This document shows positions 1-64,000 of a stretch of DNA of 64,000 nucleotides, in pieces; the stretch's first letter is position 1, and the number at the start of each line of letters is the position of its first letter. The notes under the pieces are model-generated. The model ran no database searches. It saw only the letters and a list, made by a program, of their open reading frames with translations, and had not been told where the DNA came from. The translations under genes and the position numbers were made by a program. The DNA comes from Leptolyngbyaceae cyanobacterium (lineage in GTDB: Bacteria; Cyanobacteriota; Cyanobacteriia; Cyanobacteriales; Aerosakkonemataceae). The DNA lies in NCBI GenBank assembly GCA_036703985.1, contig DATNQN010000035.1, positions 1-64,000 of the forward strand, read 5' to 3'.

Positions 1-20
1 ACAGGAGAAATAGTTATCAT

Positions 21-78
21 TTTCTTTCCCTTTCCCTTTCCCTTTCCCTCTTCCCTAGCCCCTAGCCCCTAGCCCCTG
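21..78. repeat. Short tandem repeat tract (TTTCCC, then TAGCCCC units)
   Basis: TTTCCC-like hexamers are followed by three to four TAGCCCC heptamers. Similar C-rich heptamer tracts recur near 4082-4125, 8946-8976 and 40509-40538, so this is a genome-wide short tandem repeat family of the STRR type known from filamentous cyanobacteria. Confidence 0.7.
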
Positions 79-467
79 ATAAAAATAACTTGCCCGTAGA
101 TAGCCAAACGGATACATTCGTAGTAGGTCGCCTTACAGATACCCCTAATCTGCTAACAGTAGGTAATATCTACTGATTAGCAAAGCTACTCAAGCAAGAG
201 ATAGCAAAACGGGAAGGCAAATCAGTTCCCAAATTATTTAAGGGAACAAACAGAAGATAAGGAGCCATAATCGAGAAATCAGAACGCAAAAGCTAGGAAA
301 TCATCAAATCCTCACTTATTCTGAAATCCCGAATTCTCATTCCGAATTCTTCATTAGGGAGTGTCGCAGTTTAAAAGTGTCAAAATCGATGCTTTTCACC
401 TGTCAAGCATATCCCATTTATCCCGGAGCCTTCTTAACTGGGGCTACACGATACCCCGTAATTGGTC
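79..467. other. Non-coding region upstream of the adenylate cyclase gene
   Basis: No open frame worth calling and no RNA gene was seen. There is A/T-rich spacer DNA and a GGGG/CCCC mini-hairpin at about 439-456, just before the cyclase start; its function is unknown. No convincing promoter was identified. Confidence 0.5.
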
Positions 468-3098
468 ATGACCATGACTCTCCCCAACACTGGTAGCGTC
501 CTGGCGACGTTAACTCAGTTGACACAAGTTCATCGCACCCAAGCGTTGTTACAGCGTGTCAAAAGTCTTTCCGTGCCAGAATTTGTCTGCTTATTGGATT
601 TTATTACCGCAGAATTCCAGCAATTTCTGAGGGCGATCGATTTAATCAATAACGAAGCCCTAGAAACTATGTTGGAACGTACTCTAGAGGCAATCACCCT
701 GAAAATCGGCCAAATTTTGCAAGCCGATCGCACTACGATTTTTTTAGTTGATAACGAAAAAGCACAACTGTGGTCGAAAATTACGCAAGGGGAAAGCGAA
801 AAACCACTAGAAATCCGCCTACCAATGAATGTCGGAGTGGCAGGTCACGTAGCTACTACCGGGCAATATCTCAATATCCCTGATGCCTACAATCACCCAT
901 TATTTAACCCGGAATTAGATAAACAAACTAACTATTACACCCGCAACGTTCTTTGTATGCCCATCTTGAGCAGCAAAGAGCAAACAGTAGCGGTAGTTCA
1001 ACTTACCAATAAAGCGGGAGATATTCCCTTTAATGACGAAGATGAACAAACATTTCGCGATTTCGCTGCCTCTATTGGCATTATCCTAGAAAGCTGTCAG
1101 TCTTTCTACGTAGCCGCCCGCAACCAGCGAGGGGCAGCCGCTTTACTAAAAGCTACTCAAACTTTAGGCCAAAGTCTTGACTTAGAAACCACTTTGCGAT
1201 CGGTAATGGATCAGGCCAGAAATCTCATGCAAGCCGATCGCAGTACCCTATTTTTACTAAGAAGAGAAAGCAACGAACTGTGGACGAAAATAGCTGCCGC
1301 CGACGGCAAAACCCTACTGGAAATCCGCATACCAGCCAATAGAGGCATTGCTGGTTACGTTGCCTCAACCGGTCAACCCCTGAATATCCCCGACGCTTAC
1401 AAAGACCCCCGTTTCGATCCCAGCACCGATAAACGCACGGGTTATTTTACCCGCAATATCCTCTGTTTGCCCGTCTTCAATTCCGCAGGCAATTTGATCG
1501 GCGTTACCCAGTTAATTAACAAACAACAAGGTAGCTTCACCAGTTCCGATGAAGAATTTATGCGGGCATTCAATATCCAGGCTGGGATCGCCCTGGAAAA
1601 TGCCAAATTATTTGAAAATGTTTTATTAGAAAAGCAATATCAAAAGGATATCCTGCAAAGTCTTTCCGATGCAGTGATTTCCACCGACATGGAAGGTCGG
1701 ATCGTCACGATTAACGATGCTGCTTTAGAATTGCTGGGTTGTCCCCTCCAGCAAAATCATGCCAGAAGCCACAAGCAAACTTGGGAACAAAAACTGATGG
1801 GGCGGTTTGTCTGGGAAGTCGTCCCGATCGAAAATCTCCAAATGCGCTTACAAGACAGCCTCAAATACGCTGCCAAGCATTACGTACCAGAACAAAGCTT
1901 GATGGTGGGATTGTGGATCGATCCCCCATTAAGTAAGGAATCAGACGAAAATCTCCCCATTAATCAACCAGATACGGAACAAGAACATCGCACTTACGTT
2001 TTAGCAATTTGCGATCGCAACAATCCAGAAACATTCATTCCTTGGAACGAACCGATCGATATCAACAACGATGGCGATTCCCCATCCCTAAATTACATCC
2101 CCAAAGAAAAAATCAAGCAAATCGAACGCAGCTTGAACTTGACAGTCAACCCCCTTACTAACCCAGAAGGAGGCGTCAGAGGCGGCTTGGTGGTATTAGA
2201 AGATATCTCTCAAGAAAAACGCATGAAAACCACCTTATATCGCTACATGACCCCAGGCGTTGCCGAACAGGTAATGGCGCAAGCAGAAGATTCCTTAATG
2301 GTGGGCGAACGCAAAGAAGTCACCATCTTATTTTCCGACATCCGGGGTTACACTACCCTGACGGAAAATCTCGGCGCATCCGAAGTGGTATCCCTGCTCA
2401 ATCAATATTTTGAAACAATGGTAGAAGCAGTATTCAACCACCACGGTACATTAGATAAGTTTATCGGCGATGCGCTCATGGCAGTCTTTGGTGCACCCCT
2501 ACCTTTAGAAAACCATGCTTGGTTAGCTGTAGAAACCGCCCTCGATATGCGCCGTCGTCTGGCTATCTTCAATCATCGCCGCATCATCGCTTCTCAGCCC
2601 CAAATTAATATCGGGATCGGGATCAGTTCCGGCGAAGTGGTTTCCGGCAATATCGGTTCCCACAAACGCATGGACTACACCGTCATCGGCGATGGAGTTA
2701 ATCTCAGTTCTCGCTTAGAAGGAGTCACCAAAGAATACGCTTGCGATATCATCCTGAGCGAGTATACCTATAAACTATGTTGCGATCGCATTTGGGTGCG
2801 GGAACTCGACAAAATCCGCGTCAAAGGAAAACACGAAGCCGTCAAAATTTACGAATTGATCGGAAACCGCAATCACCCACTAGATGATTCCATGCAAGAA
2901 TTTTTAGCTCACTACCAAGTGGGAAGAGAAGCATATCTAGCCAGAGATTTTCAGCGAGCTATTACTAATTTTGAACTAGCTCAAAAAATTCGTGCCTGCG
3001 ATCAAGCAGTCACCATTCACCTAGAACGTTCTCACAAATACCTGATCGATCCGCCACCAGAATCATGGGATGGAGTACATACGATGACTACTAAATAG
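468..3098 (+). CDS. cyaB: Class III adenylate cyclase, GAF-GAF-PAS-cyclase (CyaB type)
   Basis: This enzyme should make cAMP from ATP. Two GAF domains (about residues 60-210 and 225-385) each end in the NKFDE signature of cyclic-nucleotide-binding GAFs (NKAGDIPF..DE near 184, NKQQGSF..DE near 351). A PAS domain follows near 395. The cyclase domain spans about 615-805: the metal Asp residues are in FSDIRGYT and DKFIGDA, the Lys of DKFIGD marks adenine selectivity, and GVNLSSRLE supplies the transition-state Asn and Arg. A short helical tail resembling a TPR ends the protein. Length and order match Anabaena CyaB1/CyaB2, where cAMP binds a GAF and activates the enzyme. A TTG six bases upstream is also in frame; I prefer the ATG at 468. 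No clear Shine-Dalgarno sequence is visible. It appears monocistronic. Confidence 0.93.
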   Translation: MTMTLPNTGSVLATLTQLTQVHRTQALLQRVKSLSVPEFVCLLDFITAEFQQFLRAIDLINNEALETMLERTLEAITLKIGQILQADRTTIFLVDNEKAQLWSKITQGESEKPLEIRLPMNVGVAGHVATTGQYLNIPDAYNHPLFNPELDKQTNYYTRNVLCMPILSSKEQTVAVVQLTNKAGDIPFNDEDEQTFRDFAASIGIILESCQSFYVAARNQRGAAALLKATQTLGQSLDLETTLRSVMDQARNLMQADRSTLFLLRRESNELWTKIAAADGKTLLEIRIPANRGIAGYVASTGQPLNIPDAYKDPRFDPSTDKRTGYFTRNILCLPVFNSAGNLIGVTQLINKQQGSFTSSDEEFMRAFNIQAGIALENAKLFENVLLEKQYQKDILQSLSDAVISTDMEGRIVTINDAALELLGCPLQQNHARSHKQTWEQKLMGRFVWEVVPIENLQMRLQDSLKYAAKHYVPEQSLMVGLWIDPPLSKESDENLPINQPDTEQEHRTYVLAICDRNNPETFIPWNEPIDINNDGDSPSLNYIPKEKIKQIERSLNLTVNPLTNPEGGVRGGLVVLEDISQEKRMKTTLYRYMTPGVAEQVMAQAEDSLMVGERKEVTILFSDIRGYTTLTENLGASEVVSLLNQYFETMVEAVFNHHGTLDKFIGDALMAVFGAPLPLENHAWLAVETALDMRRRLAIFNHRRIIASQPQINIGIGISSGEVVSGNIGSHKRMDYTVIGDGVNLSSRLEGVTKEYACDIILSEYTYKLCCDRIWVRELDKIRVKGKHEAVKIYELIGNRNHPLDDSMQEFLAHYQVGREAYLARDFQRAITNFELAQKIRACDQAVTIHLERSHKYLIDPPPESWDGVHTMTTK

Positions 3099-3301
3099 AA
3101 CAGGCAGGAGCATAGATTGGGGAAAGGAAAATGGAAAAAAGCGAAGTATATTATTTTTTGCTGTAAATACTGATGCCCAATTCCCAGCCTTAAATCTGAA
3201 AGCAGTTGGGTTGGTAACTGAAAGTGTCAAAATTAGCTGGGTGCGATCGCTCGAACTTGCTCGGTTGCCCCTTAATTAACCATTAGCGATTAATTATTAA
3301 A

Positions 3302-4039
3302 ATGTCTGCGCCACAAAAAATCTACGAAGGAAAAGCCAAAATCCTCTACACCACCGACGATCCGGAAATTCTGCTGACTCATTTTAAAGACGATGCTACC
3401 GCCTTTAACGCTCAGAAACGAGGCCAAATTGTCGGCAAAGGAGAGATTAACTGTAAAATATCGACTCATTTGTTCCAACTGCTAGAAGCTAGTGGCATCC
3501 CCACTCATTTCATCGATAGTCCGGCGTCTAACCAAATGCGCGTTCGCAACGTCAAAATCGTACCGTTGGAAGTAGTGATCAGAAACATCGCGGCGGGTAG
3601 TCTTTGCAAACAAACTGGATTAGCAGAAGGAACCGTTCTCAAACAGCCGTTGGTAGAGTTTTACTATAAAGACGATGCTTTAGGAGACCCTTTACTCACC
3701 CTCGATCGTCTTTTCCTACTAGAAATCGCCACCCCAGAACAAGTCAAGCAACTGCAAACCCTTGCCCTGCAAATTAACCAACTGCTGATCGACTTTTTCG
3801 ATCGGTGCGGTATTACCCTGGTAGACTTTAAGCTGGAATTTGGCATTGATTCTCAACAACGCTTGCTCTTAGCCGACGAAATCAGCCCAGATACTTGTCG
3901 TCTCTGGAATCAATCCGAAACCGATCCCGAAAAGCGAGTAATGGATAAAGACCGTTTTCGTCGCGATTTGGGTAACGTGGAAAACGCTTATCAGCAAGTA
4001 TTAGAGCGCGTTTTAGGAAGGATGAAGTCTGAAGGATAA
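3302..4039 (+). CDS. purC: Phosphoribosylaminoimidazole-succinocarboxamide synthase (SAICAR synthetase)
   Basis: PurC joins CAIR and aspartate using ATP in step 8 of purine synthesis, in the cytoplasm. At 245 residues it is full length for the bacterial family. The N-terminal YEGKAKILY is the glycine-rich ATP site. GEINCKIS, DEISPDTCRLW (about 192-202) and DKDRFRRDLG (about 216-225) are the conserved substrate-binding stretches. The start ATG directly precedes the conserved SAPQKIYEGK opening. It lies upstream of the Omp85/lpx block, separated by 450 bases of repeat-rich DNA, so co-transcription is uncertain. Confidence 0.97.
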   Translation: MSAPQKIYEGKAKILYTTDDPEILLTHFKDDATAFNAQKRGQIVGKGEINCKISTHLFQLLEASGIPTHFIDSPASNQMRVRNVKIVPLEVVIRNIAAGSLCKQTGLAEGTVLKQPLVEFYYKDDALGDPLLTLDRLFLLEIATPEQVKQLQTLALQINQLLIDFFDRCGITLVDFKLEFGIDSQQRLLLADEISPDTCRLWNQSETDPEKRVMDKDRFRRDLGNVENAYQQVLERVLGRMKSEG

Positions 4040-4487
4040 AGTCTGAAGGATGAAGTCTGAAAATTTAAATTATTTTCCCTTTCCCTATCGCTTTCCCCTG
4101 CCCCCTGCCCCCCTGCCCTCTTCATCCTTACCGCATTCATAGTTTATACTTCGGGGTGATTTACCCGGGCTGCATCTGCATAGTCTAAAAACTTAGATTC
4201 GGCATCTTATCGCAGATAAACAAGAGATAATATCGATCGCCCTTACCAGGCGAAAAGCTGTCGTTGGACAGTCTGTTTAGATAGTTATACTTTTCACGGT
4301 CACGCGGTAGAGGTTTTTCCATGATTTAGGGAAGGGGACACAGCGATCGGGTGTAATGAAGAAGTTAAATTCTTTATATTGCCTAGTTCCCGTGCCCTCT
4401 CCCCTTAGCCACTCTCCTAAAAATTTTGCCCGTGAGAAGTATAAGCTGCGGTAGGGGTAATTAAACCTGCGTCGCAGGAAATGGTGT
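4040..4487. other. Intergenic region purC-bamA with C-rich repeats
   Basis: It opens with a short GAAGGATAAAGTCT / GAAGGATGAAGTCT duplication, then a C-rich tract (CCCCTGC units, about 4082-4125). The remaining 350 bases are probably the long untranslated leader and promoter area of the Omp85 gene. No RNA gene was recognised. Confidence 0.45.
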
Positions 4488-6998
4488 GTGGAAGTGCTAA
4501 ACAACGTGAACAAAATGCGCTTATCTCCAGTTTTATTGGCAACCGTTACTTGGGCCACCCTTGGTTTGCCACATTCGGCAACCGGGCAAACTTCCGAGCC
4601 TGAAGCAAGTGCGGCCAAAAATCTATCGTTACAGCAAAAATCCGACCAAAAAAATGTTTTATTTGTTGAAAAAAGTCATAATTTAGGGCCAATTGCCCAT
4701 TCGAGTTTTAAAGGTATTCCCCTTACAGTCGAAAATGCTCCTCATTTGGCTAACCGAGAGTCAACCAGCCAGAGGAAAGATGAAACTTTATCATCTGAAT
4801 CGAATAACCGAGACACTGGGAAGCAAGCCTCCCGTTCCCTAGATGTTTCATCTTTAACATTGGCACATCTGCTAGACCCGTCGGAATTACTCCCAGAAGC
4901 GTCTGATTCAACTGCCTCAACCGAAGCAACGTCAACACGCCGAGGAAGCGAGGAAACAATAGCTCAGACTCAGCCTGCTGATAGTACTCCCCCGTCAGAA
5001 ATTGACGAACCAGAACCGGAGGACTCCAACAACGTTCCCCCATCAACACCACCAAATCCAGGAACTCCGCCACCTGGAACGCCAGTTCCCGAACAAGAAA
5101 CGCCTAATCGTCTCCAATTAGACACTAACCCGCCCCCTTCCCCTGCCAATCTAGACCTGAATATCCCCGAACGCGCACCTTCTTCTCCACCGGTAAACGC
5201 TCAACCGGGCCAAGCACCGGATGTCGATCCGCGAGTTCTGGTAGCAGAAGTAGCGGTGGAAGGGGTGGAAGGAAGATTGCAAAATATCGTTTACGATGCG
5301 ATTCGCACTCGTCCGGGGCGTACTACGACTCGCTCTCAGCTACAAGAAGACATTAACGCGATCTTTGCGACTGGCTTTTTCTCGAAAGTAAGGGCTGAAC
5401 CTAGCGATACTCCTTTAGGAGTAAGAGTAACTTTTGTGGTAGAGTCCAATCCGGTGCTGCAATCGGTAAGAGTGGAAGGTAATCAAGTTTTGCCGGCAGA
5501 TGTAGTCCAGAAAATCTTCGGCGAGCAGTACAACGAGATTCTCAATTTCCGCGACTTACAGCAGGGTATCAGACGCCTAGAAGAGTGGTACAAAGAGAAT
5601 GGTTACGTCTTGGCTCAGGTAGTAGATACTCAAGTCGATCCCAACGGCACGGTAACCTTACAAGTGGCGGAAGGTGTGGTGGAAAATATCCAAGTCCGCT
5701 TTTTGAATAAGGAAGGGGAAGCCACCAACGAACGAGGGGAACCGATTAGGGGTCGTACTCGCCCTTATATCGTGACTCGCGAGATGGCTTTGAAGCCCGG
5801 TGAAGTATTTAATCGCAACCAGGTACAGCAGGATTTACAGCGTATTTTCCGGTTGGGTTTGTTTGAGGACGTACAGGTTTCCTTAAACCCGGGTGAAGAC
5901 CCTCGGAAAGTCAACGTAATCGTGAATGTTAAAGAAAGGAATAGCGGTTCGATCGCGGCTGGTGCGGGTTTTAGTTCTGCTAGCGGTTTGTTTGGAACGG
6001 TTAGTTATCAACAGCAAAACCTGGGGGGAAATAACCAGAAAATCGGGGCAGAACTGCAATTGGGTCAGCGGGAATTCCTGTTTGACGCCCGATTTACCGA
6101 CCCTTGGATTGGCGGCGACCCCTACCGCACTTCTTATACGGTGAATTTCTTCCGACGCCGATCGATTTCTTTGATTTTTGATGGAGGCGACCCGGAAATT
6201 AGGTTGCCCAATGACGATCGCCCTCGCATTCTAAGATTGGGTGGTGGTGTTACTTTTAACCGCCCTCTATCGAAAAATCCTTTAGCCGATCCGGAATGGG
6301 TGGCATCTTTAGGTTTGCAATATCAACGGGTTTCGATTCTCGATCGCGATGGCGATATCAGCCCCGTAGATGAATTGGGTAACGATTTAAGCTTTAGCGG
6401 TGAAGGTAAAGACGATTTACTTTCCGTACAACTCGGACTAGTTCGCGATCGTCGGAATAATCCCCTGCGAACTACTCAAGGCTCTTTACTGCGATTTGGC
6501 TTAGAACAAACCGTACCCATCGGTTTGGGAAACATTTTTCTTACCAGATTTCGCGGTAGCTATAGCTACTTTATTCCTGTAAAATTCACTAACTTTACTG
6601 AAGGCCCACAAGCTCTTGCTTTTAACGTTCAAGCCGGAACCATATTAGGAGATTTGCCTCCCTATGAAGCTTTTGCTCTAGGTGGTACTAACTCGGTACG
6701 CGGCTATGATGAAGGAGACTTGGGTGCAGGACGCAGTTATTTCCAAGCCACAGCCGAGTATCGCTTCCCGGTTTTTTCCATTATCGGCGGCGCTTTGTTT
6801 GTTGATTTTGGTACGGACTTCGGCACTGGTGCAGACGTACCGGGTGACCCGGCTGGTATTCGGGGTAAGCCCGGTACTGGTTTCGGCTACGGTTTAGGCG
6901 TGCGAGTTCAATCTCCTCTAGGACCGATCAGAATCGATTACGGTTTTAACGAAGATGGAGATGGTCGCATTCATTTCGGAATTGGCGAAAGGTTTTAA
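4488..6998 (+). CDS. bamA: Omp85/BamA family outer membrane assembly protein
   Basis: This protein inserts beta-barrel proteins into the outer membrane; it is the cyanobacterial relative of BamA and chloroplast Toc75. A signal peptide (about residues 10-34, ending near SATGQT) is followed by a long Ser/Pro/Glu-rich linker to about 240. Then come three POTRA-like repeats (about 245-495) and a C-terminal beta-barrel. The barrel holds the L6 VRGY motif (about 735) and ends in a terminal Phe, as outer membrane proteins usually do. The GTG start is supported by AGGAAA eight bases upstream; an ATG nine codons inside would also leave a whole signal peptide. The linker is unusually long for BamA but common in cyanobacterial members. 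It heads the lipid A gene block. Confidence 0.93.
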   Translation: MEVLNNVNKMRLSPVLLATVTWATLGLPHSATGQTSEPEASAAKNLSLQQKSDQKNVLFVEKSHNLGPIAHSSFKGIPLTVENAPHLANRESTSQRKDETLSSESNNRDTGKQASRSLDVSSLTLAHLLDPSELLPEASDSTASTEATSTRRGSEETIAQTQPADSTPPSEIDEPEPEDSNNVPPSTPPNPGTPPPGTPVPEQETPNRLQLDTNPPPSPANLDLNIPERAPSSPPVNAQPGQAPDVDPRVLVAEVAVEGVEGRLQNIVYDAIRTRPGRTTTRSQLQEDINAIFATGFFSKVRAEPSDTPLGVRVTFVVESNPVLQSVRVEGNQVLPADVVQKIFGEQYNEILNFRDLQQGIRRLEEWYKENGYVLAQVVDTQVDPNGTVTLQVAEGVVENIQVRFLNKEGEATNERGEPIRGRTRPYIVTREMALKPGEVFNRNQVQQDLQRIFRLGLFEDVQVSLNPGEDPRKVNVIVNVKERNSGSIAAGAGFSSASGLFGTVSYQQQNLGGNNQKIGAELQLGQREFLFDARFTDPWIGGDPYRTSYTVNFFRRRSISLIFDGGDPEIRLPNDDRPRILRLGGGVTFNRPLSKNPLADPEWVASLGLQYQRVSILDRDGDISPVDELGNDLSFSGEGKDDLLSVQLGLVRDRRNNPLRTTQGSLLRFGLEQTVPIGLGNIFLTRFRGSYSYFIPVKFTNFTEGPQALAFNVQAGTILGDLPPYEAFALGGTNSVRGYDEGDLGAGRSYFQATAEYRFPVFSIIGGALFVDFGTDFGTGADVPGDPAGIRGKPGTGFGYGLGVRVQSPLGPIRIDYGFNEDGDGRIHFGIGERF

Positions 6999-7003
6999 AA
7001 TTT

Positions 7004-7126
7004 AGGAGTCAGGAGTCAGAATTCAGAATTCAGGATTCAGAATTCTAATTCCTGGGTTGGAAAATTTACCGATTCTGAATTCTAGATTCTAAATTCTGGA
7101 TTCTGACTTCTGAATTATAAACATCT
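7004..7126. repeat. Tandem TCAGAATTC/GATTCAGAATT-type repeat tract
   Basis: Degenerate heptamers built on ATTCTGA / TCAGAAT run in both orientations, so the tract could fold on itself. The same units recur at 42868-42980 and 45360-45395. It separates the Omp85 gene from trhO. Confidence 0.75.
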
Positions 7127-7134
7127 AAAATCAA

Positions 7135-8040
7135 ATGTCTTTCGTTGTTGCAACTTTCTATAAATTTGTCAGATTACCGGATTTTGCCTCCCTACAATCG
7201 CCTTTGTTGTCTCGCTGTCAAGCTCAAAACATCAAAGGTACGATTTTGCTAGCTGCTGAAGGTATTAACGGAACGATCGCAGGTTCTCGCCAAGCAATTG
7301 ATTCGATTCTCTCCTTTTTACGCAACGATCCTCGTTTAGCTGACTTAGAACATAAAGAATCTCATGGTGATACTCAACCATTCGATCGCATGAAAGTGCG
7401 ATTGAAAAAAGAAATCGTCACATTAGGATTGCCCGAAGTCGATCCGAACGATCGCGTAGGCACTTACGTTACCCCTCAGGAGTGGAATCAACTAATTTCC
7501 GACCCGGAAGTTACTATTGTCGATACCCGCAATGATTACGAAGTAACTATCGGTACTTTTAAAGGCGCTCAAAATCCTCAAACATCCTCATTTCGTGAGT
7601 TCCCAGAATATGTTCGCCAGAATTTAGATCCGCATAAACATAAAAAAGTTGCTTTATTTTGTACGGGCGGAATTCGTTGCGAAAAAGCTACATCTTTCAT
7701 GCTCGCTCAAGGTTTTTCAGAGGTATATCACCTCAAAGGTGGGATTCTCAAATATTTAGAAGAAGTGCCTACAGAAAAAAGTTTGTGGGAAGGAGAATGT
7801 TTTGTATTTGACCAACGCATTGCCGTTAAGCACGGGTTGGAATTAGGCGATTATGAAATGTGCCTTAGTTGCGGACATCCCATTTCTGAAGATGATAAAA
7901 CTTCTGCTCGGTATGAAGAAGGAATTTCTTGTCCCTATTGTTTCGATCGCCTAACCCCTGAAAAACGCACCCGTCAACTAGCAAGATTGCAACAAATGAA
8001 ACTCAGTCAATTACATCAGCAAAAGCTAACCGAAAATTAA
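7135..8040 (+). CDS. trhO: tRNA uridine(34) hydroxylase, rhodanese family (TrhO/YceA)
   Basis: TrhO catalyses oxygen-dependent 5-hydroxylation of U34 in certain tRNAs. An N-terminal ferredoxin-like domain (about 1-95) precedes a rhodanese domain (about 115-215) with the active-site Cys in [11 protein letters not shown] (about 175-185). A C-terminal extension carries two Cys pairs (CLSCG and CPYC) likely to bind a metal, as in this family. Its 301 residues are typical. It sits between the Omp85 gene and lpxC on the same strand, 34 bases before lpxC, so it may be co-transcribed with lipid A genes although its role is unrelated. Confidence 0.93.
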
Positions 8041-8074
8041 TTTCAAATCGGAAGAAAGTACCGATACAGCAACT

Positions 8075-8911
8075 ATGAATATCCAGCAAAAGTTAGTAGA
8101 TGGGTTTGAAATATCTGGTGTGGGGCTTCACAGCGGTGTGGTAACCAAAGTAAAAGTTTTACCGGCATCTCCAGGTGAAGGTCGTTACTTCGTGCGAGTC
8201 GATCTGCCCGAAAACCCCGTCATTCCAGCCCGCGTAGATGCGGTTAATCAAACTCTTCTGTCTACTGAGTTGGGAGAAGGGGCAAATTCCGTTCGGACGG
8301 TAGAACACCTGCTGGCAGCTTTGGCAGCAATGGGTGTCGATGATGCGCGAATCGAAATTGATGGCCCAGAACTACCTCTGCTGGATGGCTCGGCGAAAGT
8401 TTGGGTGGAAGAAATATGCAAATCTGGATTAACTTCACCTGCTAAATCGATCGCACCCTCATCTCGTTTCCTCAACAAACCTATATCGGTTTATCAAGGT
8501 GATGCTTTCGTGGCAGCGATTCCGTCACCTGAAATTCGGTTTACCTATGGGATTGATTTTGATTTGTCCGCGATCGGCAATCAATGGTACAGTTGGTCAC
8601 CGAGTAAAGAAAGTTTTGCAGAAGCGATCGCTCCCGCACGCACTTTTGGCTTATTACACCAGATCGAACACCTACGAGCTAACGGTTTAATCAAAGGTGG
8701 TAACCTAGAAAATGCTCTTGTTTGTGGCCCAGACGGTTGGATTAATCCACCGTTGAGATTTGCAAATGAACCAGTGCGTCATAAAATTTTAGACTTAGTA
8801 GGCGATATGAGTTTACTGGTAAATTTTCCAGTAGCACACTTCTTTGCCTACAAAGCAAGTCACAACCTGCACGTTCAACTAGCTAGGTTGTTGCTAAAGG
8901 ATGAAGGATGA
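8075..8911 (+). CDS. lpxC: UDP-3-O-acyl-N-acetylglucosamine deacetylase
   Basis: LpxC is the zinc-dependent committed step of lipid A synthesis. Visible family motifs are GVGLHSG near the start, TVEHLLAAL (zinc His, about 74-82), [10 protein letters not shown], the RTFG loop, and HKILDLVGD (about 235-243) carrying the second zinc His and the zinc Asp. Its 278 residues are slightly shorter than the E. coli enzyme, as usual for cyanobacteria. It lies 34 bases downstream of trhO and about 100 bases upstream of fabZ, in the conserved order lpxC-fabZ-lpxA-lpxB. Confidence 0.97.
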
Positions 8912-8945
8912 AGGGTAACAATTAATTAACATTTACCTTTTCACT

Positions 8946-8976
8946 CTAAACCCTAGCCCGTAGCCCCTAGCCCCTA
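8946..8976. repeat. TAGCCCC heptamer repeat tract
   Basis: Three to four TAGCCC(C) units lie between lpxC and fabZ, the same family as the tract near the window start. Confidence 0.6.
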
Positions 8977-9012
8977 TTTCCTAATTGGTACGTAATTAAA
9001 AGCAATCCACTC

Positions 9013-9531
9013 ATGTCTACACTGATTGACGTACAAACAAAGGACTCGCCGACAGTCCAAGAAACGAAAGCAGACAGCGATTCTGGGACTTCCACCAAAA
9101 CAGTTTTCACAATTGAAGAAATTCAGAAACTGCTTCCCCACCGCTATCCTTTTCTGTTGGTAGACCGCATCATTGATTACGTGCCAGAAAAACAGGCGGT
9201 CGGTATTAAAAATGTCAGTATCAACGAACCTTTTTTTCAAGGTCACTTTCCCGGACGCCCCATTATGCCTGGGGTGCTAATTGTGGAAGCAATGGCCCAA
9301 GTTGGTGGTGTGGTATTAACTCAGCTACCTGGGATGACCGGAAGTTTGTTTTTATTTGCTGGGATTGATAATGTCCGCTTCCGTCGTCCGGTTGTACCTG
9401 GCGATCGACTGATAATGACAGTGGAACTACTCTGTCTGAAGCGGCGTCGCTTTGCTAAAATGCAAGCGCGTGCGGAAGTAGATAACCAATTGGCTTGTGA
9501 GGGGGAACTGATGTTTTCCCTGGTTGATTAA
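9013..9531 (+). CDS. fabZ: 3-hydroxyacyl-[acyl-carrier-protein] dehydratase
   Basis: FabZ dehydrates beta-hydroxyacyl-ACP in fatty acid elongation and so competes with LpxA for hydroxyacyl-ACP. The hot-dog fold motifs are clear: [13 protein letters not shown] with the catalytic His, and [20 protein letters not shown] (about 76-95) with the catalytic Glu. At 172 residues it has roughly 30 extra N-terminal residues rich in Thr/Ser/Asp compared with the usual 140-150. The start could therefore be internal, but no better-placed ATG with a ribosome site is seen. Confidence 0.96.
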
Positions 9532-9540
9532 GTTGGTAAT

Positions 9541-9847
9541 TAGTCATTTGTCATTCGTCATTTGTCATTTGCGATCGGTTTAAGCAATCACCCAGTTTTT
9601 GGCTAATTCAAACTAAAAACGCAAGTGGCTGGTAATGAAAAAATGACCGATGACCGATGATTAATGACCGAAAACCATCTGGTCAGGCGATAGCCTACAT
9701 TCCTAGAGTCAATTTAAAATCGATCGACAAGTTCGATCGACGCTGGTAATCGGTAATCCTTATTCTCAGATCGAGCAGTGGGAATGACGGTAATGGGTAA
9801 TAATTTAAACCAATTACCAATTACCAATTACCAATTACCAATTAGCA
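9541..9847. repeat. Repeat-filled spacer fabZ-lpxA (TCATTTG, TGACCGA and ACCAATT units)
   Basis: The 331-base gap holds three degenerate tandem tracts: GTCATTTGTCATT units at about 9541-9580, ATGACCGATGACCGAT units at about 9640-9672, and TACCAATTACCAATT units at about 9808-9845. The first two can pair with each other because GTCAT is complementary to ATGAC. No gene or RNA was seen. Confidence 0.7.
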
Positions 9848-9862
9848 GCTTACAACTGACAA

Positions 9863-10675
9863 ATGCCTACCCTAATCCATCCAACAGCTGTCATTCATCC
9901 CAACGCTCAAATAGATCCTACGGTTAGGATCGGTGCCTACGCGGTGATTGGGGATAAAGTAAAAGTAGGTGCCCAAACTATCATCGGCCCTCATGTAGTA
10001 CTGGAAGGGCCAACTGAAATTGGCGAGCGCAATGAAATTTTTCCTGGCGCGGCAATTGGCTTGGAACCTCAAGACCTTAAATATGATGGCTCCCCTAGCT
10101 GGGTGAAAATCGGCAACGATAATAAAATTCGCGAATACGTCACGATTAATCGCGCTACCAAAGCGGGTGAAGCAACTGCGATCGGTAACAACAATCTGTT
10201 GATGGCTTATGTCCACGTTGCTCACAACTGCGCGATCGAAGATTCGGTAATCATTGCTAATAATGTTTCTTTGGCTGGTCACGTCTACATTGAATCTAAA
10301 GCTACGATCGGCGGAGTTCTAGGCATCCATCAATTTGTTCGGATTGGTGGTTTGGCAATGGTCGGCGGTATGAGCCGCATCGATCGCGACGTGCCACCCT
10401 ATATGTTAATTGAAGGCAATCCATCCCGCGTCCGAAGCCTCAACCTGGTCGGACTTAAACGTTCTGGTATTACGCCAGATGAACTGGCATCTCTTAAAAA
10501 AGCTTTTCGCATTCTCTATCGCTCTCAATTAACTCTCGATCGAGCTTTAGAACAACTAGAATTGCTGTCCGATCTCCCTCAATTACAGCACTTGTGCCGC
10601 TTTCTGCAAATGTCTCAACTTCCAGGTCGTCGCGGTCCGATCTCCGGCAAACGTCATTCTTCGATCGATGATTAG
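9863..10675 (+). CDS. lpxA: Acyl-[ACP]--UDP-N-acetylglucosamine O-acyltransferase
   Basis: LpxA adds the first hydroxyacyl chain to UDP-GlcNAc in lipid A synthesis. The N-terminal two thirds is a left-handed beta-helix of hexapeptide repeats (IHPTAVIHPNA, and so on). The catalytic His lies in the AHNCAIED stretch (about 119-126). The C-terminal helical domain, from about 195, contains GLKRSGITPDEL, as in the family. Its 270 residues are normal. It is followed by a strong hairpin and then lpxB. Confidence 0.96.
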   Translation: MPTLIHPTAVIHPNAQIDPTVRIGAYAVIGDKVKVGAQTIIGPHVVLEGPTEIGERNEIFPGAAIGLEPQDLKYDGSPSWVKIGNDNKIREYVTINRATKAGEATAIGNNNLLMAYVHVAHNCAIEDSVIIANNVSLAGHVYIESKATIGGVLGIHQFVRIGGLAMVGGMSRIDRDVPPYMLIEGNPSRVRSLNLVGLKRSGITPDELASLKKAFRILYRSQLTLDRALEQLELLSDLPQLQHLCRFLQMSQLPGRRGPISGKRHSSIDD

Positions 10676-10791
10676 AAACCCCTTTCTTGTCAGCCTATTC
10701 TGTTGGAAATCTTGTAAATTTTCCTTTGATTTTATTAAGAAGAGGGCGCTGAAGGGTTTCTTTTTGATGTGGTTTTTGGTATTATATTTAA

Positions 10792-10840
10792 TATAATGGG
10801 ATGGTTGTAAAATTTTTATTTTTACAACCATCCCATTATA
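10792..10840. repeat. Perfect 21-bp inverted repeat between lpxA and lpxB
   Basis: Arms 10792-10812 and 10820-10840 are exact reverse complements around a 7-base T-rich loop; each arm contains GGGATGGTTGT or its complement. It starts 117 bases after lpxA and ends 78 bases before lpxB. Stem length and lack of a clean T tract outside suggest a miniature mobile element or RNA processing site rather than a simple terminator. Confidence 0.75.
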
Positions 10841-10918
10841 ATTAGTATACTGCCAAACTAGGCTAATAGATATTAAAATTTGATACGATACCCTTATTAC
10901 TGCATAACATAAAAAATT

Positions 10919-12103
10919 TTGAACTCTCAACAAAAAACTATCTTCATCAGTACGGGCGAAGTATCTGGTGATTTACAAGGATCTCTGTTAATTAAAGCCC
11001 TCAAACAACAAGCAGAAACCTCTGATTTGCCATTAGAAATTGTGGCGCTAGGGGGTTCGCGGATGGCCAAAGCTGGTGCAGAATTGCTAGGAGATACTAC
11101 TAGTATTGGTTCGGTAGGAATTTTAGAATCATTACCCTATGTTTTGCCTACGCTTCAGATACAGCGTAAAGCTAAAAAATATCTTCAGGAAAATCCGCCT
11201 GATTTGGTGGTACTGATCGATTATTTGGGGCCGAATTTAGGAATTGGCAGTTACGTGCGCCGCCATTTCCCTTCAGTACCAATAGTCTATTACATTGCGC
11301 CACAAGAATGGGTGTGGTCGCTCAGTCCGCGCAATACAGAACGAATTGCTGAAATAACCGATTTTTTATTGGCCATTTTTCCGGGGGAAGCGCGTTATTT
11401 TGAAAGTAAAGGAATCAAAGTTAGCTGGGTAGGTCATCCTTTAATAGATAGGATGATATCTAGTCCCAAACGAGAAGAAGCCCGTGCAGCATTGAGTATT
11501 AGTTCCGATGAAGTGGCGATCGCACTATTACCCGCTTCTCGATATCAGGAAATCAAATATGTTTTGCCCGTCATGTTTCAAGCAGCACGGGAAATACAGG
11601 CCAAAATTCCCCAAGCGAGATTCTTGGTTTCCCTATCTTTAGAAGTATATCGAGATGCTATAGAAAAAGCGATTCGAGATTACGATCTGCGGGCTATGTT
11701 AATCTTCGATCGCTCTCAGGAAGTATTGGCAGCAGCAGATTTAGCGATTACTAAATCCGGTACGGTTAACTTAGAAATTGCCTTGTTAGAAGTACCGCAG
11801 GTGGTTATATATCGCGTTAATCCAATTACTGCTTGGATTGCTCGTCATTTATTAAAGTTTTCCATTCCTTTTATGTCTCCAACGAATTTAGTACAGATGA
11901 AGGAGATTGTCCCGGAGTTATTACAGGAAGAAGCAAATCCAGAAAACATCGTGGCAGAAGCCTTAAATTTGCTAAATACTGCTCAAAGGGAGAAAACTAT
12001 CGTTGATTATCGGGAAATGCGACAAGCTTTAGGAGAAGAGGGAGTATGCGATCGGGCAGCCAAAGAAATTCTTCAAATCCTATTTTATAAAGACAAGAGA
12101 TAA
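10919..12103 (+). CDS. lpxB: Lipid-A-disaccharide synthase
   Basis: LpxB is the GT19 glycosyltransferase that joins two acylated glucosamines into the lipid A disaccharide. Recognisable stretches are STGEVSGDLQGS near the start, GSVGILESLP, YYIAPQEWVWS, FPGEARYFE, VGHPLID and ITKSGTVNLEIAL. Its 394 residues match the family. The start is a TTG at 10919, right before the conserved opening; no ATG fits upstream without leaving the frame, and no strong ribosome site is visible, so translation may be weak. It is the last gene of the lipid A block. Confidence 0.95.
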   Translation: MNSQQKTIFISTGEVSGDLQGSLLIKALKQQAETSDLPLEIVALGGSRMAKAGAELLGDTTSIGSVGILESLPYVLPTLQIQRKAKKYLQENPPDLVVLIDYLGPNLGIGSYVRRHFPSVPIVYYIAPQEWVWSLSPRNTERIAEITDFLLAIFPGEARYFESKGIKVSWVGHPLIDRMISSPKREEARAALSISSDEVAIALLPASRYQEIKYVLPVMFQAAREIQAKIPQARFLVSLSLEVYRDAIEKAIRDYDLRAMLIFDRSQEVLAAADLAITKSGTVNLEIALLEVPQVVIYRVNPITAWIARHLLKFSIPFMSPTNLVQMKEIVPELLQEEANPENIVAEALNLLNTAQREKTIVDYREMRQALGEEGVCDRAAKEILQILFYKDKR

Positions 12104-12498
12104 TACTTAATATTTAAATATTTTCGATGTAGATATCTCTATTAATTAAAAGCCAAATAATAAGCATACTTACTATAAATACTAAACCGTTAGAGCTTTT
12201 GCTAAAACAAATATTACAATCAATTAACATATAGTTTTAATTTGCTCATACATCCATCGAAAGGAATATCTGTATTCCTAACTTTAATTTGATGCAAACA
12301 AGTAATCGAAGAGCATGGATCGTTTTCCCAGTAAGCGATCCCCGATTTATTCATGAGAGATTTTTCATTTTGCCAGTCAATGATTTATATCACTTAAGGA
12401 AATCTTTATAATCACATTTTTTCCAGCCATTCATTCGCAAACTAGAAGTATGGCGTCACCCTACATAAAAGATGTAAATAAGATGACGCACTCCAGAA
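12104..12498. other. A/T-rich spacer after lpxB
   Basis: No gene was recognised. Near its end, GGCGTCA (about 12453) and TGACGC (about 12484) form an inverted pair about 25 bases apart immediately upstream of the next gene; it could be an operator, but this is speculative. Confidence 0.35.
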
Positions 12499-12738
12499 AT
12501 GGAAAAAGGTTGGAAATGTAGAGTTTCGGTAAGAGCAATGGCATCTTATTTTAACTGGCATCCTATTTCAATCGAGACCCTGACCGGTCAAATCATGGTT
12601 TCTGGCCAAATGACCCGTCACGATCGCTATCAAATCAGGTCTGCTTTATTGGAAGGTTCCCTAAGCGAAGCAGAGCAAATTTTGATTAACCGATTGCTTT
12701 ATGGCATTAGACATGGATTACTGACCGTAGTTGACTAA
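12499..12738 (+). CDS. Small conserved cyanobacterial protein of unknown function
   Basis: A 79-residue protein whose C-terminal half (TRHDRYQIRSALLEGSLSEA and then ILINRLLYGIRHGLLTVVD) resembles a family of short cyanobacterial proteins with a 'TR.D...SALL...L..EE..LINR...G...GLL.VVD' pattern that I remember without knowing a role. It is probably soluble and helical. The start is uncertain: an ATG at 12538 would give 66 residues, and neither start has a good Shine-Dalgarno sequence. Confidence 0.6.
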   Translation: MEKGWKCRVSVRAMASYFNWHPISIETLTGQIMVSGQMTRHDRYQIRSALLEGSLSEAEQILINRLLYGIRHGLLTVVD

Positions 12739-13015
12739 ATCGCGATCTTGTCAGCATAATTTTTAACTAAATAAAATAAAAAAACCATTCATTAAAAAAA
12801 CAATTCTGTTCACCTCTAAGCTACAGTTCGGTGAAGCGGGTAGATTTTTTAGCGATCGTTATCACTTCAAAACCAAACGCTCGTCACTTAGGTTCAAAGA
12901 CTGGGATCGCAGCGCTAAAAGCTTGCAGTCACTAGCATCTAAGTCTTCTCATCACTGGTAGTTTTCCAAAAATGCCCCATATTATAGATACGAGGTTCTA
13001 TGGGTATGGGTCGTT

Positions 13016-13522
13016 ATGCCAGAGCAAAATCTTCTCCCCCAAGTTACATTTAGTCCTACTCAAATTTTGACCCAGTTGAGTAGTGGGCAATTGCTGATGA
13101 TTGAAAGCAACCGCCGTGGTGGGTTAATTATATGCAAACGCCATCATGCGGAATTTGCAGGGCCCGGGTCAGCAGTGGGAGGTGTTTGTGACATAGACTG
13201 CGGCAAAGTGATTCCGATCGGCGATCTTGCTTTGACGCATCCCGAATCTCATCAAGAACGCCAAAAAGCTTATGCTATGCGCCAAAAATGGTTCCGTTTC
13301 ACTCAAAAGGCAATGGAAACTTCCGTGCCTCTCAAAAGAGCAGAGGCTATTTTATATTTATTTGATAAATATTTTGGCGTCCAAAGCATTAGCCTCGTTT
13401 CTGATGAGACAATCGGCCAACTAGTCGGAGTTTTCCCCAAAACCGTCCAAATGGCACGTCAGTACAGGCAAAATCAATCAGAAAGGCAACAACAGGGTGT
13501 AAAAGTAACGCTGCAAGCTTGA
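13016..13522 (+). CDS. Hypothetical protein with possible C-terminal HTH
   Basis: A 168-residue protein that I cannot assign. The N-terminal half contains RGGLIICKRHHAEFAGPG and a Cys/Asp stretch (VCDIDCGK) that looks metal-binding. The C-terminal part (about 118-150) includes SDETIGQLVGVFPKTVQMAR, which resembles the winged helix-turn-helix of Crp-family regulators, though no cyclic-nucleotide domain precedes it. It could be a small regulator. Its 3' end faces the minus-strand TMEM14-like gene, with only 22 bases between. Confidence 0.6.
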   Translation: MPEQNLLPQVTFSPTQILTQLSSGQLLMIESNRRGGLIICKRHHAEFAGPGSAVGGVCDIDCGKVIPIGDLALTHPESHQERQKAYAMRQKWFRFTQKAMETSVPLKRAEAILYLFDKYFGVQSISLVSDETIGQLVGVFPKTVQMARQYRQNQSERQQQGVKVTLQA

Positions 13523-13544
13523 TTGTTATTCATATTCATCATAT

Positions 13545-13877
13545 TCAGGGTGAGTCTGCCAAATTTAGCCAACCCAGAGTAAAAACGATCGTCGCTACTA
13601 AACTAAAAGACATCATTAAACCAGCGGGTATAAATTTACGGGTACGGATTAAACGACTAATAAAAACTACTACCAGTATGGCTGCGATAACCGTTGCCGT
13701 TCTTAATCCCAAAAGGGGTGCTGTCCTACTAAAAAACCATGCAATGAAGAGAGCTAAGCCGCCGACTAAACCAGAAATGAGGGACATTTTACTTTTTGCT
13801 TTTAGGTAGCCGAAAATACCACCCATAGCAACAGCTAAAGCATAGACTAAAATAGACCAGACTGCGATTTGAACCAT
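13545..13877 (-). CDS. TMEM14-like small integral membrane protein
   Basis: A 110-residue protein with four hydrophobic segments separated by short basic loops (KAKSK, RLIRTRKF), opening with IAVWSILVYALAVAMGGIFG. The pattern and length match the TMEM14/UPF0136 family found in cyanobacteria and plastid envelopes. Plant FAX proteins of this family export fatty acids from plastids; whether this one carries lipid is inference. It is convergent with the preceding gene. Confidence 0.8.
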   Translation of the reverse strand: MVQIAVWSILVYALAVAMGGIFGYLKAKSKMSLISGLVGGLALFIAWFFSRTAPLLGLRTATVIAAILVVVFISRLIRTRKFIPAGLMMSFSLVATIVFTLGWLNLADSP

Positions 13878-13917
13878 ATGGTTGAATTAACTTAACCTTG
13901 ATGAGGAAGTTAGTCTT

Positions 13918-14013
13918 ATGAATTTACACGATTTGGGAATGCTGTTGCTGCTGCTAAGCCCTGGTCTTTTACTTTCGCTTTTGATCATGGCTTCTTTTGC
14001 AGCAGGCGGTTAA
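13918..14013 (+). CDS. Unannotated 31-residue single-span membrane peptide
   Basis: An ATG with a good ribosome site (GAGGAAG, about 8 bases upstream) opens a 31-codon frame: MNLHDLGMLLLLLSPGLLLS, then a short hydrophobic stretch, ending in FAAGG. It is one membrane helix with a Pro and Gly kink and a small polar N-terminus, similar in size to photosystem and cytochrome b6f subunits, but I cannot match it to a named one. An imperfect inverted repeat (AACTCCCAG ... CTGGGGAGTT, about 14029-14084) followed by T residues could end its transcript. The divergent TMEM14-like gene starts 40 bases away. Confidence 0.5.
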   Translation: MNLHDLGMLLLLLSPGLLLSLLIMASFAAGG

Positions 14014-14092
14014 GTAGTGTAGGAGCGGGAACTCCCAGGAAAAATTTTGTAGTGTCAGCTTTTTAAGCTTTTGCACTGGGGAGTTATTTTTG

Positions 14093-14740
14093 TCAACCTG
14101 CATCAGGATGGTTTTCGTTTTCTGAGTCCCAGGCTGCTTGGAAAAAGTCTCGTTCGCAAAGCATGGCATAGCGATATGTTTCCTCTACCGTCGCCGCGCG
14201 ATCGACATAGCGATCTGCTAATCGTTCTAGCCGATCGACTAGTTCCAAAAACTCCGGGTTGCGATAAGTGCGAATCCATTCCCCATAAGGATGGTCTGGA
14301 ATTCCGTTATATGCAAGTTCGTTTCCTAAAAAAGCATATAGCCGCATACATGGAACCATTGCAGCGGCGGTAATCCCAGTATCACCTGCCCAAGCGGTTA
14401 CTAATAAAAAATCAGTATAGCGGCGGGTGGCTGGTTCGGGTTTGACGCAAAGCAAGTCTACCCCCCATTGCGCTGCATAACCTCGATGCAGTTTTAACTC
14501 TTCCAACACCCCTCCAGCTAACTCGTGAAACATCTCAAATCCTTGCCAATCGGGTGCTTTGGCAGCCGCGATACTGTAAGCACGCGCAAAAGCACCCAAG
14601 AAAAAGGCATCTTGCCCAACATAATAAGCAAATCGCGATCGGGAAAGTTTGCCAGATGCAATACCCTGTACGAAAGGGTGTTCTAAACAGGCTCGGGCTA
14701 AGTCTTGATTAGCTTGCCACAATTGATTAGAAATAGTCAT
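14093..14740 (-). CDS. tenA: TenA family thiaminase II / aminopyrimidine aminohydrolase
   Basis: TenA proteins hydrolyse aminopyrimidines from degraded thiamine, salvaging the HMP moiety. The 215-residue all-helical sequence keeps Asp44 in YVGQDAFFL and a Cys in MVPCMRLYAF (residue 131), matching the classical active-site Asp and Cys, and a Glu in LCERDFF near 197. This is the catalytic TenA class with a Cys, not the Cys-less class. It starts only 13 bases from the divergent comF-like gene, leaving no room for a thiamine riboswitch in front of it. Confidence 0.88.
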   Translation of the reverse strand: MTISNQLWQANQDLARACLEHPFVQGIASGKLSRSRFAYYVGQDAFFLGAFARAYSIAAAKAPDWQGFEMFHELAGGVLEELKLHRGYAAQWGVDLLCVKPEPATRRYTDFLLVTAWAGDTGITAAAMVPCMRLYAFLGNELAYNGIPDHPYGEWIRTYRNPEFLELVDRLERLADRYVDRAATVEETYRYAMLCERDFFQAAWDSENENHPDAG

Positions 14741-14753
14741 CGCTATTTTTTAA

Positions 14754-15446
14754 ATGGTTAACTGGAATCAAAAACTCAAGGGGCTACTCAATTTATTTTT
14801 AGAATCTCAGTGTCCGTTATGCCAGCGTTCAACTGCAAAAGATTTTTGTCCTGATTGTCAGCGGCAACTCATCCGCTGTCAAATTGCTAAACCAGAAAAA
14901 TTCTGGCGGGGTGAGTTGCCGATTTTTGCGTGGGGAATCTATGGCGGAGCGCTGAAGCGAGCGCTAGCTGTTTTAAAATACGAAAATCAACCTCAGGTAG
15001 CTCAGGTATTGGGGTATTGGCTGGCTGATGCTTGGGGAAAATCTTCTTTTGCTTCTAAGGGGGATTTGACAGTAGTCCCAATTCCTCTGCATCCCAAAAA
15101 ACAACAGGAAAGAGGTTACAATCAAGCAGAATTGCTGGCAGAGAGTTTTTGCCAAGTAACGGGTTTATCTTTAGCACGACATGGCTTGGAACGGGTGCGA
15201 GAAACGGAAGCTTTATTTTCGATGTCGGCGGTTGAGCGAGAAGAAAATTTAGCGGCAGCTTTTACATTAGGAAAAGGTTTTCGCCGCAGGATTCCTAAAA
15301 CTCCTATTCTATTGTTAGATGACATTTATACTACTGGAGCAACGGCTCGTGCTAGTGCTTTGGTACTCCGGCAGCATGGAATGAAAGTATTTGGTATAGT
15401 TGCGATCGCAACTCCCAGATCCGAATCTTTTTCTTCTACTCCGTAA
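14754..15446 (+). CDS. ComF family phosphoribosyltransferase-like protein
   Basis: A 230-residue ComF-type protein: an N-terminal zinc ribbon (CPLCQRS then CPDCQRQL, about residues 21-42) followed by a type I phosphoribosyltransferase fold with the PRPP loop ILLLDDIYTTGATA (about 184-197). ComF relatives are required for natural DNA uptake in several bacteria, including cyanobacteria; the enzymatic reaction is unknown. It is divergent from tenA with a 13-base gap, so the promoters must overlap coding DNA. Confidence 0.9.
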   Translation: MVNWNQKLKGLLNLFLESQCPLCQRSTAKDFCPDCQRQLIRCQIAKPEKFWRGELPIFAWGIYGGALKRALAVLKYENQPQVAQVLGYWLADAWGKSSFASKGDLTVVPIPLHPKKQQERGYNQAELLAESFCQVTGLSLARHGLERVRETEALFSMSAVEREENLAAAFTLGKGFRRRIPKTPILLLDDIYTTGATARASALVLRQHGMKVFGIVAIATPRSESFSSTP

Positions 15447-15561
15447 ACTAGATTAAGTAAAATGTTACCTCAACCTACCGGAAAAAGTAGATATATTCGG
15501 GTATATCAACTCTATAATTGACAAATTCACGCTTTTCCAAGGATATTATAACCATTCCATC

Positions 15562-16014
15562 ATGATTAAAGCTTTTACTGCTCGGTTTAGACCTATTTTG
15601 CTCGTTCCTACCGTATTGTTAGCGATGGGGATGAGTGCCTCGATCGTGAGAGCGCAGGCTAAGTTGTATAATCCGCTCCCTTTACCTGCTAATGGTGAAA
15701 TTACAGATAACCTTTCTGATAATGATATTCCGACCGGGCAGGGCGGTTTTGCCAGAGATTATATAGTTGAATTAACAGCTGACGATAATGTAGCTGTCGA
15801 TCTGACTTCAGAGAACTTCGATACGATCGTTACTCTCTTAGCTAAGAACGGCACGACAGTTGCAGAAAATGATGATGGGCCAGACGGTAGCACCAACTCC
15901 CTTTTATTTACTCGCATCAAAGATCGAGGTACTTATATTATTCGAGTGAGGGCTTTTGGAGAAACGGCTGGTGGAGAATTTAAATTGAAAGTAACCCGCC
16001 TGCGACCGATTTAA
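15562..16014 (+). CDS. Secreted protein with PPC-like beta-sandwich domain
   Basis: A 150-residue exported protein. Residues 1-32 form a signal peptide with a probable cleavage after VRAQA. The rest fits the bacterial pre-peptidase C-terminal (PPC) domain: GEITDNLSDND, then DYIVELTADDNVAVDL, SENFDTIVTLL, ENDDG and GTYIIRVRAF in the usual order. PPC domains normally accompany secreted proteases; here the domain stands alone, so it may be a periplasmic or surface binding module. Its stop codon directly abuts the stop of convergent cobS. Confidence 0.8.
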   Translation: MIKAFTARFRPILLVPTVLLAMGMSASIVRAQAKLYNPLPLPANGEITDNLSDNDIPTGQGGFARDYIVELTADDNVAVDLTSENFDTIVTLLAKNGTTVAENDDGPDGSTNSLLFTRIKDRGTYIIRVRAFGETAGGEFKLKVTRLRPI

Positions 16015-16815
16015 TTACTGGAGTCCGGTAAGCAAACAGAGTAATAAAGCTTCCGTCCACTCTACGACAGCGCCGTAGGTATCCCCGGTGTGACCGCCCA
16101 ATTTATGGTTAAACCAGGCACCAGTTAAAACAGCGATCGCGCTTCCCCCAAAAACCATTCCTGCTGCCATCAACCAGCTACTTTCATCTTGAAGGATTAA
16201 AAACCCGCTCAATGCCAACAATAGGAAAAATCCCGGCATCAGATCGGTAGCTGAATGTTGAGAGTTCTTATGAATGGCACCTTTTCCATTCGGCTTCAGA
16301 TAGGGATAGCAGATAATTGCCACTAATTGTCCCCAACGTCCCCAACCCGCAGATGCCATCAAAGCTAACCAGCGGTAAGAATTCAGATCCGCCAGAGCCA
16401 CGGTTTTGAGCAATACTAATGCGATCGCCGCCATTGCTCCAAAAGCCCCGGTTACGCTATCCGACATCACTTCTAGGCGACGTTGGGGGTCTGGCACTGC
16501 CAAGCCATCTGCCGTATCCATCACTCCATCCAGGTGCAATCCACCAGTCAGAGCAATTCCCGCGATCACTACTAAGGCTGACTGAGTGAGTACGGGCATT
16601 CCTAATAAATGCAAACCACTATCTATTAGTGCTAAGATTCCACCGATCGCTAACCCGACGATCGGTGCTAGACGGGCTATCCCTGAAAAAGCTAGCGTCC
16701 AACTGGTGGGAACCGGTAAACAAGTATAAAAGGCGATCGCCGCCGCCAGCGTACTGCCTTGTTGATGCAAAAATCGACGCAACCATTCAACCCAGCTTTT
16801 ATCAGTCATAATCAA
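16015..16815 (-). CDS. cobS: Adenosylcobinamide-GDP ribazoletransferase (cobalamin synthase)
   Basis: CobS is the membrane enzyme joining adenosylcobinamide-GDP and alpha-ribazole at the end of vitamin B12 synthesis. The 266 residues hold multiple membrane spans and family motifs: FYTCLPVP near residue 28, [15 protein letters not shown], the [14 protein letters not shown] stretch (about 116-130), and a C-terminal [17 protein letters not shown]. No cobalamin riboswitch pattern was seen upstream. It stands alone here, convergent with the PPC gene. Confidence 0.95.
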
Positions 16816-17551
16816 ACATCACCCATAACGGGAAAAGATACCACCATCACCCGGGTAGCTAGTCTATCGATTTTAGATTTTAAATTTTAAATTAATCTTC
16901 TAGTAGGAAGGAAATAATTAATCAAGTCAAGTCGATCGCCCCATATAGCGATCCTAAATGAATTGCGAACGACTAAACCCCTCCCAACCCTCCCCTTGGT
17001 AAATGGAGGGCTAGGGTGGGGTTGATTATTTAAATAGGAGCGCTATATATAGCAGAGTTAAACAAACTTTGTTTAAAAGGAAGAACTGTCGATTATTACC
17101 TTATTTGCCGATTTCTCGGTTTTAATTTTTAATTGTTAACTTTTTTTTATCCCATCTCCTTCCCTCTCTACTCAGCTTAATATTTCACCCCCATTTCCAC
17201 TGAGTCATACCAGTAATATTACGCATTGGGTGTTTAGCGGAAGTAATTCGGTAATTATAATGATTGGTTGCCAAGAAAATCTAGGATAAGATGGTCTCGT
17301 CTAGGGTGGTAATCCCATAGACATTCATAAGAGCTTTGTGTTTAGTACTATTGCCAGACACTTTCGTTTTGTCGGACGATTTTTCTCATAAATCGACCTT
17401 TAATCTAAGTAAGATCGCTGGTAATTATTTTTTATGGGTTTCGCGCTTTGTTTCTCAAGGATTCAGTTGGTTTGTAGGGCTTGACCCTACGATCCGATCC
17501 ACCCATTCCCTGTCAAGATCAAGGCTCAGTAAGACTAGAGGCTTTTTACTT
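16816..17551. other. 736-base intergenic region with a large inverted repeat
   Basis: Apart from the inverted repeat at 16974-17025 (listed separately) and A/T-rich TTTTAGATTTTAAATT-like tracts near 16862-16888, nothing is recognisable. An in-frame extension of the next gene reaches back to 17336 but lacks conserved character, so it is treated as non-coding. Confidence 0.5.
16974..17025. repeat. Large imperfect palindrome AACCCCTCCC...GGGTGGGGTT
   Basis: Arms AACCCC..CCC..CCCTCC and GGAGGG..GGG.GGGGTT can form a long GC-rich hairpin. The flanks contain ATAGCGAT (about 16946) and GGAGCGCTATATA (about 17038), which look like degenerate terminal repeats. This is the style of a non-autonomous mobile element. 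Confidence 0.55.
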
Positions 17552-17998
17552 ATGAGTCACGAACAATTACCTACCCAGTTGCCTGCCCCTTGCATTATAG
17601 ACACTGGCATCATTGTTAACAAGCTAGATATGCGGAGGCTTTTAACAGATTTGCGTCACGTTCGTTACCTTCACATTCAGGATGGTAACTTACACAGGGA
17701 GGCAGAAGGTTACGTGTTGGAGGTGTTTGCCGATCCGCGTAGGGCAACTGTGGTAGCTAACCATGCCCTTTATCTGAATGTCTATAGTTTTGATTACTTG
17801 GAATTGCAACTTTCTCCCCAGCAAGAATCTTATTTTGATTTGGTGCAAGAGAATCGTCGCTTGCGGTTGATTCCTCTCTCAAATCCGCTACAAGACGGGG
17901 GTAGTGACAATTTAAACGATGCAGATCTCGAAGCAGTAGTCGATCAAGTGCTCTCAGCAAAGTGGGATCTTAATATAGATGAAGATTGTGATTTTTAA
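17552..17998 (+). CDS. Hypothetical cyanobacterial protein next to tgt
   Basis: A 148-residue soluble protein (from the ATG at 17552) that I cannot place in a family with confidence. It contains IDTGIIVNKLDMRRLLTDLR, RYLHIQDGNLHREAEGYVLE and an acidic C-terminus ending in Asp/Glu. The frame stays open for 72 codons upstream, but that part looks non-protein-like and carries no good ribosome site. Only 3 bases separate its stop from the GTG of tgt, so the two genes are likely translationally coupled. Confidence 0.65.
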   Translation: MSHEQLPTQLPAPCIIDTGIIVNKLDMRRLLTDLRHVRYLHIQDGNLHREAEGYVLEVFADPRRATVVANHALYLNVYSFDYLELQLSPQQESYFDLVQENRRLRLIPLSNPLQDGGSDNLNDADLEAVVDQVLSAKWDLNIDEDCDF

Positions 17999-19138
<1,140 letters not shown>

Positions 19139-19254
19139 AGGATGAGTAAAAATTTCCCTCGATCCCATTCATAGGCTTATATCCGTCTTTGCCTTTGGTC
19201 ATGTTAAGATCTATGGCGATTATGAAAAACTGTGTTGCAGAGGAAGGTTAATTC

Positions 19255-19392
19255 ATGGAAGCAGCGCTCTTGTTAGCAAAACTCCCCGAAGCTTATTCAG
19301 CGTTTGACCCCCTGGTAGACGTTCTACCAGTAATTCCCGTATTTTTCTTGCTGTTAGCTTTCGTTTGGCAAGCAGCAGTTGGTTTCAGATAA
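19255..19392 (+). CDS. psbK: Photosystem II reaction centre protein K
   Basis: PsbK is a one-helix subunit of the photosystem II core, near CP43. The 45-codon frame reads [20 protein letters not shown], then a membrane helix, ending WQAAVGFR. Cyanobacterial PsbK is made as a precursor and cut before KLPEAY; a mature chain from Lys9 would have 37 residues, the known size. GAGGAAGG lies about 8 bases upstream. A terminator follows. Confidence 0.96.
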
Positions 19393-19427
19393 GTCGATAT
19401 ATATATCGTTTTGTAATAAAATAAGTT

Positions 19428-19460
19428 GGCTGCTCTAAAGATGGGGTAGCCTCTTTTTTT
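19428..19460 (+). terminator. Rho-independent terminator of psbK
   Basis: GGCTGCTC and GGGGTAGCC form an imperfect hairpin around TAAAGAT, followed by CTCTTTTTTT. Confidence 0.7.
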
Positions 19461-19470
19461 GCCTGTTTTT

Positions 19471-19818
19471 TCATAAAGGCAGGTATTGAACGCGATTAGC
19501 AAATTCTTCAATATCGCAAGCTTTGGCAATTATTTCCAAGTCGTGTACGCACTCACCAATAGAAACTATCAATTTATGAGCGTAAATCACACCAGAAAAG
19601 TAGATTCCTTCTGTTTGACGGCGATTAGCTTCTGCTAAAAAATCCTCATCTTGTGTAAACAAGACACGCTGAAGCTCAGTTGCTCGATCTAGGATAGTGG
19701 GATCGGGAAAACTCCTAAGTCCGTCTTCTTGAACTGTTAGAACATCTATACTCCTCTGTTGCAATCCAGTTGTTATTGCTCGATGCACGTTTTCATCCAT
19801 GTACAAGGCTAAACTCAT
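19471..19818 (-). CDS. DUF5615 PIN-like toxin candidate
   Basis: A 115-residue protein of the DUF5615 (Mut7-C-like PIN) type. The acidic residues expected at a nuclease centre are present in ALYMDENVHRAI (residues 4-15) and LFTQDEDFLAEA. Proteins like this are putative RNases paired with DUF433 antitoxins. It overlaps the upstream DUF433 gene by 4 bases, the arrangement of a translationally coupled type II toxin-antitoxin operon. Activity is inferred from family and context. Confidence 0.82.
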   Translation of the reverse strand: MSLALYMDENVHRAITTGLQQRSIDVLTVQEDGLRSFPDPTILDRATELQRVLFTQDEDFLAEANRRQTEGIYFSGVIYAHKLIVSIGECVHDLEIIAKACDIEEFANRVQYLPL

Positions 19819-20156
19819 TTGATCAATCCTTGCGCCCGAAGTCTTTTAGATATTGGAGATTCACCTGCTTCTTTGCGTAAACGTTCTGCATACTCGAAGC
19901 GTCGTTCCATATCTGCATCAATTTCGGCTTTATGTTCCCAGTAATAAGCTAAGGCAGAATGTATTTGACTCATAGTTAAATGAGGATATTGAAAGTGCAG
20001 TTCTTCAGGACTCCAACCATAAGCATAAACAGAGGTGATTAATTCGACTACCTTCATTGTGCTACTGACAATAATAGGTACATTGTTGGCATCAAGATGT
20101 ACGTATTTATGATCGGTGGGCGTGAATTGAGCGGTTGTGTTTGTTAATTGAGTCAT
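19815..20156 (-). CDS. DUF433 antitoxin candidate
   Basis: A 113-residue DUF433 protein: HTH-like VVELITSVYAYGWSPEELHF and YPHLTMSQIHSALAYYWEHK are the family hallmarks. DUF433 proteins bind DNA and neutralise the partner PIN-like toxin. It is the upstream gene of the pair; its start lies just inside a short A/T-rich gap after the Uma2 gene. It has a C-terminal extension with charged residues ending in RLRAQGLIK. Confidence 0.82.
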   Translation of the reverse strand: MTQLTNTTAQFTPTDHKYVHLDANNVPIIVSSTMKVVELITSVYAYGWSPEELHFQYPHLTMSQIHSALAYYWEHKAEIDADMERRFEYAERLRKEAGESPISKRLRAQGLIK

Positions 20157-20203
20157 AATGGTTATTTAATAGGTTGTGTTATTTTTTATTTTAGGCGATC
20201 GTA

Positions 20204-20788
20204 CTAAATACCTTGAATCACGCTGCTAAATAACCGCTCAACAGGACAACTAAAGCCAGGTAAAAGTGGACTGGTTAAATTATCTTCTCTATATAAAGTA
20301 ACAGCTAGTTTTAAAACTCCATTTTCTCGGCGATAAATTTCTATTTTGATTTGTATGCGGTCAAAAATCCAATATTCTCGAACTCCTTGAGAGGAATAGA
20401 GTTTTAATTTTAATTCCCGATCTCTTCTTTCCTGTGTTTCTCCGGGAGATAATACTTCTATGATTAATTCTGGCACACCCGTTAAATGTCCTGCCTCATC
20501 TAATATTTCTGCTAAACGTTCGTTGCTCGCCCAAACTACATCGGGAATTACATTATCCGCATCTGTGAAAATAATTCCCGGAGTTGTTGCCGCATCTCCT
20601 AAACCTGATTGTCTAGACCAAATTTTTAACTCGGTGCAAACGTTGTCAGCAACATTTTGATGTTTCCAGTCAGGCGCTTTAGTCACAAATAATTCTCCAT
20701 CAATAATTTCATAACGTTTGCCGTTGTCTGGGAATAATTCCAAGTCTGCGGTTGTCCATCGTACTTTGTTTGTTAGTGTGGGAGACAT
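20204..20788 (-). CDS. Uma2 family (DUF820) endonuclease-like protein
   Basis: A 194-residue PD-(D/E)XK-type protein of the Uma2 family, greatly expanded in cyanobacteria. The core is visible as VIPDVVWASNERL (catalytic Asp), PELIIEVLSPG (Glu) and KLYSSQGVREYWIFD. Function is unproven; members are often near mobile or toxin-antitoxin loci, as here. It is separated from the DUF433 gene by 47 bases on the same strand. Confidence 0.88.
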   Translation of the reverse strand: MSPTLTNKVRWTTADLELFPDNGKRYEIIDGELFVTKAPDWKHQNVADNVCTELKIWSRQSGLGDAATTPGIIFTDADNVIPDVVWASNERLAEILDEAGHLTGVPELIIEVLSPGETQERRDRELKLKLYSSQGVREYWIFDRIQIKIEIYRRENGVLKLAVTLYREDNLTSPLLPGFSCPVERLFSSVIQGI

Positions 20789-21070
20789 AATATTAAGTCC
20801 AGATTTAGTTATTAGACATTTTTAGCACAGTGTTTATTTAATGATAACAGCGAACCAGAAACTGGGTTTAGGTTTGGCTGGCTATTTTATTTATTTACTC
20901 TTTGACAATTTGCAAAATATTAGGTCATAATCGATAAGTTTGTTGCTGTATATATATTTTAGTAGTTTTGAGGATTAGTGCGATCGCATTTTGATTAAAG
21001 GATTGGGGAGATGGTGCGATCAAACAAAAGCCACACTTCACCTTATGCACATTTGAATTGAATCAAAAAA

Positions 21071-21559
21071 CTAATTAGCAGTGCCGTTTCTGAAGTCGAG
21101 GTCTTGTATTGGCAGATCTGAAGCTTGTGAAGTTGGTATTCTCAGATTAATAACAATGACTAATTGATTTTGTTCAATATTTATATTAGTTATATTAACA
21201 ACACTGTTTTCTGGCAACAAGCTACTGACAGGCATTTTAGCAGAAGAACGACTTTTATAACCCGCATCTTCAAGCCATTCTGCAATATTTCTCCAGTTTT
21301 CTATCTTTTCATTACATTTGTCCAGCAAATTTTTAACGTATCTATAAATACTGGCACTCAGATCAGTTTCTACTCCCTTGACAGTCTTGCCTAACTTTTC
21401 GGCTATTTCAGAGGGGCTATAACCACAAAGCAACCCCCGTAAATGTAACTTCTCGATGGGGGTGAGACGCTTTCCTTTTATGGATGCTAGATCGCTATAA
21501 AGTGTTTCCAAGTCCCAGTGATTTGCTGCTTCAGCAAATTGTTCGTCAGTAAATGCCAT
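21071..21559 (-). CDS. HTH protein of the cyanobacterial conflict-system type
   Basis: A 162-residue protein. The N-terminal 80 residues contain LTPIEKLHLRGLLCGYSPSE, then IAEKLGKTVKGVETDLS, a LuxR-like helix-turn-helix of the type found at the N-terminus of many cyanobacterial AAA/NACHT/WD40 signalling proteins. Here it is joined to a short C-terminal beta-rich segment (NITNINIEQNQLVIVINLRI) instead of an NTPase. It is divergent from the small membrane protein and AAA remnant, so it may be their regulator. This role is inferred from context. Confidence 0.65.
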   Translation of the reverse strand: MAFTDEQFAEAANHWDLETLYSDLASIKGKRLTPIEKLHLRGLLCGYSPSEIAEKLGKTVKGVETDLSASIYRYVKNLLDKCNEKIENWRNIAEWLEDAGYKSRSSAKMPVSSLLPENSVVNITNINIEQNQLVIVINLRIPTSQASDLPIQDLDFRNGTAN

Positions 21560-21752
21560 AGCTGGGGAGTATAAAAAAATTCCTGATGTAATCCTAGCGT
21601 AATTCCTGGTTTTTATCAGTAGTTAGCTAATAAGAGCAAGCTTAACATCAGTAAAAAGCATACATTAGGGCGAGTCAAGAAAGAGAGAGGCATAACTTAA
21701 AGCTCCCGATGTTTTCCTGGCTCCAAACAACACAAAATAAGGAGGATCAGCA

Positions 21753-22148
21753 ATGGAACCTATATCAATATCAACAGCACTTATAGTCAAATGGGCTGTG
21801 GGCTTAGTTGTTGCGGCTGTAGCGGTAAAATTGACCGTTGCTCTAATTAAGGTTTGGCGCGGTCTTAACCAATGCGTTGAAGAAATTACGGAGGAAAAAC
21901 TCGCAAAAAAAATAAAAAAAGGCAAACTTGATTCCAAAATTGACAAGATTACCGCAATAATTGAACCTCTAGCAGACGAGGTAATAAAGTCTGGATCGCA
22001 ACTTGTTAAAGTCGTAGTTTGGGCTGAAGATATAAACGGAAATGAAGCTAAATTAGGCAAAGAAACAATATCATATAGTAGCGCCGAATACGAAACTAAA
22101 AAATATCTCGATCAAGGTCAAGGTTTTGAAGTTACATGGACAAATTAA
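21753..22148 (+). CDS. Small single-span membrane protein of unknown function
   Basis: A 131-residue protein: an N-terminal membrane helix (about 9-35), a Lys-rich segment (EEKLAKKIKKGKLDSKIDK), then a soluble tail ending in FEVTWTN. The ribosome site AAGGAGG lies about 10 bases before the ATG. I do not recognise a family. It precedes the truncated AAA+ gene by about 95 bases and may have formed an operon with it. Confidence 0.6.
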   Translation: MEPISISTALIVKWAVGLVVAAVAVKLTVALIKVWRGLNQCVEEITEEKLAKKIKKGKLDSKIDKITAIIEPLADEVIKSGSQLVKVVVWAEDINGNEAKLGKETISYSSAEYETKKYLDQGQGFEVTWTN

Positions 22149-22244
22149 ATACCAATAACTCACTTATCCTTACGAAAGGAGTTGTGTCACACTATTCTGG
22201 TCAAAGTTAGGTTTAATGAATCAAACTAAATTTTGGAGACATTA

Positions 22245-22913
22245 GTGGCTGAAAAGTACATCGATAAATACTGGCAAAGAAAAATTCCAGGTCGCTTTGG
22301 CAGTAAAGAAAAAGTCCTGTTTTTGACAGCACAAGGACTACCAGCTACTTTCAATGAAGGAGTTGCACGTCCAGAGCAACAAATTGTAACACACATTTTT
22401 GACAAACTGGTAGATCCTGTTTTCGAGATTGTTGAAAAGTACAAGGAAAGAGCAGGCGCACCTACACCCAAAGTTATTCTTCAGTTTGCAATTCCTTCAA
22501 ATGTCGAAGCTGAGAAAACTACAGGACGCGAGCAAGTTCAACAGCAAGCTTTTTCAGAAGAACAGCCTGATATTGAATATCCAATTGAGGAAGCCCGTTG
22601 GTCATTAGACAAAGTGATTTTGCCTAATCAAACAAGAATTAATTTAGAAGAGACTTTAAATCTCATTAGAAAGCATGACCTGATCTACAAAAAATGGGGT
22701 CTAGCTTCTGTTTTAGGTAATACGTCACCAGCAATATCAATCAACTTGTTTGGCCCACCAGGTACAGGCAAAACTCGATGCGCTGAGGGAATTGCTCACG
22801 CTTTAGGGAAAAAGCTTTTACGGATAAACTTTGCACAATTGGAGAGCAAATTTGTCGGTCAGACTAGCCAGAATATTATAGCTGTATTGAAATTAAAGCA
22901 TCTCTTGAATTAG
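22245..22913 (+). pseudogene. Truncated AAA+ ATPase (C-terminal half missing)
   Basis: The GTG at 22245 follows GGAG by 6 bases and gives 222 residues. The N-terminal part is a conserved linker (YPIEEARWSLDKVILPNQ), then Walker A GPPGTGKTRCAEGIAHALGK, and LESKFVGQTSQNI typical of AAA+ proteins. The homology stops at about IIAV; the frame then runs into KLKHLLN and a stop, so Walker B, sensors and arginine finger are absent. The 3' end overlaps the cut 3' end of the minus-strand PIN gene, marking a deletion or recombination joint near 22880-22900. It is unlikely to be an active ATPase. Confidence 0.78.
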
Positions 22914-23073
22914 CCCTTCTGATTTGATTCAGGCGCCCATACATTTGTTCTTCAAACGTAATAATTGTTACAGTGATTTCTTGAGGGCTAACTGCACTAA
23001 CACGCTTAATTATTAATGGATGTCCCTGTTGAAAAAGCGAAACGCAATCCGTATCAAGTATCCATAGACTCAC
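22876..23073 (-). pseudogene. Truncated VapC-type PIN toxin (N-terminal part only)
   Basis: The 65-residue frame opens as a VapC toxin (MSLWILDTDCVSLFQQGHPL), with the first catalytic Asp in LDTD and a Glu in TFEEQMYGR. Intact PIN toxins run to about 130 residues with two more acidic positions; here the reading ends with ALISIQL at the joint with the AAA remnant. It overlaps the antitoxin gene by 4 bases, the original operon structure. The toxin is very probably dead. Confidence 0.78.
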
Positions 23074-23447
23074 TTTTCTATATCCTCTGCATCCAATTGC
23101 TCGTAATAAGCTTCCATTTCTGCATCCCGTTCTTGGCGATAGGCTTCAATATCTGCTAATACTTCATCAAAGTCGGGATCGTCTTTGAATATACCAGCGA
23201 ACTTCATCCAAGGATGTTCTAGTGGCGGTACTTCAATTTCTAAAGAAACTATTTCCGCTTTTTCTAAACGTGCTATTAAAAATTGACGTACATTTGTTAG
23301 TGCTTCTTCGCGGGTAGTACCTGTAGCTTTACAATCAGGTAAACCCCACACTGTTGCACAATAAAAACCTGCTTTCTCTTCAATTAATACCGAATAATTA
23401 CACTTATTCAAAGTCTCGTTTTTATCAAGCAAAGATTGGGCATCCAT
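23070..23447 (-). CDS. HicB-like antitoxin, orphaned
   Basis: A 125-residue protein with the HicB-type fold: YSVLIEEKAGFYCATVWGLPDCKATGTTREEALTNV matches the partial-RNase-H antitoxin core in shorter pieces (YSVLIEEKAG, ATVWGLPDCKA). The acidic C-terminal tail (DFDEVLADIEAYRQERDAE) would contact a toxin. It is coupled to a truncated vapC, so it is a surviving antitoxin without a working partner; it could still bind its operator or protect against related toxins. Confidence 0.75.
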   Translation of the reverse strand: MDAQSLLDKNETLNKCNYSVLIEEKAGFYCATVWGLPDCKATGTTREEALTNVRQFLIARLEKAEIVSLEIEVPPLEHPWMKFAGIFKDDPDFDEVLADIEAYRQERDAEMEAYYEQLDAEDIEK

Positions 23448-23584
23448 ATAATTTAATGTGGCTAACTATTCATACTATTATAACTTCTAACTGCCAAATT
23501 AATCAAACTTCATCAACTATACCTATCCCCCTAAAAACTTATTTCCTTATTCTCTAATTATCTGCATAATAATCAAACAAAAGA

Positions 23585-23605
23585 CTTCTTGAAATACAAG
23601 AAGCC
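23585..23605 (-). terminator. Terminator downstream of the GST gene
   Basis: On the minus strand GCTTCTTG and CAAGAAGT form an 8-base stem around TATTT, followed by CTTTTGTTT. It would work for the GST gene 41 bases upstream on that strand. Confidence 0.65.
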
Positions 23606-23645
23606 TTTTGGTTATAAAATCATCCAAACATTTTCTAGCTTTAAC

Positions 23646-24203
23646 TTAACTTCTGCCGCCAAAAGCTTTTTGAAAAGCCGGACGTTCAGACAATCGCTTC
23701 ATGTAATCCAAAATAGCCGGATAATCGCTCAAATCCAACTTCAGCATCATGGGAATGTAAGCTAAAACCGAGCCAACTGCTACATCTGCTACGCTGAATT
23801 CTTCTCCTAGCAAATAAGGTTGCTGCTCGAAAATTTGATTTAATGGCGGGAACAAACGAGGCATTTCGCGATCGCGATTTGCTTCTTGAAACACTCCATT
23901 TACTAATGTTGAATTAGCAAACAACACCCACTGAGCTAGGATAGCCTTTTGCTCTGGTTGTGTTCCTACATTTCCATATTTTTCAGCCAAATAAAGCAGA
24001 ATTGCGCCGGATTCCCAAAGTTTTAAATCCCCATCCACTATACTAGGGACTTTTCCCATCGGATTAATACCTAAATATTCGGGTTGTCGGTGTTCCCCAT
24101 TTTGCATATCCAACATGACAAATTCAAAGGGAATACCCAATTCTTCTAAGTACCACTGTACGATCGTAGCCCGACTGCGGGCGCTGCCATATAGTTTCAA
24201 CAT
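23646..24203 (-). CDS. Glutathione S-transferase family protein
   Basis: A cytosolic GST-like protein of 185 residues if started at the internal ATG (MLKLYGSARSRATIVQWYLE), which is where family members begin and which is preceded by GTGGGAAA. An upstream ATG at 24245 would add 14 residues without homology or ribosome site. The thioredoxin-like domain includes NPMGKVPSIVDGDLKLWESG with the Pro and Glu-Ser of the glutathione site. The helical C-domain has SVADVAVGSVLAYIP. The substrate is unknown. It is monocistronic with its own terminator. Confidence 0.88.
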   Translation of the reverse strand: MLKLYGSARSRATIVQWYLEELGIPFEFVMLDMQNGEHRQPEYLGINPMGKVPSIVDGDLKLWESGAILLYLAEKYGNVGTQPEQKAILAQWVLFANSTLVNGVFQEANRDREMPRLFPPLNQIFEQQPYLLGEEFSVADVAVGSVLAYIPMMLKLDLSDYPAILDYMKRLSERPAFQKAFGGRS

Positions 24204-24392
24204 TTGGTTTCCCACTGTTTCAATTTGTAAAGCAAGGTTGGTCATCGGTGAAACAGGAAAAAAAGAAGTCTAAAAGAGAAAGTCCGAACTAAAGAATTTT
24301 CTTTTCCTCACAGTTTCTTCCGATTTCCCCATACTCAGATCTTGCACGATTCTCAACAGGACCTGAGCGTACCTCTTAAATTGGAAAATATA

Positions 24393-24857
24393 TCAGAGAA
24401 CCTTATGGGTATATTCGTGCTGCTTCACATTGTCCTCCGTTCTGACGATGCGTTGCGAATTAAGTACTCGTTTTCGTTCTGTAGAAAAATTGAAGTCTCG
24501 GCGCGTTGTTCCCAAGGGAATAAAAGATTGAGCTTCCCGACGGCGCTTGTAAGTGCGGACGGCTGCGATCGCTCTTTCTGGAAAATCATCGCAGAATTGA
24601 GTTTCTGGTGGAAAATCAGCTGGTTTTTGGGGAGTATCCCCTGATAGCACGGTTCCCAAAGTGGTAGCATAAGCCATTTGGTAGGAAGTGGGAATACCTT
24701 TGACGAGAGCTTCTAAAGCTGCTGAGGGGATCGGTTCAACGATGAGGACTTGATGTACTTGTCCTTCTTCTTTGACAAAGCAGGCGGCTAAACCTAGTAC
24801 TAAATAGTCATCTGGGGATACATCATTAGCATTGGGAGACAGGAGGGCGGTTGTCAT
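24393..24857 (-). CDS. Conserved cyanobacterial hypothetical protein
   Basis: A 154-residue protein found, as far as I recall, only in cyanobacteria, with no known function. It opens with LLSPNANDVSPDDYLVLGLA and CFVKEEGQVHQVLIVEPIPS, then a Lys/Arg-rich middle (YKRRREAQSFIPLGTTRRDF). There is no signal peptide or membrane span. It is alone on the minus strand, 190 bases from the GST gene. Confidence 0.65.
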   Translation of the reverse strand: MTTALLSPNANDVSPDDYLVLGLAACFVKEEGQVHQVLIVEPIPSAALEALVKGIPTSYQMAYATTLGTVLSGDTPQKPADFPPETQFCDDFPERAIAAVRTYKRRREAQSFIPLGTTRRDFNFSTERKRVLNSQRIVRTEDNVKQHEYTHKVL

Positions 24858-25222
24858 GAGAATTTCTTATTTAACCCGAACGAAGGATGGATAAATCTCT
24901 ATATGGTTGGATTTTACCGCTCAATTGGGTATCTAGGACTTTCCGGATAAATAGAGTTAAGTAGCGATAGAAATTGCCGTGGGGGGAGATGGCGTCAGGA
25001 CTCTTTCAGGAATGTTCTTAAATAAACCTGTAGTTTTTACTTAGTAGACGAATTCACAACTGACCACCGATGTTGTCTTTCCTTTAACACATAGGCTGCC
25101 ATTGCGATTTATCTTACTAAAGACACATGAGCAAGTGACACAACAGACAGATCGTATTTTGGCGGGAAATTCATAAAGTGATGGTGAGGAGCCAAACGTA
25201 CCATTAAGGATGGTAAGGTCGC
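24858..25222. other. Divergent intergenic region upstream of the TPR gene
   Basis: It holds the promoters of two divergent genes. No RNA gene or repeat was recognised. Near the TPR start, ACCATTAAGGATGGT (about 25200-25214) is a short inverted repeat overlapping the ribosome-site area. Confidence 0.4.
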
Positions 25223-25963
25223 ATGAAAGCTAGCTCTTTTTTAAATAATCACGATTTTTCTAATCATCGGTGTCACTCTACTGTTGTCCCAGAATCAGAA
25301 GAGCCTGATTCAAATCAGCAGCATTTTCAAAGGCGTCCGGGGCGGAAGCTGCAAGTGGTTTCTAGTTTAGAGTCTACCCAGATCGAGGGAGATTCTACCA
25401 GCTTACGCCTACTGGCTCGTGAGAAAGTGCAACAAAGTAATTACGCTCAAGCGATCGAGATTTTCAACTGTCTGATCGATCGCCACCCCAGCGATGCCAA
25501 CGATTATAACAATCGAGGGCTGATTTATTTTCAGAGCGGTCAATTGACTAAGGCGATCGCGGATTATAACAAAGCCATCCAACTGAATCCCTATTTGGCT
25601 GGTGCTTACAATAACCGGGCTAATTACTACGCCGCGCGAGGACGATTAGAAGAAGCTTTAGCTGACTATGATAAGGCGATCGATCTCAATCCGCTGCACG
25701 TTAGAGCTTGGATTAACCAAGGAATAACTTATCGAGATTTGCAGTTATACGATCGAGCAATTGACAATTTCGATTTTGCTTTACGCTTGGGTCAGCTAAA
25801 AGGCTATATTTTAGCCCAACGGGGTCGTACCTATCATTTGATGGGGGACTGGAATTATGCAGTGGCTGACTACCGACGCGCCCTAGATGAGTTATCAGAT
25901 GGGCGTCGGCGTCAGCAAGTAGAAAACTGGTTAAACGATTTACTCAGTCCTATCCTAGATTAA
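25223..25963 (+). CDS. Tetratricopeptide repeat protein
   Basis: A 246-residue protein with an unstructured, polar N-terminus (about 1-60) and five TPR units from about residue 70: NNRGLIYFQSGQLTKAIADY, NNRANYYAARGRLEEALADY, and similar. These make a helical protein-protein scaffold. There is no membrane or catalytic domain. Proteins of this kind in cyanobacteria often aid photosystem or pilus assembly, but nothing here shows which. It is convergent with the next gene. Confidence 0.85.
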   Translation: MKASSFLNNHDFSNHRCHSTVVPESEEPDSNQQHFQRRPGRKLQVVSSLESTQIEGDSTSLRLLAREKVQQSNYAQAIEIFNCLIDRHPSDANDYNNRGLIYFQSGQLTKAIADYNKAIQLNPYLAGAYNNRANYYAARGRLEEALADYDKAIDLNPLHVRAWINQGITYRDLQLYDRAIDNFDFALRLGQLKGYILAQRGRTYHLMGDWNYAVADYRRALDELSDGRRRQQVENWLNDLLSPILD

Positions 25964-25975
25964 TTAACTTATGCT

Positions 25976-26407
25976 TTAAGGTAATGAAGCTGACCGATCT
26001 GCTCGATCGGGTTCGTTCGTATTCTTATCTAATAAAACCACTTGACGCCTGCTCGGATCGACTCGATGGCTCTGTTCTTGCATCACCTCTTTCGCTTGCT
26101 GGGGATCGAAGGAGCGGCTGAAGTCTTTTTGCAAGCGATCGACTCGTTGTTCTGTTTGGGTTACTTCGGTTTGGATTTCCTGCAATTTTACCTGCACTGA
26201 TTTATGATAAGGCAATAACTGCACTAAAGCACCAATCGCTGCTGTTGATAAAAGAATATTCACTACCAACTTGGCAGTTGTTTCTATAGTAATGATGGTA
26301 GCTGACTGATTTCGCTTAACTCGATGATGAGTGCGAGCAACTCGACGAGAGGGAACGGGTTTCAGTGCAGGTTCTAAGGGCGGTCTTAAGGGTTGAATGG
26401 CGTTCAT
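25976..26407 (-). CDS. Single-span membrane protein with coiled coil
   Basis: A 143-residue protein: a basic N-terminus (SRRVARTHHRVKRNQ), one membrane helix (about 45-64, KLVVNILLSTAAIGALVQLL), then a coiled coil (VKLQEIQTEVTQTEQRVDRL) and a polar tail. The layout resembles FtsL/DivIC-like septum proteins but I see no sequence match, so it stays hypothetical. It lies upstream of and on the same strand as psaM's terminator region. Confidence 0.65.
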   Translation of the reverse strand: MNAIQPLRPPLEPALKPVPSRRVARTHHRVKRNQSATIITIETTAKLVVNILLSTAAIGALVQLLPYHKSVQVKLQEIQTEVTQTEQRVDRLQKDFSRSFDPQQAKEVMQEQSHRVDPSRRQVVLLDKNTNEPDRADRSASLP

Positions 26408-26666
26408 GGTTCTGAAAAGCTTTTCGTCCTAAAGTACAACCGAAGCTAAGTCGTTGACGGGAATTAGCGCTTCACGCAAAAGCTTTACCTGAAATGGTAC
26501 AACTCCCTCATGAGCAATATAAAGTATCCCGCTCAGCTGGACGACCGTCAGCCGGCAGCAGCGTCCATACTAGCAGTTGAACGCTCTTACTACCAGATTA
26601 TCTACACCCATCCGTATCGATCGCCTGGAAATTTTGTACTTGATTAAGGAAATAGCTAATTTTTGC

Positions 26667-26696
26667 AAAAAAGGGGTGGCTGGTGAGCGCACCCCC
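26667..26696 (-). terminator. Terminator of psaM
   Basis: On the minus strand GGGGTG and CACCCC pair around an inner GCT/AGC stem, followed by TTTTTT. It lies about 50 bases after the psaM stop. Confidence 0.8.
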
Positions 26697-26745
26697 GTCA
26701 GTAGGTTAAAGGAAGCGATCGGCCTTAAACAGCCAATCAGTTTGT

Positions 26746-26841
26746 TTATTTATAAAGTTCGGTAGCCAGACGGAAAGCCAGAATACCGGGAATTAGCGCT
26801 ACGACAAGAGCTACGAAAACTTGGGTATCGGATAAAGACAT
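26746..26841 (-). CDS. psaM: Photosystem I reaction centre subunit XII
   Basis: PsaM is a 31-residue one-helix subunit at the trimer face of photosystem I. The frame reads [20 protein letters not shown], then [11 protein letters not shown], which is the standard sequence. A textbook AGGAGGT ribosome site lies 8 bases upstream on the minus strand. Confidence 0.97.
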
Positions 26842-27173
26842 GGTTTGTTTACCTCCTGATGTACGGATACATGGATAGTTCGTTCACCAATTTCGGCTAA
26901 AAAGCCTCTGGAAGGAATACTTTGTAACAAGTTGCAACAAAACTAAAACACACCCCCAGACCTGGAGAATTTGTTCGGAGGTAGCAAATTGGCCGATCTC
27001 GGCTTACCGATCGCCCGCGTTGACCCTAGTCATACTTTACTTTTATTTATGGTTCTCTTTAAGGTACAATAGAAGTTCATGTTTAAAATTAATAAACATA
27101 AGCTAGGCTTACTAAATAAAAATCTTTGCCTGGTTGCTTTTGTTAAATAACTCTCAGATTCAAAAAATCCTTA
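26842..27173. other. Divergent promoter region psaM/terC
   Basis: This 332-base gap must hold the psaM promoter (minus strand) and the terC promoter. No yybP-ykoY-type manganese riboswitch could be recognised before terC. No other feature was seen. Confidence 0.4.
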
Positions 27174-27893
27174 ATGCTCGACCAAATAGTTAACTCTCCG
27201 TATAATCAGGGAATAGAAGCGCTGCTGCTGCTGGGAATTTTAGTAGCTTTAGAAGCAGTTTTATCAGCCGATAACGCGATTGCCCTTGCTGCGATTTCCC
27301 AAGGTCTTGAAGATAGCAATCTACAGCGCAAAGCACTTAACTTGGGATTATTAGTGGCTTACGTGCTGCGGATGAGTCTAATTTTAACGGCAACTTGGGT
27401 AACTAAATTCTGGCAATTTGAGGTTTTAGGTGCTGCTTATTTACTTTGGTTGACGTTTCAATATTTTGCCTCTAATGAGGATGATGCACATCACCACCAC
27501 GGGCCTCGCTTTGCTTCTTTATGGCACGCTATTCCAATGATTGCATTTACGGATTTGGCATTTTCTTTAGATAGCGTAACCACTGCGATCGCGGTTTCTA
27601 AAGAAACTTGGCTAGTTTTGACTGGGGCAACCATCGGAATTATTACGCTTCGTTTCATGGCCGGATTATTCATCCGTTGGCTCGACGAATTCGTTCACTT
27701 GGGAGATGCGGGCTACATCACGGTTGGGCTAGTAGGAGTGCGTTTGCTCTTAAGAGCAATTAACCCAGATTTAGTGCCGCCAGAGTGGTTAATGATTTCT
27801 ACAATTGCCTTGATATTCTTGTGGGGATTTTCCAAACGTAGTAATCGCGAACTAGAAACTGAAATAGAGCCGAGCAAGTCCGAGCGCAAATAA
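27174..27893 (+). CDS. TerC family integral membrane protein
   Basis: A 239-residue protein with seven or so membrane helices and the paired acidic motifs of the TerC family: LSADNAIALAA (about 34-44) and AFSLDSVTTAIAV (about 132-144). A His cluster (DDAHHHHGP) sits in the cytoplasmic loop between. TerC-type proteins move Mn2+ or insert thylakoid proteins, depending on subgroup; the acidic pairs suggest metal export, but the substrate is not determined by the sequence alone. Confidence 0.88.
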   Translation: MLDQIVNSPYNQGIEALLLLGILVALEAVLSADNAIALAAISQGLEDSNLQRKALNLGLLVAYVLRMSLILTATWVTKFWQFEVLGAAYLLWLTFQYFASNEDDAHHHHGPRFASLWHAIPMIAFTDLAFSLDSVTTAIAVSKETWLVLTGATIGIITLRFMAGLFIRWLDEFVHLGDAGYITVGLVGVRLLLRAINPDLVPPEWLMISTIALIFLWGFSKRSNRELETEIEPSKSERK

Positions 27894-28017
27894 GGGAGTA
27901 GGCGATCGCATTGGGCATATTTTTGCTAAAGTGCGATCGCGCTTGATGGTAAGAAATTTTTGGCTCTAATTTTAAATGAGATAATTTTCTGACTTCATTT
28001 TTTTATTGATAATTCAG

Positions 28018-28512
28018 TTAAATAATCTCGAATTCCATACGATCGCGTTCTAAAAAATTGTAAGTAAAATGATCCGCCACATTAGTATCGCTTAATTCCA
28101 AATTATAAAAATCAACAAAATCATCATCAAAATATGGCCCAGCGTGCCAAGTTCCTACTTCTAATTTAATAAAACAATTACCGGGAATGCGAAAAGCTGC
28201 CATTTTTTCTAAAGCTGGTCGATCGATATGATGATTCGGAGGGGCTACCACCATCAGCCAATCTTTTCCCGCCAAAGAACCGAGACATTGAGTACATCGA
28301 ACGTGACGAGTGATTTTGTGAAACTTACGTCCTTTCATATGCAGTCGCATAATATAAAAGCGAGGAATGCCATTTTGCAGATTTAACCGAGCATCCTCTG
28401 CATCGTAAGTTTTACCATCTTGACTTGGGAAAATCACCTGTCCGTATAAGTTAAAGCTTTCAGGGGTAATCAGTTTAGCCTCTAGTTGTTTGAGTAAAAT
28501 TGATTGACTCAT
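28018..28512 (-). CDS. Ureidoglycolate lyase-like protein (AllA family)
   Basis: A 164-residue cupin-type protein with the AllA motif GTWHAGPYF (about 122-130; GTWH is the metal-site hallmark) and FKLEVGTWH-like context. AllA releases urea from ureidoglycolate in the last step of allantoin breakdown. The sequence is divergent elsewhere and no other allantoin gene lies nearby, so the exact substrate is uncertain. It is divergent from a nucleoside importer operon, with a 120-base shared control region, which fits a role in purine or pyrimidine nitrogen salvage. Confidence 0.72.
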   Translation of the reverse strand: MSQSILLKQLEAKLITPESFNLYGQVIFPSQDGKTYDAEDARLNLQNGIPRFYIMRLHMKGRKFHKITRHVRCTQCLGSLAGKDWLMVVAPPNHHIDRPALEKMAAFRIPGNCFIKLEVGTWHAGPYFDDDFVDFYNLELSDTNVADHFTYNFLERDRMEFEII

Positions 28513-28541
28513 CTGCTTGCAAAGGTAACTCTAATTTAACT

Positions 28542-28555
28542 GTATCGGCTAATAC
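28542..28555. promoter_or_regulatory. Candidate NtcA-type operator between allA-like gene and importer
   Basis: GTATCGGCTAATAC fits GTA-N8-TAC, the consensus for the nitrogen regulator NtcA. A TATACT -10-like box starts 26 bases downstream (28582), slightly farther than the usual 22. It is nearly identical to the box upstream of URC1 at 46502. Confidence 0.5.
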
Positions 28556-28632
28556 GGTTTGCTACAAAACCAACATTTACTTATACTTTTTTTAACACAA
28601 TAGCTGTTAAATAAGCTCAAATTAAAAACTCT

Positions 28633-29709
28633 ATGTCGGTTCTCCATCATCGGCGTCAATTTCTAATTTACGGTTCAGCGGCTTTTGCTACCAGTCTGCT
28701 GCTGAAAGCTTGTGCTAGCAATTCTACTTCGACATCGAACACGCCAAGCACTACGCCATCGTCATCAGATGCCAAAAAGTTGAAAGTGGCGGTTGCGTTA
28801 CCCGGAATTATCACCGATAAAGCTTGGAACCAGGTAGGATATGAAGGCGTAAAAGCGATCGAAAAAAAGCTGGGAGTGGAAACAGCTTATGTTGAAAATG
28901 TAGCGCAAGCAGATCAAGTAGAAGTACTTTCCGATTTTGCGCGGCGGGGTTATAACCTAATATACGCTCACGGAGGACAATTTGATGCGGCTATTCGTCA
29001 GGTAGCACCGCAGTTTTTTCCCGATACTTACTTCGTGGGTGTCAATGGTACGGTAAGCGGCAAAAATATGGCTTCTTTGCGGATAGATCACTTGCAAGCT
29101 AGCTATATTTGCGGAATCATCGGTGCTGCTATGACAAAATCAAATAAAATGGCTTATTTGGCAGCGCAATCTTTTCAAGCAACCAATGAAGAATTGCGAG
29201 GATTTCAGTTAGGCGCTAAGTCTGTTAAACCCAATATTCAAATCGTTCCCAGTTACACCGGGGATTGGAATGATGCAGCTAAGGCGAAAGAAGCAACTTT
29301 GGCGTTGATTTCTTCTGGGGTAGATGTAATTTATCAATGGTTGGATAATGCTTCTCCGGCGGTGTTGCAAACTGCGGCGGAAAAAGGAATTTATGCTTTT
29401 GGAAATACTACAGATCAGCTAGATTTAGCACCGAAGGCAGTGTTAACGAGTGCGGTAAAGCGGATCGATTTAGCAATTGCTTATCTCGCCGAGTTAGCAA
29501 ATAAAGGAAATCTGGAAGGAAAAATTTATACGCTTGGTTTCGAGCAGCCTGATATTCTTTATTTTGGCAAATTCGGCGCGATGGTGTCAAAGGATGTAGA
29601 GCAGAAAGCAATCCAGACTAAAGAATCAATTTTAGCCAAAAAAATTATGTTTGAATCTTGCCAAGAAAATGGACAATACACTCGATGTTTGAAATTGGGT
29701 AATGGTTAG
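28633..29709 (+). CDS. BMP family (PnrA-like) nucleoside-binding lipoprotein
   Basis: This is the solute-binding lipoprotein of an ABC importer; the BMP/PnrA/Med family usually binds purine nucleosides. Twin arginines (HHRRQFLIYG, residues 5-14) and a lipobox with Cys27 (LLLKAC) indicate export by the Tat route and lipid anchoring. The mature domain has the family signatures KVAVALPGIITDKAWNQVGY, a DFARRGYNLIYAHGGQFDAA stretch in two parts, and a GVNGTVSGKNM turn. It is first in the operon, 53 bases before the ATPase. Substrate is inferred from family. Confidence 0.9.
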   Translation: MSVLHHRRQFLIYGSAAFATSLLLKACASNSTSTSNTPSTTPSSSDAKKLKVAVALPGIITDKAWNQVGYEGVKAIEKKLGVETAYVENVAQADQVEVLSDFARRGYNLIYAHGGQFDAAIRQVAPQFFPDTYFVGVNGTVSGKNMASLRIDHLQASYICGIIGAAMTKSNKMAYLAAQSFQATNEELRGFQLGAKSVKPNIQIVPSYTGDWNDAAKAKEATLALISSGVDVIYQWLDNASPAVLQTAAEKGIYAFGNTTDQLDLAPKAVLTSAVKRIDLAIAYLAELANKGNLEGKIYTLGFEQPDILYFGKFGAMVSKDVEQKAIQTKESILAKKIMFESCQENGQYTRCLKLGNG

Positions 29710-29762
29710 TAGGTTGAGTTTAAGCACGAAAACCAACTTACAATCCTAAAATATAAAATCGC

Positions 29763-31247
29763 ATGGCTTACTTACGTCTTGAAGGTATTACAAAACGCTT
29801 TGGTAATTTTATTGCTAATGACAATATCAGCCTAAGCATCAGTCGCGGCTCGATCCATGCCATTTTAGGAGAAAACGGAGCCGGAAAAACTACTTTAATG
29901 AATATTCTTTGTGGACTTTATCAACCAGATAAAGGTCAAATTTTCATTGAAGATAAGCCTGTAAAAATTTCCTCAGCTAGTGCGGCTATTCAGTGTGGAA
30001 TTGGCATGATTCATCAACATTTTATGTTGATTCCACAATTGTCGGTAACGGAAAATATTATTTTGGGAACTGAGTGGGATTGGCGGTTGGATTTAAAAGC
30101 GGCGAGTTGGAAAATATCTGAAATGGCTCATTCCTACAATCTGGATATCGATCCGTTCAGAAAAGTAGGAGATTTACCTGTTGGGGTACAACAAAGAGTA
30201 GAGATTTTAAAAGCTCTTTATCGCCAAGCAAAATTGTTGATTTTGGATGAACCGACAGCAGTTTTAACTCCGCCAGAAGTAGATATTTTGTTTTCTATTC
30301 TACGCCAACTTGCTCGAAATGGACAAACGATTATTTTTATCAGTCACAAGTTAGAAGAGGTGATGAATCTCTGCGATACTGTTACCATATTGCGACGAGG
30401 ACAAGTGGTGGTAACGAAGGAAAGATCGGAGACTAATGCGCGAGAATTGGCAAGCTTGATGGTGGGAAGAGAAGTATTTTTTCAATTAGAAAAGCCTGCT
30501 GTTGAATGCGGTGATGTTGTGTTAGAAGTGAAAAATCTACAAGTAAGAGATGCGCGAAATTTAGCGGTAGTAAAAGATGTGTCTTTTGAGATCCGAGAAG
30601 GGGAAATTTTAGGAATTGCTGGGGTGGATGGTAACGGACAACGGGAGTTGGCAGATACGATCGCAAATTTACATCCCATCGCAAGCGGTAGCATACACAA
30701 TCATTATACTAACGAAAACAAACAGAAAAAGCTTGCTTATATTCCAGAAGATAGACAGAAAATGGGTTTGGTGATGGGGTTTAGCATTGCCAAAAATTTA
30801 ATACTCAAAGCATTTAAGTTTTTGCCATTTTGTCGTCGCTGGTTATTGCAATATGAGATAATTAATCGCCATACCATTGAAGCTATGGAAAGTTTTGATA
30901 TTCGGACTGAAAACCCTGATATTAAAGTTAGCAAATTATCTGGCGGGAATCAACAAAAAGTTGTGTTAGCAAGAGAACTTTCCGGTAATCCAGCTTTAAT
31001 TGTGGCGATGCAACCAACCAGAGGTTTAGATGTGGGTGCAACGGAATACGTGCAGCAAAGGTTGTTAGTTGAAAGGGAAAGAGGTGCGGCAATTTTGTTT
31101 ATTTCCACTGAGTTGGACGAGGTGATGCAGATGAGCGATCGCATTGCTATTATGTACGAGGGAAAATTTGTCGAAATTCTGGATGCTAGCACTGCTACTG
31201 TCGAACAAATCGGTTATTTGATGACAGGCGGTAAAGCCAATGTGTAA
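29763..31247 (+). CDS. Nucleoside ABC importer ATPase with two nucleotide-binding domains
   Basis: A 494-residue fused ATPase of the RbsA/YufO type. The first domain has Walker A GENGAGKTT (about 36-44), signature LPVGVQQRVEIL and Walker B LLILDEPTAVL. The second has the usual degenerate Walker A for this family (GVDGNGQREL), an intact LSGGNQQKVVLA and Walker B region VAMQPTRGLDVGA. It powers import with two permeases that lie downstream at 32927 and 34162, after two unrelated genes. Confidence 0.93.
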   Translation: MAYLRLEGITKRFGNFIANDNISLSISRGSIHAILGENGAGKTTLMNILCGLYQPDKGQIFIEDKPVKISSASAAIQCGIGMIHQHFMLIPQLSVTENIILGTEWDWRLDLKAASWKISEMAHSYNLDIDPFRKVGDLPVGVQQRVEILKALYRQAKLLILDEPTAVLTPPEVDILFSILRQLARNGQTIIFISHKLEEVMNLCDTVTILRRGQVVVTKERSETNARELASLMVGREVFFQLEKPAVECGDVVLEVKNLQVRDARNLAVVKDVSFEIREGEILGIAGVDGNGQRELADTIANLHPIASGSIHNHYTNENKQKKLAYIPEDRQKMGLVMGFSIAKNLILKAFKFLPFCRRWLLQYEIINRHTIEAMESFDIRTENPDIKVSKLSGGNQQKVVLARELSGNPALIVAMQPTRGLDVGATEYVQQRLLVERERGAAILFISTELDEVMQMSDRIAIMYEGKFVEILDASTATVEQIGYLMTGGKANV

Positions 31248-31292
31248 GAGGAATGGGAAATATTGAGTGTGGGAATCAATGGTTAATTTTTA

Positions 31293-31335
31293 CCGCAGAT
31301 AAAGACGGATTAACGCAGATTAACGCAGATAAGGA
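31293..31335. repeat. Degenerate CGCAGATTAA tandem repeat
   Basis: ACCGCAGATAAAGACGGATT, ACGCAGATTA and ACGCAGATAA units follow the importer ATPase gene. They are a divergent form of the CACAGATG repeat family found at 34084, 37561, 44342 and 48022. Confidence 0.55.
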
Positions 31336-31389
31336 AGTGATTTTTTTAGGCAATTGATGGGTAAGTCCTCTGTTAGATTAACTTTTGAT

Positions 31390-32133
31390 TTAAAGTCGGG
31401 AAACTGGCTGATTGTTATTGTTGCGTCTTCTGGGAGGATTTGCTCCTTCAGAACCATCAAGCGTGTTTTTCCATTCTACTGAAACTACTTTAGGATTACC
31501 TCTAATTTGTTGATTTACTAAAGTCTCAAAATTAGCTTGTCCTCCGGGGGGAATTGTACCTGAAATTGCTGTCGATCCTGTTTCTAAAACTTGTTCGGGA
31601 ATTGGTTGTCCATCGGGATCGGTTGTTCGCACGATACTATAATTAACTTTTACTTGAGTCACCGGATTGTTGGTATTATTTACGATCGTCCCTCGGACTC
31701 TTCTACTGCGAAATGGCGCGTTAATTTGACTAACGGCTACCATTCCTCTAATTGCAGATGGGGTTTCTGCGGTTGCTGGCGTGGCGGTTGCTACTGGTGT
31801 GGCGGTAGGAGTAGGAGTTGGTTGAGTGGTGGAGACGGGAGTGCTAGGGACAGCAGTACAATATTCAGGTGGCCAATTTTCGGTTATTCTGGTGCGAGAA
31901 CGAGCTAACCTCTGCATTTGTCTGCGATAGTTTAGTAGTTCGGTTTCCATTGGCGGTGTTCGTTCTCTCATCCGATCTAAAATGTGAATGGCACGTCTCC
32001 ATTGTTGAGCGCAGACGGCTTCTTTGAGTTGTGCATTCAGTTGTGCGTTGAGATCGGTTTGAGATAAACTCGGACTGATGGTTAATCCGATGGTACCGAT
32101 TAAGGCAGCGATCGCAAAAACCCTGACTCTCAT
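31390..32133 (-). CDS. Secreted hypothetical protein with FxLYD-like domain
   Basis: A 247-residue exported protein from the ATG at 32133, which has GGAAG 8 bases upstream; a TTG at 32148 is possible but less likely. Signal peptide about 1-26 (ending SPSLSQT). A helical N-domain (CAQQWRRAIHILDRMRERTP) is joined by a Thr/Pro-rich linker (TPTPTATPVATATPAT) to a C-terminal beta-sandwich with VRGTIVNNTNNPVTQVKVNY, typical of FxLYD-type domains that stabilise secreted proteins. It interrupts the importer gene set on the opposite strand. Confidence 0.65.
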   Translation of the reverse strand: MRVRVFAIAALIGTIGLTISPSLSQTDLNAQLNAQLKEAVCAQQWRRAIHILDRMRERTPPMETELLNYRRQMQRLARSRTRITENWPPEYCTAVPSTPVSTTQPTPTPTATPVATATPATAETPSAIRGMVAVSQINAPFRSRRVRGTIVNNTNNPVTQVKVNYSIVRTTDPDGQPIPEQVLETGSTAISGTIPPGGQANFETLVNQQIRGNPKVVSVEWKNTLDGSEGANPPRRRNNNNQPVSRL

Positions 32134-32243
32134 AGTTGCCACTTCCAAAACCGTTAAATAATTTTCCTTTAATATAAGGCATTTATTTTAAGTGTAAATA
32201 TCTGCTCAACATTAGTTTAAGTCAACTGTTAAGGAAAACGGCT

Positions 32244-32867
32244 ATGCCATCGATCGAATCAGTTAATTTTGATGTCTCTCACTGGGAAGTTCTGGAAGTT
32301 TTGTCAGATCGGATTATTTGGAAAAACGACAAAGGCGATCGTTTATCCCTGCACTTTTTTCCGATTCCGCCAAATATTCCCTTCAAGTTGAACCAACTAA
32401 CAGAATTACGAAATTTTTATCGAGAAAATATCATCGAGGTTGGTGGTGGTTTAATTTCGGTTGATGTTGTATCGATTAAAGAATTTTCGGCGATCGAAAC
32501 TATATTTAAATTTCCTCTCAAACCAACTGGAATGAGGTACTTAGGTTCGCTTACTTTTCCTTTTGCTGATTTTAGTTACGTGATGAAAGTGGATTGTCCC
32601 GAATACGGTACAACAGGTCTAAGAGAAACTATCGTTTATAGCAAAGTTATGCAAAATATCGATCTGCAAGATCCATTTAAAGGATGGTTTGAAGATCCTT
32701 ACGATCCCACTCGTAAAGATTTGGTGATGCGTAATAAGTCGGAGGATCGACAATACGATAAGCTATTTTCAGATCATCCTTTATCAAGGTTACGCAAATA
32801 CTTGGTGCAAATTGAAAATAGCGTTCGATTTACTAACGAAGTAAGACTGGCTAAACCATTTAATTGA
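32244..32867 (+). CDS. Hypothetical cyanobacterial protein
   Basis: A 207-residue soluble protein with no family I can name. It starts MPSIESVNFDVSHWEVLEVL and contains GLISVDVVSIKEFSAIETIF, KFPLKPTGMRYLGSLTFPF and PFKGWFEDPYDPTRKDLVM. No signal peptide or membrane helix is seen. Weakly similar proteins are annotated only as hypothetical. It lies between the importer ATPase and permease genes, 60 bases before the first permease, and may be co-transcribed with the permeases. Confidence 0.65.
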   Translation: MPSIESVNFDVSHWEVLEVLSDRIIWKNDKGDRLSLHFFPIPPNIPFKLNQLTELRNFYRENIIEVGGGLISVDVVSIKEFSAIETIFKFPLKPTGMRYLGSLTFPFADFSYVMKVDCPEYGTTGLRETIVYSKVMQNIDLQDPFKGWFEDPYDPTRKDLVMRNKSEDRQYDKLFSDHPLSRLRKYLVQIENSVRFTNEVRLAKPFN

Positions 32868-32926
32868 AGGATGAAGGATAAAGTATTAAGTAAAAAATTT
32901 CCCCCTATCTCCCCATCCCTTAATAA

Positions 32927-33943
32927 ATGCGTAGTAGCTTATTATCTCCAATTATCGCGATCGCATCTGCTCTACTCGTCGGCGCTGTTTTAATTGCTCT
33001 GGCTGGAGCAAATCCGGTAAAAGCTTATACCGTTCTCTTCACCGAATCCCTGGCTGACTATTACGGTTTTGGCAGTACCATCACTAAAACCACCCCCTTG
33101 CTACTGGCAGGATTGGCGGTATTAGCGGCACTCAAAGCCGGACAATTTAATATTGGGGCGGAAGGACAAATTTACTTAGGGGGACTGGGCAGTACTTTAA
33201 TTGGGTTATATTTGCAACCTTTACCAGCGTTAATTCACGTACCTTTAGCACTGCTGGGAGGTTTTTTGTTTGGCGCAATTTGGGGCGGGATACCCGGTTA
33301 TCTGAAAGCGGTACGAGGTGTAAATGAAGTCATTACTACCTTATTGCTCAATTATATTGCAATTAATCTGGTGAGTTATCTAGTGAACGCGCCGTTGATC
33401 GAACCGGGTGCGCCTAGCGCGTATTCTCCGTTAATTGCTGAATCTGTCAAGTTACCGATTATACTAGCAAAAACCCAAGCTCATGCTGGTATTTTCGTGG
33501 GGTTAATGGTGGCGGCGATTCTTTGGGTAGTGTTAGCGCGATCGCCTTTAGGATATCAAATCGAAGCGGTGGGACTCAACCCAGTGGCAGCACGCTACGC
33601 CGGAATGTCGGTAAAACGCACGATTATGCTTGTAATGGCGTTGGCGGGAGGATTAGCGGGATTAGCTGGCGCTTGTGAGGTAATGGGTTTAAAATATCGG
33701 TTATTTGACCAATTTTCGCCGGGATATGGATATGATGCAATTGCGATCGCATTTCTCAGTCGCGGTAACATAGCTGGAGTAATTGCCACATCCCTATTTT
33801 TCGGTGCTTTACGCAGTGGCGCAAACGTCATGCAACGCAGTGCAGGTGTTCCCTTAACAGTAGTTTATGCAATTCAAGGATTAACCGTGTTATTTATTGC
33901 CATTAGTTTTGCCATTGAACGTAAGTTTAAAATGAAAAGTTAA
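32927..33943 (+). CDS. Nucleoside ABC importer permease 1 (YufP-like)
   Basis: A 338-residue polytopic permease of the BPD_transp_2 class used by BMP-type nucleoside importers. Motifs are ALKAGQFNIGAEGQIYLGGL (about 66-85), VRGVNEVITTLLLNYIAINL, and PVAARYAGMSVKRTIMLVMAL, matching YufP-type subunits. It pairs with the permease at 34162, the ATPase at 29763 and the lipoprotein at 28633. Confidence 0.9.
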   Translation: MRSSLLSPIIAIASALLVGAVLIALAGANPVKAYTVLFTESLADYYGFGSTITKTTPLLLAGLAVLAALKAGQFNIGAEGQIYLGGLGSTLIGLYLQPLPALIHVPLALLGGFLFGAIWGGIPGYLKAVRGVNEVITTLLLNYIAINLVSYLVNAPLIEPGAPSAYSPLIAESVKLPIILAKTQAHAGIFVGLMVAAILWVVLARSPLGYQIEAVGLNPVAARYAGMSVKRTIMLVMALAGGLAGLAGACEVMGLKYRLFDQFSPGYGYDAIAIAFLSRGNIAGVIATSLFFGALRSGANVMQRSAGVPLTVVYAIQGLTVLFIAISFAIERKFKMKS

Positions 33944-34083
33944 CTTAATATGTTTAACCGCAGATGAACACAGATAATGATATTGAGTTATCACAGAAAA
34001 AAGCTTAGTATTCGATTGAATTAATCAATCAAATCACAATTGGAAATCAAACCTATCTATTCCCTATCAAAATAGTAAAATTA

Positions 34084-34148
34084 CATCTGTGTTCATCTGT
34101 GTTTATCTGTGGACATCTGTGGTAAAAAAAAGGACTGAAGTCCTTACT
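34084..34148. repeat. CACAGATG repeat (reverse) joined to AAGGACT palindrome
   Basis: CATCTGTG units (34084-34123) in the opposite orientation to those at 37561, then AGGACTGAAGTCCTTACT (34131-34148), one copy of the dispersed GTAGTGAGGACT palindrome family. The two repeat families often lie together here. Confidence 0.7.
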
Positions 34149-34161
34149 AAGAACGAAAATA

Positions 34162-35097
34162 ATGGATAACCTTAATTTTTTCATTGATTACTTAATAGCC
34201 AGCCTTCGCCTATCAGTTCCCTTAGCTTTTGCCGCTTTAGGAGGTCTTTTTTCCGAACGTTCAGGCGTTCTCAATATTGCCTTAGAAGGAATGTTGCTAT
34301 CCGGTGCATTTGCTAGTGCTGTCGGAGCATTTTTTACAGGTAATGCTTGGTTAGGAATCCTATTCGCAATCATACTAGGTGGAATAGTTGGTTTACTGCA
34401 CGCATATCTTTGCGTTACCCTGCGAGTCGATCAATTAGTATCGGGACTGGCGATTAATCTCACTGCTGCTGGATTGACTTCATTTTGGGCGCGTATACTG
34501 TTTAATAGTAGTCAAGCACAACAGTTACCAAGCCTGCAATCTATGCCAATTTTCGGATTAAAAGATATCCCGATTCTCGGTTCTGTATTATTTAATCAAG
34601 ATTTCCTAATTTACATCTTATTCTTATTAATTCCGATTACCACATATCTATTATTTCATACCAGTTTAGGATTATCTTTAAGGGCTGTCGGAGAATATCC
34701 TCGCGCTGCCGATACAGCCGGAGTTTCCGTTACTTTGGTGCGCTATGTAGCAGTAACGATTAGTGGATGTTTGGCAGGTTTGGGAGGCGCTTATCTAACT
34801 TTAATTCATGTCAAATTTTTCGTAGAAGGCATGAGTGCGGGGAAAGGATTTATTGCTTTAGCTGCTTTGATTTTTGGTAAATGGCATCCCATCAGCACTA
34901 CTTTTGCTTGCTTGTTATTTGGGGCAACCGAAGCTTTGCAGTTACGAATTCAAGCATTTAATTTGAATATTCCCTATCAATTTTTGGTAATGTTGCCTTA
35001 TGTAATTGCTTTGTTAGCTTTGATAGGTTTGGCAGGAAAATCCGCCCCTCCTGCTGCCTTGGGAGTTCCTTACATTCCCGAAAGTCGAGATGAATAA
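34162..35097 (+). CDS. Nucleoside ABC importer permease 2 (YufQ-like)
   Basis: A 311-residue permease partner. Typical stretches are GGLFSERSGVLNIALEGMLL, LSGAFASAVGAFFTGN, LRVDQLVSGLAINLTAAGLT, and EYPRAADTAGVSVTLVRYVA. These mark the second permease of BMP-type importers. It is last of the set; a palindromic repeat pair follows its stop and may end the transcript. Confidence 0.9.
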   Translation: MDNLNFFIDYLIASLRLSVPLAFAALGGLFSERSGVLNIALEGMLLSGAFASAVGAFFTGNAWLGILFAIILGGIVGLLHAYLCVTLRVDQLVSGLAINLTAAGLTSFWARILFNSSQAQQLPSLQSMPIFGLKDIPILGSVLFNQDFLIYILFLLIPITTYLLFHTSLGLSLRAVGEYPRAADTAGVSVTLVRYVAVTISGCLAGLGGAYLTLIHVKFFVEGMSAGKGFIALAALIFGKWHPISTTFACLLFGATEALQLRIQAFNLNIPYQFLVMLPYVIALLALIGLAGKSAPPAALGVPYIPESRDE

Positions 35098-35103
35098 TAT
35101 TGT

Positions 35104-35160
35104 TTGTAGTAAGGACTTCAGTCCTTTCTCCTATCTGAGGACTAAAGTCCTCACTACGAA
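35104..35160. repeat. Two facing copies of the GTAGTGAGGACT palindrome
   Basis: GTAGTAAGGACTTCAGTCC (35106-35124) and GAGGACTAAAGTCCTCACTA (35137-35156) face each other 15 bases after the permease stop, so the pair is itself an inverted repeat. It may act as a terminator. Confidence 0.7.
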
Positions 35161-35356
35161 CTTGTTTCTATTGCAATACTGCTCTGCTCGTTGTGCTTTT
35201 TATTTTTCTGCTATCGTCCTATCAATAAGTGCCTCTTATTTCTACCTAAGTATCAACCTGCCACATTTACTATTTTAGCCTAGTCCCTTTTTCCTCTAGC
35301 CCCTACCTTCCTCAATATTTATAACTAGTAACTTGAGTTAGAGAAATATATGGAAA

Positions 35357-35394
35357 AACTATTCTCAATTATTTCTAAATAATTGAGAATAGTT
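35357..35394. repeat. 38-base perfect palindrome with 18-bp arms
   Basis: Arms 35357-35374 and 35377-35394 (AACTATTCTCAATTATTT and its reverse complement) around a CT loop. No gene lies within 100 bases. It is probably a mobile-element remnant or a hairpin RNA. Confidence 0.7.
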
Positions 35395-35513
35395 ACTGTA
35401 AACTGTGGTGATTCTGCGTTCATTAATTAAATGCGTTTACCCTGGTTTCCCTAGCATCTGACTTGACTTCCCTACATCCACCACTTTCCTCTGTAATCCT
35501 CTGTAATTAAGTG

Positions 35514-35870
35514 CTAGTGTTTGGCATTGGTAACGGTTTTGCAAGGAGTCGCGGCGGGACGATGAACAGTCCGGCGGGCGCGAGTGCGAGTTTGCGCGGG
35601 TTTCTTTTGAGCGGTTCTGGCGGCTGGACGAACTGTGGGATTAGTACGAACTGATTGAGTGGCATTTTGCTCAATGGCATTATTCTTACCCGTGACGGTT
35701 GCCTGTTGCTGACTGGTTTGAATCACAGCGTTATCCCCACCAGCATTGTTTCCACAGCAGGGACGAGGAGTAGCTTCTGCCGCAAAGGAAAGCAGCCCCA
35801 ACGTGCCAGCAGTCAGGATACCGAGTAAGTAAGTTTTTTTGAACATTTTGCCAAAGTTGGTGTTAGCCAT
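35514..35870 (-). CDS. Small secreted basic protein with Asn/Gln-rich core
   Basis: A 118-residue protein from the ATG at 35870; an upstream frame of 31 codons looks non-coding. Signal peptide about 1-31 (FKKTYLLGILTAGTLGLLSF, cleavage near AEA). The mature part has CCGNNAGGDNAVIQTSQQQA and GKNNAIEQNATQSV, a repeat-like Asn/Gln pattern recalling curlin repeats, then an Arg/Ala/Pro tail (RTRARRTVHRP). Probably surface or periplasmic; the function is unknown. There are three Cys, two of them adjacent. Confidence 0.6.
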   Translation of the reverse strand: MANTNFGKMFKKTYLLGILTAGTLGLLSFAAEATPRPCCGNNAGGDNAVIQTSQQQATVTGKNNAIEQNATQSVRTNPTVRPAARTAQKKPAQTRTRARRTVHRPAATPCKTVTNAKH

Positions 35871-36047
35871 GTGAGTTTCTCTTGTTTGTGAAAGTAGTTT
35901 GGGCTTCCGGAATACTCTTTTAGCCTCTGAATACATTAAATAACCCTCACAAAAGCTCGTCAATAGTTTTTACAAATCTTCATATATGAGATATGGGGCA
36001 GAAATTGCTATTTGGGAGTTGCGACGCCAAATCCGTTTCGATCGATA

Positions 36048-36077
36048 GTGATGTGTTAAAAGACTCTATAACATCAC
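36048..36077. promoter_or_regulatory. Inverted repeat in the pyrF-pyrE leader
   Basis: GTGATGT (36048-36054) and ACATCAC (36071-36077) pair across 16 bases, ending 5 bases before the AGGAAGG ribosome site. It could hinder translation or bind a regulator; the role is not shown. Confidence 0.35.
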
Positions 36078-36098
36078 ACCAGAGGAAGGTAGAATCAG

Positions 36099-37544
36099 AT
36101 GCAGTTTTTTGATAAATTGCTTTATGCGATCGAGCGGAATCAAAGCTTGCTGTACGTAGGGCTTGACCCCGATTTAGACGAGATCGTATTTGGGGAAGAT
36201 GAAGATAGCGATCGCATCTTAGCCCATCTATGGGAATGGTTAGAAACCGTCATCGCTCAAACCGCAGATTACGTTTGCGCTTATAAACCCATTCTGGGAT
36301 TCTACCAAGCATTAGGCGCACCGGGACTCGAACTGCTCCAGCAAACATTGCAGCGCATTCCCCAACACATCCCGATTATTTTAGATGCCAAACACAGCGA
36401 TATTCATACCAGTACGGTATTTGCCAGAACTGCCTTCGAGCAATGGGGCGTCGATGCCATTACCGTCAGTACCAACGCCGGACTAGATCACGTCGCGCCA
36501 TTTTTAGTTTACCCGGATAAAGCAGTGTTCGTACTCTGCGCCAATGCCAATCCCAGCGCCTCAGTTTTGCAAGAATATCCGCTACCGAGTCAACCTTTTT
36601 ACCTACATCTAGTTAATGAAGCGAAAAACTGGGGAACTCCCGAACAATTGGGATTGAAAGTCGGTGCTACTCCGGAAATTTTAGCTCGTATTCGGGCAGC
36701 TGCACCAGAACGTTTGATTTTATTACAAGAAGATGCCGCCGAAAATCACGATTTAGCCGCTATTTTAGCCGCAGGTTTAGATAAGCAGGGAGAAGGTCTT
36801 TTACTCCCCGTACCTCCCAGTATTATAGAAGAACCAAGAAGCAATATCGGTGAAACTGTTCGTCAATTAAGAGATACTGTCAATCAAGAAAGATTGCGAA
36901 TCGTGCAGGGAAATCCCACTTGCGATGTCTCGTTTCCCGATATTTTACCATCTCAATCTCAACCCCATCAAGATTTGATTTTGCAACTTTATGATATCGG
37001 TTGCATTATTTTTGGCGAACACAAACAAGCTTCTGGGGCGATTTTTCCTTATTATATTGATTTGCGAAAAATCATTTCTCAACCACGTACTTTCCACCAA
37101 GTTTTAACTGCTTATTCGGAAATCCTCAAACAATTAGAATTCGATCGCATTGCGGGAATTCCTTATGGTTCTTTACCAACCGCCACCGGGTTATCTTTGC
37201 GTTTGCAACGTCCGATGGTATTTCCCCGCAAAGAGGTAAAAGCACACGGTACGCAAAGGGTAATTGAGGGTAGTTTTCAACCAGGGGAAACTGTTGTAGT
37301 AGTGGATGATATTCTGATTAGTGGAAAAAGTGCGATCGAAGGTGCAGGCAAATTGAAATTTGCTGGTTTGAATGTAGAAGATATTGTGGTATTGATCGAC
37401 CACGAACAAGGGGTGAAGGATAAATTGAAAGAACATGGTTATCGAGGACATTCTGTTTTAACCATTACGGAAATTGCCGAAACACTTTATAAATCCGGTC
37501 GAGTTGATGAGGAACAATTTAATTTTTTGATGTGGCAGCATTGA
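36099..37544 (+). CDS. pyrF-pyrE: Fused orotidine-5'-phosphate decarboxylase / orotate phosphoribosyltransferase
   Basis: A bifunctional protein of 481 residues, doing the last two steps of UMP synthesis. Residues about 1-275 are a type 2 OMP decarboxylase (LLYVGLDPDLD near 18-28; ILDAKHSDIHTS with catalytic Lys-Asp). Residues about 290-481 are a type I phosphoribosyltransferase with PRPP loop TVVVVDDILISGKSAIEGAG. The reversed order to animal UMP synthase (decarboxylase first) is seen in cyanobacteria. A good ribosome site precedes it. It can reuse uracil-derived or nucleoside-derived intermediates only indirectly. Confidence 0.94.
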   Translation: MQFFDKLLYAIERNQSLLYVGLDPDLDEIVFGEDEDSDRILAHLWEWLETVIAQTADYVCAYKPILGFYQALGAPGLELLQQTLQRIPQHIPIILDAKHSDIHTSTVFARTAFEQWGVDAITVSTNAGLDHVAPFLVYPDKAVFVLCANANPSASVLQEYPLPSQPFYLHLVNEAKNWGTPEQLGLKVGATPEILARIRAAAPERLILLQEDAAENHDLAAILAAGLDKQGEGLLLPVPPSIIEEPRSNIGETVRQLRDTVNQERLRIVQGNPTCDVSFPDILPSQSQPHQDLILQLYDIGCIIFGEHKQASGAIFPYYIDLRKIISQPRTFHQVLTAYSEILKQLEFDRIAGIPYGSLPTATGLSLRLQRPMVFPRKEVKAHGTQRVIEGSFQPGETVVVVDDILISGKSAIEGAGKLKFAGLNVEDIVVLIDHEQGVKDKLKEHGYRGHSVLTITEIAETLYKSGRVDEEQFNFLMWQH

Positions 37545-37560
37545 GGTTTGGGATTTTTTT

Positions 37561-37614
37561 ACCACAGATATCCACAGATGCACACAGATAAACACAGATG
37601 TAGATGTAGATGTA
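37561..37614. repeat. CACAGATG tandem repeat followed by TAGATG units
   Basis: ACCACAGATATCCACAGATG then ACACAGAT units and three GTAGAT units. Member of the family at 34084, 44342 and 48022. Confidence 0.7.
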
Positions 37615-37690
37615 GTTTTTTGGTGATGTGAATTGGTTTAATATAGATTCACTTCAAGTTTGTCAAAATTACCCATAATCAAACTAGTTT

Positions 37691-37716
37691 GTAGTGAGGA
37701 CTAAAGTCCTCACTAC
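37691..37716. repeat. Perfect GTAGTGAGGACT palindrome
   Basis: GTAGTGAGGACT and AGTCCTCACTAC are exact reverse complements around AA. This is the best-preserved copy of the family. Confidence 0.75.
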
Positions 37717-37744
37717 AAAAAGTGATTATACAACCTGACATGAT

Positions 37745-38662
37745 ATGACTCGATTTATTCACGATCAATTTGCGAAAGATTATTTAGAACAGTTGCTATC
37801 ACCTTATGGGGAAGTGCAAGCACCTCGTCGCGTCTCTGGTGAAGTACGACAAATCGATGTTTGGTTCGCACCTAATACACCTCCATCAACCACAGTTTCG
37901 GAAAGTTTAGGATTATTAGGTCGTTTGGCTGCCATGCCTTCTATTTTTGAGCCATTTCGCAATCCTGCTACAGCTAATGAAATTTGCGATTGCTTGCTTA
38001 AGTTATTAGAAATTCGTGGCGAATTACAACGAGAATCCAATCGAAATAATAGCAACATCCCAGAATTTGCTTTACCCAGATTATGGATACTCACCCCCAC
38101 AGAATCGGATACCATCTTATCGGGTTTTGGCGCTATAATAAACAAAAATTGGTTGCCTGGAGTTTACTTAATGCCAGAGTATCTCAGAACTGGCATTGTA
38201 GTAATTCACCAATTACCCCGTACTCCAGAAACTCTCTGGCTAAGACTTCTGGGTAAAAGAAATGTCCAAAAACAGGCAATTGATGAAGTAGTCGCGCTAT
38301 CAGCAGATAATCCCTTACGTTCTAACGCCATCAAGCTGCTGTATAACTTACGGAAAAACTTGCAAATTAATGACATTCCAAATGAAGAAGATACGGAGTT
38401 AATTATGAGATTAGCACCTCTTTACGAACAAGACCGAGAACAAGCTATCCAAGAAGGCGTTCAGCAGGGTATTCAGCAAGGTATTCAGCAGGGAGAACGT
38501 CTAATTGTGGAAAACTTGTTGCGAGTGCGCTTTGGAATGTTAGATGAGGAATTATCGGCAGTAATCCCAGAAATATTGGCATTATCGCCAGAGGAATTTA
38601 CCCCTATGCTGTTGCAATTATCCCGTGAGGAATTATTGCAAAGGTTTGGTAATAAAAATTAA
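37745..38662 (+). CDS. Rpn/PD-(D/E)XK family nuclease-like protein
   Basis: A 305-residue protein of the cyanobacterial Rpn-like group (DUF4351-type C-terminus). SGEVRQIDVWFAPN (about 31-44) with its Asp fits the nuclease core. After the middle domain the C-terminus contains IMRLAPLYEQDREQAIQEGV, tandem QQGI units, and LRVRFGMLDEELSAVIPEIL, SREELLQRF. Function is unknown; E. coli Rpn proteins are recombination-promoting nucleases. The next frame repeats its C-terminus. Confidence 0.78.
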   Translation: MTRFIHDQFAKDYLEQLLSPYGEVQAPRRVSGEVRQIDVWFAPNTPPSTTVSESLGLLGRLAAMPSIFEPFRNPATANEICDCLLKLLEIRGELQRESNRNNSNIPEFALPRLWILTPTESDTILSGFGAIINKNWLPGVYLMPEYLRTGIVVIHQLPRTPETLWLRLLGKRNVQKQAIDEVVALSADNPLRSNAIKLLYNLRKNLQINDIPNEEDTELIMRLAPLYEQDREQAIQEGVQQGIQQGIQQGERLIVENLLRVRFGMLDEELSAVIPEILALSPEEFTPMLLQLSREELLQRFGNKN

Positions 38663-38688
38663 AGGTAATCCTATTTTTTTGCTGGAAT

Positions 38689-38719
38689 AATCGTTACTAG
38701 GTTCAACTTGGTAACGATT
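38689..38719 (+). terminator. Hairpin downstream of the Rpn-like gene
   Basis: AATCGTTAC (38689-38697) and GTAACGATT (38711-38719) form a 9-bp stem; only a weak T stretch follows (AAATTTTG), so it is a possible terminator or a scar of the duplication. Confidence 0.4.
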
Positions 38720-38778
38720 AAATTTTGAGTCAGTAGGAAATTACCAAATTATAAATAAATGAAGATGAGGATTTAATT

Positions 38779-39036
38779 ATGAGATTAGCACCACTTTACG
38801 AACAAGATCGGGAACAAGCTATCAAAGAAGGTTTCCAACAAGGTTTTCAGCAGGCTATTCAGCAGAGAGAACGTCTCATAATTGAAAATGTGTTGCGAGT
38901 TCGTTTTGGAATGTTAGATGAGGAGTTATGGGCAATAATCCCCAAAATATTAGGACTGTTACCAGAGGAATTTGTCCCGCTGCTATTAGAATTATCTCGT
39001 GAGGAATTATTAGCTAAATTTAAAGAGCAAAAGTAA
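38779..39036 (+). pseudogene. Partial duplicate of the Rpn-like gene (C-terminal 85 codons)
   Basis: The frame (MRLAPLYEQDREQAIKEGFQ ... REELLAKFKEQK) copies residues about 221-303 of the gene just upstream. Similarity begins before the Met (NEDEDLIMRLAPL versus NEEDTELIMRLAPL), so the reading frame is a truncated copy, and the Met is an internal codon with no good ribosome site. It is likely a remnant of a second full-length paralogue that lost its 5' two thirds. The copies differ at many positions, so the event is not recent. Confidence 0.78.
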
Positions 39037-39054
39037 AGATAATTTGGAGATGTC

Positions 39055-40428
39055 GTGAATAGCTATCAATTTCCCGATAATTTTATGTGGGGTACGGCAA
39101 CTGCTTCTTATCAAATAGAAGGTGCTGCAACAGAAGGGGGACGGAAACCTAGCGTGTGGGATACTTTCAGCGAAACTCCTGGTAGAATACGAGATAAAGA
39201 AACGGGTGCTGTTGCTTGCAATCATTACCATCTTTATGAAAATGATGTGAAAATGATGGTAGATTTGGGCATTAAGCATTATCGTTTTAGTATAGCTTGG
39301 CCGCGCATTATTCCGGATGGACGCGGTGCGGTGAATGAAGAGGGAATTGATTTTTATAAGCGGTTGGTTGATAGCCTTTTGCAAAATGGGATTACTCCCC
39401 ACGCTACTTTATTTCATTGGGATAGTCCGCAAGCTTTAGAAGATTTGTATGGTTCTTGGCGCGATCGGCAAATGGCTTATGATTATGCTGATTATATTAG
39501 CGCAGTGGTTTCGCGATTAGGCGATCGCATAACCAACTGGATGACCATCAACGAGATTTCCTGCTTTACCCATATGGGTTATGATGTTGACGAGGAACCA
39601 GTTCACGCGCCAGGAACTCGCGTTAAGTCGAAAAAAGAAGTTTGGCAAACTTCTCATCATGCAGTGTTAGCACATGGTTTAGGTTGTCAAGCGATTCGCG
39701 CCGCTTCACCAGTTCCTTGTTCGATCGCATTAGTAGATAACCCCGGCGTCACAGTTCCCATTAACGAATCACCAGCTAATATCGAAGCAGCCAAAAAAGC
39801 ATTTCATACTTGTTGGCAAAATGGCGGGATTATTTTTCCGGTGTTGACTGGTGCTTATAGTTCAGCCATGTTGGAAAAATTGGGAAAAGATGCACCAGAT
39901 ATTCAAGAGGGAGATTTAGAAATCATTCATCAACCTCTTGATGCACTGGGTTTGAATATTTATACTGGCAATTACGTGCGGGCGGCTGATAACGAATTTG
40001 GTTATGAATTTTTGCCACTTCCCAAAGGTTATCCGCGCATGAATATGCCTTGGTTAAACATTATCCCAGAAAGCATTTATTGGAGCATTCGTCACATTAG
40101 CGAAACCCTCGGTCATCCCGATTTACCAATATTTATAACTGAGAATGGTTGTGCGGCGGAAGATGAAGTAAACGAGAATGGCGAAGTTATTGATACCGAT
40201 CGCATAATGTATTTGCGGCAGCATTTCAAATCTGCCCATCGCGCCGTTAGTGAAGGATATCCTTTAAAAGGATATTTTATCTGGTCGCTGATGGATAATT
40301 TCGAGTGGTCTTGGGGTTACACTCGTCGTTTTGGATTGATTTATACTGATTACGCAACGCAACAACGGATTCCCAAGGCTAGTTTTGATTGGTACAAAGA
40401 GTGCATTCGTCAAAATCGAGTTACTTAG
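39055..40428 (+). CDS. Family 1 glycoside hydrolase (beta-glucosidase-like)
   Basis: A 457-residue GH1 enzyme. Start GTG with GGAGA 4 bases upstream. N-terminal MWGTATASYQIEGA, WDTFSETPG and FSIAWPRIIPDG are typical. The acid/base Glu lies in TINEISCF (canonical TFNEPW; here Pro is replaced by Ile, and Phe by Ile), and the nucleophile Glu in ITENGCAAEDE. SLMDNFEWSWGYTRRFGLIY ends the active site. The changed NEP motif marks a distinct GH1 subclade. The natural sugar is unknown. It lies 18 bases after the partial Rpn duplicate. Confidence 0.92.
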   Translation: MNSYQFPDNFMWGTATASYQIEGAATEGGRKPSVWDTFSETPGRIRDKETGAVACNHYHLYENDVKMMVDLGIKHYRFSIAWPRIIPDGRGAVNEEGIDFYKRLVDSLLQNGITPHATLFHWDSPQALEDLYGSWRDRQMAYDYADYISAVVSRLGDRITNWMTINEISCFTHMGYDVDEEPVHAPGTRVKSKKEVWQTSHHAVLAHGLGCQAIRAASPVPCSIALVDNPGVTVPINESPANIEAAKKAFHTCWQNGGIIFPVLTGAYSSAMLEKLGKDAPDIQEGDLEIIHQPLDALGLNIYTGNYVRAADNEFGYEFLPLPKGYPRMNMPWLNIIPESIYWSIRHISETLGHPDLPIFITENGCAAEDEVNENGEVIDTDRIMYLRQHFKSAHRAVSEGYPLKGYFIWSLMDNFEWSWGYTRRFGLIYTDYATQQRIPKASFDWYKECIRQNRVT

Positions 40429-40508
40429 TGCATTGGGAGTGGAGGAAAAAGATGAGGGGATGGAGATATTCAGAAAATAAGTTAATTTTCATCCTTCATC
40501 CTTTCCCC

Positions 40509-40536
40509 ATGCCCCCTGCCCCCTACCCCCTGCCTC
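40509..40536. repeat. CCCCTGC/CCCCTAC heptamer tract
   Basis: Four C-rich heptamers between convergent genes, in the family seen at 21, 4082 and 8946. Confidence 0.55.
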
Positions 40537-42627
40537 CTATACACTGGGGAAGTAAACAATTAATAAAGATGTTTCCTGATGGAGACGGGCGATCGCTTCT
40601 GGTTCTTTTCCTAACGAGGGTTGTCCAAAACGGTGAGTACTAGTCATCAAAATCACTAAATCGTTAATTTTGAGAGACTCAGAAACTTTCGCTACCAAGT
40701 TTCCTTGCATTCGTTGTACAGGAACTTCTCCATTTACCCCCACTAATTCCACCGCAGTCGGTTTTCGTCTTTCCCCAGAAGAGACTTGCAACACTTGCAG
40801 AGTTGCTTTCAGTTCGTCAGACAAAGTTTGGGCTAGCCTAAAGGTTTGGCGAAATGTCCAAGAAGTCAAGTCTATATCAGTGACAGCTAACAAAATGCGC
40901 TGGGTATTTGCGATCGGTTGTGGAAAGCGCGTAATCAACATCGGCATGGTTGCCAACCGCACCACCATGTCAATCATGCCACCAAAAAAGTTTTCTCGAT
41001 AGGTGGAATAACCTTTCCAGCCACAGATAATTAAACTAGCATGGCGTTCTTCGGCGGTGCGGATAATCCCCATACCTACCAAACTATCAACTCGACCGAT
41101 CGGTTCTACCGCCGTAACCGCAGCGTGGGCAGCCATTTCAGCCGCTGCAAGTAGCTGCTGTTGTCGGGCTTTTGCATCAGGGGGAATCGGTCTACTTTCA
41201 TCAGAAATAATATGTAATGGCAGTAAAGTACCGCCTGCACTTTTAGCCAAAATTAATGCTAGTTTTAGCAGGTTATCTTCTGTATTGGGGTTAGCTACAG
41301 GAACTAAAACGCGATCGCCAAGTGAAAAACTATCTGCTGTGTCACTGGATAAAGCGCTTTCCTGTTCATGATGACTAGTTGTTTCTGGCTGAATTCTCGA
41401 CCCCCAACGCGCTGTCACCCAAGGAGAAGCAACGCAACTCACGAGAATCATCGCGATAATCCCATTCACCGTTAACTCATCAACCAACTCGATTTTAAAA
41501 GCAACCGTAATTGCAGCGAGGGTAGAAGCTGCTTGAGCCATTGATAAGCCGAACATTACCATAATGCTGGGGAATTTCCAGCCAAACCGTTTTCCCGACC
41601 CCCAAGCTGCCAAGAATTTACTGAGGATTTCTGCTCCGATCATCACGGCTGCCACTAAAATAGAGCGAGGTTCCTTGACGAGGATCAGAGGGTCTACCAG
41701 CATCCCCACAGAAATTAAGAAAATTGGTACAAATAGGGTATTGCCGATAAACTGAATTCGATTCATCAACGGACTCAGTTGAGGAATCAGTTGCGTAATC
41801 GCAATCCCTGCCAAAAATGCGCCGACGATCGGTTCAATTTGAATCAAACTAGCAATATAGGACACTACGAATAAAGCAGCTAACACGAAGATAAATTCAG
41901 CGCTTTCGTCGTGTCCGAATTTCAGAAAAAACCAGCGTCCTAGTTTGGGAATTCCCCACAGAGTAGCAAATGTATAGATAGCTAATGAGGGGATCAGAAA
42001 TAGCCAAAAGCTAAGAGTCAAGCTACCTTGATGTGCTTTTACCACCACCGCCAACACCAACAAAGCCAGCACGTTGGTAATCAGCGTACCTCCAAAAGTG
42101 GCAGTTACCGCCTTGCTTCGCATGATGCCAAGTTTACTGAGAATTGGTAATGCTACCAAGGTGTGAGAAGCAAAAGTGGAAGCTACCAGAATGGCTGCCA
42201 AAGGGCCATATCCGATCGCTAACATGGCACCGACACCAATAACCATTGGCAGTGTAAAGGTTGCTATTCCAAAGATGGCGGCTTTGTCAGCGTTGCGTTT
42301 CAGGTCATCCAAACTAGTTTCTAGTCCGCCTAAGAACATCAGAAACAGCAATCCTACTGTACCGAGAAGTTCGATCGTGCGATCGCGTTCCAATAACCCC
42401 AATCCGTGTGGCCCAACCACCACTCCCGCCAAAATTAAACCGATAATTCCAGGCATTTTAAACCGCTCAAATAATAGCGGTGCAACCAGCATAATCCCCA
42501 GAATCACTAAGAATACAGCCACCGGATCTCTAATCGGTTCAGATAGCTGGGCCAACGTAGGGTTAAAAACAAACGATTCCCTCACCCCATCAAAAAAACT
42601 TCCCCAATGTTGCCAAAAATTATCCAC
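40537..42627 (-). CDS. CPA2 Na+(K+)/H+ antiporter with C-terminal Usp domains
   Basis: A 696-residue KefB/NapA-type exchanger. Residues about 30-400 carry 12-13 membrane helices, with GLILAGVVVGPHGLGLL near the start, FLGGLETSLDDLKRN and FLAGIAITQLIPQLSPL, typical of CPA2 proteins. The C-terminal about 260 residues are two universal stress-like domains (SLGDRVLVPVANPNTEDNLL; then a second from NTQRILLAVTDI), which may bind ATP and regulate transport. No TrkA-N domain is present. The gene is alone on its strand with a short promoter gap behind DUF2330's terminator. Confidence 0.9.
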   Translation of the reverse strand: MDNFWQHWGSFFDGVRESFVFNPTLAQLSEPIRDPVAVFLVILGIMLVAPLLFERFKMPGIIGLILAGVVVGPHGLGLLERDRTIELLGTVGLLFLMFLGGLETSLDDLKRNADKAAIFGIATFTLPMVIGVGAMLAIGYGPLAAILVASTFASHTLVALPILSKLGIMRSKAVTATFGGTLITNVLALLVLAVVVKAHQGSLTLSFWLFLIPSLAIYTFATLWGIPKLGRWFFLKFGHDESAEFIFVLAALFVVSYIASLIQIEPIVGAFLAGIAITQLIPQLSPLMNRIQFIGNTLFVPIFLISVGMLVDPLILVKEPRSILVAAVMIGAEILSKFLAAWGSGKRFGWKFPSIMVMFGLSMAQAASTLAAITVAFKIELVDELTVNGIIAMILVSCVASPWVTARWGSRIQPETTSHHEQESALSSDTADSFSLGDRVLVPVANPNTEDNLLKLALILAKSAGGTLLPLHIISDESRPIPPDAKARQQQLLAAAEMAAHAAVTAVEPIGRVDSLVGMGIIRTAEERHASLIICGWKGYSTYRENFFGGMIDMVVRLATMPMLITRFPQPIANTQRILLAVTDIDLTSWTFRQTFRLAQTLSDELKATLQVLQVSSGERRKPTAVELVGVNGEVPVQRMQGNLVAKVSESLKINDLVILMTSTHRFGQPSLGKEPEAIARLHQETSLLIVYFPSV

Positions 42628-42814
42628 AAAGCTGCTCCTTAGATAAGTGCTAAATGAGATACCATTACTGGCTATCTGAACGGGTTATTTCTCCCAGAGA
42701 TTAACTTTTACAGTTTACGTCCACCCGCTCGGTATTAGCTCCTACCCTAAAAGTAGATTTTAGGCATTTTTTCCCAAATAAACCCGAAATGTATCCATAC
42801 TCATAAAAAATTAT

Positions 42815-42830
42815 GGTAATGTTTATTACC
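42815..42830 (-). terminator. Hairpin likely terminating the DUF2330 transcript
   Basis: GGTAAT and ATTACC form a 6-bp stem around GTTT; on the minus strand it is followed by ATAATTTTTTA, downstream of the DUF2330 stop. Confidence 0.5.
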
Positions 42831-42867
42831 TTTTTCAAGAAACTCAAAGCAGTTTTTATTATTCAAA

Positions 42868-42980
42868 TTCGACTCTTGAATCCTGATTCCTAAATTCTGA
42901 CTCCTAAATTCTAAATTCTAAATTCTCACTCCTGAATTCTGACTCCTGAATTCTGAATTCTGAATTCAGAATTCTGACTC
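42868..42980. repeat. Long ATTCTGA/TCCTGAATTC tandem repeat tract
   Basis: At least twelve degenerate units (ATTCTGACTCCTAA, ATTCTAA, ATTCTGA) run to the end of the DUF2330 gene. Same family as 7004-7126. Confidence 0.75.
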
Positions 42981-42982
42981 CT

Positions 42983-44302
42983 TCAATTCCAAATATTTCT
43001 CCAAAAAGGTCGTGTTTGAGTTTGGGTAACAGGCAATTTGCGGCGAATATCATTAATATTCCATCCCGTCAACTTAGCTAAAGTCTGAGCTTCCTTTTCA
43101 AACCTACTAGCCAAAGACCTGGCATATTGTTGACCTGCTGGACAACTCAAATCACCTTGAAAAGGATGGCGAAGAATATATCGACCTTGAAACAGTTGAC
43201 GATTAGAAGTTTCTTGGAACATCAAATCTTCCGGAAACTTGTCACGAGTATAGCGGACGTGAAGGCGGGTGATAAAAACATTATTACCCCTTTGAGAATC
43301 TAACCAAAAGACACCAGCTTTTTTCAGTTCTTCTTGATTTAAAACTTCCGCCGCACAAGGATCGCAGCTACCCATATCCCAAGCATATTCTAAAAAAGCT
43401 ACTTTTTTATCTTCGCGAGTGTAAGAAGTAGCAAACATCGATTTGTAGAAATCACCAAATTGGTTTTTCACAAATACCGGTATTTCTGTATTTGATGGTA
43501 CTTGGACTGTCCGGTAATTGGTAACTTCCGCTTGTCCTTGCGGTGATAAAACATAAACAATTAAGTCTTGCTCTGCGCTAGCATTAATCATCCCTAACCG
43601 AATTGGTAACATGAAGCGAGGCGATTCATAGGCCATTTGTAGCGGTCGCAATAACTGATATCCAGATTTTTGAAATGCTGCTAAATTCACTTTCGCAACG
43701 AAGAATTTCATGTTTTGCCGGATGTAAGGTTGCAGCAATTGATTAGCACCCGCCGGAATTTTATAACCGTTGCGATTTAGCCATGTTTGTAAACCGTTAG
43801 ATTCTCTAGCACTGAGAATTAATATGTCATATTCTCCGACAGAAAAACGTGCTTCTACAGTTACACCTAAAGCATTATCTTCTCTTCTGTTTCTGCCTGC
43901 TGGTGCCGCTTCTGGCATTTGGGCAGACCTAGTTCCACCACCTCCTAAATATCGATTATCATCGCAAGGGTCTTCATCGAAATATTCTACTAATCGAGGC
44001 GCACTAAAAGCGTCTAATCGTTCGATAATTTTGGAGTCACCAACGCGCACTTGTTCTGGTTGTAAAACTACTGGAACTGGCACGACTAAAGCAAAATCTT
44101 TCACATCGCCTTGATAGTCATTTGCCATTGTTAAAATAGTGCGGTTGCTATCACGGGCGATAATCACTTGCGAGGCTTTGTTATAAAGTTTAGTATCTGC
44201 TTTAGCGACATAAAAACCGCAAAATGCCCAAGCTGAAGGTGTAACGCAAATAATTGCCACGCAGGTTATCAATAAAGTTATCAAAATCTGCTTTAATTTC
44301 AT
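42983..44302 (-). CDS. DUF2330 domain secreted protein
   Basis: A 439-residue protein from the ATG at 44302 (AAGGA 6 bases upstream); a longer frame to 44356 lacks a site. Signal peptide about 1-27 (cut near SAWAF). DUF2330 region: CGFYVAKADTKLYNKASQVI, MANDYQGDVKDFALVVPVPV and EQVRVGDSKIIERLDAFSAP. Cys pairs include CDPCAAEVL. The role of the family is unknown; here it is a periplasmic protein, followed on the same strand (upstream) by an RnfD-like membrane protein, as is often seen. Confidence 0.8.
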   Translation of the reverse strand: MKLKQILITLLITCVAIICVTPSAWAFCGFYVAKADTKLYNKASQVIIARDSNRTILTMANDYQGDVKDFALVVPVPVVLQPEQVRVGDSKIIERLDAFSAPRLVEYFDEDPCDDNRYLGGGGTRSAQMPEAAPAGRNRREDNALGVTVEARFSVGEYDILILSARESNGLQTWLNRNGYKIPAGANQLLQPYIRQNMKFFVAKVNLAAFQKSGYQLLRPLQMAYESPRFMLPIRLGMINASAEQDLIVYVLSPQGQAEVTNYRTVQVPSNTEIPVFVKNQFGDFYKSMFATSYTREDKKVAFLEYAWDMGSCDPCAAEVLNQEELKKAGVFWLDSQRGNNVFITRLHVRYTRDKFPEDLMFQETSNRQLFQGRYILRHPFQGDLSCPAGQQYARSLASRFEKEAQTLAKLTGWNINDIRRKLPVTQTQTRPFWRNIWN

Positions 44303-44341
44303 AGCAAAATCCTTTTTGATGAGAAGTTTGAGTTTTTTTTT

Positions 44342-44381
44342 ACCACAGATGTCCACAGATGAACACAGATGAACACAGATG
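44342..44381. repeat. CACAGATG tandem repeat, 40-bp copy
   Basis: Units ACCACAGATG, TCCACAGATG and two of AACACAGATG; identical over its length to the copy at 48022-48061. Confidence 0.75.
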
Positions 44382-44437
44382 TTAGATATATCTATCTCGC
44401 TTTTTGTCTACAGTTCGACCAGATATCAATATACTTG

Positions 44438-45358
44438 TTAGCCATTCTTAGTTATTAATTGCTCTTTTCGATTAAAGATGGGTAAATAACCATTGAAAAG
44501 CAACCATGAAAATCTGGGTGCTGTCCAAAGATAATCAAACAAGATAGTTAATGGTGCCAGCAAAAATAATGACCAAAAAACGGCGGTGGAAATGAAGAAG
44601 TAATTACGCAAAATGAAGGTGAGTAGTGCTATACAAATTGCCCAGGTTAATCTGCCTATTTTGGCGTTGGGAATTGAGCGGGGGTCTGTAATCATAAACA
44701 AGGCAAATAGCAATAACGAACCGCTCATTAATTTATGGAAATATACATCCCACGTCCAACCAAGCCAAATGTTGCGAATCGCTTCTAAGAAAGCATATGC
44801 ACCTAAAAATGCGGCAGTGGTATCCCATCTGCCAATGCGTTTTAATATCATTCCGCCACTACCAATAAATAACATTACATACCACCAATCTTCTCCCCAT
44901 TGTCCGGGAGATACCCACGCATCATTAGTTAAAACAAGCACGGAAATAATGCCAAAGTTGGCGGGGTTGAAAAAATGTTTGTGGCGGATCTGAAAAATAA
45001 ATTTACTTAAGATTGCTAAAGATGCTGCTAAAATCATTGTGGTGTAATGATCCGATCGCAACAACAGACAAAGGCTTAAGGCGGTGATGGCGGCACTGCG
45101 TAAGGAAGTTGGTTTTTGAGGTTTTACTAAACTGGATTTGAATTGCTCGGAATGGTTGAAGATGTTTTGTTTGAGGTAGTACCAGATAGATGTTATGTTT
45201 TCTGCTAACCATTGAGTTGTCAAGCAGGTAACCATCGTTACTAAAATTAATTCCGGTCTTAACGTCCAATCTCTCGTCCCTATACCTAATACTAGGAACA
45301 AGGATAAAAATAAAATTTGATAGTCTCGGATATCTTTTAGCACTGTTACTCCTTTCAT
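44438..45358 (-). CDS. RnfD/NqrB-like membrane protein
   Basis: A 306-residue polytopic protein related to RnfD/NqrB subunits: HKHFFNPANFGIISVLVLTN (about 135-155) and SGSLLLFALFMITDPRSIPN (about 215-235) are the family landmarks. The Ser/Gly-Ala-Thr attachment site for covalent FMN in true RnfD/NqrB is not evident, so it may lack this cofactor. No other rnf or nqr gene is present nearby. It pairs with the DUF2330 gene (82 bases apart from its preferred start); a joint role in membrane redox is conjecture. Confidence 0.75.
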   Translation of the reverse strand: MKGVTVLKDIRDYQILFLSLFLVLGIGTRDWTLRPELILVTMVTCLTTQWLAENITSIWYYLKQNIFNHSEQFKSSLVKPQKPTSLRSAAITALSLCLLLRSDHYTTMILAASLAILSKFIFQIRHKHFFNPANFGIISVLVLTNDAWVSPGQWGEDWWYVMLFIGSGGMILKRIGRWDTTAAFLGAYAFLEAIRNIWLGWTWDVYFHKLMSGSLLLFALFMITDPRSIPNAKIGRLTWAICIALLTFILRNYFFISTAVFWSLFLLAPLTILFDYLWTAPRFSWLLFNGYLPIFNRKEQLITKNG

Positions 45359-45496
45359 AAAGAATTCAGGATTCAGGAGCCAGAATTCAGAATGTAGAAT
45401 GTTTTTCTAAATTTAATTATCCAGAGACACAAATAGTTGATATGCAACAAAATTGTTACACAAACTAGGTTTTTATATAGATTTTATATATACAAT

Positions 45497-45519
45497 GTTC
45501 CCAGGCCAAACCTGGGAAC
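45497..45519 (-). terminator. Hairpin terminating the amidotransferase gene
   Basis: GTTCCCAGG and CCTGGGAAC form a perfect 9-bp stem around CCAAA, 6 bases from the gene's stop on the minus strand. The following T stretch is weak (ATTGT), so efficiency is uncertain. Confidence 0.55.
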
Positions 45520-45524
45520 GAATG

Positions 45525-46256
45525 TTAACCAGCTTTTTGAGCAAATGTCGTTTTCCTTTGCTGTGCGGCAGTGACGAAAGCGCGGAAAATGCGTTGCTGG
45601 CGGGTATCATTGATGGCGAGTTCTGGATGCCATTGTAGTGCGATCGCCCAAGGGTGATCTTTGTGTTCTAATGCTTCTATGACACCATCGGAAGCTCGTG
45701 CGGCAATTTGCCAACTACTGGTAATGCTGCTAGCGGCTTGATGATGCCAAGAAATTATACTGGCTTCTCCTGCACCGATCGTACTCGAAAGGCGAGTACC
45801 GGGCGTAATTTGCACGTTATGTTGGCAGGGACAACTCTGTTCTTGACGATGGGGAATTTCTTCGCCAAACGCTTCGGGTAAATGAGTGACTAAATTGCCG
45901 CCAGTGGCTACTACCAATATTTCTAATCCGCGACAAATACCTAAAATGGGGATATCCGTTTTTAGAGCAAGCTGGGCTAGGGATAGCTCGAAGCGATCGC
46001 GCTCTGCATCCAAATTATAAATCGTCGGGTGAGAAGCACCATGATAATTCGCGGGGTCGATATCTCCCCCGCCTGAAAAAATAATCCCATCCGCCCATTC
46101 TAGAATACTGGCTGGGTGCGGTTCCCCAGGCGGCAGCAACATCGGTAAGCCACCTGCTAGCCTCACTGCATCTACGTATTCTCGCCGCAGACAAAAGCTG
46201 CCTGTTTGTTGTTGACTAGAAGTGGTAATGCCAATCAGGGGTCGATGAAATTTCAT
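45525..46256 (-). CDS. Class I glutamine amidotransferase / gamma-glutamyl-GABA hydrolase-like (PuuD family)
   Basis: A 243-residue class I amidotransferase. The nucleophile Cys sits in LGICRGLEILVVATGG (about 122-126) and His and Glu in ALQWHPELAIND (about 222-226), completing the triad. The N-terminus (RPLIGITTSSQQ) and GGGDIDPANY match the PuuD peptidase C26 subfamily, which cleaves gamma-glutamyl-GABA or related gamma-glutamyl amides. It stands alone, with a perfect hairpin behind. The substrate is not proven. Confidence 0.85.
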   Translation of the reverse strand: MKFHRPLIGITTSSQQQTGSFCLRREYVDAVRLAGGLPMLLPPGEPHPASILEWADGIIFSGGGDIDPANYHGASHPTIYNLDAERDRFELSLAQLALKTDIPILGICRGLEILVVATGGNLVTHLPEAFGEEIPHRQEQSCPCQHNVQITPGTRLSSTIGAGEASIISWHHQAASSITSSWQIAARASDGVIEALEHKDHPWAIALQWHPELAINDTRQQRIFRAFVTAAQQRKTTFAQKAG

Positions 46257-46711
46257 GTAAGTTGTTTTAGTTAGTGATATCTAATGAAATATTTCCTCTA
46301 CTAGAGAGTATTCCCACTTTGTGAGAGTTAATTACAATTGTTCATTGCGACTGGTTATGGGTAGTCGGTAGTAGGATAATTTTTTATTACCTACTCTCTC
46401 CTCTTCCGCATTTCCGTAAGAATTCATTAACAACTTACGTTAAATTAGATAGATTACCCATATTTTAAAACCGAGTAAATCAAAATTATTAAAATAATTT
46501 TGTATCGGTAGATACGGCTTTTAAATTTATTTTGCTTAGTAAAATATCAAAATTTTCGCTTTTTGTTGTTTGTAAATTATCAGCAAAAGCAAAATGGTTT
46601 TGGCCGCCCAAAGAGACTCGTACAATCAAATATTCAATCTAAAATCGATATTATCTTGCTATGATAGTAATTTATTTACCCAGCGAGCTAAAATTCATTC
46701 TAGGGTATTTT
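46257..46711. other. Divergent control region of amidotransferase and URC1
   Basis: 404-455 bases with no gene. It contains the NtcA-like box at 46502-46515 and TATTCAATCTAAAATCGA near 46630, a short A/T repeat also seen before upp. An in-frame start at 46661 exists for URC1. Confidence 0.45.
46502..46515. promoter_or_regulatory. Candidate NtcA-type operator upstream of URC1
   Basis: GTATCGGTAGATAC fits GTA-N8-TAC and is a near-perfect palindrome (GTATC/GATAC). With flanks (TGTATCGG...ATACGG) it matches the box at 28542 in 14 of 17 positions. No clear -10 box is seen at the usual distance downstream. Confidence 0.5.
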
Positions 46712-47977
46712 ATGGAAAGGGAAAAACCAGTTACTAAGCATAAACATATAGTATTGACATCCCATCCTGGCAGATCCGGACAAAAACCAATTCCCATTCA
46801 CTGGGGAAAAAGCGATCCAATCGAAAGGGGGCCAATAATTGGTACTTTAGCGAATCCAACTCACCGCAACGCGATCGGTACTCACTCTGGCTCTTATGCA
46901 GTATATCGCGCTTTGGCGATCGCATCTGGTTCACTACAAGCAAATCATCGCCCAGATTTTACAAATACCTCACCCGTAGTTCGCATTGGCCCACATCCCA
47001 GTTGGTCAGATCCCAATAAAATTATCTCCCTCGATCCTTTTGGTGCGATCGTCGGTGAAGTTTTCACACCTTTGTTTGCTGAAGGATACGATATTCGTCC
47101 GAGTATTGCGATTACCAAAGCTCATATTAATATGCCAGAACTGCTCGATAGCGTCAGTAAAGGGCGCTTGCAGATCGATGGTAAAATAATGAAAGAGAAT
47201 GGCAATTTGGTAGTAAATAAAGTTGCGATCGATCCGGTTTGGTATTTGCCGGGAATTGCCAAGAGATTAAATGTAAAAGAAAGCGATTTACGGCGGATTC
47301 TATTTCAACAAACTGGTGGAATGTTCCCCGAACTAGTCACTCGCCCTGACTTGCACGTATTTTTACCCCCAATTGGTGGCATCACTGTTTATTTAATTGG
47401 CGATGTAGAAGCGATTACCGATCCGAATCGTTTACTAGCAGTTAGAATACATGATGAATGCAATGGATCAGATGTTTTCGGTTCCGATATTTGTACTTGT
47501 CGTCCTTATTTAGTACATGGCATCGAAGTTTGTATCCAAACTGCACAAGCAGGAGGCGCAGGCGTAATTGTATATTTCCGCAAAGAAGGACGGGCTTTAG
47601 GAGAAGTGACTAAGTTTTTGGTTTATAATGCTCGCAAACGTCAGGAAGGTGGCGATCGCGCTGATGCCTATTTTGCCAGAACTGAATGCGTAGCGGGAGT
47701 GCAGGATATGAGATTTCAAGAACTAATGCCAGATGTGTTGCATTGGTTGGGCATTACTCGGATCGATCGTTTGGTTTCAATGAGTGATATGAAGTATAAC
47801 GCGATCGTCAATTCTGGGATTGAAGTAATCGAACGCATTCCGATTCCTGATGATATGATTCCGGCAGATGCTCAAGTGGAAATTGCTGCTAAACAAGCTG
47901 CTGGTTATTATACTCCAAAAGAAGTGCCTGATGCAACTGCGCTGGCGGAAATTAAGGGTAGGAGTTTGGCTGATTAG
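46712..47977 (+). CDS. GTP cyclohydrolase II homologue, URC1 type
   Basis: A 421-residue protein from the ATG at 46712 (AGGG about 8 bases upstream); an in-frame ATG at 46661 has no site. It has a GTP cyclohydrolase II-like domain in the C-terminal half, with the zinc Cys ligands of RibA kept in DECNGSDVFGSDICTCRPYL (three Cys) and YFRKEGRALGEVTKFLVYNA replacing the RibA loop. The extended N-terminus (KHIVLTSHPGRSGQKPIPIH) is that of URC1, required for uracil breakdown by the URC pathway described in the yeast Lachancea kluyveri. The neighbouring URC4 and UPRT genes support this over a riboflavin role. Confidence 0.88.
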   Translation: MEREKPVTKHKHIVLTSHPGRSGQKPIPIHWGKSDPIERGPIIGTLANPTHRNAIGTHSGSYAVYRALAIASGSLQANHRPDFTNTSPVVRIGPHPSWSDPNKIISLDPFGAIVGEVFTPLFAEGYDIRPSIAITKAHINMPELLDSVSKGRLQIDGKIMKENGNLVVNKVAIDPVWYLPGIAKRLNVKESDLRRILFQQTGGMFPELVTRPDLHVFLPPIGGITVYLIGDVEAITDPNRLLAVRIHDECNGSDVFGSDICTCRPYLVHGIEVCIQTAQAGGAGVIVYFRKEGRALGEVTKFLVYNARKRQEGGDRADAYFARTECVAGVQDMRFQELMPDVLHWLGITRIDRLVSMSDMKYNAIVNSGIEVIERIPIPDDMIPADAQVEIAAKQAAGYYTPKEVPDATALAEIKGRSLAD

Positions 47978-48021
47978 TGGTAGTTATAGCAGATCTGAAG
48001 AGTGTTTGTGAGTTTATTTTT

Positions 48022-48061
48022 ACCACAGATGTCCACAGATGAACACAGATGAACACAGATG
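48022..48061. repeat. CACAGATG tandem repeat, 40-bp copy
   Basis: Identical to the copy at 44342-44381; also similar to 37561 and to the reverse copy at 34084. Confidence 0.75.
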
Positions 48062-48117
48062 TTTTTTTAGCGTTTTTTGTTAGGAAGCAGATGTTATTTA
48101 CTAATAATTAATGACTA

Positions 48118-49374
48118 ATGACTAATGACCAAATTGCTTATTTGAGAACGCCTGCTGCTATTCGGGAAAAGTGCGATCGCATTTTCAATCTAGGATGTTC
48201 AGATCGGTTATCTCACTTTAGTGTTGATTTAAATAATCTAGACAAATGTGCTGATTATGTGATTCGAGTGATGCGAGATGACTATCCTAATTTAGAAATT
48301 CCTTTTCATAGTCGATGGCGACATTTTGAAGTGGGAAACGTATCTCGCATTGCCGAATTAAATCGAGCTTTGGCAAATCTTTCATCAATCGAAAAAGCGA
48401 AAGTTAAATTCGATTTGGCAATCGTCAGCGTGTTGTTAGATGCTGGCGCTGGTGCAAATTGGCAGTACTACGAAAAGGAAACAGGACAAACTTTTCAACG
48501 TTCGGAAGGATTGGCGGTAGCGAGTTTTCGGATGTTTTGCCAAGGCACTTTTTCTAGTAATCCCGAACAACCTTTACAAGTTGATGGAAAAGCACTACAA
48601 GCATTGAATTTAGAAATACTAAAAGAAGGATTTCAAGTTAGTGCGAAAAATCCTTTAGTAGGCGTAGAAGGCAGATTGAAATTACTGCAACGTTTGGGAG
48701 AAGTAATATCGCAAAATTCAACGATTTTCGGTCAAGAAAATTCCCGTCCTGGCAATATGGTTAATTACTTATTGAGGGAAAAGTTACCATCAGATTTTGA
48801 TTCATCTGTGGAAAAAGGAAGTGCGATCGACGCTACTGAAGTATTGAAGGTAGTATTAGAAGGATTAGGAGAAATCTGGCCGGGAAGATTAGCGATCGCA
48901 AATATTAATTTAGGAGATGTTTGGATACATCCCGCTTTAGATGGAAAAAGCGAAATTGATCAATATATACCGTTTCATAAACTTTCCCAATGGTTAACTT
49001 ATTCTCTATTAGAACCACTCGAAGAAATCGGTTTTGCCATTACCGGACTAGACGAAATGACTGGATTGGCAGAATATCGTAACGGCGGTTTATGTTTAGA
49101 TACAAAACTCATCCAGGTAAAGAATTCTGCCATTTTGTCTCAACCCCATTTACCTGGATCGGAAATAATTGTAGAATGGCGGGCATTAACGGTCAGCCTA
49201 TTGGATCGAATTGCCGCCAAGATTCGCCAAAAGCTGAATCTGACTTCTGCTGAGTTACCCCTGGTGAAGGTTTTGCAAGGCGGAACTTGGACTGCTGGAC
49301 GTAAAATAGCCGCAGAATTAAGAAAAGGTGGTACTCCTCCCATTACAATTGAAAGTGATGGTACTGTTTTCTAA
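48118..49374 (+). CDS. URC4/urg3 family protein (DUF1688)
   Basis: A 418-residue member of DUF1688, the URC4/Urg3 family. It begins LRTPAAIREKCDRIFNLGCS and has SRWRHFEVGNVSRIAELNR, LLDAGAGANWQYYEKETGQ and VKVLQGGTWTAGRKIAAELR. URC4 is needed to use uracil as a nitrogen source in Lachancea kluyveri; its reaction is unknown. It follows the URC1 homologue by 140 bases (with a CACAGATG repeat between) and precedes a receiver protein and UPRT by 10 and 528 bases, forming the cluster. Confidence 0.9.
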   Translation: MTNDQIAYLRTPAAIREKCDRIFNLGCSDRLSHFSVDLNNLDKCADYVIRVMRDDYPNLEIPFHSRWRHFEVGNVSRIAELNRALANLSSIEKAKVKFDLAIVSVLLDAGAGANWQYYEKETGQTFQRSEGLAVASFRMFCQGTFSSNPEQPLQVDGKALQALNLEILKEGFQVSAKNPLVGVEGRLKLLQRLGEVISQNSTIFGQENSRPGNMVNYLLREKLPSDFDSSVEKGSAIDATEVLKVVLEGLGEIWPGRLAIANINLGDVWIHPALDGKSEIDQYIPFHKLSQWLTYSLLEPLEEIGFAITGLDEMTGLAEYRNGGLCLDTKLIQVKNSAILSQPHLPGSEIIVEWRALTVSLLDRIAAKIRQKLNLTSAELPLVKVLQGGTWTAGRKIAAELRKGGTPPITIESDGTVF

Positions 49375-49384
49375 ATATTGATAA

Positions 49385-49807
49385 ATGACAGATTCAAATT
49401 CTCCACCACCCGCCAAAATGAAATTATTGCTGGTTGATGACGAACCGCACAACTTGGATTTATTATATAGAACCTTTCGTCGTCAATTTCAAATTTTTAA
49501 AGCAGAAAGCGCCATGAATGCCTTAGAAATTATGGAAACAGAAGGCGAAATGGCAGTGATTATTTCCGATCATTTCATGCCCGAAATGAATGGTATCGAA
49601 TTTTTAAGTAAAACAATCACCATTTTTCCCGATACAATCCGCATTCTTTTAAGTGGTTTAGGAGAAGAAGAACTAGAAAGCACCGGCGAAACAATTAAAG
49701 ACGCTGAAATTTTCAAAATCCTGACCAAACCTTGCAATATTGACGAACTGAAAAATGTGATGCAGGAAGCTGTAGAAGCTTACCAAACACAGAAAGAAAA
49801 TAAATAG
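49385..49807 (+). CDS. Stand-alone response regulator receiver protein
   Basis: A 140-residue receiver domain: LLLVDDEPHNLDL (acidic pair), VIISDHFMPEMNG (phospho-acceptor Asp), and FKILTKPCN (Lys). No output domain. It starts 10 bases after the URC4 stop, and about 95 bases before upp, so it lies inside the uracil cluster. What senses or receives its signal is unknown; the hybrid kinase at 50825 is the nearest histidine kinase on this strand. Confidence 0.88.
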   Translation: MTDSNSPPPAKMKLLLVDDEPHNLDLLYRTFRRQFQIFKAESAMNALEIMETEGEMAVIISDHFMPEMNGIEFLSKTITIFPDTIRILLSGLGEEELESTGETIKDAEIFKILTKPCNIDELKNVMQEAVEAYQTQKENK

Positions 49808-49902
49808 GGTAAAAGCAGTAATGATTCTTTTTTTTACAAAATTTGTTTGATATCTGCGTAAATTATTCAATCTAAAATTTAAAATTTATAATCTAAAATC
49901 GA

Positions 49903-50538
49903 ATGGCTGCTAAAGTTACTATCATAGAACATCCCCTGATCCAACATAAGCTAACCCTGATGCGTCAAACTGACACCAGTACGGCGAAATTCCGCAATCT
50001 TTTAAGAGAAATCGGGATGTTATTAGCTTATGAAGTAACGCGAGATTTACCCATCAAATATGAGGAAATTCAAACCCCGTTTACTTCCATGATGGCACCG
50101 ATGCTAGCTGCCGAAAAAAAGATGGTAATTATTTCCATTATGCGGGCAGGACAGGGAATTTTAGATGGAATTTTAGAATTAATTCCCTCTGCTAGAGTCG
50201 GACATATCGGTTTATATCGAGATCCTACAACCTTGATGGCAATTGAATATTATTTTAAAGTTCCCCACGATATCGAACAACGGGATATTTTGATCGTCGA
50301 TCCCATGTTAGCAACGGGAAATTCAGCAGTGGCGGCGGTAGATAGATTGAAAGAATATAATCCCTTATCGATGAAATTTCTCTGTTTATTAGCAGCGCCG
50401 GAGGGAATTGCTCATTTTCACGAACAACATCCCGATGTTCCCATCTACACTGCTGCGATCGATGATTATCTAGACGAACATGGTTATATTATACCAGGTT
50501 TGGGTGATGCAGGCGATCGGCTTTACGGTACGAAATAA
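49903..50538 (+). CDS. upp: Uracil phosphoribosyltransferase
   Basis: UPRT makes UMP from uracil and PRPP. The 211-residue sequence is full length, with PRPP loop [20 protein letters not shown], the [10 protein letters not shown] region and C-terminal [17 protein letters not shown] that binds uracil. In the URC route this enzyme (URC6) is required for uracil catabolism, so it may serve salvage, breakdown, or both here. It lies downstream of URC1/URC4. A palindromic repeat follows. Confidence 0.95.
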
Positions 50539-50560
50539 TTAAACTCAAGTCTGTAATTTA

Positions 50561-50640
50561 TGTAGGTTGGGTTGAGGAACGAAACCCAACTGGTTAGCAG
50601 AGAAATTGTTGGGTTTCACTAAAGCTCAACCCAACCTACA
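50561..50640. repeat. 80-base inverted-repeat element (TGTAGGTTGGGTTGA ends)
   Basis: The termini TGTAGGTTGGGTTGA and TCAACCCAACCTACA are perfect 15-bp inverted repeats, with an inner GAAACCCAAC / GTTGGGTTTC pair. It is typical of a miniature non-autonomous element. It lies 22 bases after upp and may also act as its terminator. Confidence 0.75.
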
Positions 50641-50824
50641 ACTTGATAATATAATTTATTCTTTTTCCCATTCTTGTTAGTCATGTCTTGATCAGAACCT
50701 TCTTTGCCAAAGGGGGCAAATTTTAAATTTCCAGCTAGAGTAGAAAATTTTTGAAAAATCGCGAACCCTCCGATCGCACCATCGTAAATAAGCTCTAAAA
50801 TAAATTTGAAATGCACGATCCGAT

Positions 50825-53800
50825 ATGAGCGAATCCCCACCAAAGAAAATCCAGCAGAGCGCAACAACACTGCCACTGCGACAGGCTTATTACGACGCTT
50901 TTTTTGCAGCATCTAATGCCGGACTGCTGATTTTTGACCGCCAACTTCGTTACGTCCAAATTAACGAAACGCTGGCAGAAATTAATGGGCCATCTGTGGC
51001 CGAGCATATTGGCAGGTCAGTGCGTGAAGTGCTGCCAGAATTGGCTCCGACGGTGGAACCAATTTTGCAAGCAATCCTGGATACGGGCAATCCGATGCTT
51101 GACTATGAATTAGTAGGTGAAACGCCGAAACAACCGGGAGTAACTCGCTACTGGCAGGTATCTTACTATCCTTTGTTGGATGAAAATGGCCTGGTTTTTG
51201 GTGTAGGTGGGATTGTAATTGAAATTACCGATCGCAAAAAAGTAGAACAAGAAAGGCAATTGCTGGCTACAACGATCGAGAACAGCCGTGACTTTATTGG
51301 CGTTGCCTCAATGGAGGGTCGTCCGATATTAGTGAATCAGGCTGGGCTGGATTTAGTTGGACTGAGTAGTTTGGAAGAAGCTAGAACCAAACACATGAAC
51401 GATTTCTTCATACCAGAAGATCTGGAGTTCGTACACCAGCGCATTCTGCCTACTCTAATGCAAGAGGGGAGTTGGCGGAGCGATTATCGCTTCAGAAATT
51501 TCGTAACAGGTCAACCCATCCCATTAGATTACACTCTATTTCTGGTCAAAGACCCGCAGACTAACGAACCCATAGGGATTGCTACTGTATCGCGGGATAT
51601 TCGCGATCGCAAAGCAGCAGAAGATGTTCTCAAACAAAGCGAAGAAAGATTTCGTTCTCTAATTGAAGCTAGCGCTCAAATTATTTGGACTACCAATGCT
51701 GAAGGTGAATTCGTTAACGAACAACCCGGCTGGACTGCATTTACGGGACAAACTTACGATAAATGCAAAGGTTGGGGTTGGCTCAACTGTATCCATCCAG
51801 ACGATCGATCTTATATTGCCACTACCTGGTCAAGCGCGATTGCTAATCGATCGCGATATGAAGTTGAATTCCGTATGCGCCGCCATGACGGGGAATACCG
51901 CTACATGACTTGTCGCGGTGTACCGATCTTACAAGCTGATGGCACGATTCGCGAATGGGTGGGAGCCAACACTGATATAACAGAGCGCAAACAAGCTGAA
52001 GATGATCTGCGCGAACAGCAAGCTGCGCTACGCGATCGCAATGCGCTGTTGAACTCTATTTTGGAAAGTACGCCAGACATCGTTGTGGTCAAAGATCGCG
52101 AAGGCCGATATGTTGCCCTCAATTCCAACGTAGCAAACTTTATCGGTAAACCCATTGAGGAAATCCTGGGCAAAGATGATTCCCAACTGCTACCGCCTGC
52201 CGTTGCCGTTTCTATGATGGCAAAAGACCGCAAGATCGTGGAAACAGGCATCACTGAGACTTACGAAGAAGAAATCTTTCAAGGTGAGATTGGCGGAACT
52301 CATTTAACTACGAAGGCTGCTTGGCGAGATAATCAGGGCAATATTCTCGGCATCATTGCCATAGCGCGAGATATTAGCGATCGCAAATTAGCCGAAGATA
52401 GCCTAAAACAAAGCGAAGAACGTTATCGATCGCTAATCGCCGCTACCAGCCAAATTGTTTGGACAGCAGATGCGGAGGGGCGATGTCCGGATATGCCTAG
52501 TCTCAGAGCATATACCGGACAAACAGTGGAAGAAGTAGTTGGTTTTGGCTGGTTAGATGCAATGCACCCAGACGATCGGGAACAAACGGCTCAGGTCTGG
52601 ATGGAAGCATTGGAAAAGAGATGCTTATATGAAATAGAATACCGAATCCGCGCCGCCGATGGAAACTATCGCTATTTCCAAGGTAGAGCAGTGCCAATTC
52701 TGAATGAAGATGGCAGCATCCGCGAGTGGATTGGTGCTTGCAGTGATATCCACGATCGCAAACAAGCAGAATTCGCACTTTCAAAAGCCAAGGAAGCGGC
52801 AGAAGCAGCAAGTCGGGCAAAAAGCGAATTCTTAGCTAACATGAGCCACGAGTTGCGAACTCCGCTCAATGGCATTATGGGATATGCTCAAATTCTTCAG
52901 CGTTCTAAATTCTTACAAGAAGAAGATCGATCGCGCATCGATGTCATTTATCAGTGCGGTTCTCATTTACTGACTTTAATTAATGACATTCTCGATTTGT
53001 CGAAAATAGAAGCACAAAAAGTAGAATTAATACCGACGGATTTCCATTTTCCCGCCTTCCTCCAAGGTGTAGCTGAGATGTGTCGCATTCGCGCTGAACT
53101 TAAGGGAATTCACTTCCAATTTCAATCGACTTCCGAACTCCCAATCGGTATTCGTGCGGATGAAAAACGCCTGCGACAAGTGCTAATTAATCTGTTGAGC
53201 AACGCTATTAAATTTACAGATGCGGGCAGAGTCACTTTTACGGTCAGTTTTGCCAGCGAAGGAAAAATTCGCTTTGAAATACGCGATACTGGGATCGGTA
53301 TCGCACCAGATCAACTCCAAACAATCTTTCAGCCTTTCGAGCAAGTTGGCGATCGCAAACGGCAGACAGAAGGCACCGGACTGGGACTGGCAATTAGCCA
53401 AAGGATTGTCGAACTAATGGGCAGTACCATTGAAGTTCAAAGTGAGGTGAGTGTTGGTAGTATTTTCTGGTTTGATGCCAGTTTACCTCCAGCCGATGAA
53501 TGGGTGAAAGCATCTCAAACTGACGATCGCGGACAGATTATCGGCATCAAAGACCGCCAGCCAAAGATTATAGTAGTTGATGACAAATGGGCTAATCGTT
53601 CCGTAATTACCAATTTGCTCAGTCCGATCGGCTTTGAGGTAGCTGAAGCAGTTGACGGACAAGAAGGCTGGCAAAAAATTCTAGAGTTTCAGCCAGATTT
53701 AGTCGTTACTGACTTATTAATGCCCGAAGTAGATGGCTTCGAGCTAATTAAGCGGATTCGAGAATCGGAAAAATTTAAAAATATTATCATTATTGTTTCT

Positions 53801-54175
53801 TCTGCCAGCGTATTCGAGGCCGATCGATATAGAAGCATAGAAGCTGGAGGCAACGACTTTCTTCCCAAACCTATTCAAGCCACAGAACTATTACAAAAAA
53901 TACAAAAATATCTTCATTTAGAATGGCTTTACGAAGTAAAGGAAGTGCCACCGCCGATCGCCTCATATACCGATGAGCTAATTGCTCCACCTGCTGCGGA
54001 AATGGAAATGCTATACGAGTTAGCAATGAAAGGTAATTTCCGAGAAATAATTAAACAAGCGTTATTGCTAGAAGAATTAGATTCAAAATACATTCCCTTT
54101 GCTAAAAGATTGCATCAAATGGCAAAGGACTTTCAAGATGAAGAAATTTTAACCTTTATACACTCCTACAAGTAA
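50825..54175 (+). CDS. Hybrid histidine kinase with five PAS domains
   Basis: A 1116-residue cytoplasmic kinase: five PAS domains (about 20-140, 145-265, 275-395, 400-525, 530-655), a HisKA domain with the phospho-His in [12 protein letters not shown] (about 674), HATPase_c (about 770-890, with [10 protein letters not shown]), and a C-terminal receiver with Asp in [15 protein letters not shown] (about 962). An about 80-residue helical tail follows. No membrane span. Ligands of the PAS domains cannot be told. The following REC-kinase gene starts 5 bases after its stop, so the two are probably one operon, and the same gene pair occurs again at 59908-63711. Confidence 0.93.
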
Positions 54176-54180
54176 GGCTT

Positions 54181-55509
54181 ATGACTTTAGCAATTCAACC
54201 AAGCGGTTCAATTCTTATTGTTGATGATAATTCCGCCAACTTAGGTGTCCTATCCGACGCTTTAGGTCAAGAAGGATTTGAAGTTTGGGTAGCAAAATCA
54301 GGAAAAAAAGCACTGGAAAGAGTGCAATATGCCTTACCCGATTTGATATTACTAGATGTCATGATGCCAGAAATGGATGGATTTGAAACTTGCCGTCGAT
54401 TACAAGCTAATCCGGCAACGAAGCAGATTCCCATTATATTTATGACTGCGCTTTCCGACACGGCTAATAAAGTCGAAGGATTTCAGCTTGGCGCTGTAGA
54501 TTATATTACCAAACCGTTCCAGCAAGAGGAAGTATTAGCTCGCGTCAAGCTGCATTTAAAGCTTCACATTCTAACTGAAAAATTGGCAGAAAAAAATACC
54601 CTATTAGAACAAAAAGTTGCAGAAGTCAGCCAAGCGTATGATGATTTACAACAAATGCAAATCAAGTTAATCCAAAGCGAGAAAATGTCTGGCTTAGGAC
54701 AAATAGCGGCTGGCATTGCTCATGAAATTAATAACCCTATAAATTTTATTTCTGGCAATCTTGATTATGCTAGAGAATACGCGCAAAGCTTACTAAAAAT
54801 TCTCCATCTATATCAAGAAGAATATGAAAATCCAACCCCTAGAATTCTAGCAGCAATGGATGAAATAGAATTGGATTTTTTGCAAAAAGATTTAATCAAG
54901 GTTCTTAACTCAATTAACTTGGGAACACAACGCATCCAAGAAATTGTTAAGTCTATGCGAATATTTTCTCGTCTAGATGAGGCAGAAGTAAAAGCAGTAA
55001 ATATTCATGAAGGAATTGATAGTACGCTAACTATTCTGCATCATCGTTTAAAAGCAAAACCAGAACATCCTGAAATTGAAGTAGTAAAAGAGTACGGTCA
55101 TATCCCACCAATAGAATGCCATGCTGGACAACTCAATCAAGTATTCATGAATATTCTTTCCAACGCGATTGATTCTTTAGATGAATACAATCAAAAGCGT
55201 TCGGTTGCCGAAATCAAACAAATAAGAAACCGTATCCATATTTCTACAAAAGTTATTAGTGATAACTGGGTTGCTATTCACATTAGCGATAACGGTTCGG
55301 GAGTTTGCGAATCGATTCAACCAAAGCTATTCGATCCATTTTTTACCACCAAACCTATCGGTAAAGGAACTGGATTGGGGTTATCCATTAGTTACCAAAT
55401 TATCGTAGAAAAGCATGGAGGTAGATTATATTGTCAACCTGCATCAGGACAGGGAATAGAATTCGTGATTGAAATTCCAATTCAGCAACAAATTAGGCAA
55501 GCAGCTTAG
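54181..55509 (+). CDS. Receiver-histidine kinase
   Basis: A 442-residue protein: N-terminal receiver (LIVDDNSANLGV; Asp in LILLDVMMPEMDGFET; Lys in YITKPFQ), a coiled coil (about 130-165), HisKA with GIAHEINNPINF, and HATPase_c ending near 435 with GTGLGLSISYQI. Such REC-HK proteins accept phosphate from a partner kinase and pass it on. It follows the hybrid kinase by 5 bases; the pair matches 62395/59908 in order and domain content. Confidence 0.92.
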   Translation: MTLAIQPSGSILIVDDNSANLGVLSDALGQEGFEVWVAKSGKKALERVQYALPDLILLDVMMPEMDGFETCRRLQANPATKQIPIIFMTALSDTANKVEGFQLGAVDYITKPFQQEEVLARVKLHLKLHILTEKLAEKNTLLEQKVAEVSQAYDDLQQMQIKLIQSEKMSGLGQIAAGIAHEINNPINFISGNLDYAREYAQSLLKILHLYQEEYENPTPRILAAMDEIELDFLQKDLIKVLNSINLGTQRIQEIVKSMRIFSRLDEAEVKAVNIHEGIDSTLTILHHRLKAKPEHPEIEVVKEYGHIPPIECHAGQLNQVFMNILSNAIDSLDEYNQKRSVAEIKQIRNRIHISTKVISDNWVAIHISDNGSGVCESIQPKLFDPFFTTKPIGKGTGLGLSISYQIIVEKHGGRLYCQPASGQGIEFVIEIPIQQQIRQAA

Positions 55510-55644
55510 AGGATGGCCTTTTTAGCTATAGCCCCAACCAAAATAAATGATAAACTTATCTTATTGGTCTTGACGGCAACTGATTTACTCTGCTATGGTT
55601 TATAATTGAACGCATATAGCAGAAAAAAACTTTCCGCCTAAATT
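55510..55644. promoter_or_regulatory. Promoter region of the aroF transcript
   Basis: Possible boxes are TTGACG (55570-55575) and TATGGT (55594-55599, 18 bases apart) or TATAAT (55601-55606). A promoter here would transcribe both attenuators before aroF. Not tested. Confidence 0.4.
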
Positions 55645-55701
55645 ATGTTATTCAACTCTAATTACTTTTATTTTTGGTTTAGTACGGTTCACCGGCAGTG
55701 A
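55645..55701 (+). CDS. Leader peptide 1 (aromatic-rich, 18 residues)
   Basis: A frame of 18 codons and stop: MLFNSNYFYFWFSTVHRQ. Seven of the residues are Phe, Tyr or Trp, including Tyr-Phe-Tyr-Phe-Trp-Phe in a row. The stop (55699-55701) lies just after the first half of the antiterminator stem. The ribosome site is weak. Codon content matches control of the common aromatic pathway by Phe, Tyr and Trp supply. Confidence 0.75.
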   Translation: MLFNSNYFYFWFSTVHRQ

Positions 55702-55764
55702 TCCAGGATTCGTACTGGAAACCGAAGGTGAACCGCAGAACAAAATCTGCGGTTTTTGTTTTTT
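55685..55764 (+). promoter_or_regulatory. Attenuator 1: competing stems and terminator
   Basis: Antiterminator: CGGTTCACC (55685-55693) pairs with GGTGAACCG (55727-55735), 9 bp. Terminator: AACCGCAGA (55731-55739) pairs with TCTGCGGTT (55746-55754) around ACAAAA, then a T-rich tail to 55764. The two structures share 55731-55735 and exclude each other. A ribosome finishing the leader would cover 55685-55693 and allow the terminator; one stalled at the aromatic codons would leave it free for the antiterminator. Confidence 0.8.
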
Positions 55765-55770
55765 AAGGGT

Positions 55771-55795
55771 TTGTAGTAAGGACTTCAGTCCTCAT
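55771..55795. repeat. GTAGTGAGGACT palindrome copy between the two attenuators
   Basis: TTGTAGTAAGGACTTCAGTC and CTCAT form one copy of the family found at 34131, 35106, 35137 and 37691, so a dispersed repeat sits between the units. Confidence 0.7.
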
Positions 55796-55813
55796 ATCCA
55801 CGGGTTAAACACG

Positions 55814-55879
55814 ATGACAGCATCTCTATTCAGTTGGTTTTACGGTTTTTACTTTTGGCCCAGAAACGGTTCCGGGTAA
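55814..55879 (+). CDS. Leader peptide 2 (aromatic-rich, 21 residues)
   Basis: Twenty-one codons and stop: begins MTASL, core FSWFYGFYFW, ends PRNGSG. Eight residues are Phe, Tyr or Trp (four Phe, two Tyr, two Trp). The last codons before the stop (GGT TCC GGG) are themselves the first half of the antiterminator stem. Ribosome site weak. No promoter is evident between the two units, so this is probably read after passage through attenuator 1. Confidence 0.78.
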   Translation: MTASLFSWFYGFYFWPRNGSG

Positions 55880-55939
55880 GTAAATGTCGTGCCAACGCAT
55901 CACCACCACCCGGAACTGTAACAGGTTCCGGGTTTTTTT
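55867..55939 (+). promoter_or_regulatory. Attenuator 2: competing stems and terminator
   Basis: Antiterminator: GGTTCCGGGT (55868-55877) pairs with ACCCGGAAC (55908-55916), extended by C-G. Terminator: ACCCGGAAC (55908-55916) pairs with GTTCCGGGT (55925-55933), followed by T residues to 55939. Both use the same 55908-55916 arm, the classical 2:3 versus 3:4 competition. Leader translation to its stop would cover 55868-55877. Confidence 0.82.
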
Positions 55940-55977
55940 GTTAACTACACTTTTTCATTTCATAAGGAGAAACTCAA

Positions 55978-56835
55978 ATGTTACAAGCTAAACTCGCTTC
56001 TCAAACTGAAACCGATCGGCAAACCGTTATCCAAATTTCGGATAAGGTAAAAATAGGCGGCAAAGACTTGATAATTATCGGTGGGCCTTGTGCAGTAGAA
56101 AGCCTCTCCCAGATGGAAGAAGTCGCCTCGCACCTATCTACCGCACCAGTGCAAGCTTTACGGGGTGGCGTTTACAAACCGCGCACTTCTCCCTACGCTT
56201 TCCAAGGTTTAGGGATGGAAGGTTTGGAGATTTTGGCAGAAGTTAGTCAGCGCTACAATTTACCAGTAGTCACCGAAGTCATGGCTATTTCACAAATTGA
56301 TGCGATCGCAGCCTACGCCGATATGCTACAAGTAGGTAGTCGCAATATGCAAAACTTCGACTTACTCAAAGCATTAGGACAAGCAGGTAAACCAATCCTA
56401 CTCAAACGCGGTTTAGCTGCAACTATAGAAGAATTTCTCAATGCAGCCGAATATATATTAAGTCACGGAAATCCTGACGTGGTGCTGTGCGAACGGGGTA
56501 TCCGCAGTTTCGATAACTATACTCGCAACGTCTTAGATTTAGGTGCAGTCGCCGCCCTCAAACAACTAACTCACCTGCCAGTAATTGTAGACCCCTCCCA
56601 CGCAGTAGGCAAACGGGAATTAGTAGCACCATTAGCAAAAGCTGCCATTGCTTGCGGCGCAGATGGATTAATTATCGAATGTCACCCAGAACCGGAAAAG
56701 TCCGTTTCCGATGCACGTCAAGCACTTTCTTTAGAAGATATGGTGCAATTAGTTCACAATTTAAGACCAGTAGCAGAAGCAGTCGGCAGGCGCATTCCTA
56801 CTCTGAAAAATCAACCTCAACTTCTCGCAGCATAG
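55978..56835 (+). CDS. aroF: 3-deoxy-7-phosphoheptulonate (DAHP) synthase
   Basis: DAHP synthase catalyses the first step of the shikimate pathway, joining PEP and erythrose 4-phosphate. The 285-residue sequence is of the type I-beta (AroF of Bacillus type) group: GGPCAVESLSQM near 35-46, ALRGGVYKPRTSPYAFQGLG, LQVGSRNMQNFDLLKALG, CERGIRSFDNYTRN and VIVDPSHAVGKRELV, covering PEP site and metal residues. No chorismate mutase domain is fused. A strong AAGGAG lies 8 bases upstream. Its leader holds two tandem aromatic attenuators, a good reason to believe all three aromatic amino acids control it. Confidence 0.96.
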   Translation: MLQAKLASQTETDRQTVIQISDKVKIGGKDLIIIGGPCAVESLSQMEEVASHLSTAPVQALRGGVYKPRTSPYAFQGLGMEGLEILAEVSQRYNLPVVTEVMAISQIDAIAAYADMLQVGSRNMQNFDLLKALGQAGKPILLKRGLAATIEEFLNAAEYILSHGNPDVVLCERGIRSFDNYTRNVLDLGAVAALKQLTHLPVIVDPSHAVGKRELVAPLAKAAIACGADGLIIECHPEPEKSVSDARQALSLEDMVQLVHNLRPVAEAVGRRIPTLKNQPQLLAA

Positions 56836-56837
56836 CA

Positions 56838-56867
56838 AATAGGATGGGTATTGCTCATCCTATTTTT
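56838..56867 (+). terminator. Terminator of aroF
   Basis: AATAGGATG (56838-56846) pairs with CATCCTATT (56856-56864), followed by TTTG. Confidence 0.75.
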
Positions 56868-56877
56868 GTATACTTAA

Positions 56878-56906
56878 AAACCCGGTTTCTTGAAGAAACC
56901 GGGTTT
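56878..56906 (+). terminator. AAACCCGGTTTCT hairpin after aroF
   Basis: AAACCCGGTTTCT and AGAAACCGGGTTT form a 13-bp stem around TGA, followed by CTGTTT. The same element, with one change, ends the HEAT gene at 58882; it is a repeated hairpin that probably serves as terminator. Confidence 0.7.
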
Positions 56907-56979
56907 CTGTTTCGGCTTATTCATCAATAACAAACTTTGACAATTTTTTTAGAAGAGGATAACAGTGAGTAGAAGGGAA

Positions 56980-57006
56980 GGTGCGTTACGCTAGCGCTAA
57001 CGCACC
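56980..57006. repeat. GTGCGTTA palindrome
   Basis: GGTGCGTTA and TAACGCACC are exact inverted arms around CGCTAGCGC. Similar hairpins with CCTACA after them are common in filamentous cyanobacteria. Confidence 0.55.
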
Positions 57007-57096
57007 CTACAAAGCTCAGGAGTAGATTTTTTAGGAAATATGGATTACTATTGAGGATGTCCCTTGCGTACCACATATTGAAGTGGATAGGAGGCA

Positions 57097-58875
57097 ATGA
57101 ATGATTGGCGTTATTTCTTTCATCACGTTCCCGGTAATTTAGAGAAAGGCACTTATCGCATTTTTGAACCAGAGTGGAAAGCAGAAATATTGCACTGGTT
57201 CAGTCGAGAAGATATCCCCAAAGAACAAAAAGAAGAGTTCGTTAAGGCTCTACTAAATTTCGATGACGGATGCGGAAATTTTTATCGATATCGAGCTTTT
57301 TTCCTAGCTTCAGAAGCTTTAGCTTATTTCCCAGAATGCAGTTTGGGCGATGCAATTGTCAAACAGTTGCTCGATTGGAGTTATGTCTATTTTGGCTGGA
57401 AAAAATTTCCCTTGCGACTGCACGATGCAGCAAAAGCCGCACTGAAATTAACGGACAAAAAACGGGTAATTGCTGCTTTTGTTAGCTTTCTCCATCATAC
57501 TGAAACTCGGCTGGCTTTGCGATGGGCGGCTGAGAAATTGGGAAAACTCGATCGCGGAAACAAAAATGCGATCGCAGCTTTATTGCTACTATTGCAAGTA
57601 ACTCAGGATTCATCCACGCAAATCAAGGCGATTCGCAGCTTGGGGGAAATTGCCTCTGGGAATGAAATTGCGATCGCTACTTTAATTCACCTGATGCAGA
57701 CGACGCTGAATAAGAATGTTTGTTACAGTGCGATCGCATCTTTGGATAAAATAGGTTTTGGCAATCAAACCGCTATTTCTTCCCTCCTCGAATTCTTGCA
57801 GATCAACCGAGGCGATAACATCTGTTTTGATGCAGCTAAAGCTTTGTGGCAAATCGATCCAGGTAATGCAGTTGCGATCGATAATTTAGTAGAGATAATT
57901 GCAACTACTAGAAATGCAGTTCTAGTTGGAAAGGCTGCTAAATACTTAGCCGAAAACGATCCTGCGAACCTAGCTGCGGTTGCTGCTTTAACGGAGAGAA
58001 TTGAAACTAGCCAGGATACATGGCTACTTTTTGTATCTGCTTTCTTCTTAGGCGAATTCGATCGAGGAAATAAACTCACTGACTCTACTATAACTCAAAT
58101 CATTCAAACTACCGAAGATAACTGGACATCCTATCTTGTTTATGAAGATTTGGATATTGAGCCTGAATTTAGCCCGCACAATAAAATTGCGATCGCCGCT
58201 TTTTTGCAAATACTGGAAACCAGCGAAAATGAATTAAGACGTTTGAGAGCCGCTGAATTACTCTTGCAAATTGACCCTAGCAACGAAACAGCAATCTCCT
58301 CTATGTGGGATATATTTCAAAGCTCTGAGGATGAATGGAGGCGTTTGATATGTGCTGAAATTTTGCTACAAATTGAACCGAACAACAAAACTGCAATTAC
58401 CGCTCTCTTGCAGATCCTAGAAACTACTGAGGATGAATGGAACCGTTTGAAAGTAATTAAGTTTTTGTTGCAAAATAAAGAACACCAACAAAAAGCAATT
58501 GATAATCTCATTAATTGGATTGAGACAAATGAAGATGAAGAATTTCTCTTTTGGCTAACTGGAAGATTAGGAGAACTTGACCTCGTTAACAAAATAGCGA
58601 GAACTCAGCTTGACCAAATTATCGCTATCTTTGTCCGCTTGATGCAAACCCACAAAGATAGCAATTATGAATCCTGTCTCTGCTTTAGAGCCGATTTCCT
58701 AAAGGAAATTCTTCCAAGTGATTATTTACCCCAAGTAATCAAATCCCTTAAAAACTATCTGAGCGAACAGTTTTACAAGAGCAGTTCTTATCGCTATGAA
58801 GCAGCGTTTAACCCGATCTGGCATTGTGCCGAAAACATGAATTATCCAGCTTTCTATAAAGCTTGGCACAATTAG
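57097..58875 (+). CDS. HEAT-repeat protein
   Basis: A 592-residue protein of stacked helical HEAT-like repeats from about residue 120 to 480: GNKNAIAALLLLLQVTQDSS, GNEIAIATLIHLMQTT, GNQTAISSLLEFLQINRG and similar 35- to 40-residue units, with a less regular N-terminus (NDWRYFFHHVPGNLEKGTYR) and C-terminus. The repeats are close to those in PBS lyase-like or NACHT-associated cyanobacterial proteins, but no lyase or ATPase motif is present. Probably a protein-protein scaffold. AGGAGG lies only 2 bases before the ATG, unusually close. Confidence 0.82.
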   Translation: MNDWRYFFHHVPGNLEKGTYRIFEPEWKAEILHWFSREDIPKEQKEEFVKALLNFDDGCGNFYRYRAFFLASEALAYFPECSLGDAIVKQLLDWSYVYFGWKKFPLRLHDAAKAALKLTDKKRVIAAFVSFLHHTETRLALRWAAEKLGKLDRGNKNAIAALLLLLQVTQDSSTQIKAIRSLGEIASGNEIAIATLIHLMQTTLNKNVCYSAIASLDKIGFGNQTAISSLLEFLQINRGDNICFDAAKALWQIDPGNAVAIDNLVEIIATTRNAVLVGKAAKYLAENDPANLAAVAALTERIETSQDTWLLFVSAFFLGEFDRGNKLTDSTITQIIQTTEDNWTSYLVYEDLDIEPEFSPHNKIAIAAFLQILETSENELRRLRAAELLLQIDPSNETAISSMWDIFQSSEDEWRRLICAEILLQIEPNNKTAITALLQILETTEDEWNRLKVIKFLLQNKEHQQKAIDNLINWIETNEDEEFLFWLTGRLGELDLVNKIARTQLDQIIAIFVRLMQTHKDSNYESCLCFRADFLKEILPSDYLPQVIKSLKNYLSEQFYKSSSYRYEAAFNPIWHCAENMNYPAFYKAWHN

Positions 58876-58881
58876 CCCCAG

Positions 58882-58910
58882 AAACCCGGTTTCTCTGAGA
58901 AACCGGGTTT
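58882..58910. terminator. AAACCCGGTTTCTC hairpin between convergent genes
   Basis: A 14-bp stem with a 1-base loop (AAACCCGGTTTCTC / GAGAAACCGGGTTT), followed by CTTT. It can end the HEAT gene and the Uma2 gene from both sides. Second copy of 56878. Confidence 0.7.
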
Positions 58911-58921
58911 CTTTATCGTAC

Positions 58922-59605
58922 TTATTCAGCTTTTAAATTAGCAATCTGTTGTGCAAACCAAGCAGCAGCACTACCATTTGTTCCCTCTTTCAACCGTGCC
59001 AAAGTTTCCTCTAACAAAGCAATAGGCAATCCTTCTAAAGCTAAAGATGTGTCGCATTGTTGATAAATGCCATTTGACTGCAACTGAAATGCAAATACTC
59101 TTAAACCTTGTACGTCAATTACCCAATATTCGGGAATTCCCAGATCAGCATAAAGTTTTTTCTTTTCATCTAAATCGGTTGCCAAAGTTGTATCGGAAAC
59201 TTCGCCAATTAAGTTAGGTACTCGCCACCTATTCAAATCGATTCGGCGCGGTTCTCCTTCTTGCCAACGGGGATAGTCATCACCCAAATAAAGCACTAAA
59301 TCCGGTGCGCCCGATTGTTTTGGTGCTTTTTCTAATAAGCAACCGCCTAGCAAGCTGTATATTTGTTCTGGTCTTTGAATGAACCAGAAACCAAATATCA
59401 ATGTGAACAGTTCGTTAATAATAGCGTGATTAATTCCTTCCCAACCCATATCAATTACCAAAAGACGGTTTATATGAAAAAATAAGCGCATCCGGTTATT
59501 AGTTCGATCGTCGCGATAAACTAAATAATCTTCCCAGGTAGCGGGTTTCCAAAGATGCAGAATTTTTGCTGTTGTTTGGCTGACTATGGAGGCTGAGGCA
59601 GTCAT
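58922..59605 (-). CDS. Uma2 family (DUF820) endonuclease-like protein
   Basis: A 227-residue Uma2 protein, about 33 residues longer than the first copy at 20204. Core motifs are APDLVLYLGDDYP (Asp), RVPNLIGEVSDTT (Glu), and KKLYADLGIPEYWVIDVQGL. Function unknown. It faces the HEAT gene convergently. A 94-base inverted-repeat element abuts its start. Confidence 0.87.
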   Translation of the reverse strand: MTASASIVSQTTAKILHLWKPATWEDYLVYRDDRTNNRMRLFFHINRLLVIDMGWEGINHAIINELFTLIFGFWFIQRPEQIYSLLGGCLLEKAPKQSGAPDLVLYLGDDYPRWQEGEPRRIDLNRWRVPNLIGEVSDTTLATDLDEKKKLYADLGIPEYWVIDVQGLRVFAFQLQSNGIYQQCDTSLALEGLPIALLEETLARLKEGTNGSAAAWFAQQIANLKAE

Positions 59606-59699
59606 GGTACTAACGCTGATATGAATCGTAAAATAATTATATCTTTTCTTTATATTTATAAATTTTGCGATCGCACATTCTTTTCATATCAGCGTACCA
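59606..59699. repeat. 94-base inverted-repeat element upstream of the Uma2 gene
   Basis: ACGCTGATATGAA (59613-59625) and TTCATATCAGCGT (59683-59695) are perfect inverted ends; outward TGGTA/TACCA extends them. The interior is A/T-rich. A MITE-like element. Confidence 0.65.
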
Positions 59700-59907
59700 G
59701 CTATATTAATTAGTGTCTTAACTTGTAGGGAGAGCAAGTTTAAATTTTCACCAAACTGAAGTACGAATTTAAGCTGTCAGGAAACAGCATAATCATTTTA
59801 CTCGTACCAATATATTTATGATGCCGTATCCCTACAAAACTGTTGAACGATTATTAATCTAAAAGACACCCAAAAGCAGATTTTTGCGTGTCTTTGATTA
59901 GTTTATG
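59700..59907. other. Intergenic region before the hybrid kinase
   Basis: A/T-rich DNA with a minus-strand terminator at 59862-59895; no gene seen. Confidence 0.4.
59862..59895 (-). terminator. Terminator of the MASE1 hybrid kinase gene
   Basis: On the minus strand AAAGACAC (59895-59888) pairs with GTGTCTTT (59869-59862), extended by CAAAA/TTTTG inside, ending in TTTT. Confidence 0.7.
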
Positions 59908-62361
59908 CTAAGCCGAATATTCTTCTATTAACTTGACTATTTCACGATCTTCAAATTCATTGGCTAATTCTAAAATTCGATCGATAAAAGCAGTATATTT
60001 AACATCTAGTTTTCCGATGCGTTGAGCTTCTGCTTCAATAGCTGCAATATCGCCCATTTTTGCCATTTCATATAATTTTGCTAATTCTTCTAATGGCGGT
60101 ACTACTAATTCATTGTCGGTTTTACTAGTAGTAGCTATTATTGGAGATGGCTGATTTTGATGTTCGTATATCCATTCAAGATTCAAATATTTTTGTAAGT
60201 AAAAAAGCAGTTTATCTAGGTCAACTGGTTTACTAATAAACTCATTACAGCCAACAGCCATACTTTTTGCTTGGTCTTCATTTAATACGCTAGCGCTAGA
60301 AGCGATTACGATCGTATTTTGGAATGCTTCGGACTGCCGCAAGCGGCGAGTAAATTCAAAACCATCTAAAATTGGCATGACCAAATCGGTAATAATTAAA
60401 TCTGGTTTAAATGTAGTGGCTACAGCAAAACCTTCTTCGCCGTTTTCAGCTTCCGCACATTGAAATCCTAAAGAATTTAGCAATTCTAATAGTACGATTC
60501 TGTTTACTTTTTTGTCATCTAATATCAAAATCTTACGCTGCTTACCAGCGTAACTAACTATTTTACCTTGTTCGTTGTTCGCAGCAGAATTTACCCATTC
60601 TTTAGCTTCAGCAAATTCTACGTCAAACCAAAATTTACTACCTACATTTGGCGTACTACTTACTTGAATATTGCTACCCATTAAAATAACGATTTTTTGA
60701 CTGATAGCCAACCCCAAACCAGTACCTTCGGCACGGCGAAAATTAGCACCAGCTTGCTCAAAAGGCATAAAAATTTTTTCTAATTGTTTTGCTGAAATAC
60801 CGACTCCGGTATCTTCAATGGAAAAGCGAATTAATGCGATTGTGGCGTCTGGAATAGAATAGCGATCGAGCAGTGTAACGTTAAAGTTAATATTACCGCG
60901 ATCGGTAAATTTGATCGCATTTCCTAATAGGTTAATTAAAACTTGCCGCAGGCGTTTATCATCAGCATGAATTCCGATTGGCAAATCTGGATCGGCGTAA
61001 TAATTAAATCCAATTGTTTTCTGTTCGGCGCGAATGCGAGACATTTCTACTACTGCTGACAAAAAAGAAGGAAAATGAAAATCTTTTGGATAAAGTTCCA
61101 TCCGACGCGCTTCAATTTTAGACAAATCGAGAATATCATTAATTAAATTCAGTAAGTGATTACCGCATTGGTATATTACTTCAATGCTCTGACGATGCAA
61201 GTTAAGATCGGAAGCACGAGCTAAAATTTGAGCATAGCCTAAAATACCGTTGAGAGGTGTTCTTAGTTCGTGACTCATGTTAGCTAAAAATTCACTTTTA
61301 GCCCGATTAGCAACTTCTGCTGCTTCTTTAGATTCCCGCAATTGAGCAGTTCGCTTTTCAACGGTAATTTCTAATTCTTCATTGATTTTGACTAAACTTT
61401 TTTCTGCTTCTTCTCGTTCGATAATTACTGCTGATAAAATCAACGTGGTAACGGTAATTACCCCAATAAAAGTTTGTAGTAATAGCAGGGTTTCATTAAG
61501 GCTATCTTGATTGAATGAAGTATTTCCTCGCACTGCGCCTACGATCGCGATCGCAGATACTAAAAAAATAGCAGTAACTACCCCTTTTGGCCCAAATCGA
61601 AAAGCCGCCCATACTAATAAAGGGACTAGCATATATTCTATGGGATAGCTATAACCAAAGGCAATTTGACCGATTACCAACATTAATATCAACCAAATCC
61701 CAACTTCTATAATTGCCGGAGAATCTAACTTAAACAGAGATGGTAATAATTTTATTTTCTGTGTTTGTTTGGAAAATCTTGAGCCATTTGGTTGACTCCA
61801 AATTAATAACAAAGGAGAAAATACCAAAACACCCATCAAATCTCCCAGCCAAAAAGTTAGCCACGTATTCCCATAATCTGCTAAGTTGATAAAACCACAC
61901 AAATACATGGTAACTACGCCAAATGTTGGACTAATCATGCAGCTAAAAATTTCAATACCAGAAAACTTAAAGACGTTTTCAGCAGTATCAAAAATTCGGT
62001 TTGAATGAATCAATCTTCTAATAAAAATAGCACCGACTAGCGCTTGTAATACTGAACCGATCGCAATGCCGAATCCCGTCGCGATCGACATAGAAATCAA
62101 CCCTGTATTAGTAATAAAAGCCAACGTTGCGGCAATAAACGCTCCGCACCAAATACCGACCCAAATATCATAACCGAATGTTAAAAAACAAACTAATGCA
62201 ATCCCAGAAGGGGGATAAACAGGCGTGACGAATCCGGGAGGGATAGCTAACAATTGACCGAGTTTAGCGGTAATGTAATAAACGGCAGCAATTGCTAGCG
62301 CTAATAACAGCTTTTTTGTCGATTTTGGAAATAATTGATCTAGTAAATTACGCATAAGCAT
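59908..62361 (-). CDS. MASE1 hybrid histidine kinase
   Basis: An 817-residue membrane kinase: MASE1 sensory domain of 8 or so helices (about 15-310, [20 protein letters not shown]), a coiled coil, HisKA with [20 protein letters not shown], HATPase_c with [13 protein letters not shown], a receiver (Asp in [17 protein letters not shown]), and a helical tail. From HisKA to the end it closely parallels the hybrid kinase at 50825, whose sensor is five PAS domains instead. The REC-kinase gene lies upstream (33-base gap), so this is the second gene of its operon. Confidence 0.92.
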
Positions 62362-62394
62362 AAATGAAAATACCTTAAATATCGAGGTAAATAT

Positions 62395-63711
62395 TTATTT
62401 AACAGGTAAGGTAACTGTAAATTCCGTACCTTTTCCCGGCGAGGAAATAAAACTTAGCGTTCCTCCATGTTTATCTTCAACTATATGACGAGCAATTGTC
62501 AGACCTAAACCAGTTCCTTTGTTAGGTAATTTGGTGGTAAAAAATTGCTCGAATACTTTTGATTGATTTTCCGGTTTCATTCCAATACCATTATCTGAGA
62601 TCGAAATAATTACCATATTGTTTTCTTGTTGGAATTTTGTCCGAATAGTAATCTGGTTGGGATTAGCTTTTATTTCTGCAACAGTGCGTCCGATATTAGT
62701 TTCTTCCACTGCATCGATCGCATTTGCCAATAAATTCATAAACACCTGATTTAATGGCCCTGGATAGCAATTAATTTCCGGCAAAATATCATATTCTTTT
62801 ATCACTTTTATGCTCGGTCTAATTTCATTTGATTTCAATCGGTGTTTAAACAGTAGTAGAGTACTATCTAGTCCTTCATGAGGATTAAATAGTAATTTAT
62901 TTTGTGCATCGCTACGCGAAAAAGATCGCATAGACTGGTTAATTTCTGAAATACGCTTTGTTCCTTCTTTCATCGAAATAATTAAATTGAGCAGGTCTTC
63001 TTTGATATAATTTAGCTCTGAAAAATCAATATTTTCAATAATTTCCGGTACGGGATTCGGATAGTTTATTTGATAAAGGTTGATGGCATTAATTAGTTGT
63101 TTGGCATAATCATGAGCGTATTTGAGGTTACCATCAATAAAATTAATTGGATTGTTGATTTCGTGGGTTATGCCTGCCATTAGTTGGCCTAAAAAAGACA
63201 TCTTTTCACTGAAAATTAATTGTGCTTGAGCTTTTTGTAGTTCGGCTGTCCGTTCTTCTACTTTTGATTCCAATAATTCATTCATTTCATGTAAGTGAGC
63301 ATTTTTTTCTGCCAACTCTTTCGCCAAATAACGCAGCTTCAAATGTAGATTAACTCGTGCCATTAACTCGTCCGGTTGGAACGGTTTTGTAACGTAGTCT
63401 ACCGCGCCCAAAGACAAGCCTTTTACTTTATTTTCTGTTTCGGCTAAAGCAGTCATAAAAATTATCGGTAAATCTTGATATTTGGGATTACTTTTCACAA
63501 TTTCACAAGTAGTAAAACCGTCAATTCCCGGCATCATCACATCAAGTAAAACCAAATCCGGGTTACCGACTTCTAATTTTTCGATCGCGCTTTCACCGTC
63601 TTTAGCAACTAGAACCCTAAATCCATCCTGTTTCAATAGGTCGTAAAGAACTTTAATATTAGTAGGGTTATCATCAACAATTAGTACCGTACTCTGTTCT
63701 AGGAATTTCAT
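62395..63711 (-). CDS. Receiver-histidine kinase (paralogue of 54181)
   Basis: A 438-residue REC-coiled coil-kinase protein: LIVDDNPTNIKV, LVLLDVMMPGIDGFTT (Asp), YVTKPFQPDELM, then FLGQLMAGITHEINNPINFI (phospho-His) and HATPase_c with GTGLGLTIARHI. It is a paralogue of the protein at 54181, with the same architecture, length and order. It is the first gene of the minus-strand pair. Confidence 0.92.
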   Translation of the reverse strand: MKFLEQSTVLIVDDNPTNIKVLYDLLKQDGFRVLVAKDGESAIEKLEVGNPDLVLLDVMMPGIDGFTTCEIVKSNPKYQDLPIIFMTALAETENKVKGLSLGAVDYVTKPFQPDELMARVNLHLKLRYLAKELAEKNAHLHEMNELLESKVEERTAELQKAQAQLIFSEKMSFLGQLMAGITHEINNPINFIDGNLKYAHDYAKQLINAINLYQINYPNPVPEIIENIDFSELNYIKEDLLNLIISMKEGTKRISEINQSMRSFSRSDAQNKLLFNPHEGLDSTLLLFKHRLKSNEIRPSIKVIKEYDILPEINCYPGPLNQVFMNLLANAIDAVEETNIGRTVAEIKANPNQITIRTKFQQENNMVIISISDNGIGMKPENQSKVFEQFFTTKLPNKGTGLGLTIARHIVEDKHGGTLSFISSPGKGTEFTVTLPVK

Positions 63712-64000
63712 ATTTTTATTCCACTAGATAAACACGATTACGTAAAAGCAGTTTTTCTCTGATTTTATCAACAATTTAAAAGTGGATTTTTTCCTGAATT
63801 TAAACTCTCCTATTATTAAATACCTAATTTTAATTTGCACTGTTTAGACAAGTTTGTGCGAGAAGATAGAGAATTTAAGGAGAACTTAAGAAAATTTGCC
63901 ATCAAATTTACGACTTTTCTACCACTTTTATGTTAACCGAAGTTGGCCGTAAATCTTGAAATCAAGATATCGCATATATTTCAGGCTTTACTTTTTCATG
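63712..64000. other. End of window, upstream of the REC-kinase gene
   Basis: A/T-rich DNA with no open frame, presumably the promoter region of the kinase pair. No RNA gene seen. The next gene lies outside the window. Confidence 0.4.

Follow-up and report, generated by a model that had tools for sequence, protein, structure and literature searches.

From sequence comparison and folding models, we infer that two ribosome-mediated transcription attenuators in series very probably control the DAHP synthase gene aroF in this window (the whole 64-kb stretch that was analyzed), sensing phenylalanine, tyrosine, and tryptophan. Each leader contains a run of Phe/Tyr/Trp codons, and the codons from this run to the stop form a strand, A, that pairs with a strand B as an antiterminator. 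In each leader, B also pairs with a strand C to give an intrinsic terminator between the leader and the gene downstream (Table 1).

Table 1. Features of the tandem leader region and aroF (positions in the window)
Feature	Position	Strand	Basis
Likely promoter of the whole leader transcript, TTGACG-N18-TATGGT	55570..55599	+	9/12 matches; TG before the -10
Leader peptide 1, MLFNSNYFYFWFSTVHRQ, then stop	55645..55701	+	Orthologue comparison; consensus ..YFYFWFrxVHRE, then stop
Arm A1, GGTTCACC, within the last codons of leader 1	55686..55693	+	Pairs with B1
Arm B1, GGTGAACCG, common to antiterminator 1 and terminator 1	55727..55735	+	Pairing, folding
Terminator 1, GAACCGCAGA..TCTGCGGTTT and T-rich tail	55730..55764	+	Terminator prediction, orthologue conservation
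Interspersed repeat unit, GTAGTAAGGACTTCAGTCCT, small hairpin	55773..55792	+	Between terminator 1 and leader 2 in this genome
Leader peptide 2, MTASLFSWFYGFYFWPRNGSG, then stop	55814..55879	+	Frame read-out, orthologue comparison, selection pattern
Arm A of attenuator 2, GGTTCCGGGT, last leader codons and first stop base	55868..55877	+	Pairing, conservation, folding
Arm B of attenuator 2, ACCCGGAAC, common to antiterminator and terminator	55908..55916	+	Pairing with A and C
Arm C of attenuator 2, GTTCCGGGT, then T tract (T7)	55925..55933	+	Pairing with B
Terminator 2 (B, loop, C, T tract)	55908..55940	+	Terminator prediction, B:C covariation
aroF, DAHP synthase (type I, Bacillus-like/KDO8P-synthase-like)	55978..56835	+	NCBIfam NF006421 and TIGR01361, both above cut-off

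The device would work as follows. With an ample supply of aromatic aminoacyl-tRNAs, the ribosome would reach the stop codon and cover A, leaving B to pair with C, and transcription would terminate. When they are scarce, the ribosome would wait within the aromatic run with A free, A:B would form first, and the polymerase would continue. The frames and terminators are kept in many cyanobacteria, and therefore translation of the leaders would appear to sense the supply of Phe, Tyr, and Trp. Two such gates in series would multiply, so that repression would be tighter and the response steeper than with a single gate. The common transcript, termination in the cell, the Phe/Tyr/Trp signal, and the multiplication of the gates are all things that we infer. 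It is likely that two such attenuators, in series on a single transcript and reading the same signal, form a gate whose effects multiply, and that this arrangement persists in several orders of cyanobacteria, for which attenuation had not been established before.

A preliminary description of the second attenuator had placed a 21-codon frame with eight aromatic codons, and three arms downstream of its core, at positions that proved exact to the base. The aromatic residues are F6, W8, F9, Y10, F12, Y13, F14, and W15 of 21 sense codons, and aroF begins 39 bases past 55939, as had been stated. That description spoke of three structures with a common arm; there are indeed three arms with B in common, but they make two alternative helices (A:B and B:C), which are mutually exclusive as both need B. 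The attenuator logic that it proposed also holds up among orthologues, in which the three arms are conserved, together with the frame, its codon spacing, and the place before aroF, and compensatory changes occur. The element is not a single attenuator; with leader 1 and its arms it makes up a conserved tandem device.

In a scan of all 140-nt spans, no other place in the window contains the exact 9-nt A/B/A triple, and 1 of 20,000 dinucleotide-shuffled versions of the region contained one. Similarly, the two leaders are the only short plus-strand frames of the window to have at least 7 aromatic residues in 11 codons; please note that the aromatic-run scan itself passed over leader 2, probably because its open frame extends upstream of the ATG.

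Upstream of leader 1, a TTGACR hexamer is found at about the same distance from the leader in most orthologues. A promoter-motif scan of the region gave no plus-strand match between the two leaders. One transcript therefore probably carries both, and the polymerase would have to pass both terminators to reach aroF. In this genome an interspersed repeat lies between the two attenuators and is present in 118 genomic copies at no more than one mismatch (53 forward and 65 reverse). The stop-to-stop spacing of the leaders is 178 here versus about 146 in most orthologues, and both attenuators are intact despite the repeat. An FYFW core is common to both leaders (55663-55677, TTTTATTTTTGG, and 55847-55858, TTTTACTTTTGG), as are GTTC-type arms; this hints at an origin of the pair by duplication.

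The closest relatives of aroF among named genomes are those of Argonema antarcticum and Phormidium sp. LEGE 05292, which identifies the window as cyanobacterial. The genome that carries it (G000) is 7.68 Mb in size and encodes, elsewhere, a second DAHP synthase (L002) that is 52% identical to the aroF product. Neither leader is found upstream of this paralogue, which gave no match to either covariance model. Directly 3' of aroF there is a strong inverted repeat (56878-56906, AAACCCGGTTTCTTGAAGAAACCGGGTTT), possibly the aroF terminator, and further downstream (57097-58875) a large repeat-rich protein is encoded, HEAT-repeat-like by eye and without an NCBIfam match.

The orthologue set comprised 110 aroF loci (L001 and L003-L111), four of which are truncated close to the gene, leaving 106 with enough upstream sequence. 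By our own count both leaders stand upstream of aroF in 104 of the 106. The exceptions are L030, which has the leader-1 type only, and L104, which has leader 2 only; together with the distant locus L113, where again leader 2 alone is present, they are possible natural single-gate variants. Covariance-model searches found one copy per genome in 48 of the 148 genomes of the order for each leader model (the two sets of 48 genomes overlap but are not identical), and every match whose position could be compared with that of aroF lay directly upstream of this aroF. The tandem pair also occurs in other orders of the class (L114, L115, L116, and L118). Three hits elsewhere in the phylum (E about 5e-4, in distant genomes) covered the terminator part alone and were taken as chance terminators.

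Selection acts differently along the length of each leader. In the core of leader 2 there were 52 synonymous versus 20 nonsynonymous single changes, a per-site ratio of 20.8, and thus the residues of the peptide matter; the corresponding ratio in the core of leader 1 was 6.1. For the tails the ratios were 1.3 (leader 2) and 0.1 (leader 1). This pattern indicates that the aromatic core evolves as protein and the codon tails as RNA arms. In 87 of 89 distinct sequences, the leader 2 frame has GGG as its final sense codon, and this conservation at the nucleotide level, with which the stall folding model agrees, bears out the earlier proposal that the last leader codons are themselves the antiterminator strand.

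Compensatory changes provide evidence for the helices. When the inner stem is counted with A1:B1, 92% of cells are paired, nine pairs have changed on both sides, and double-change cells number 28 versus 5.4 in shuffles, far above slid controls; terminator 1 is nearly invariant among orthologues. In leader 2, B:C is paired in 96% of cells with 21 double-change cells versus 5.9 in shuffles, and A:B in 95% with just 2 versus 0.2, covariation in the latter being sparse because arm A is nearly invariant. It is important to remember that these double-change counts treat related sequences as separate, and as such they indicate strength, not probabilities. In distant loci, A and B of leader 2 have changed together: CAGGCTCCGGGTGA with TGACCCGGAGCCTG in L114, and GCCCCGGGT with ACCCGGGGC in L116.

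The position of the ribosome was modeled by assuming that it covers 12 nt past the first base of the A-site codon and that the RNA is free from the 13th nt onward. For leader 2, the mean probability of A:B before C is made (61 orthologues) was 0.93 for a ribosome with its A site at the last Trp codon, and it fell to 0.64 one codon further on, 0.12 after two codons, and 0 at the stop. Leader 1 behaved similarly, except that its change lies one to two codons further upstream of the stop. According to this model, the run of aromatic codons stops short of the point at which a waiting ribosome would begin to cover A.

At equilibrium, full-length RNA with a stalled ribosome often prefers the terminator (B:C about 0.4 to 0.75). 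With C present, A:B is thus favored only in part, and therefore the switch must be largely kinetic, A:B forming first during transcription. Largely kinetic switching is usual for attenuators. In equilibrium folding without a ribosome, the terminator of leader 2 was favored (0.88) and, for leader 1, the antiterminator; the models suggest that failed translation initiation may affect the two leaders differently. A 1:2 protector hairpin like that of trp, which would give termination without translation, was also considered for leader 2; the one that RNAalifold predicts is weak and shows almost no covariation, and we do not claim it.

Could the same conservation be explained in some other manner? 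If the leaders were arrest peptides similar to TnaC, the nascent aromatic chain together with a free aromatic amino acid would stall the ribosome, rather than an empty A site. The highly conserved order of F, Y, and W in nearer relatives would suit this, as would the Pro that follows the last Trp in most of them. Yet in distant orders the order drifts and only the aromatic richness stays (NWFFGFFYT, RYFYFYFFW, AYWLFSFFFF, and NWFYSFYFTW), and stalling by plentiful product would raise expression of a biosynthetic gene at times of least need; we regard this explanation as unlikely.

It is less likely still that the frames are independent small genes (encoding a hydrophobic peptide, for instance) or small RNAs that end in ordinary terminators, unrelated to aroF. 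The compensatory changes in the A:B antiterminators, the single copy per genome upstream of the same aroF, and tails that are conserved as RNA and not as peptide all argue against this, as does L113, in which arm A is kept despite a shifted reading frame through it; the strong terminator that closes each frame is the one point in its favor. A ligand- or protein-binding leader (a riboswitch, a T-box, or the target of an RNA-binding protein) that merely happens to hold the frames could account for the conserved non-coding stretches around the leader stop codons. Such a leader is the least probable of these explanations, given the strong coding signal in the aromatic core and a scan of the window with the Rfam covariance models, in which no family reached its gathering score (Trp_leader, Phe_leader and the like, T-box, and riboswitches included). 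Two attenuators in series remain our preferred reading.

If confirmed, this arrangement would mean that transcription and translation in cyanobacteria are coupled closely enough for attenuation. It would also add a new point of control over entry into the shikimate pathway, of use in the engineering of aromatic products, and would offer a natural two-gate series for asking why a single attenuator is insufficient.

A 2016 survey of leader genes stated that reliable data on the mechanism of attenuation were lacking for cyanobacteria (PMC4833913), and we found no later report of cyanobacterial attenuation in the literature searched, which lay mostly outside subscription journals. In the passages of the TyrA paper (PMC1173090) that were consulted, none of Merino's predicted attenuators listed there is cyanobacterial. 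The nearest description is that of the uORFC-13-1 motif, reported upstream of aroF in Acholeplasma and environmental sequences with 24 representatives (PMC8632094). Compared by description, it too combines a predicted uORF that contains Phe codons with a terminator next to it, before a DAHP synthase gene, but it is single, and at least one Phe residue is described rather than an aromatic run.

The enteric trp, pheA, pheST, and his attenuators share with the present pair a leader peptide with many residues of the amino acids under regulation, a mutually exclusive antiterminator and intrinsic terminator, and an antiterminator strand that is hidden by translation to the stop. Unlike them, the elements described here have no Rfam match, place the antiterminator strand within the last leader codons, stand two in series before a cyanobacterial DAHP synthase gene, and have all three aromatic amino acids as the likely signal. 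Biosynthetic genes are normally under a single attenuator (PMC3641672). The mgtCBR leader of Salmonella, which has two short frames and two attenuators responding to ATP and proline, was called a “singular example” (PMC3641672); the arrangement here likewise has two frames and two attenuators, but both frames are aromatic and the gene is biosynthetic. The type of attenuation is thus a known one with classical logic, and what is new is the phylum and the unusual placing of two attenuators in series with the same signal.
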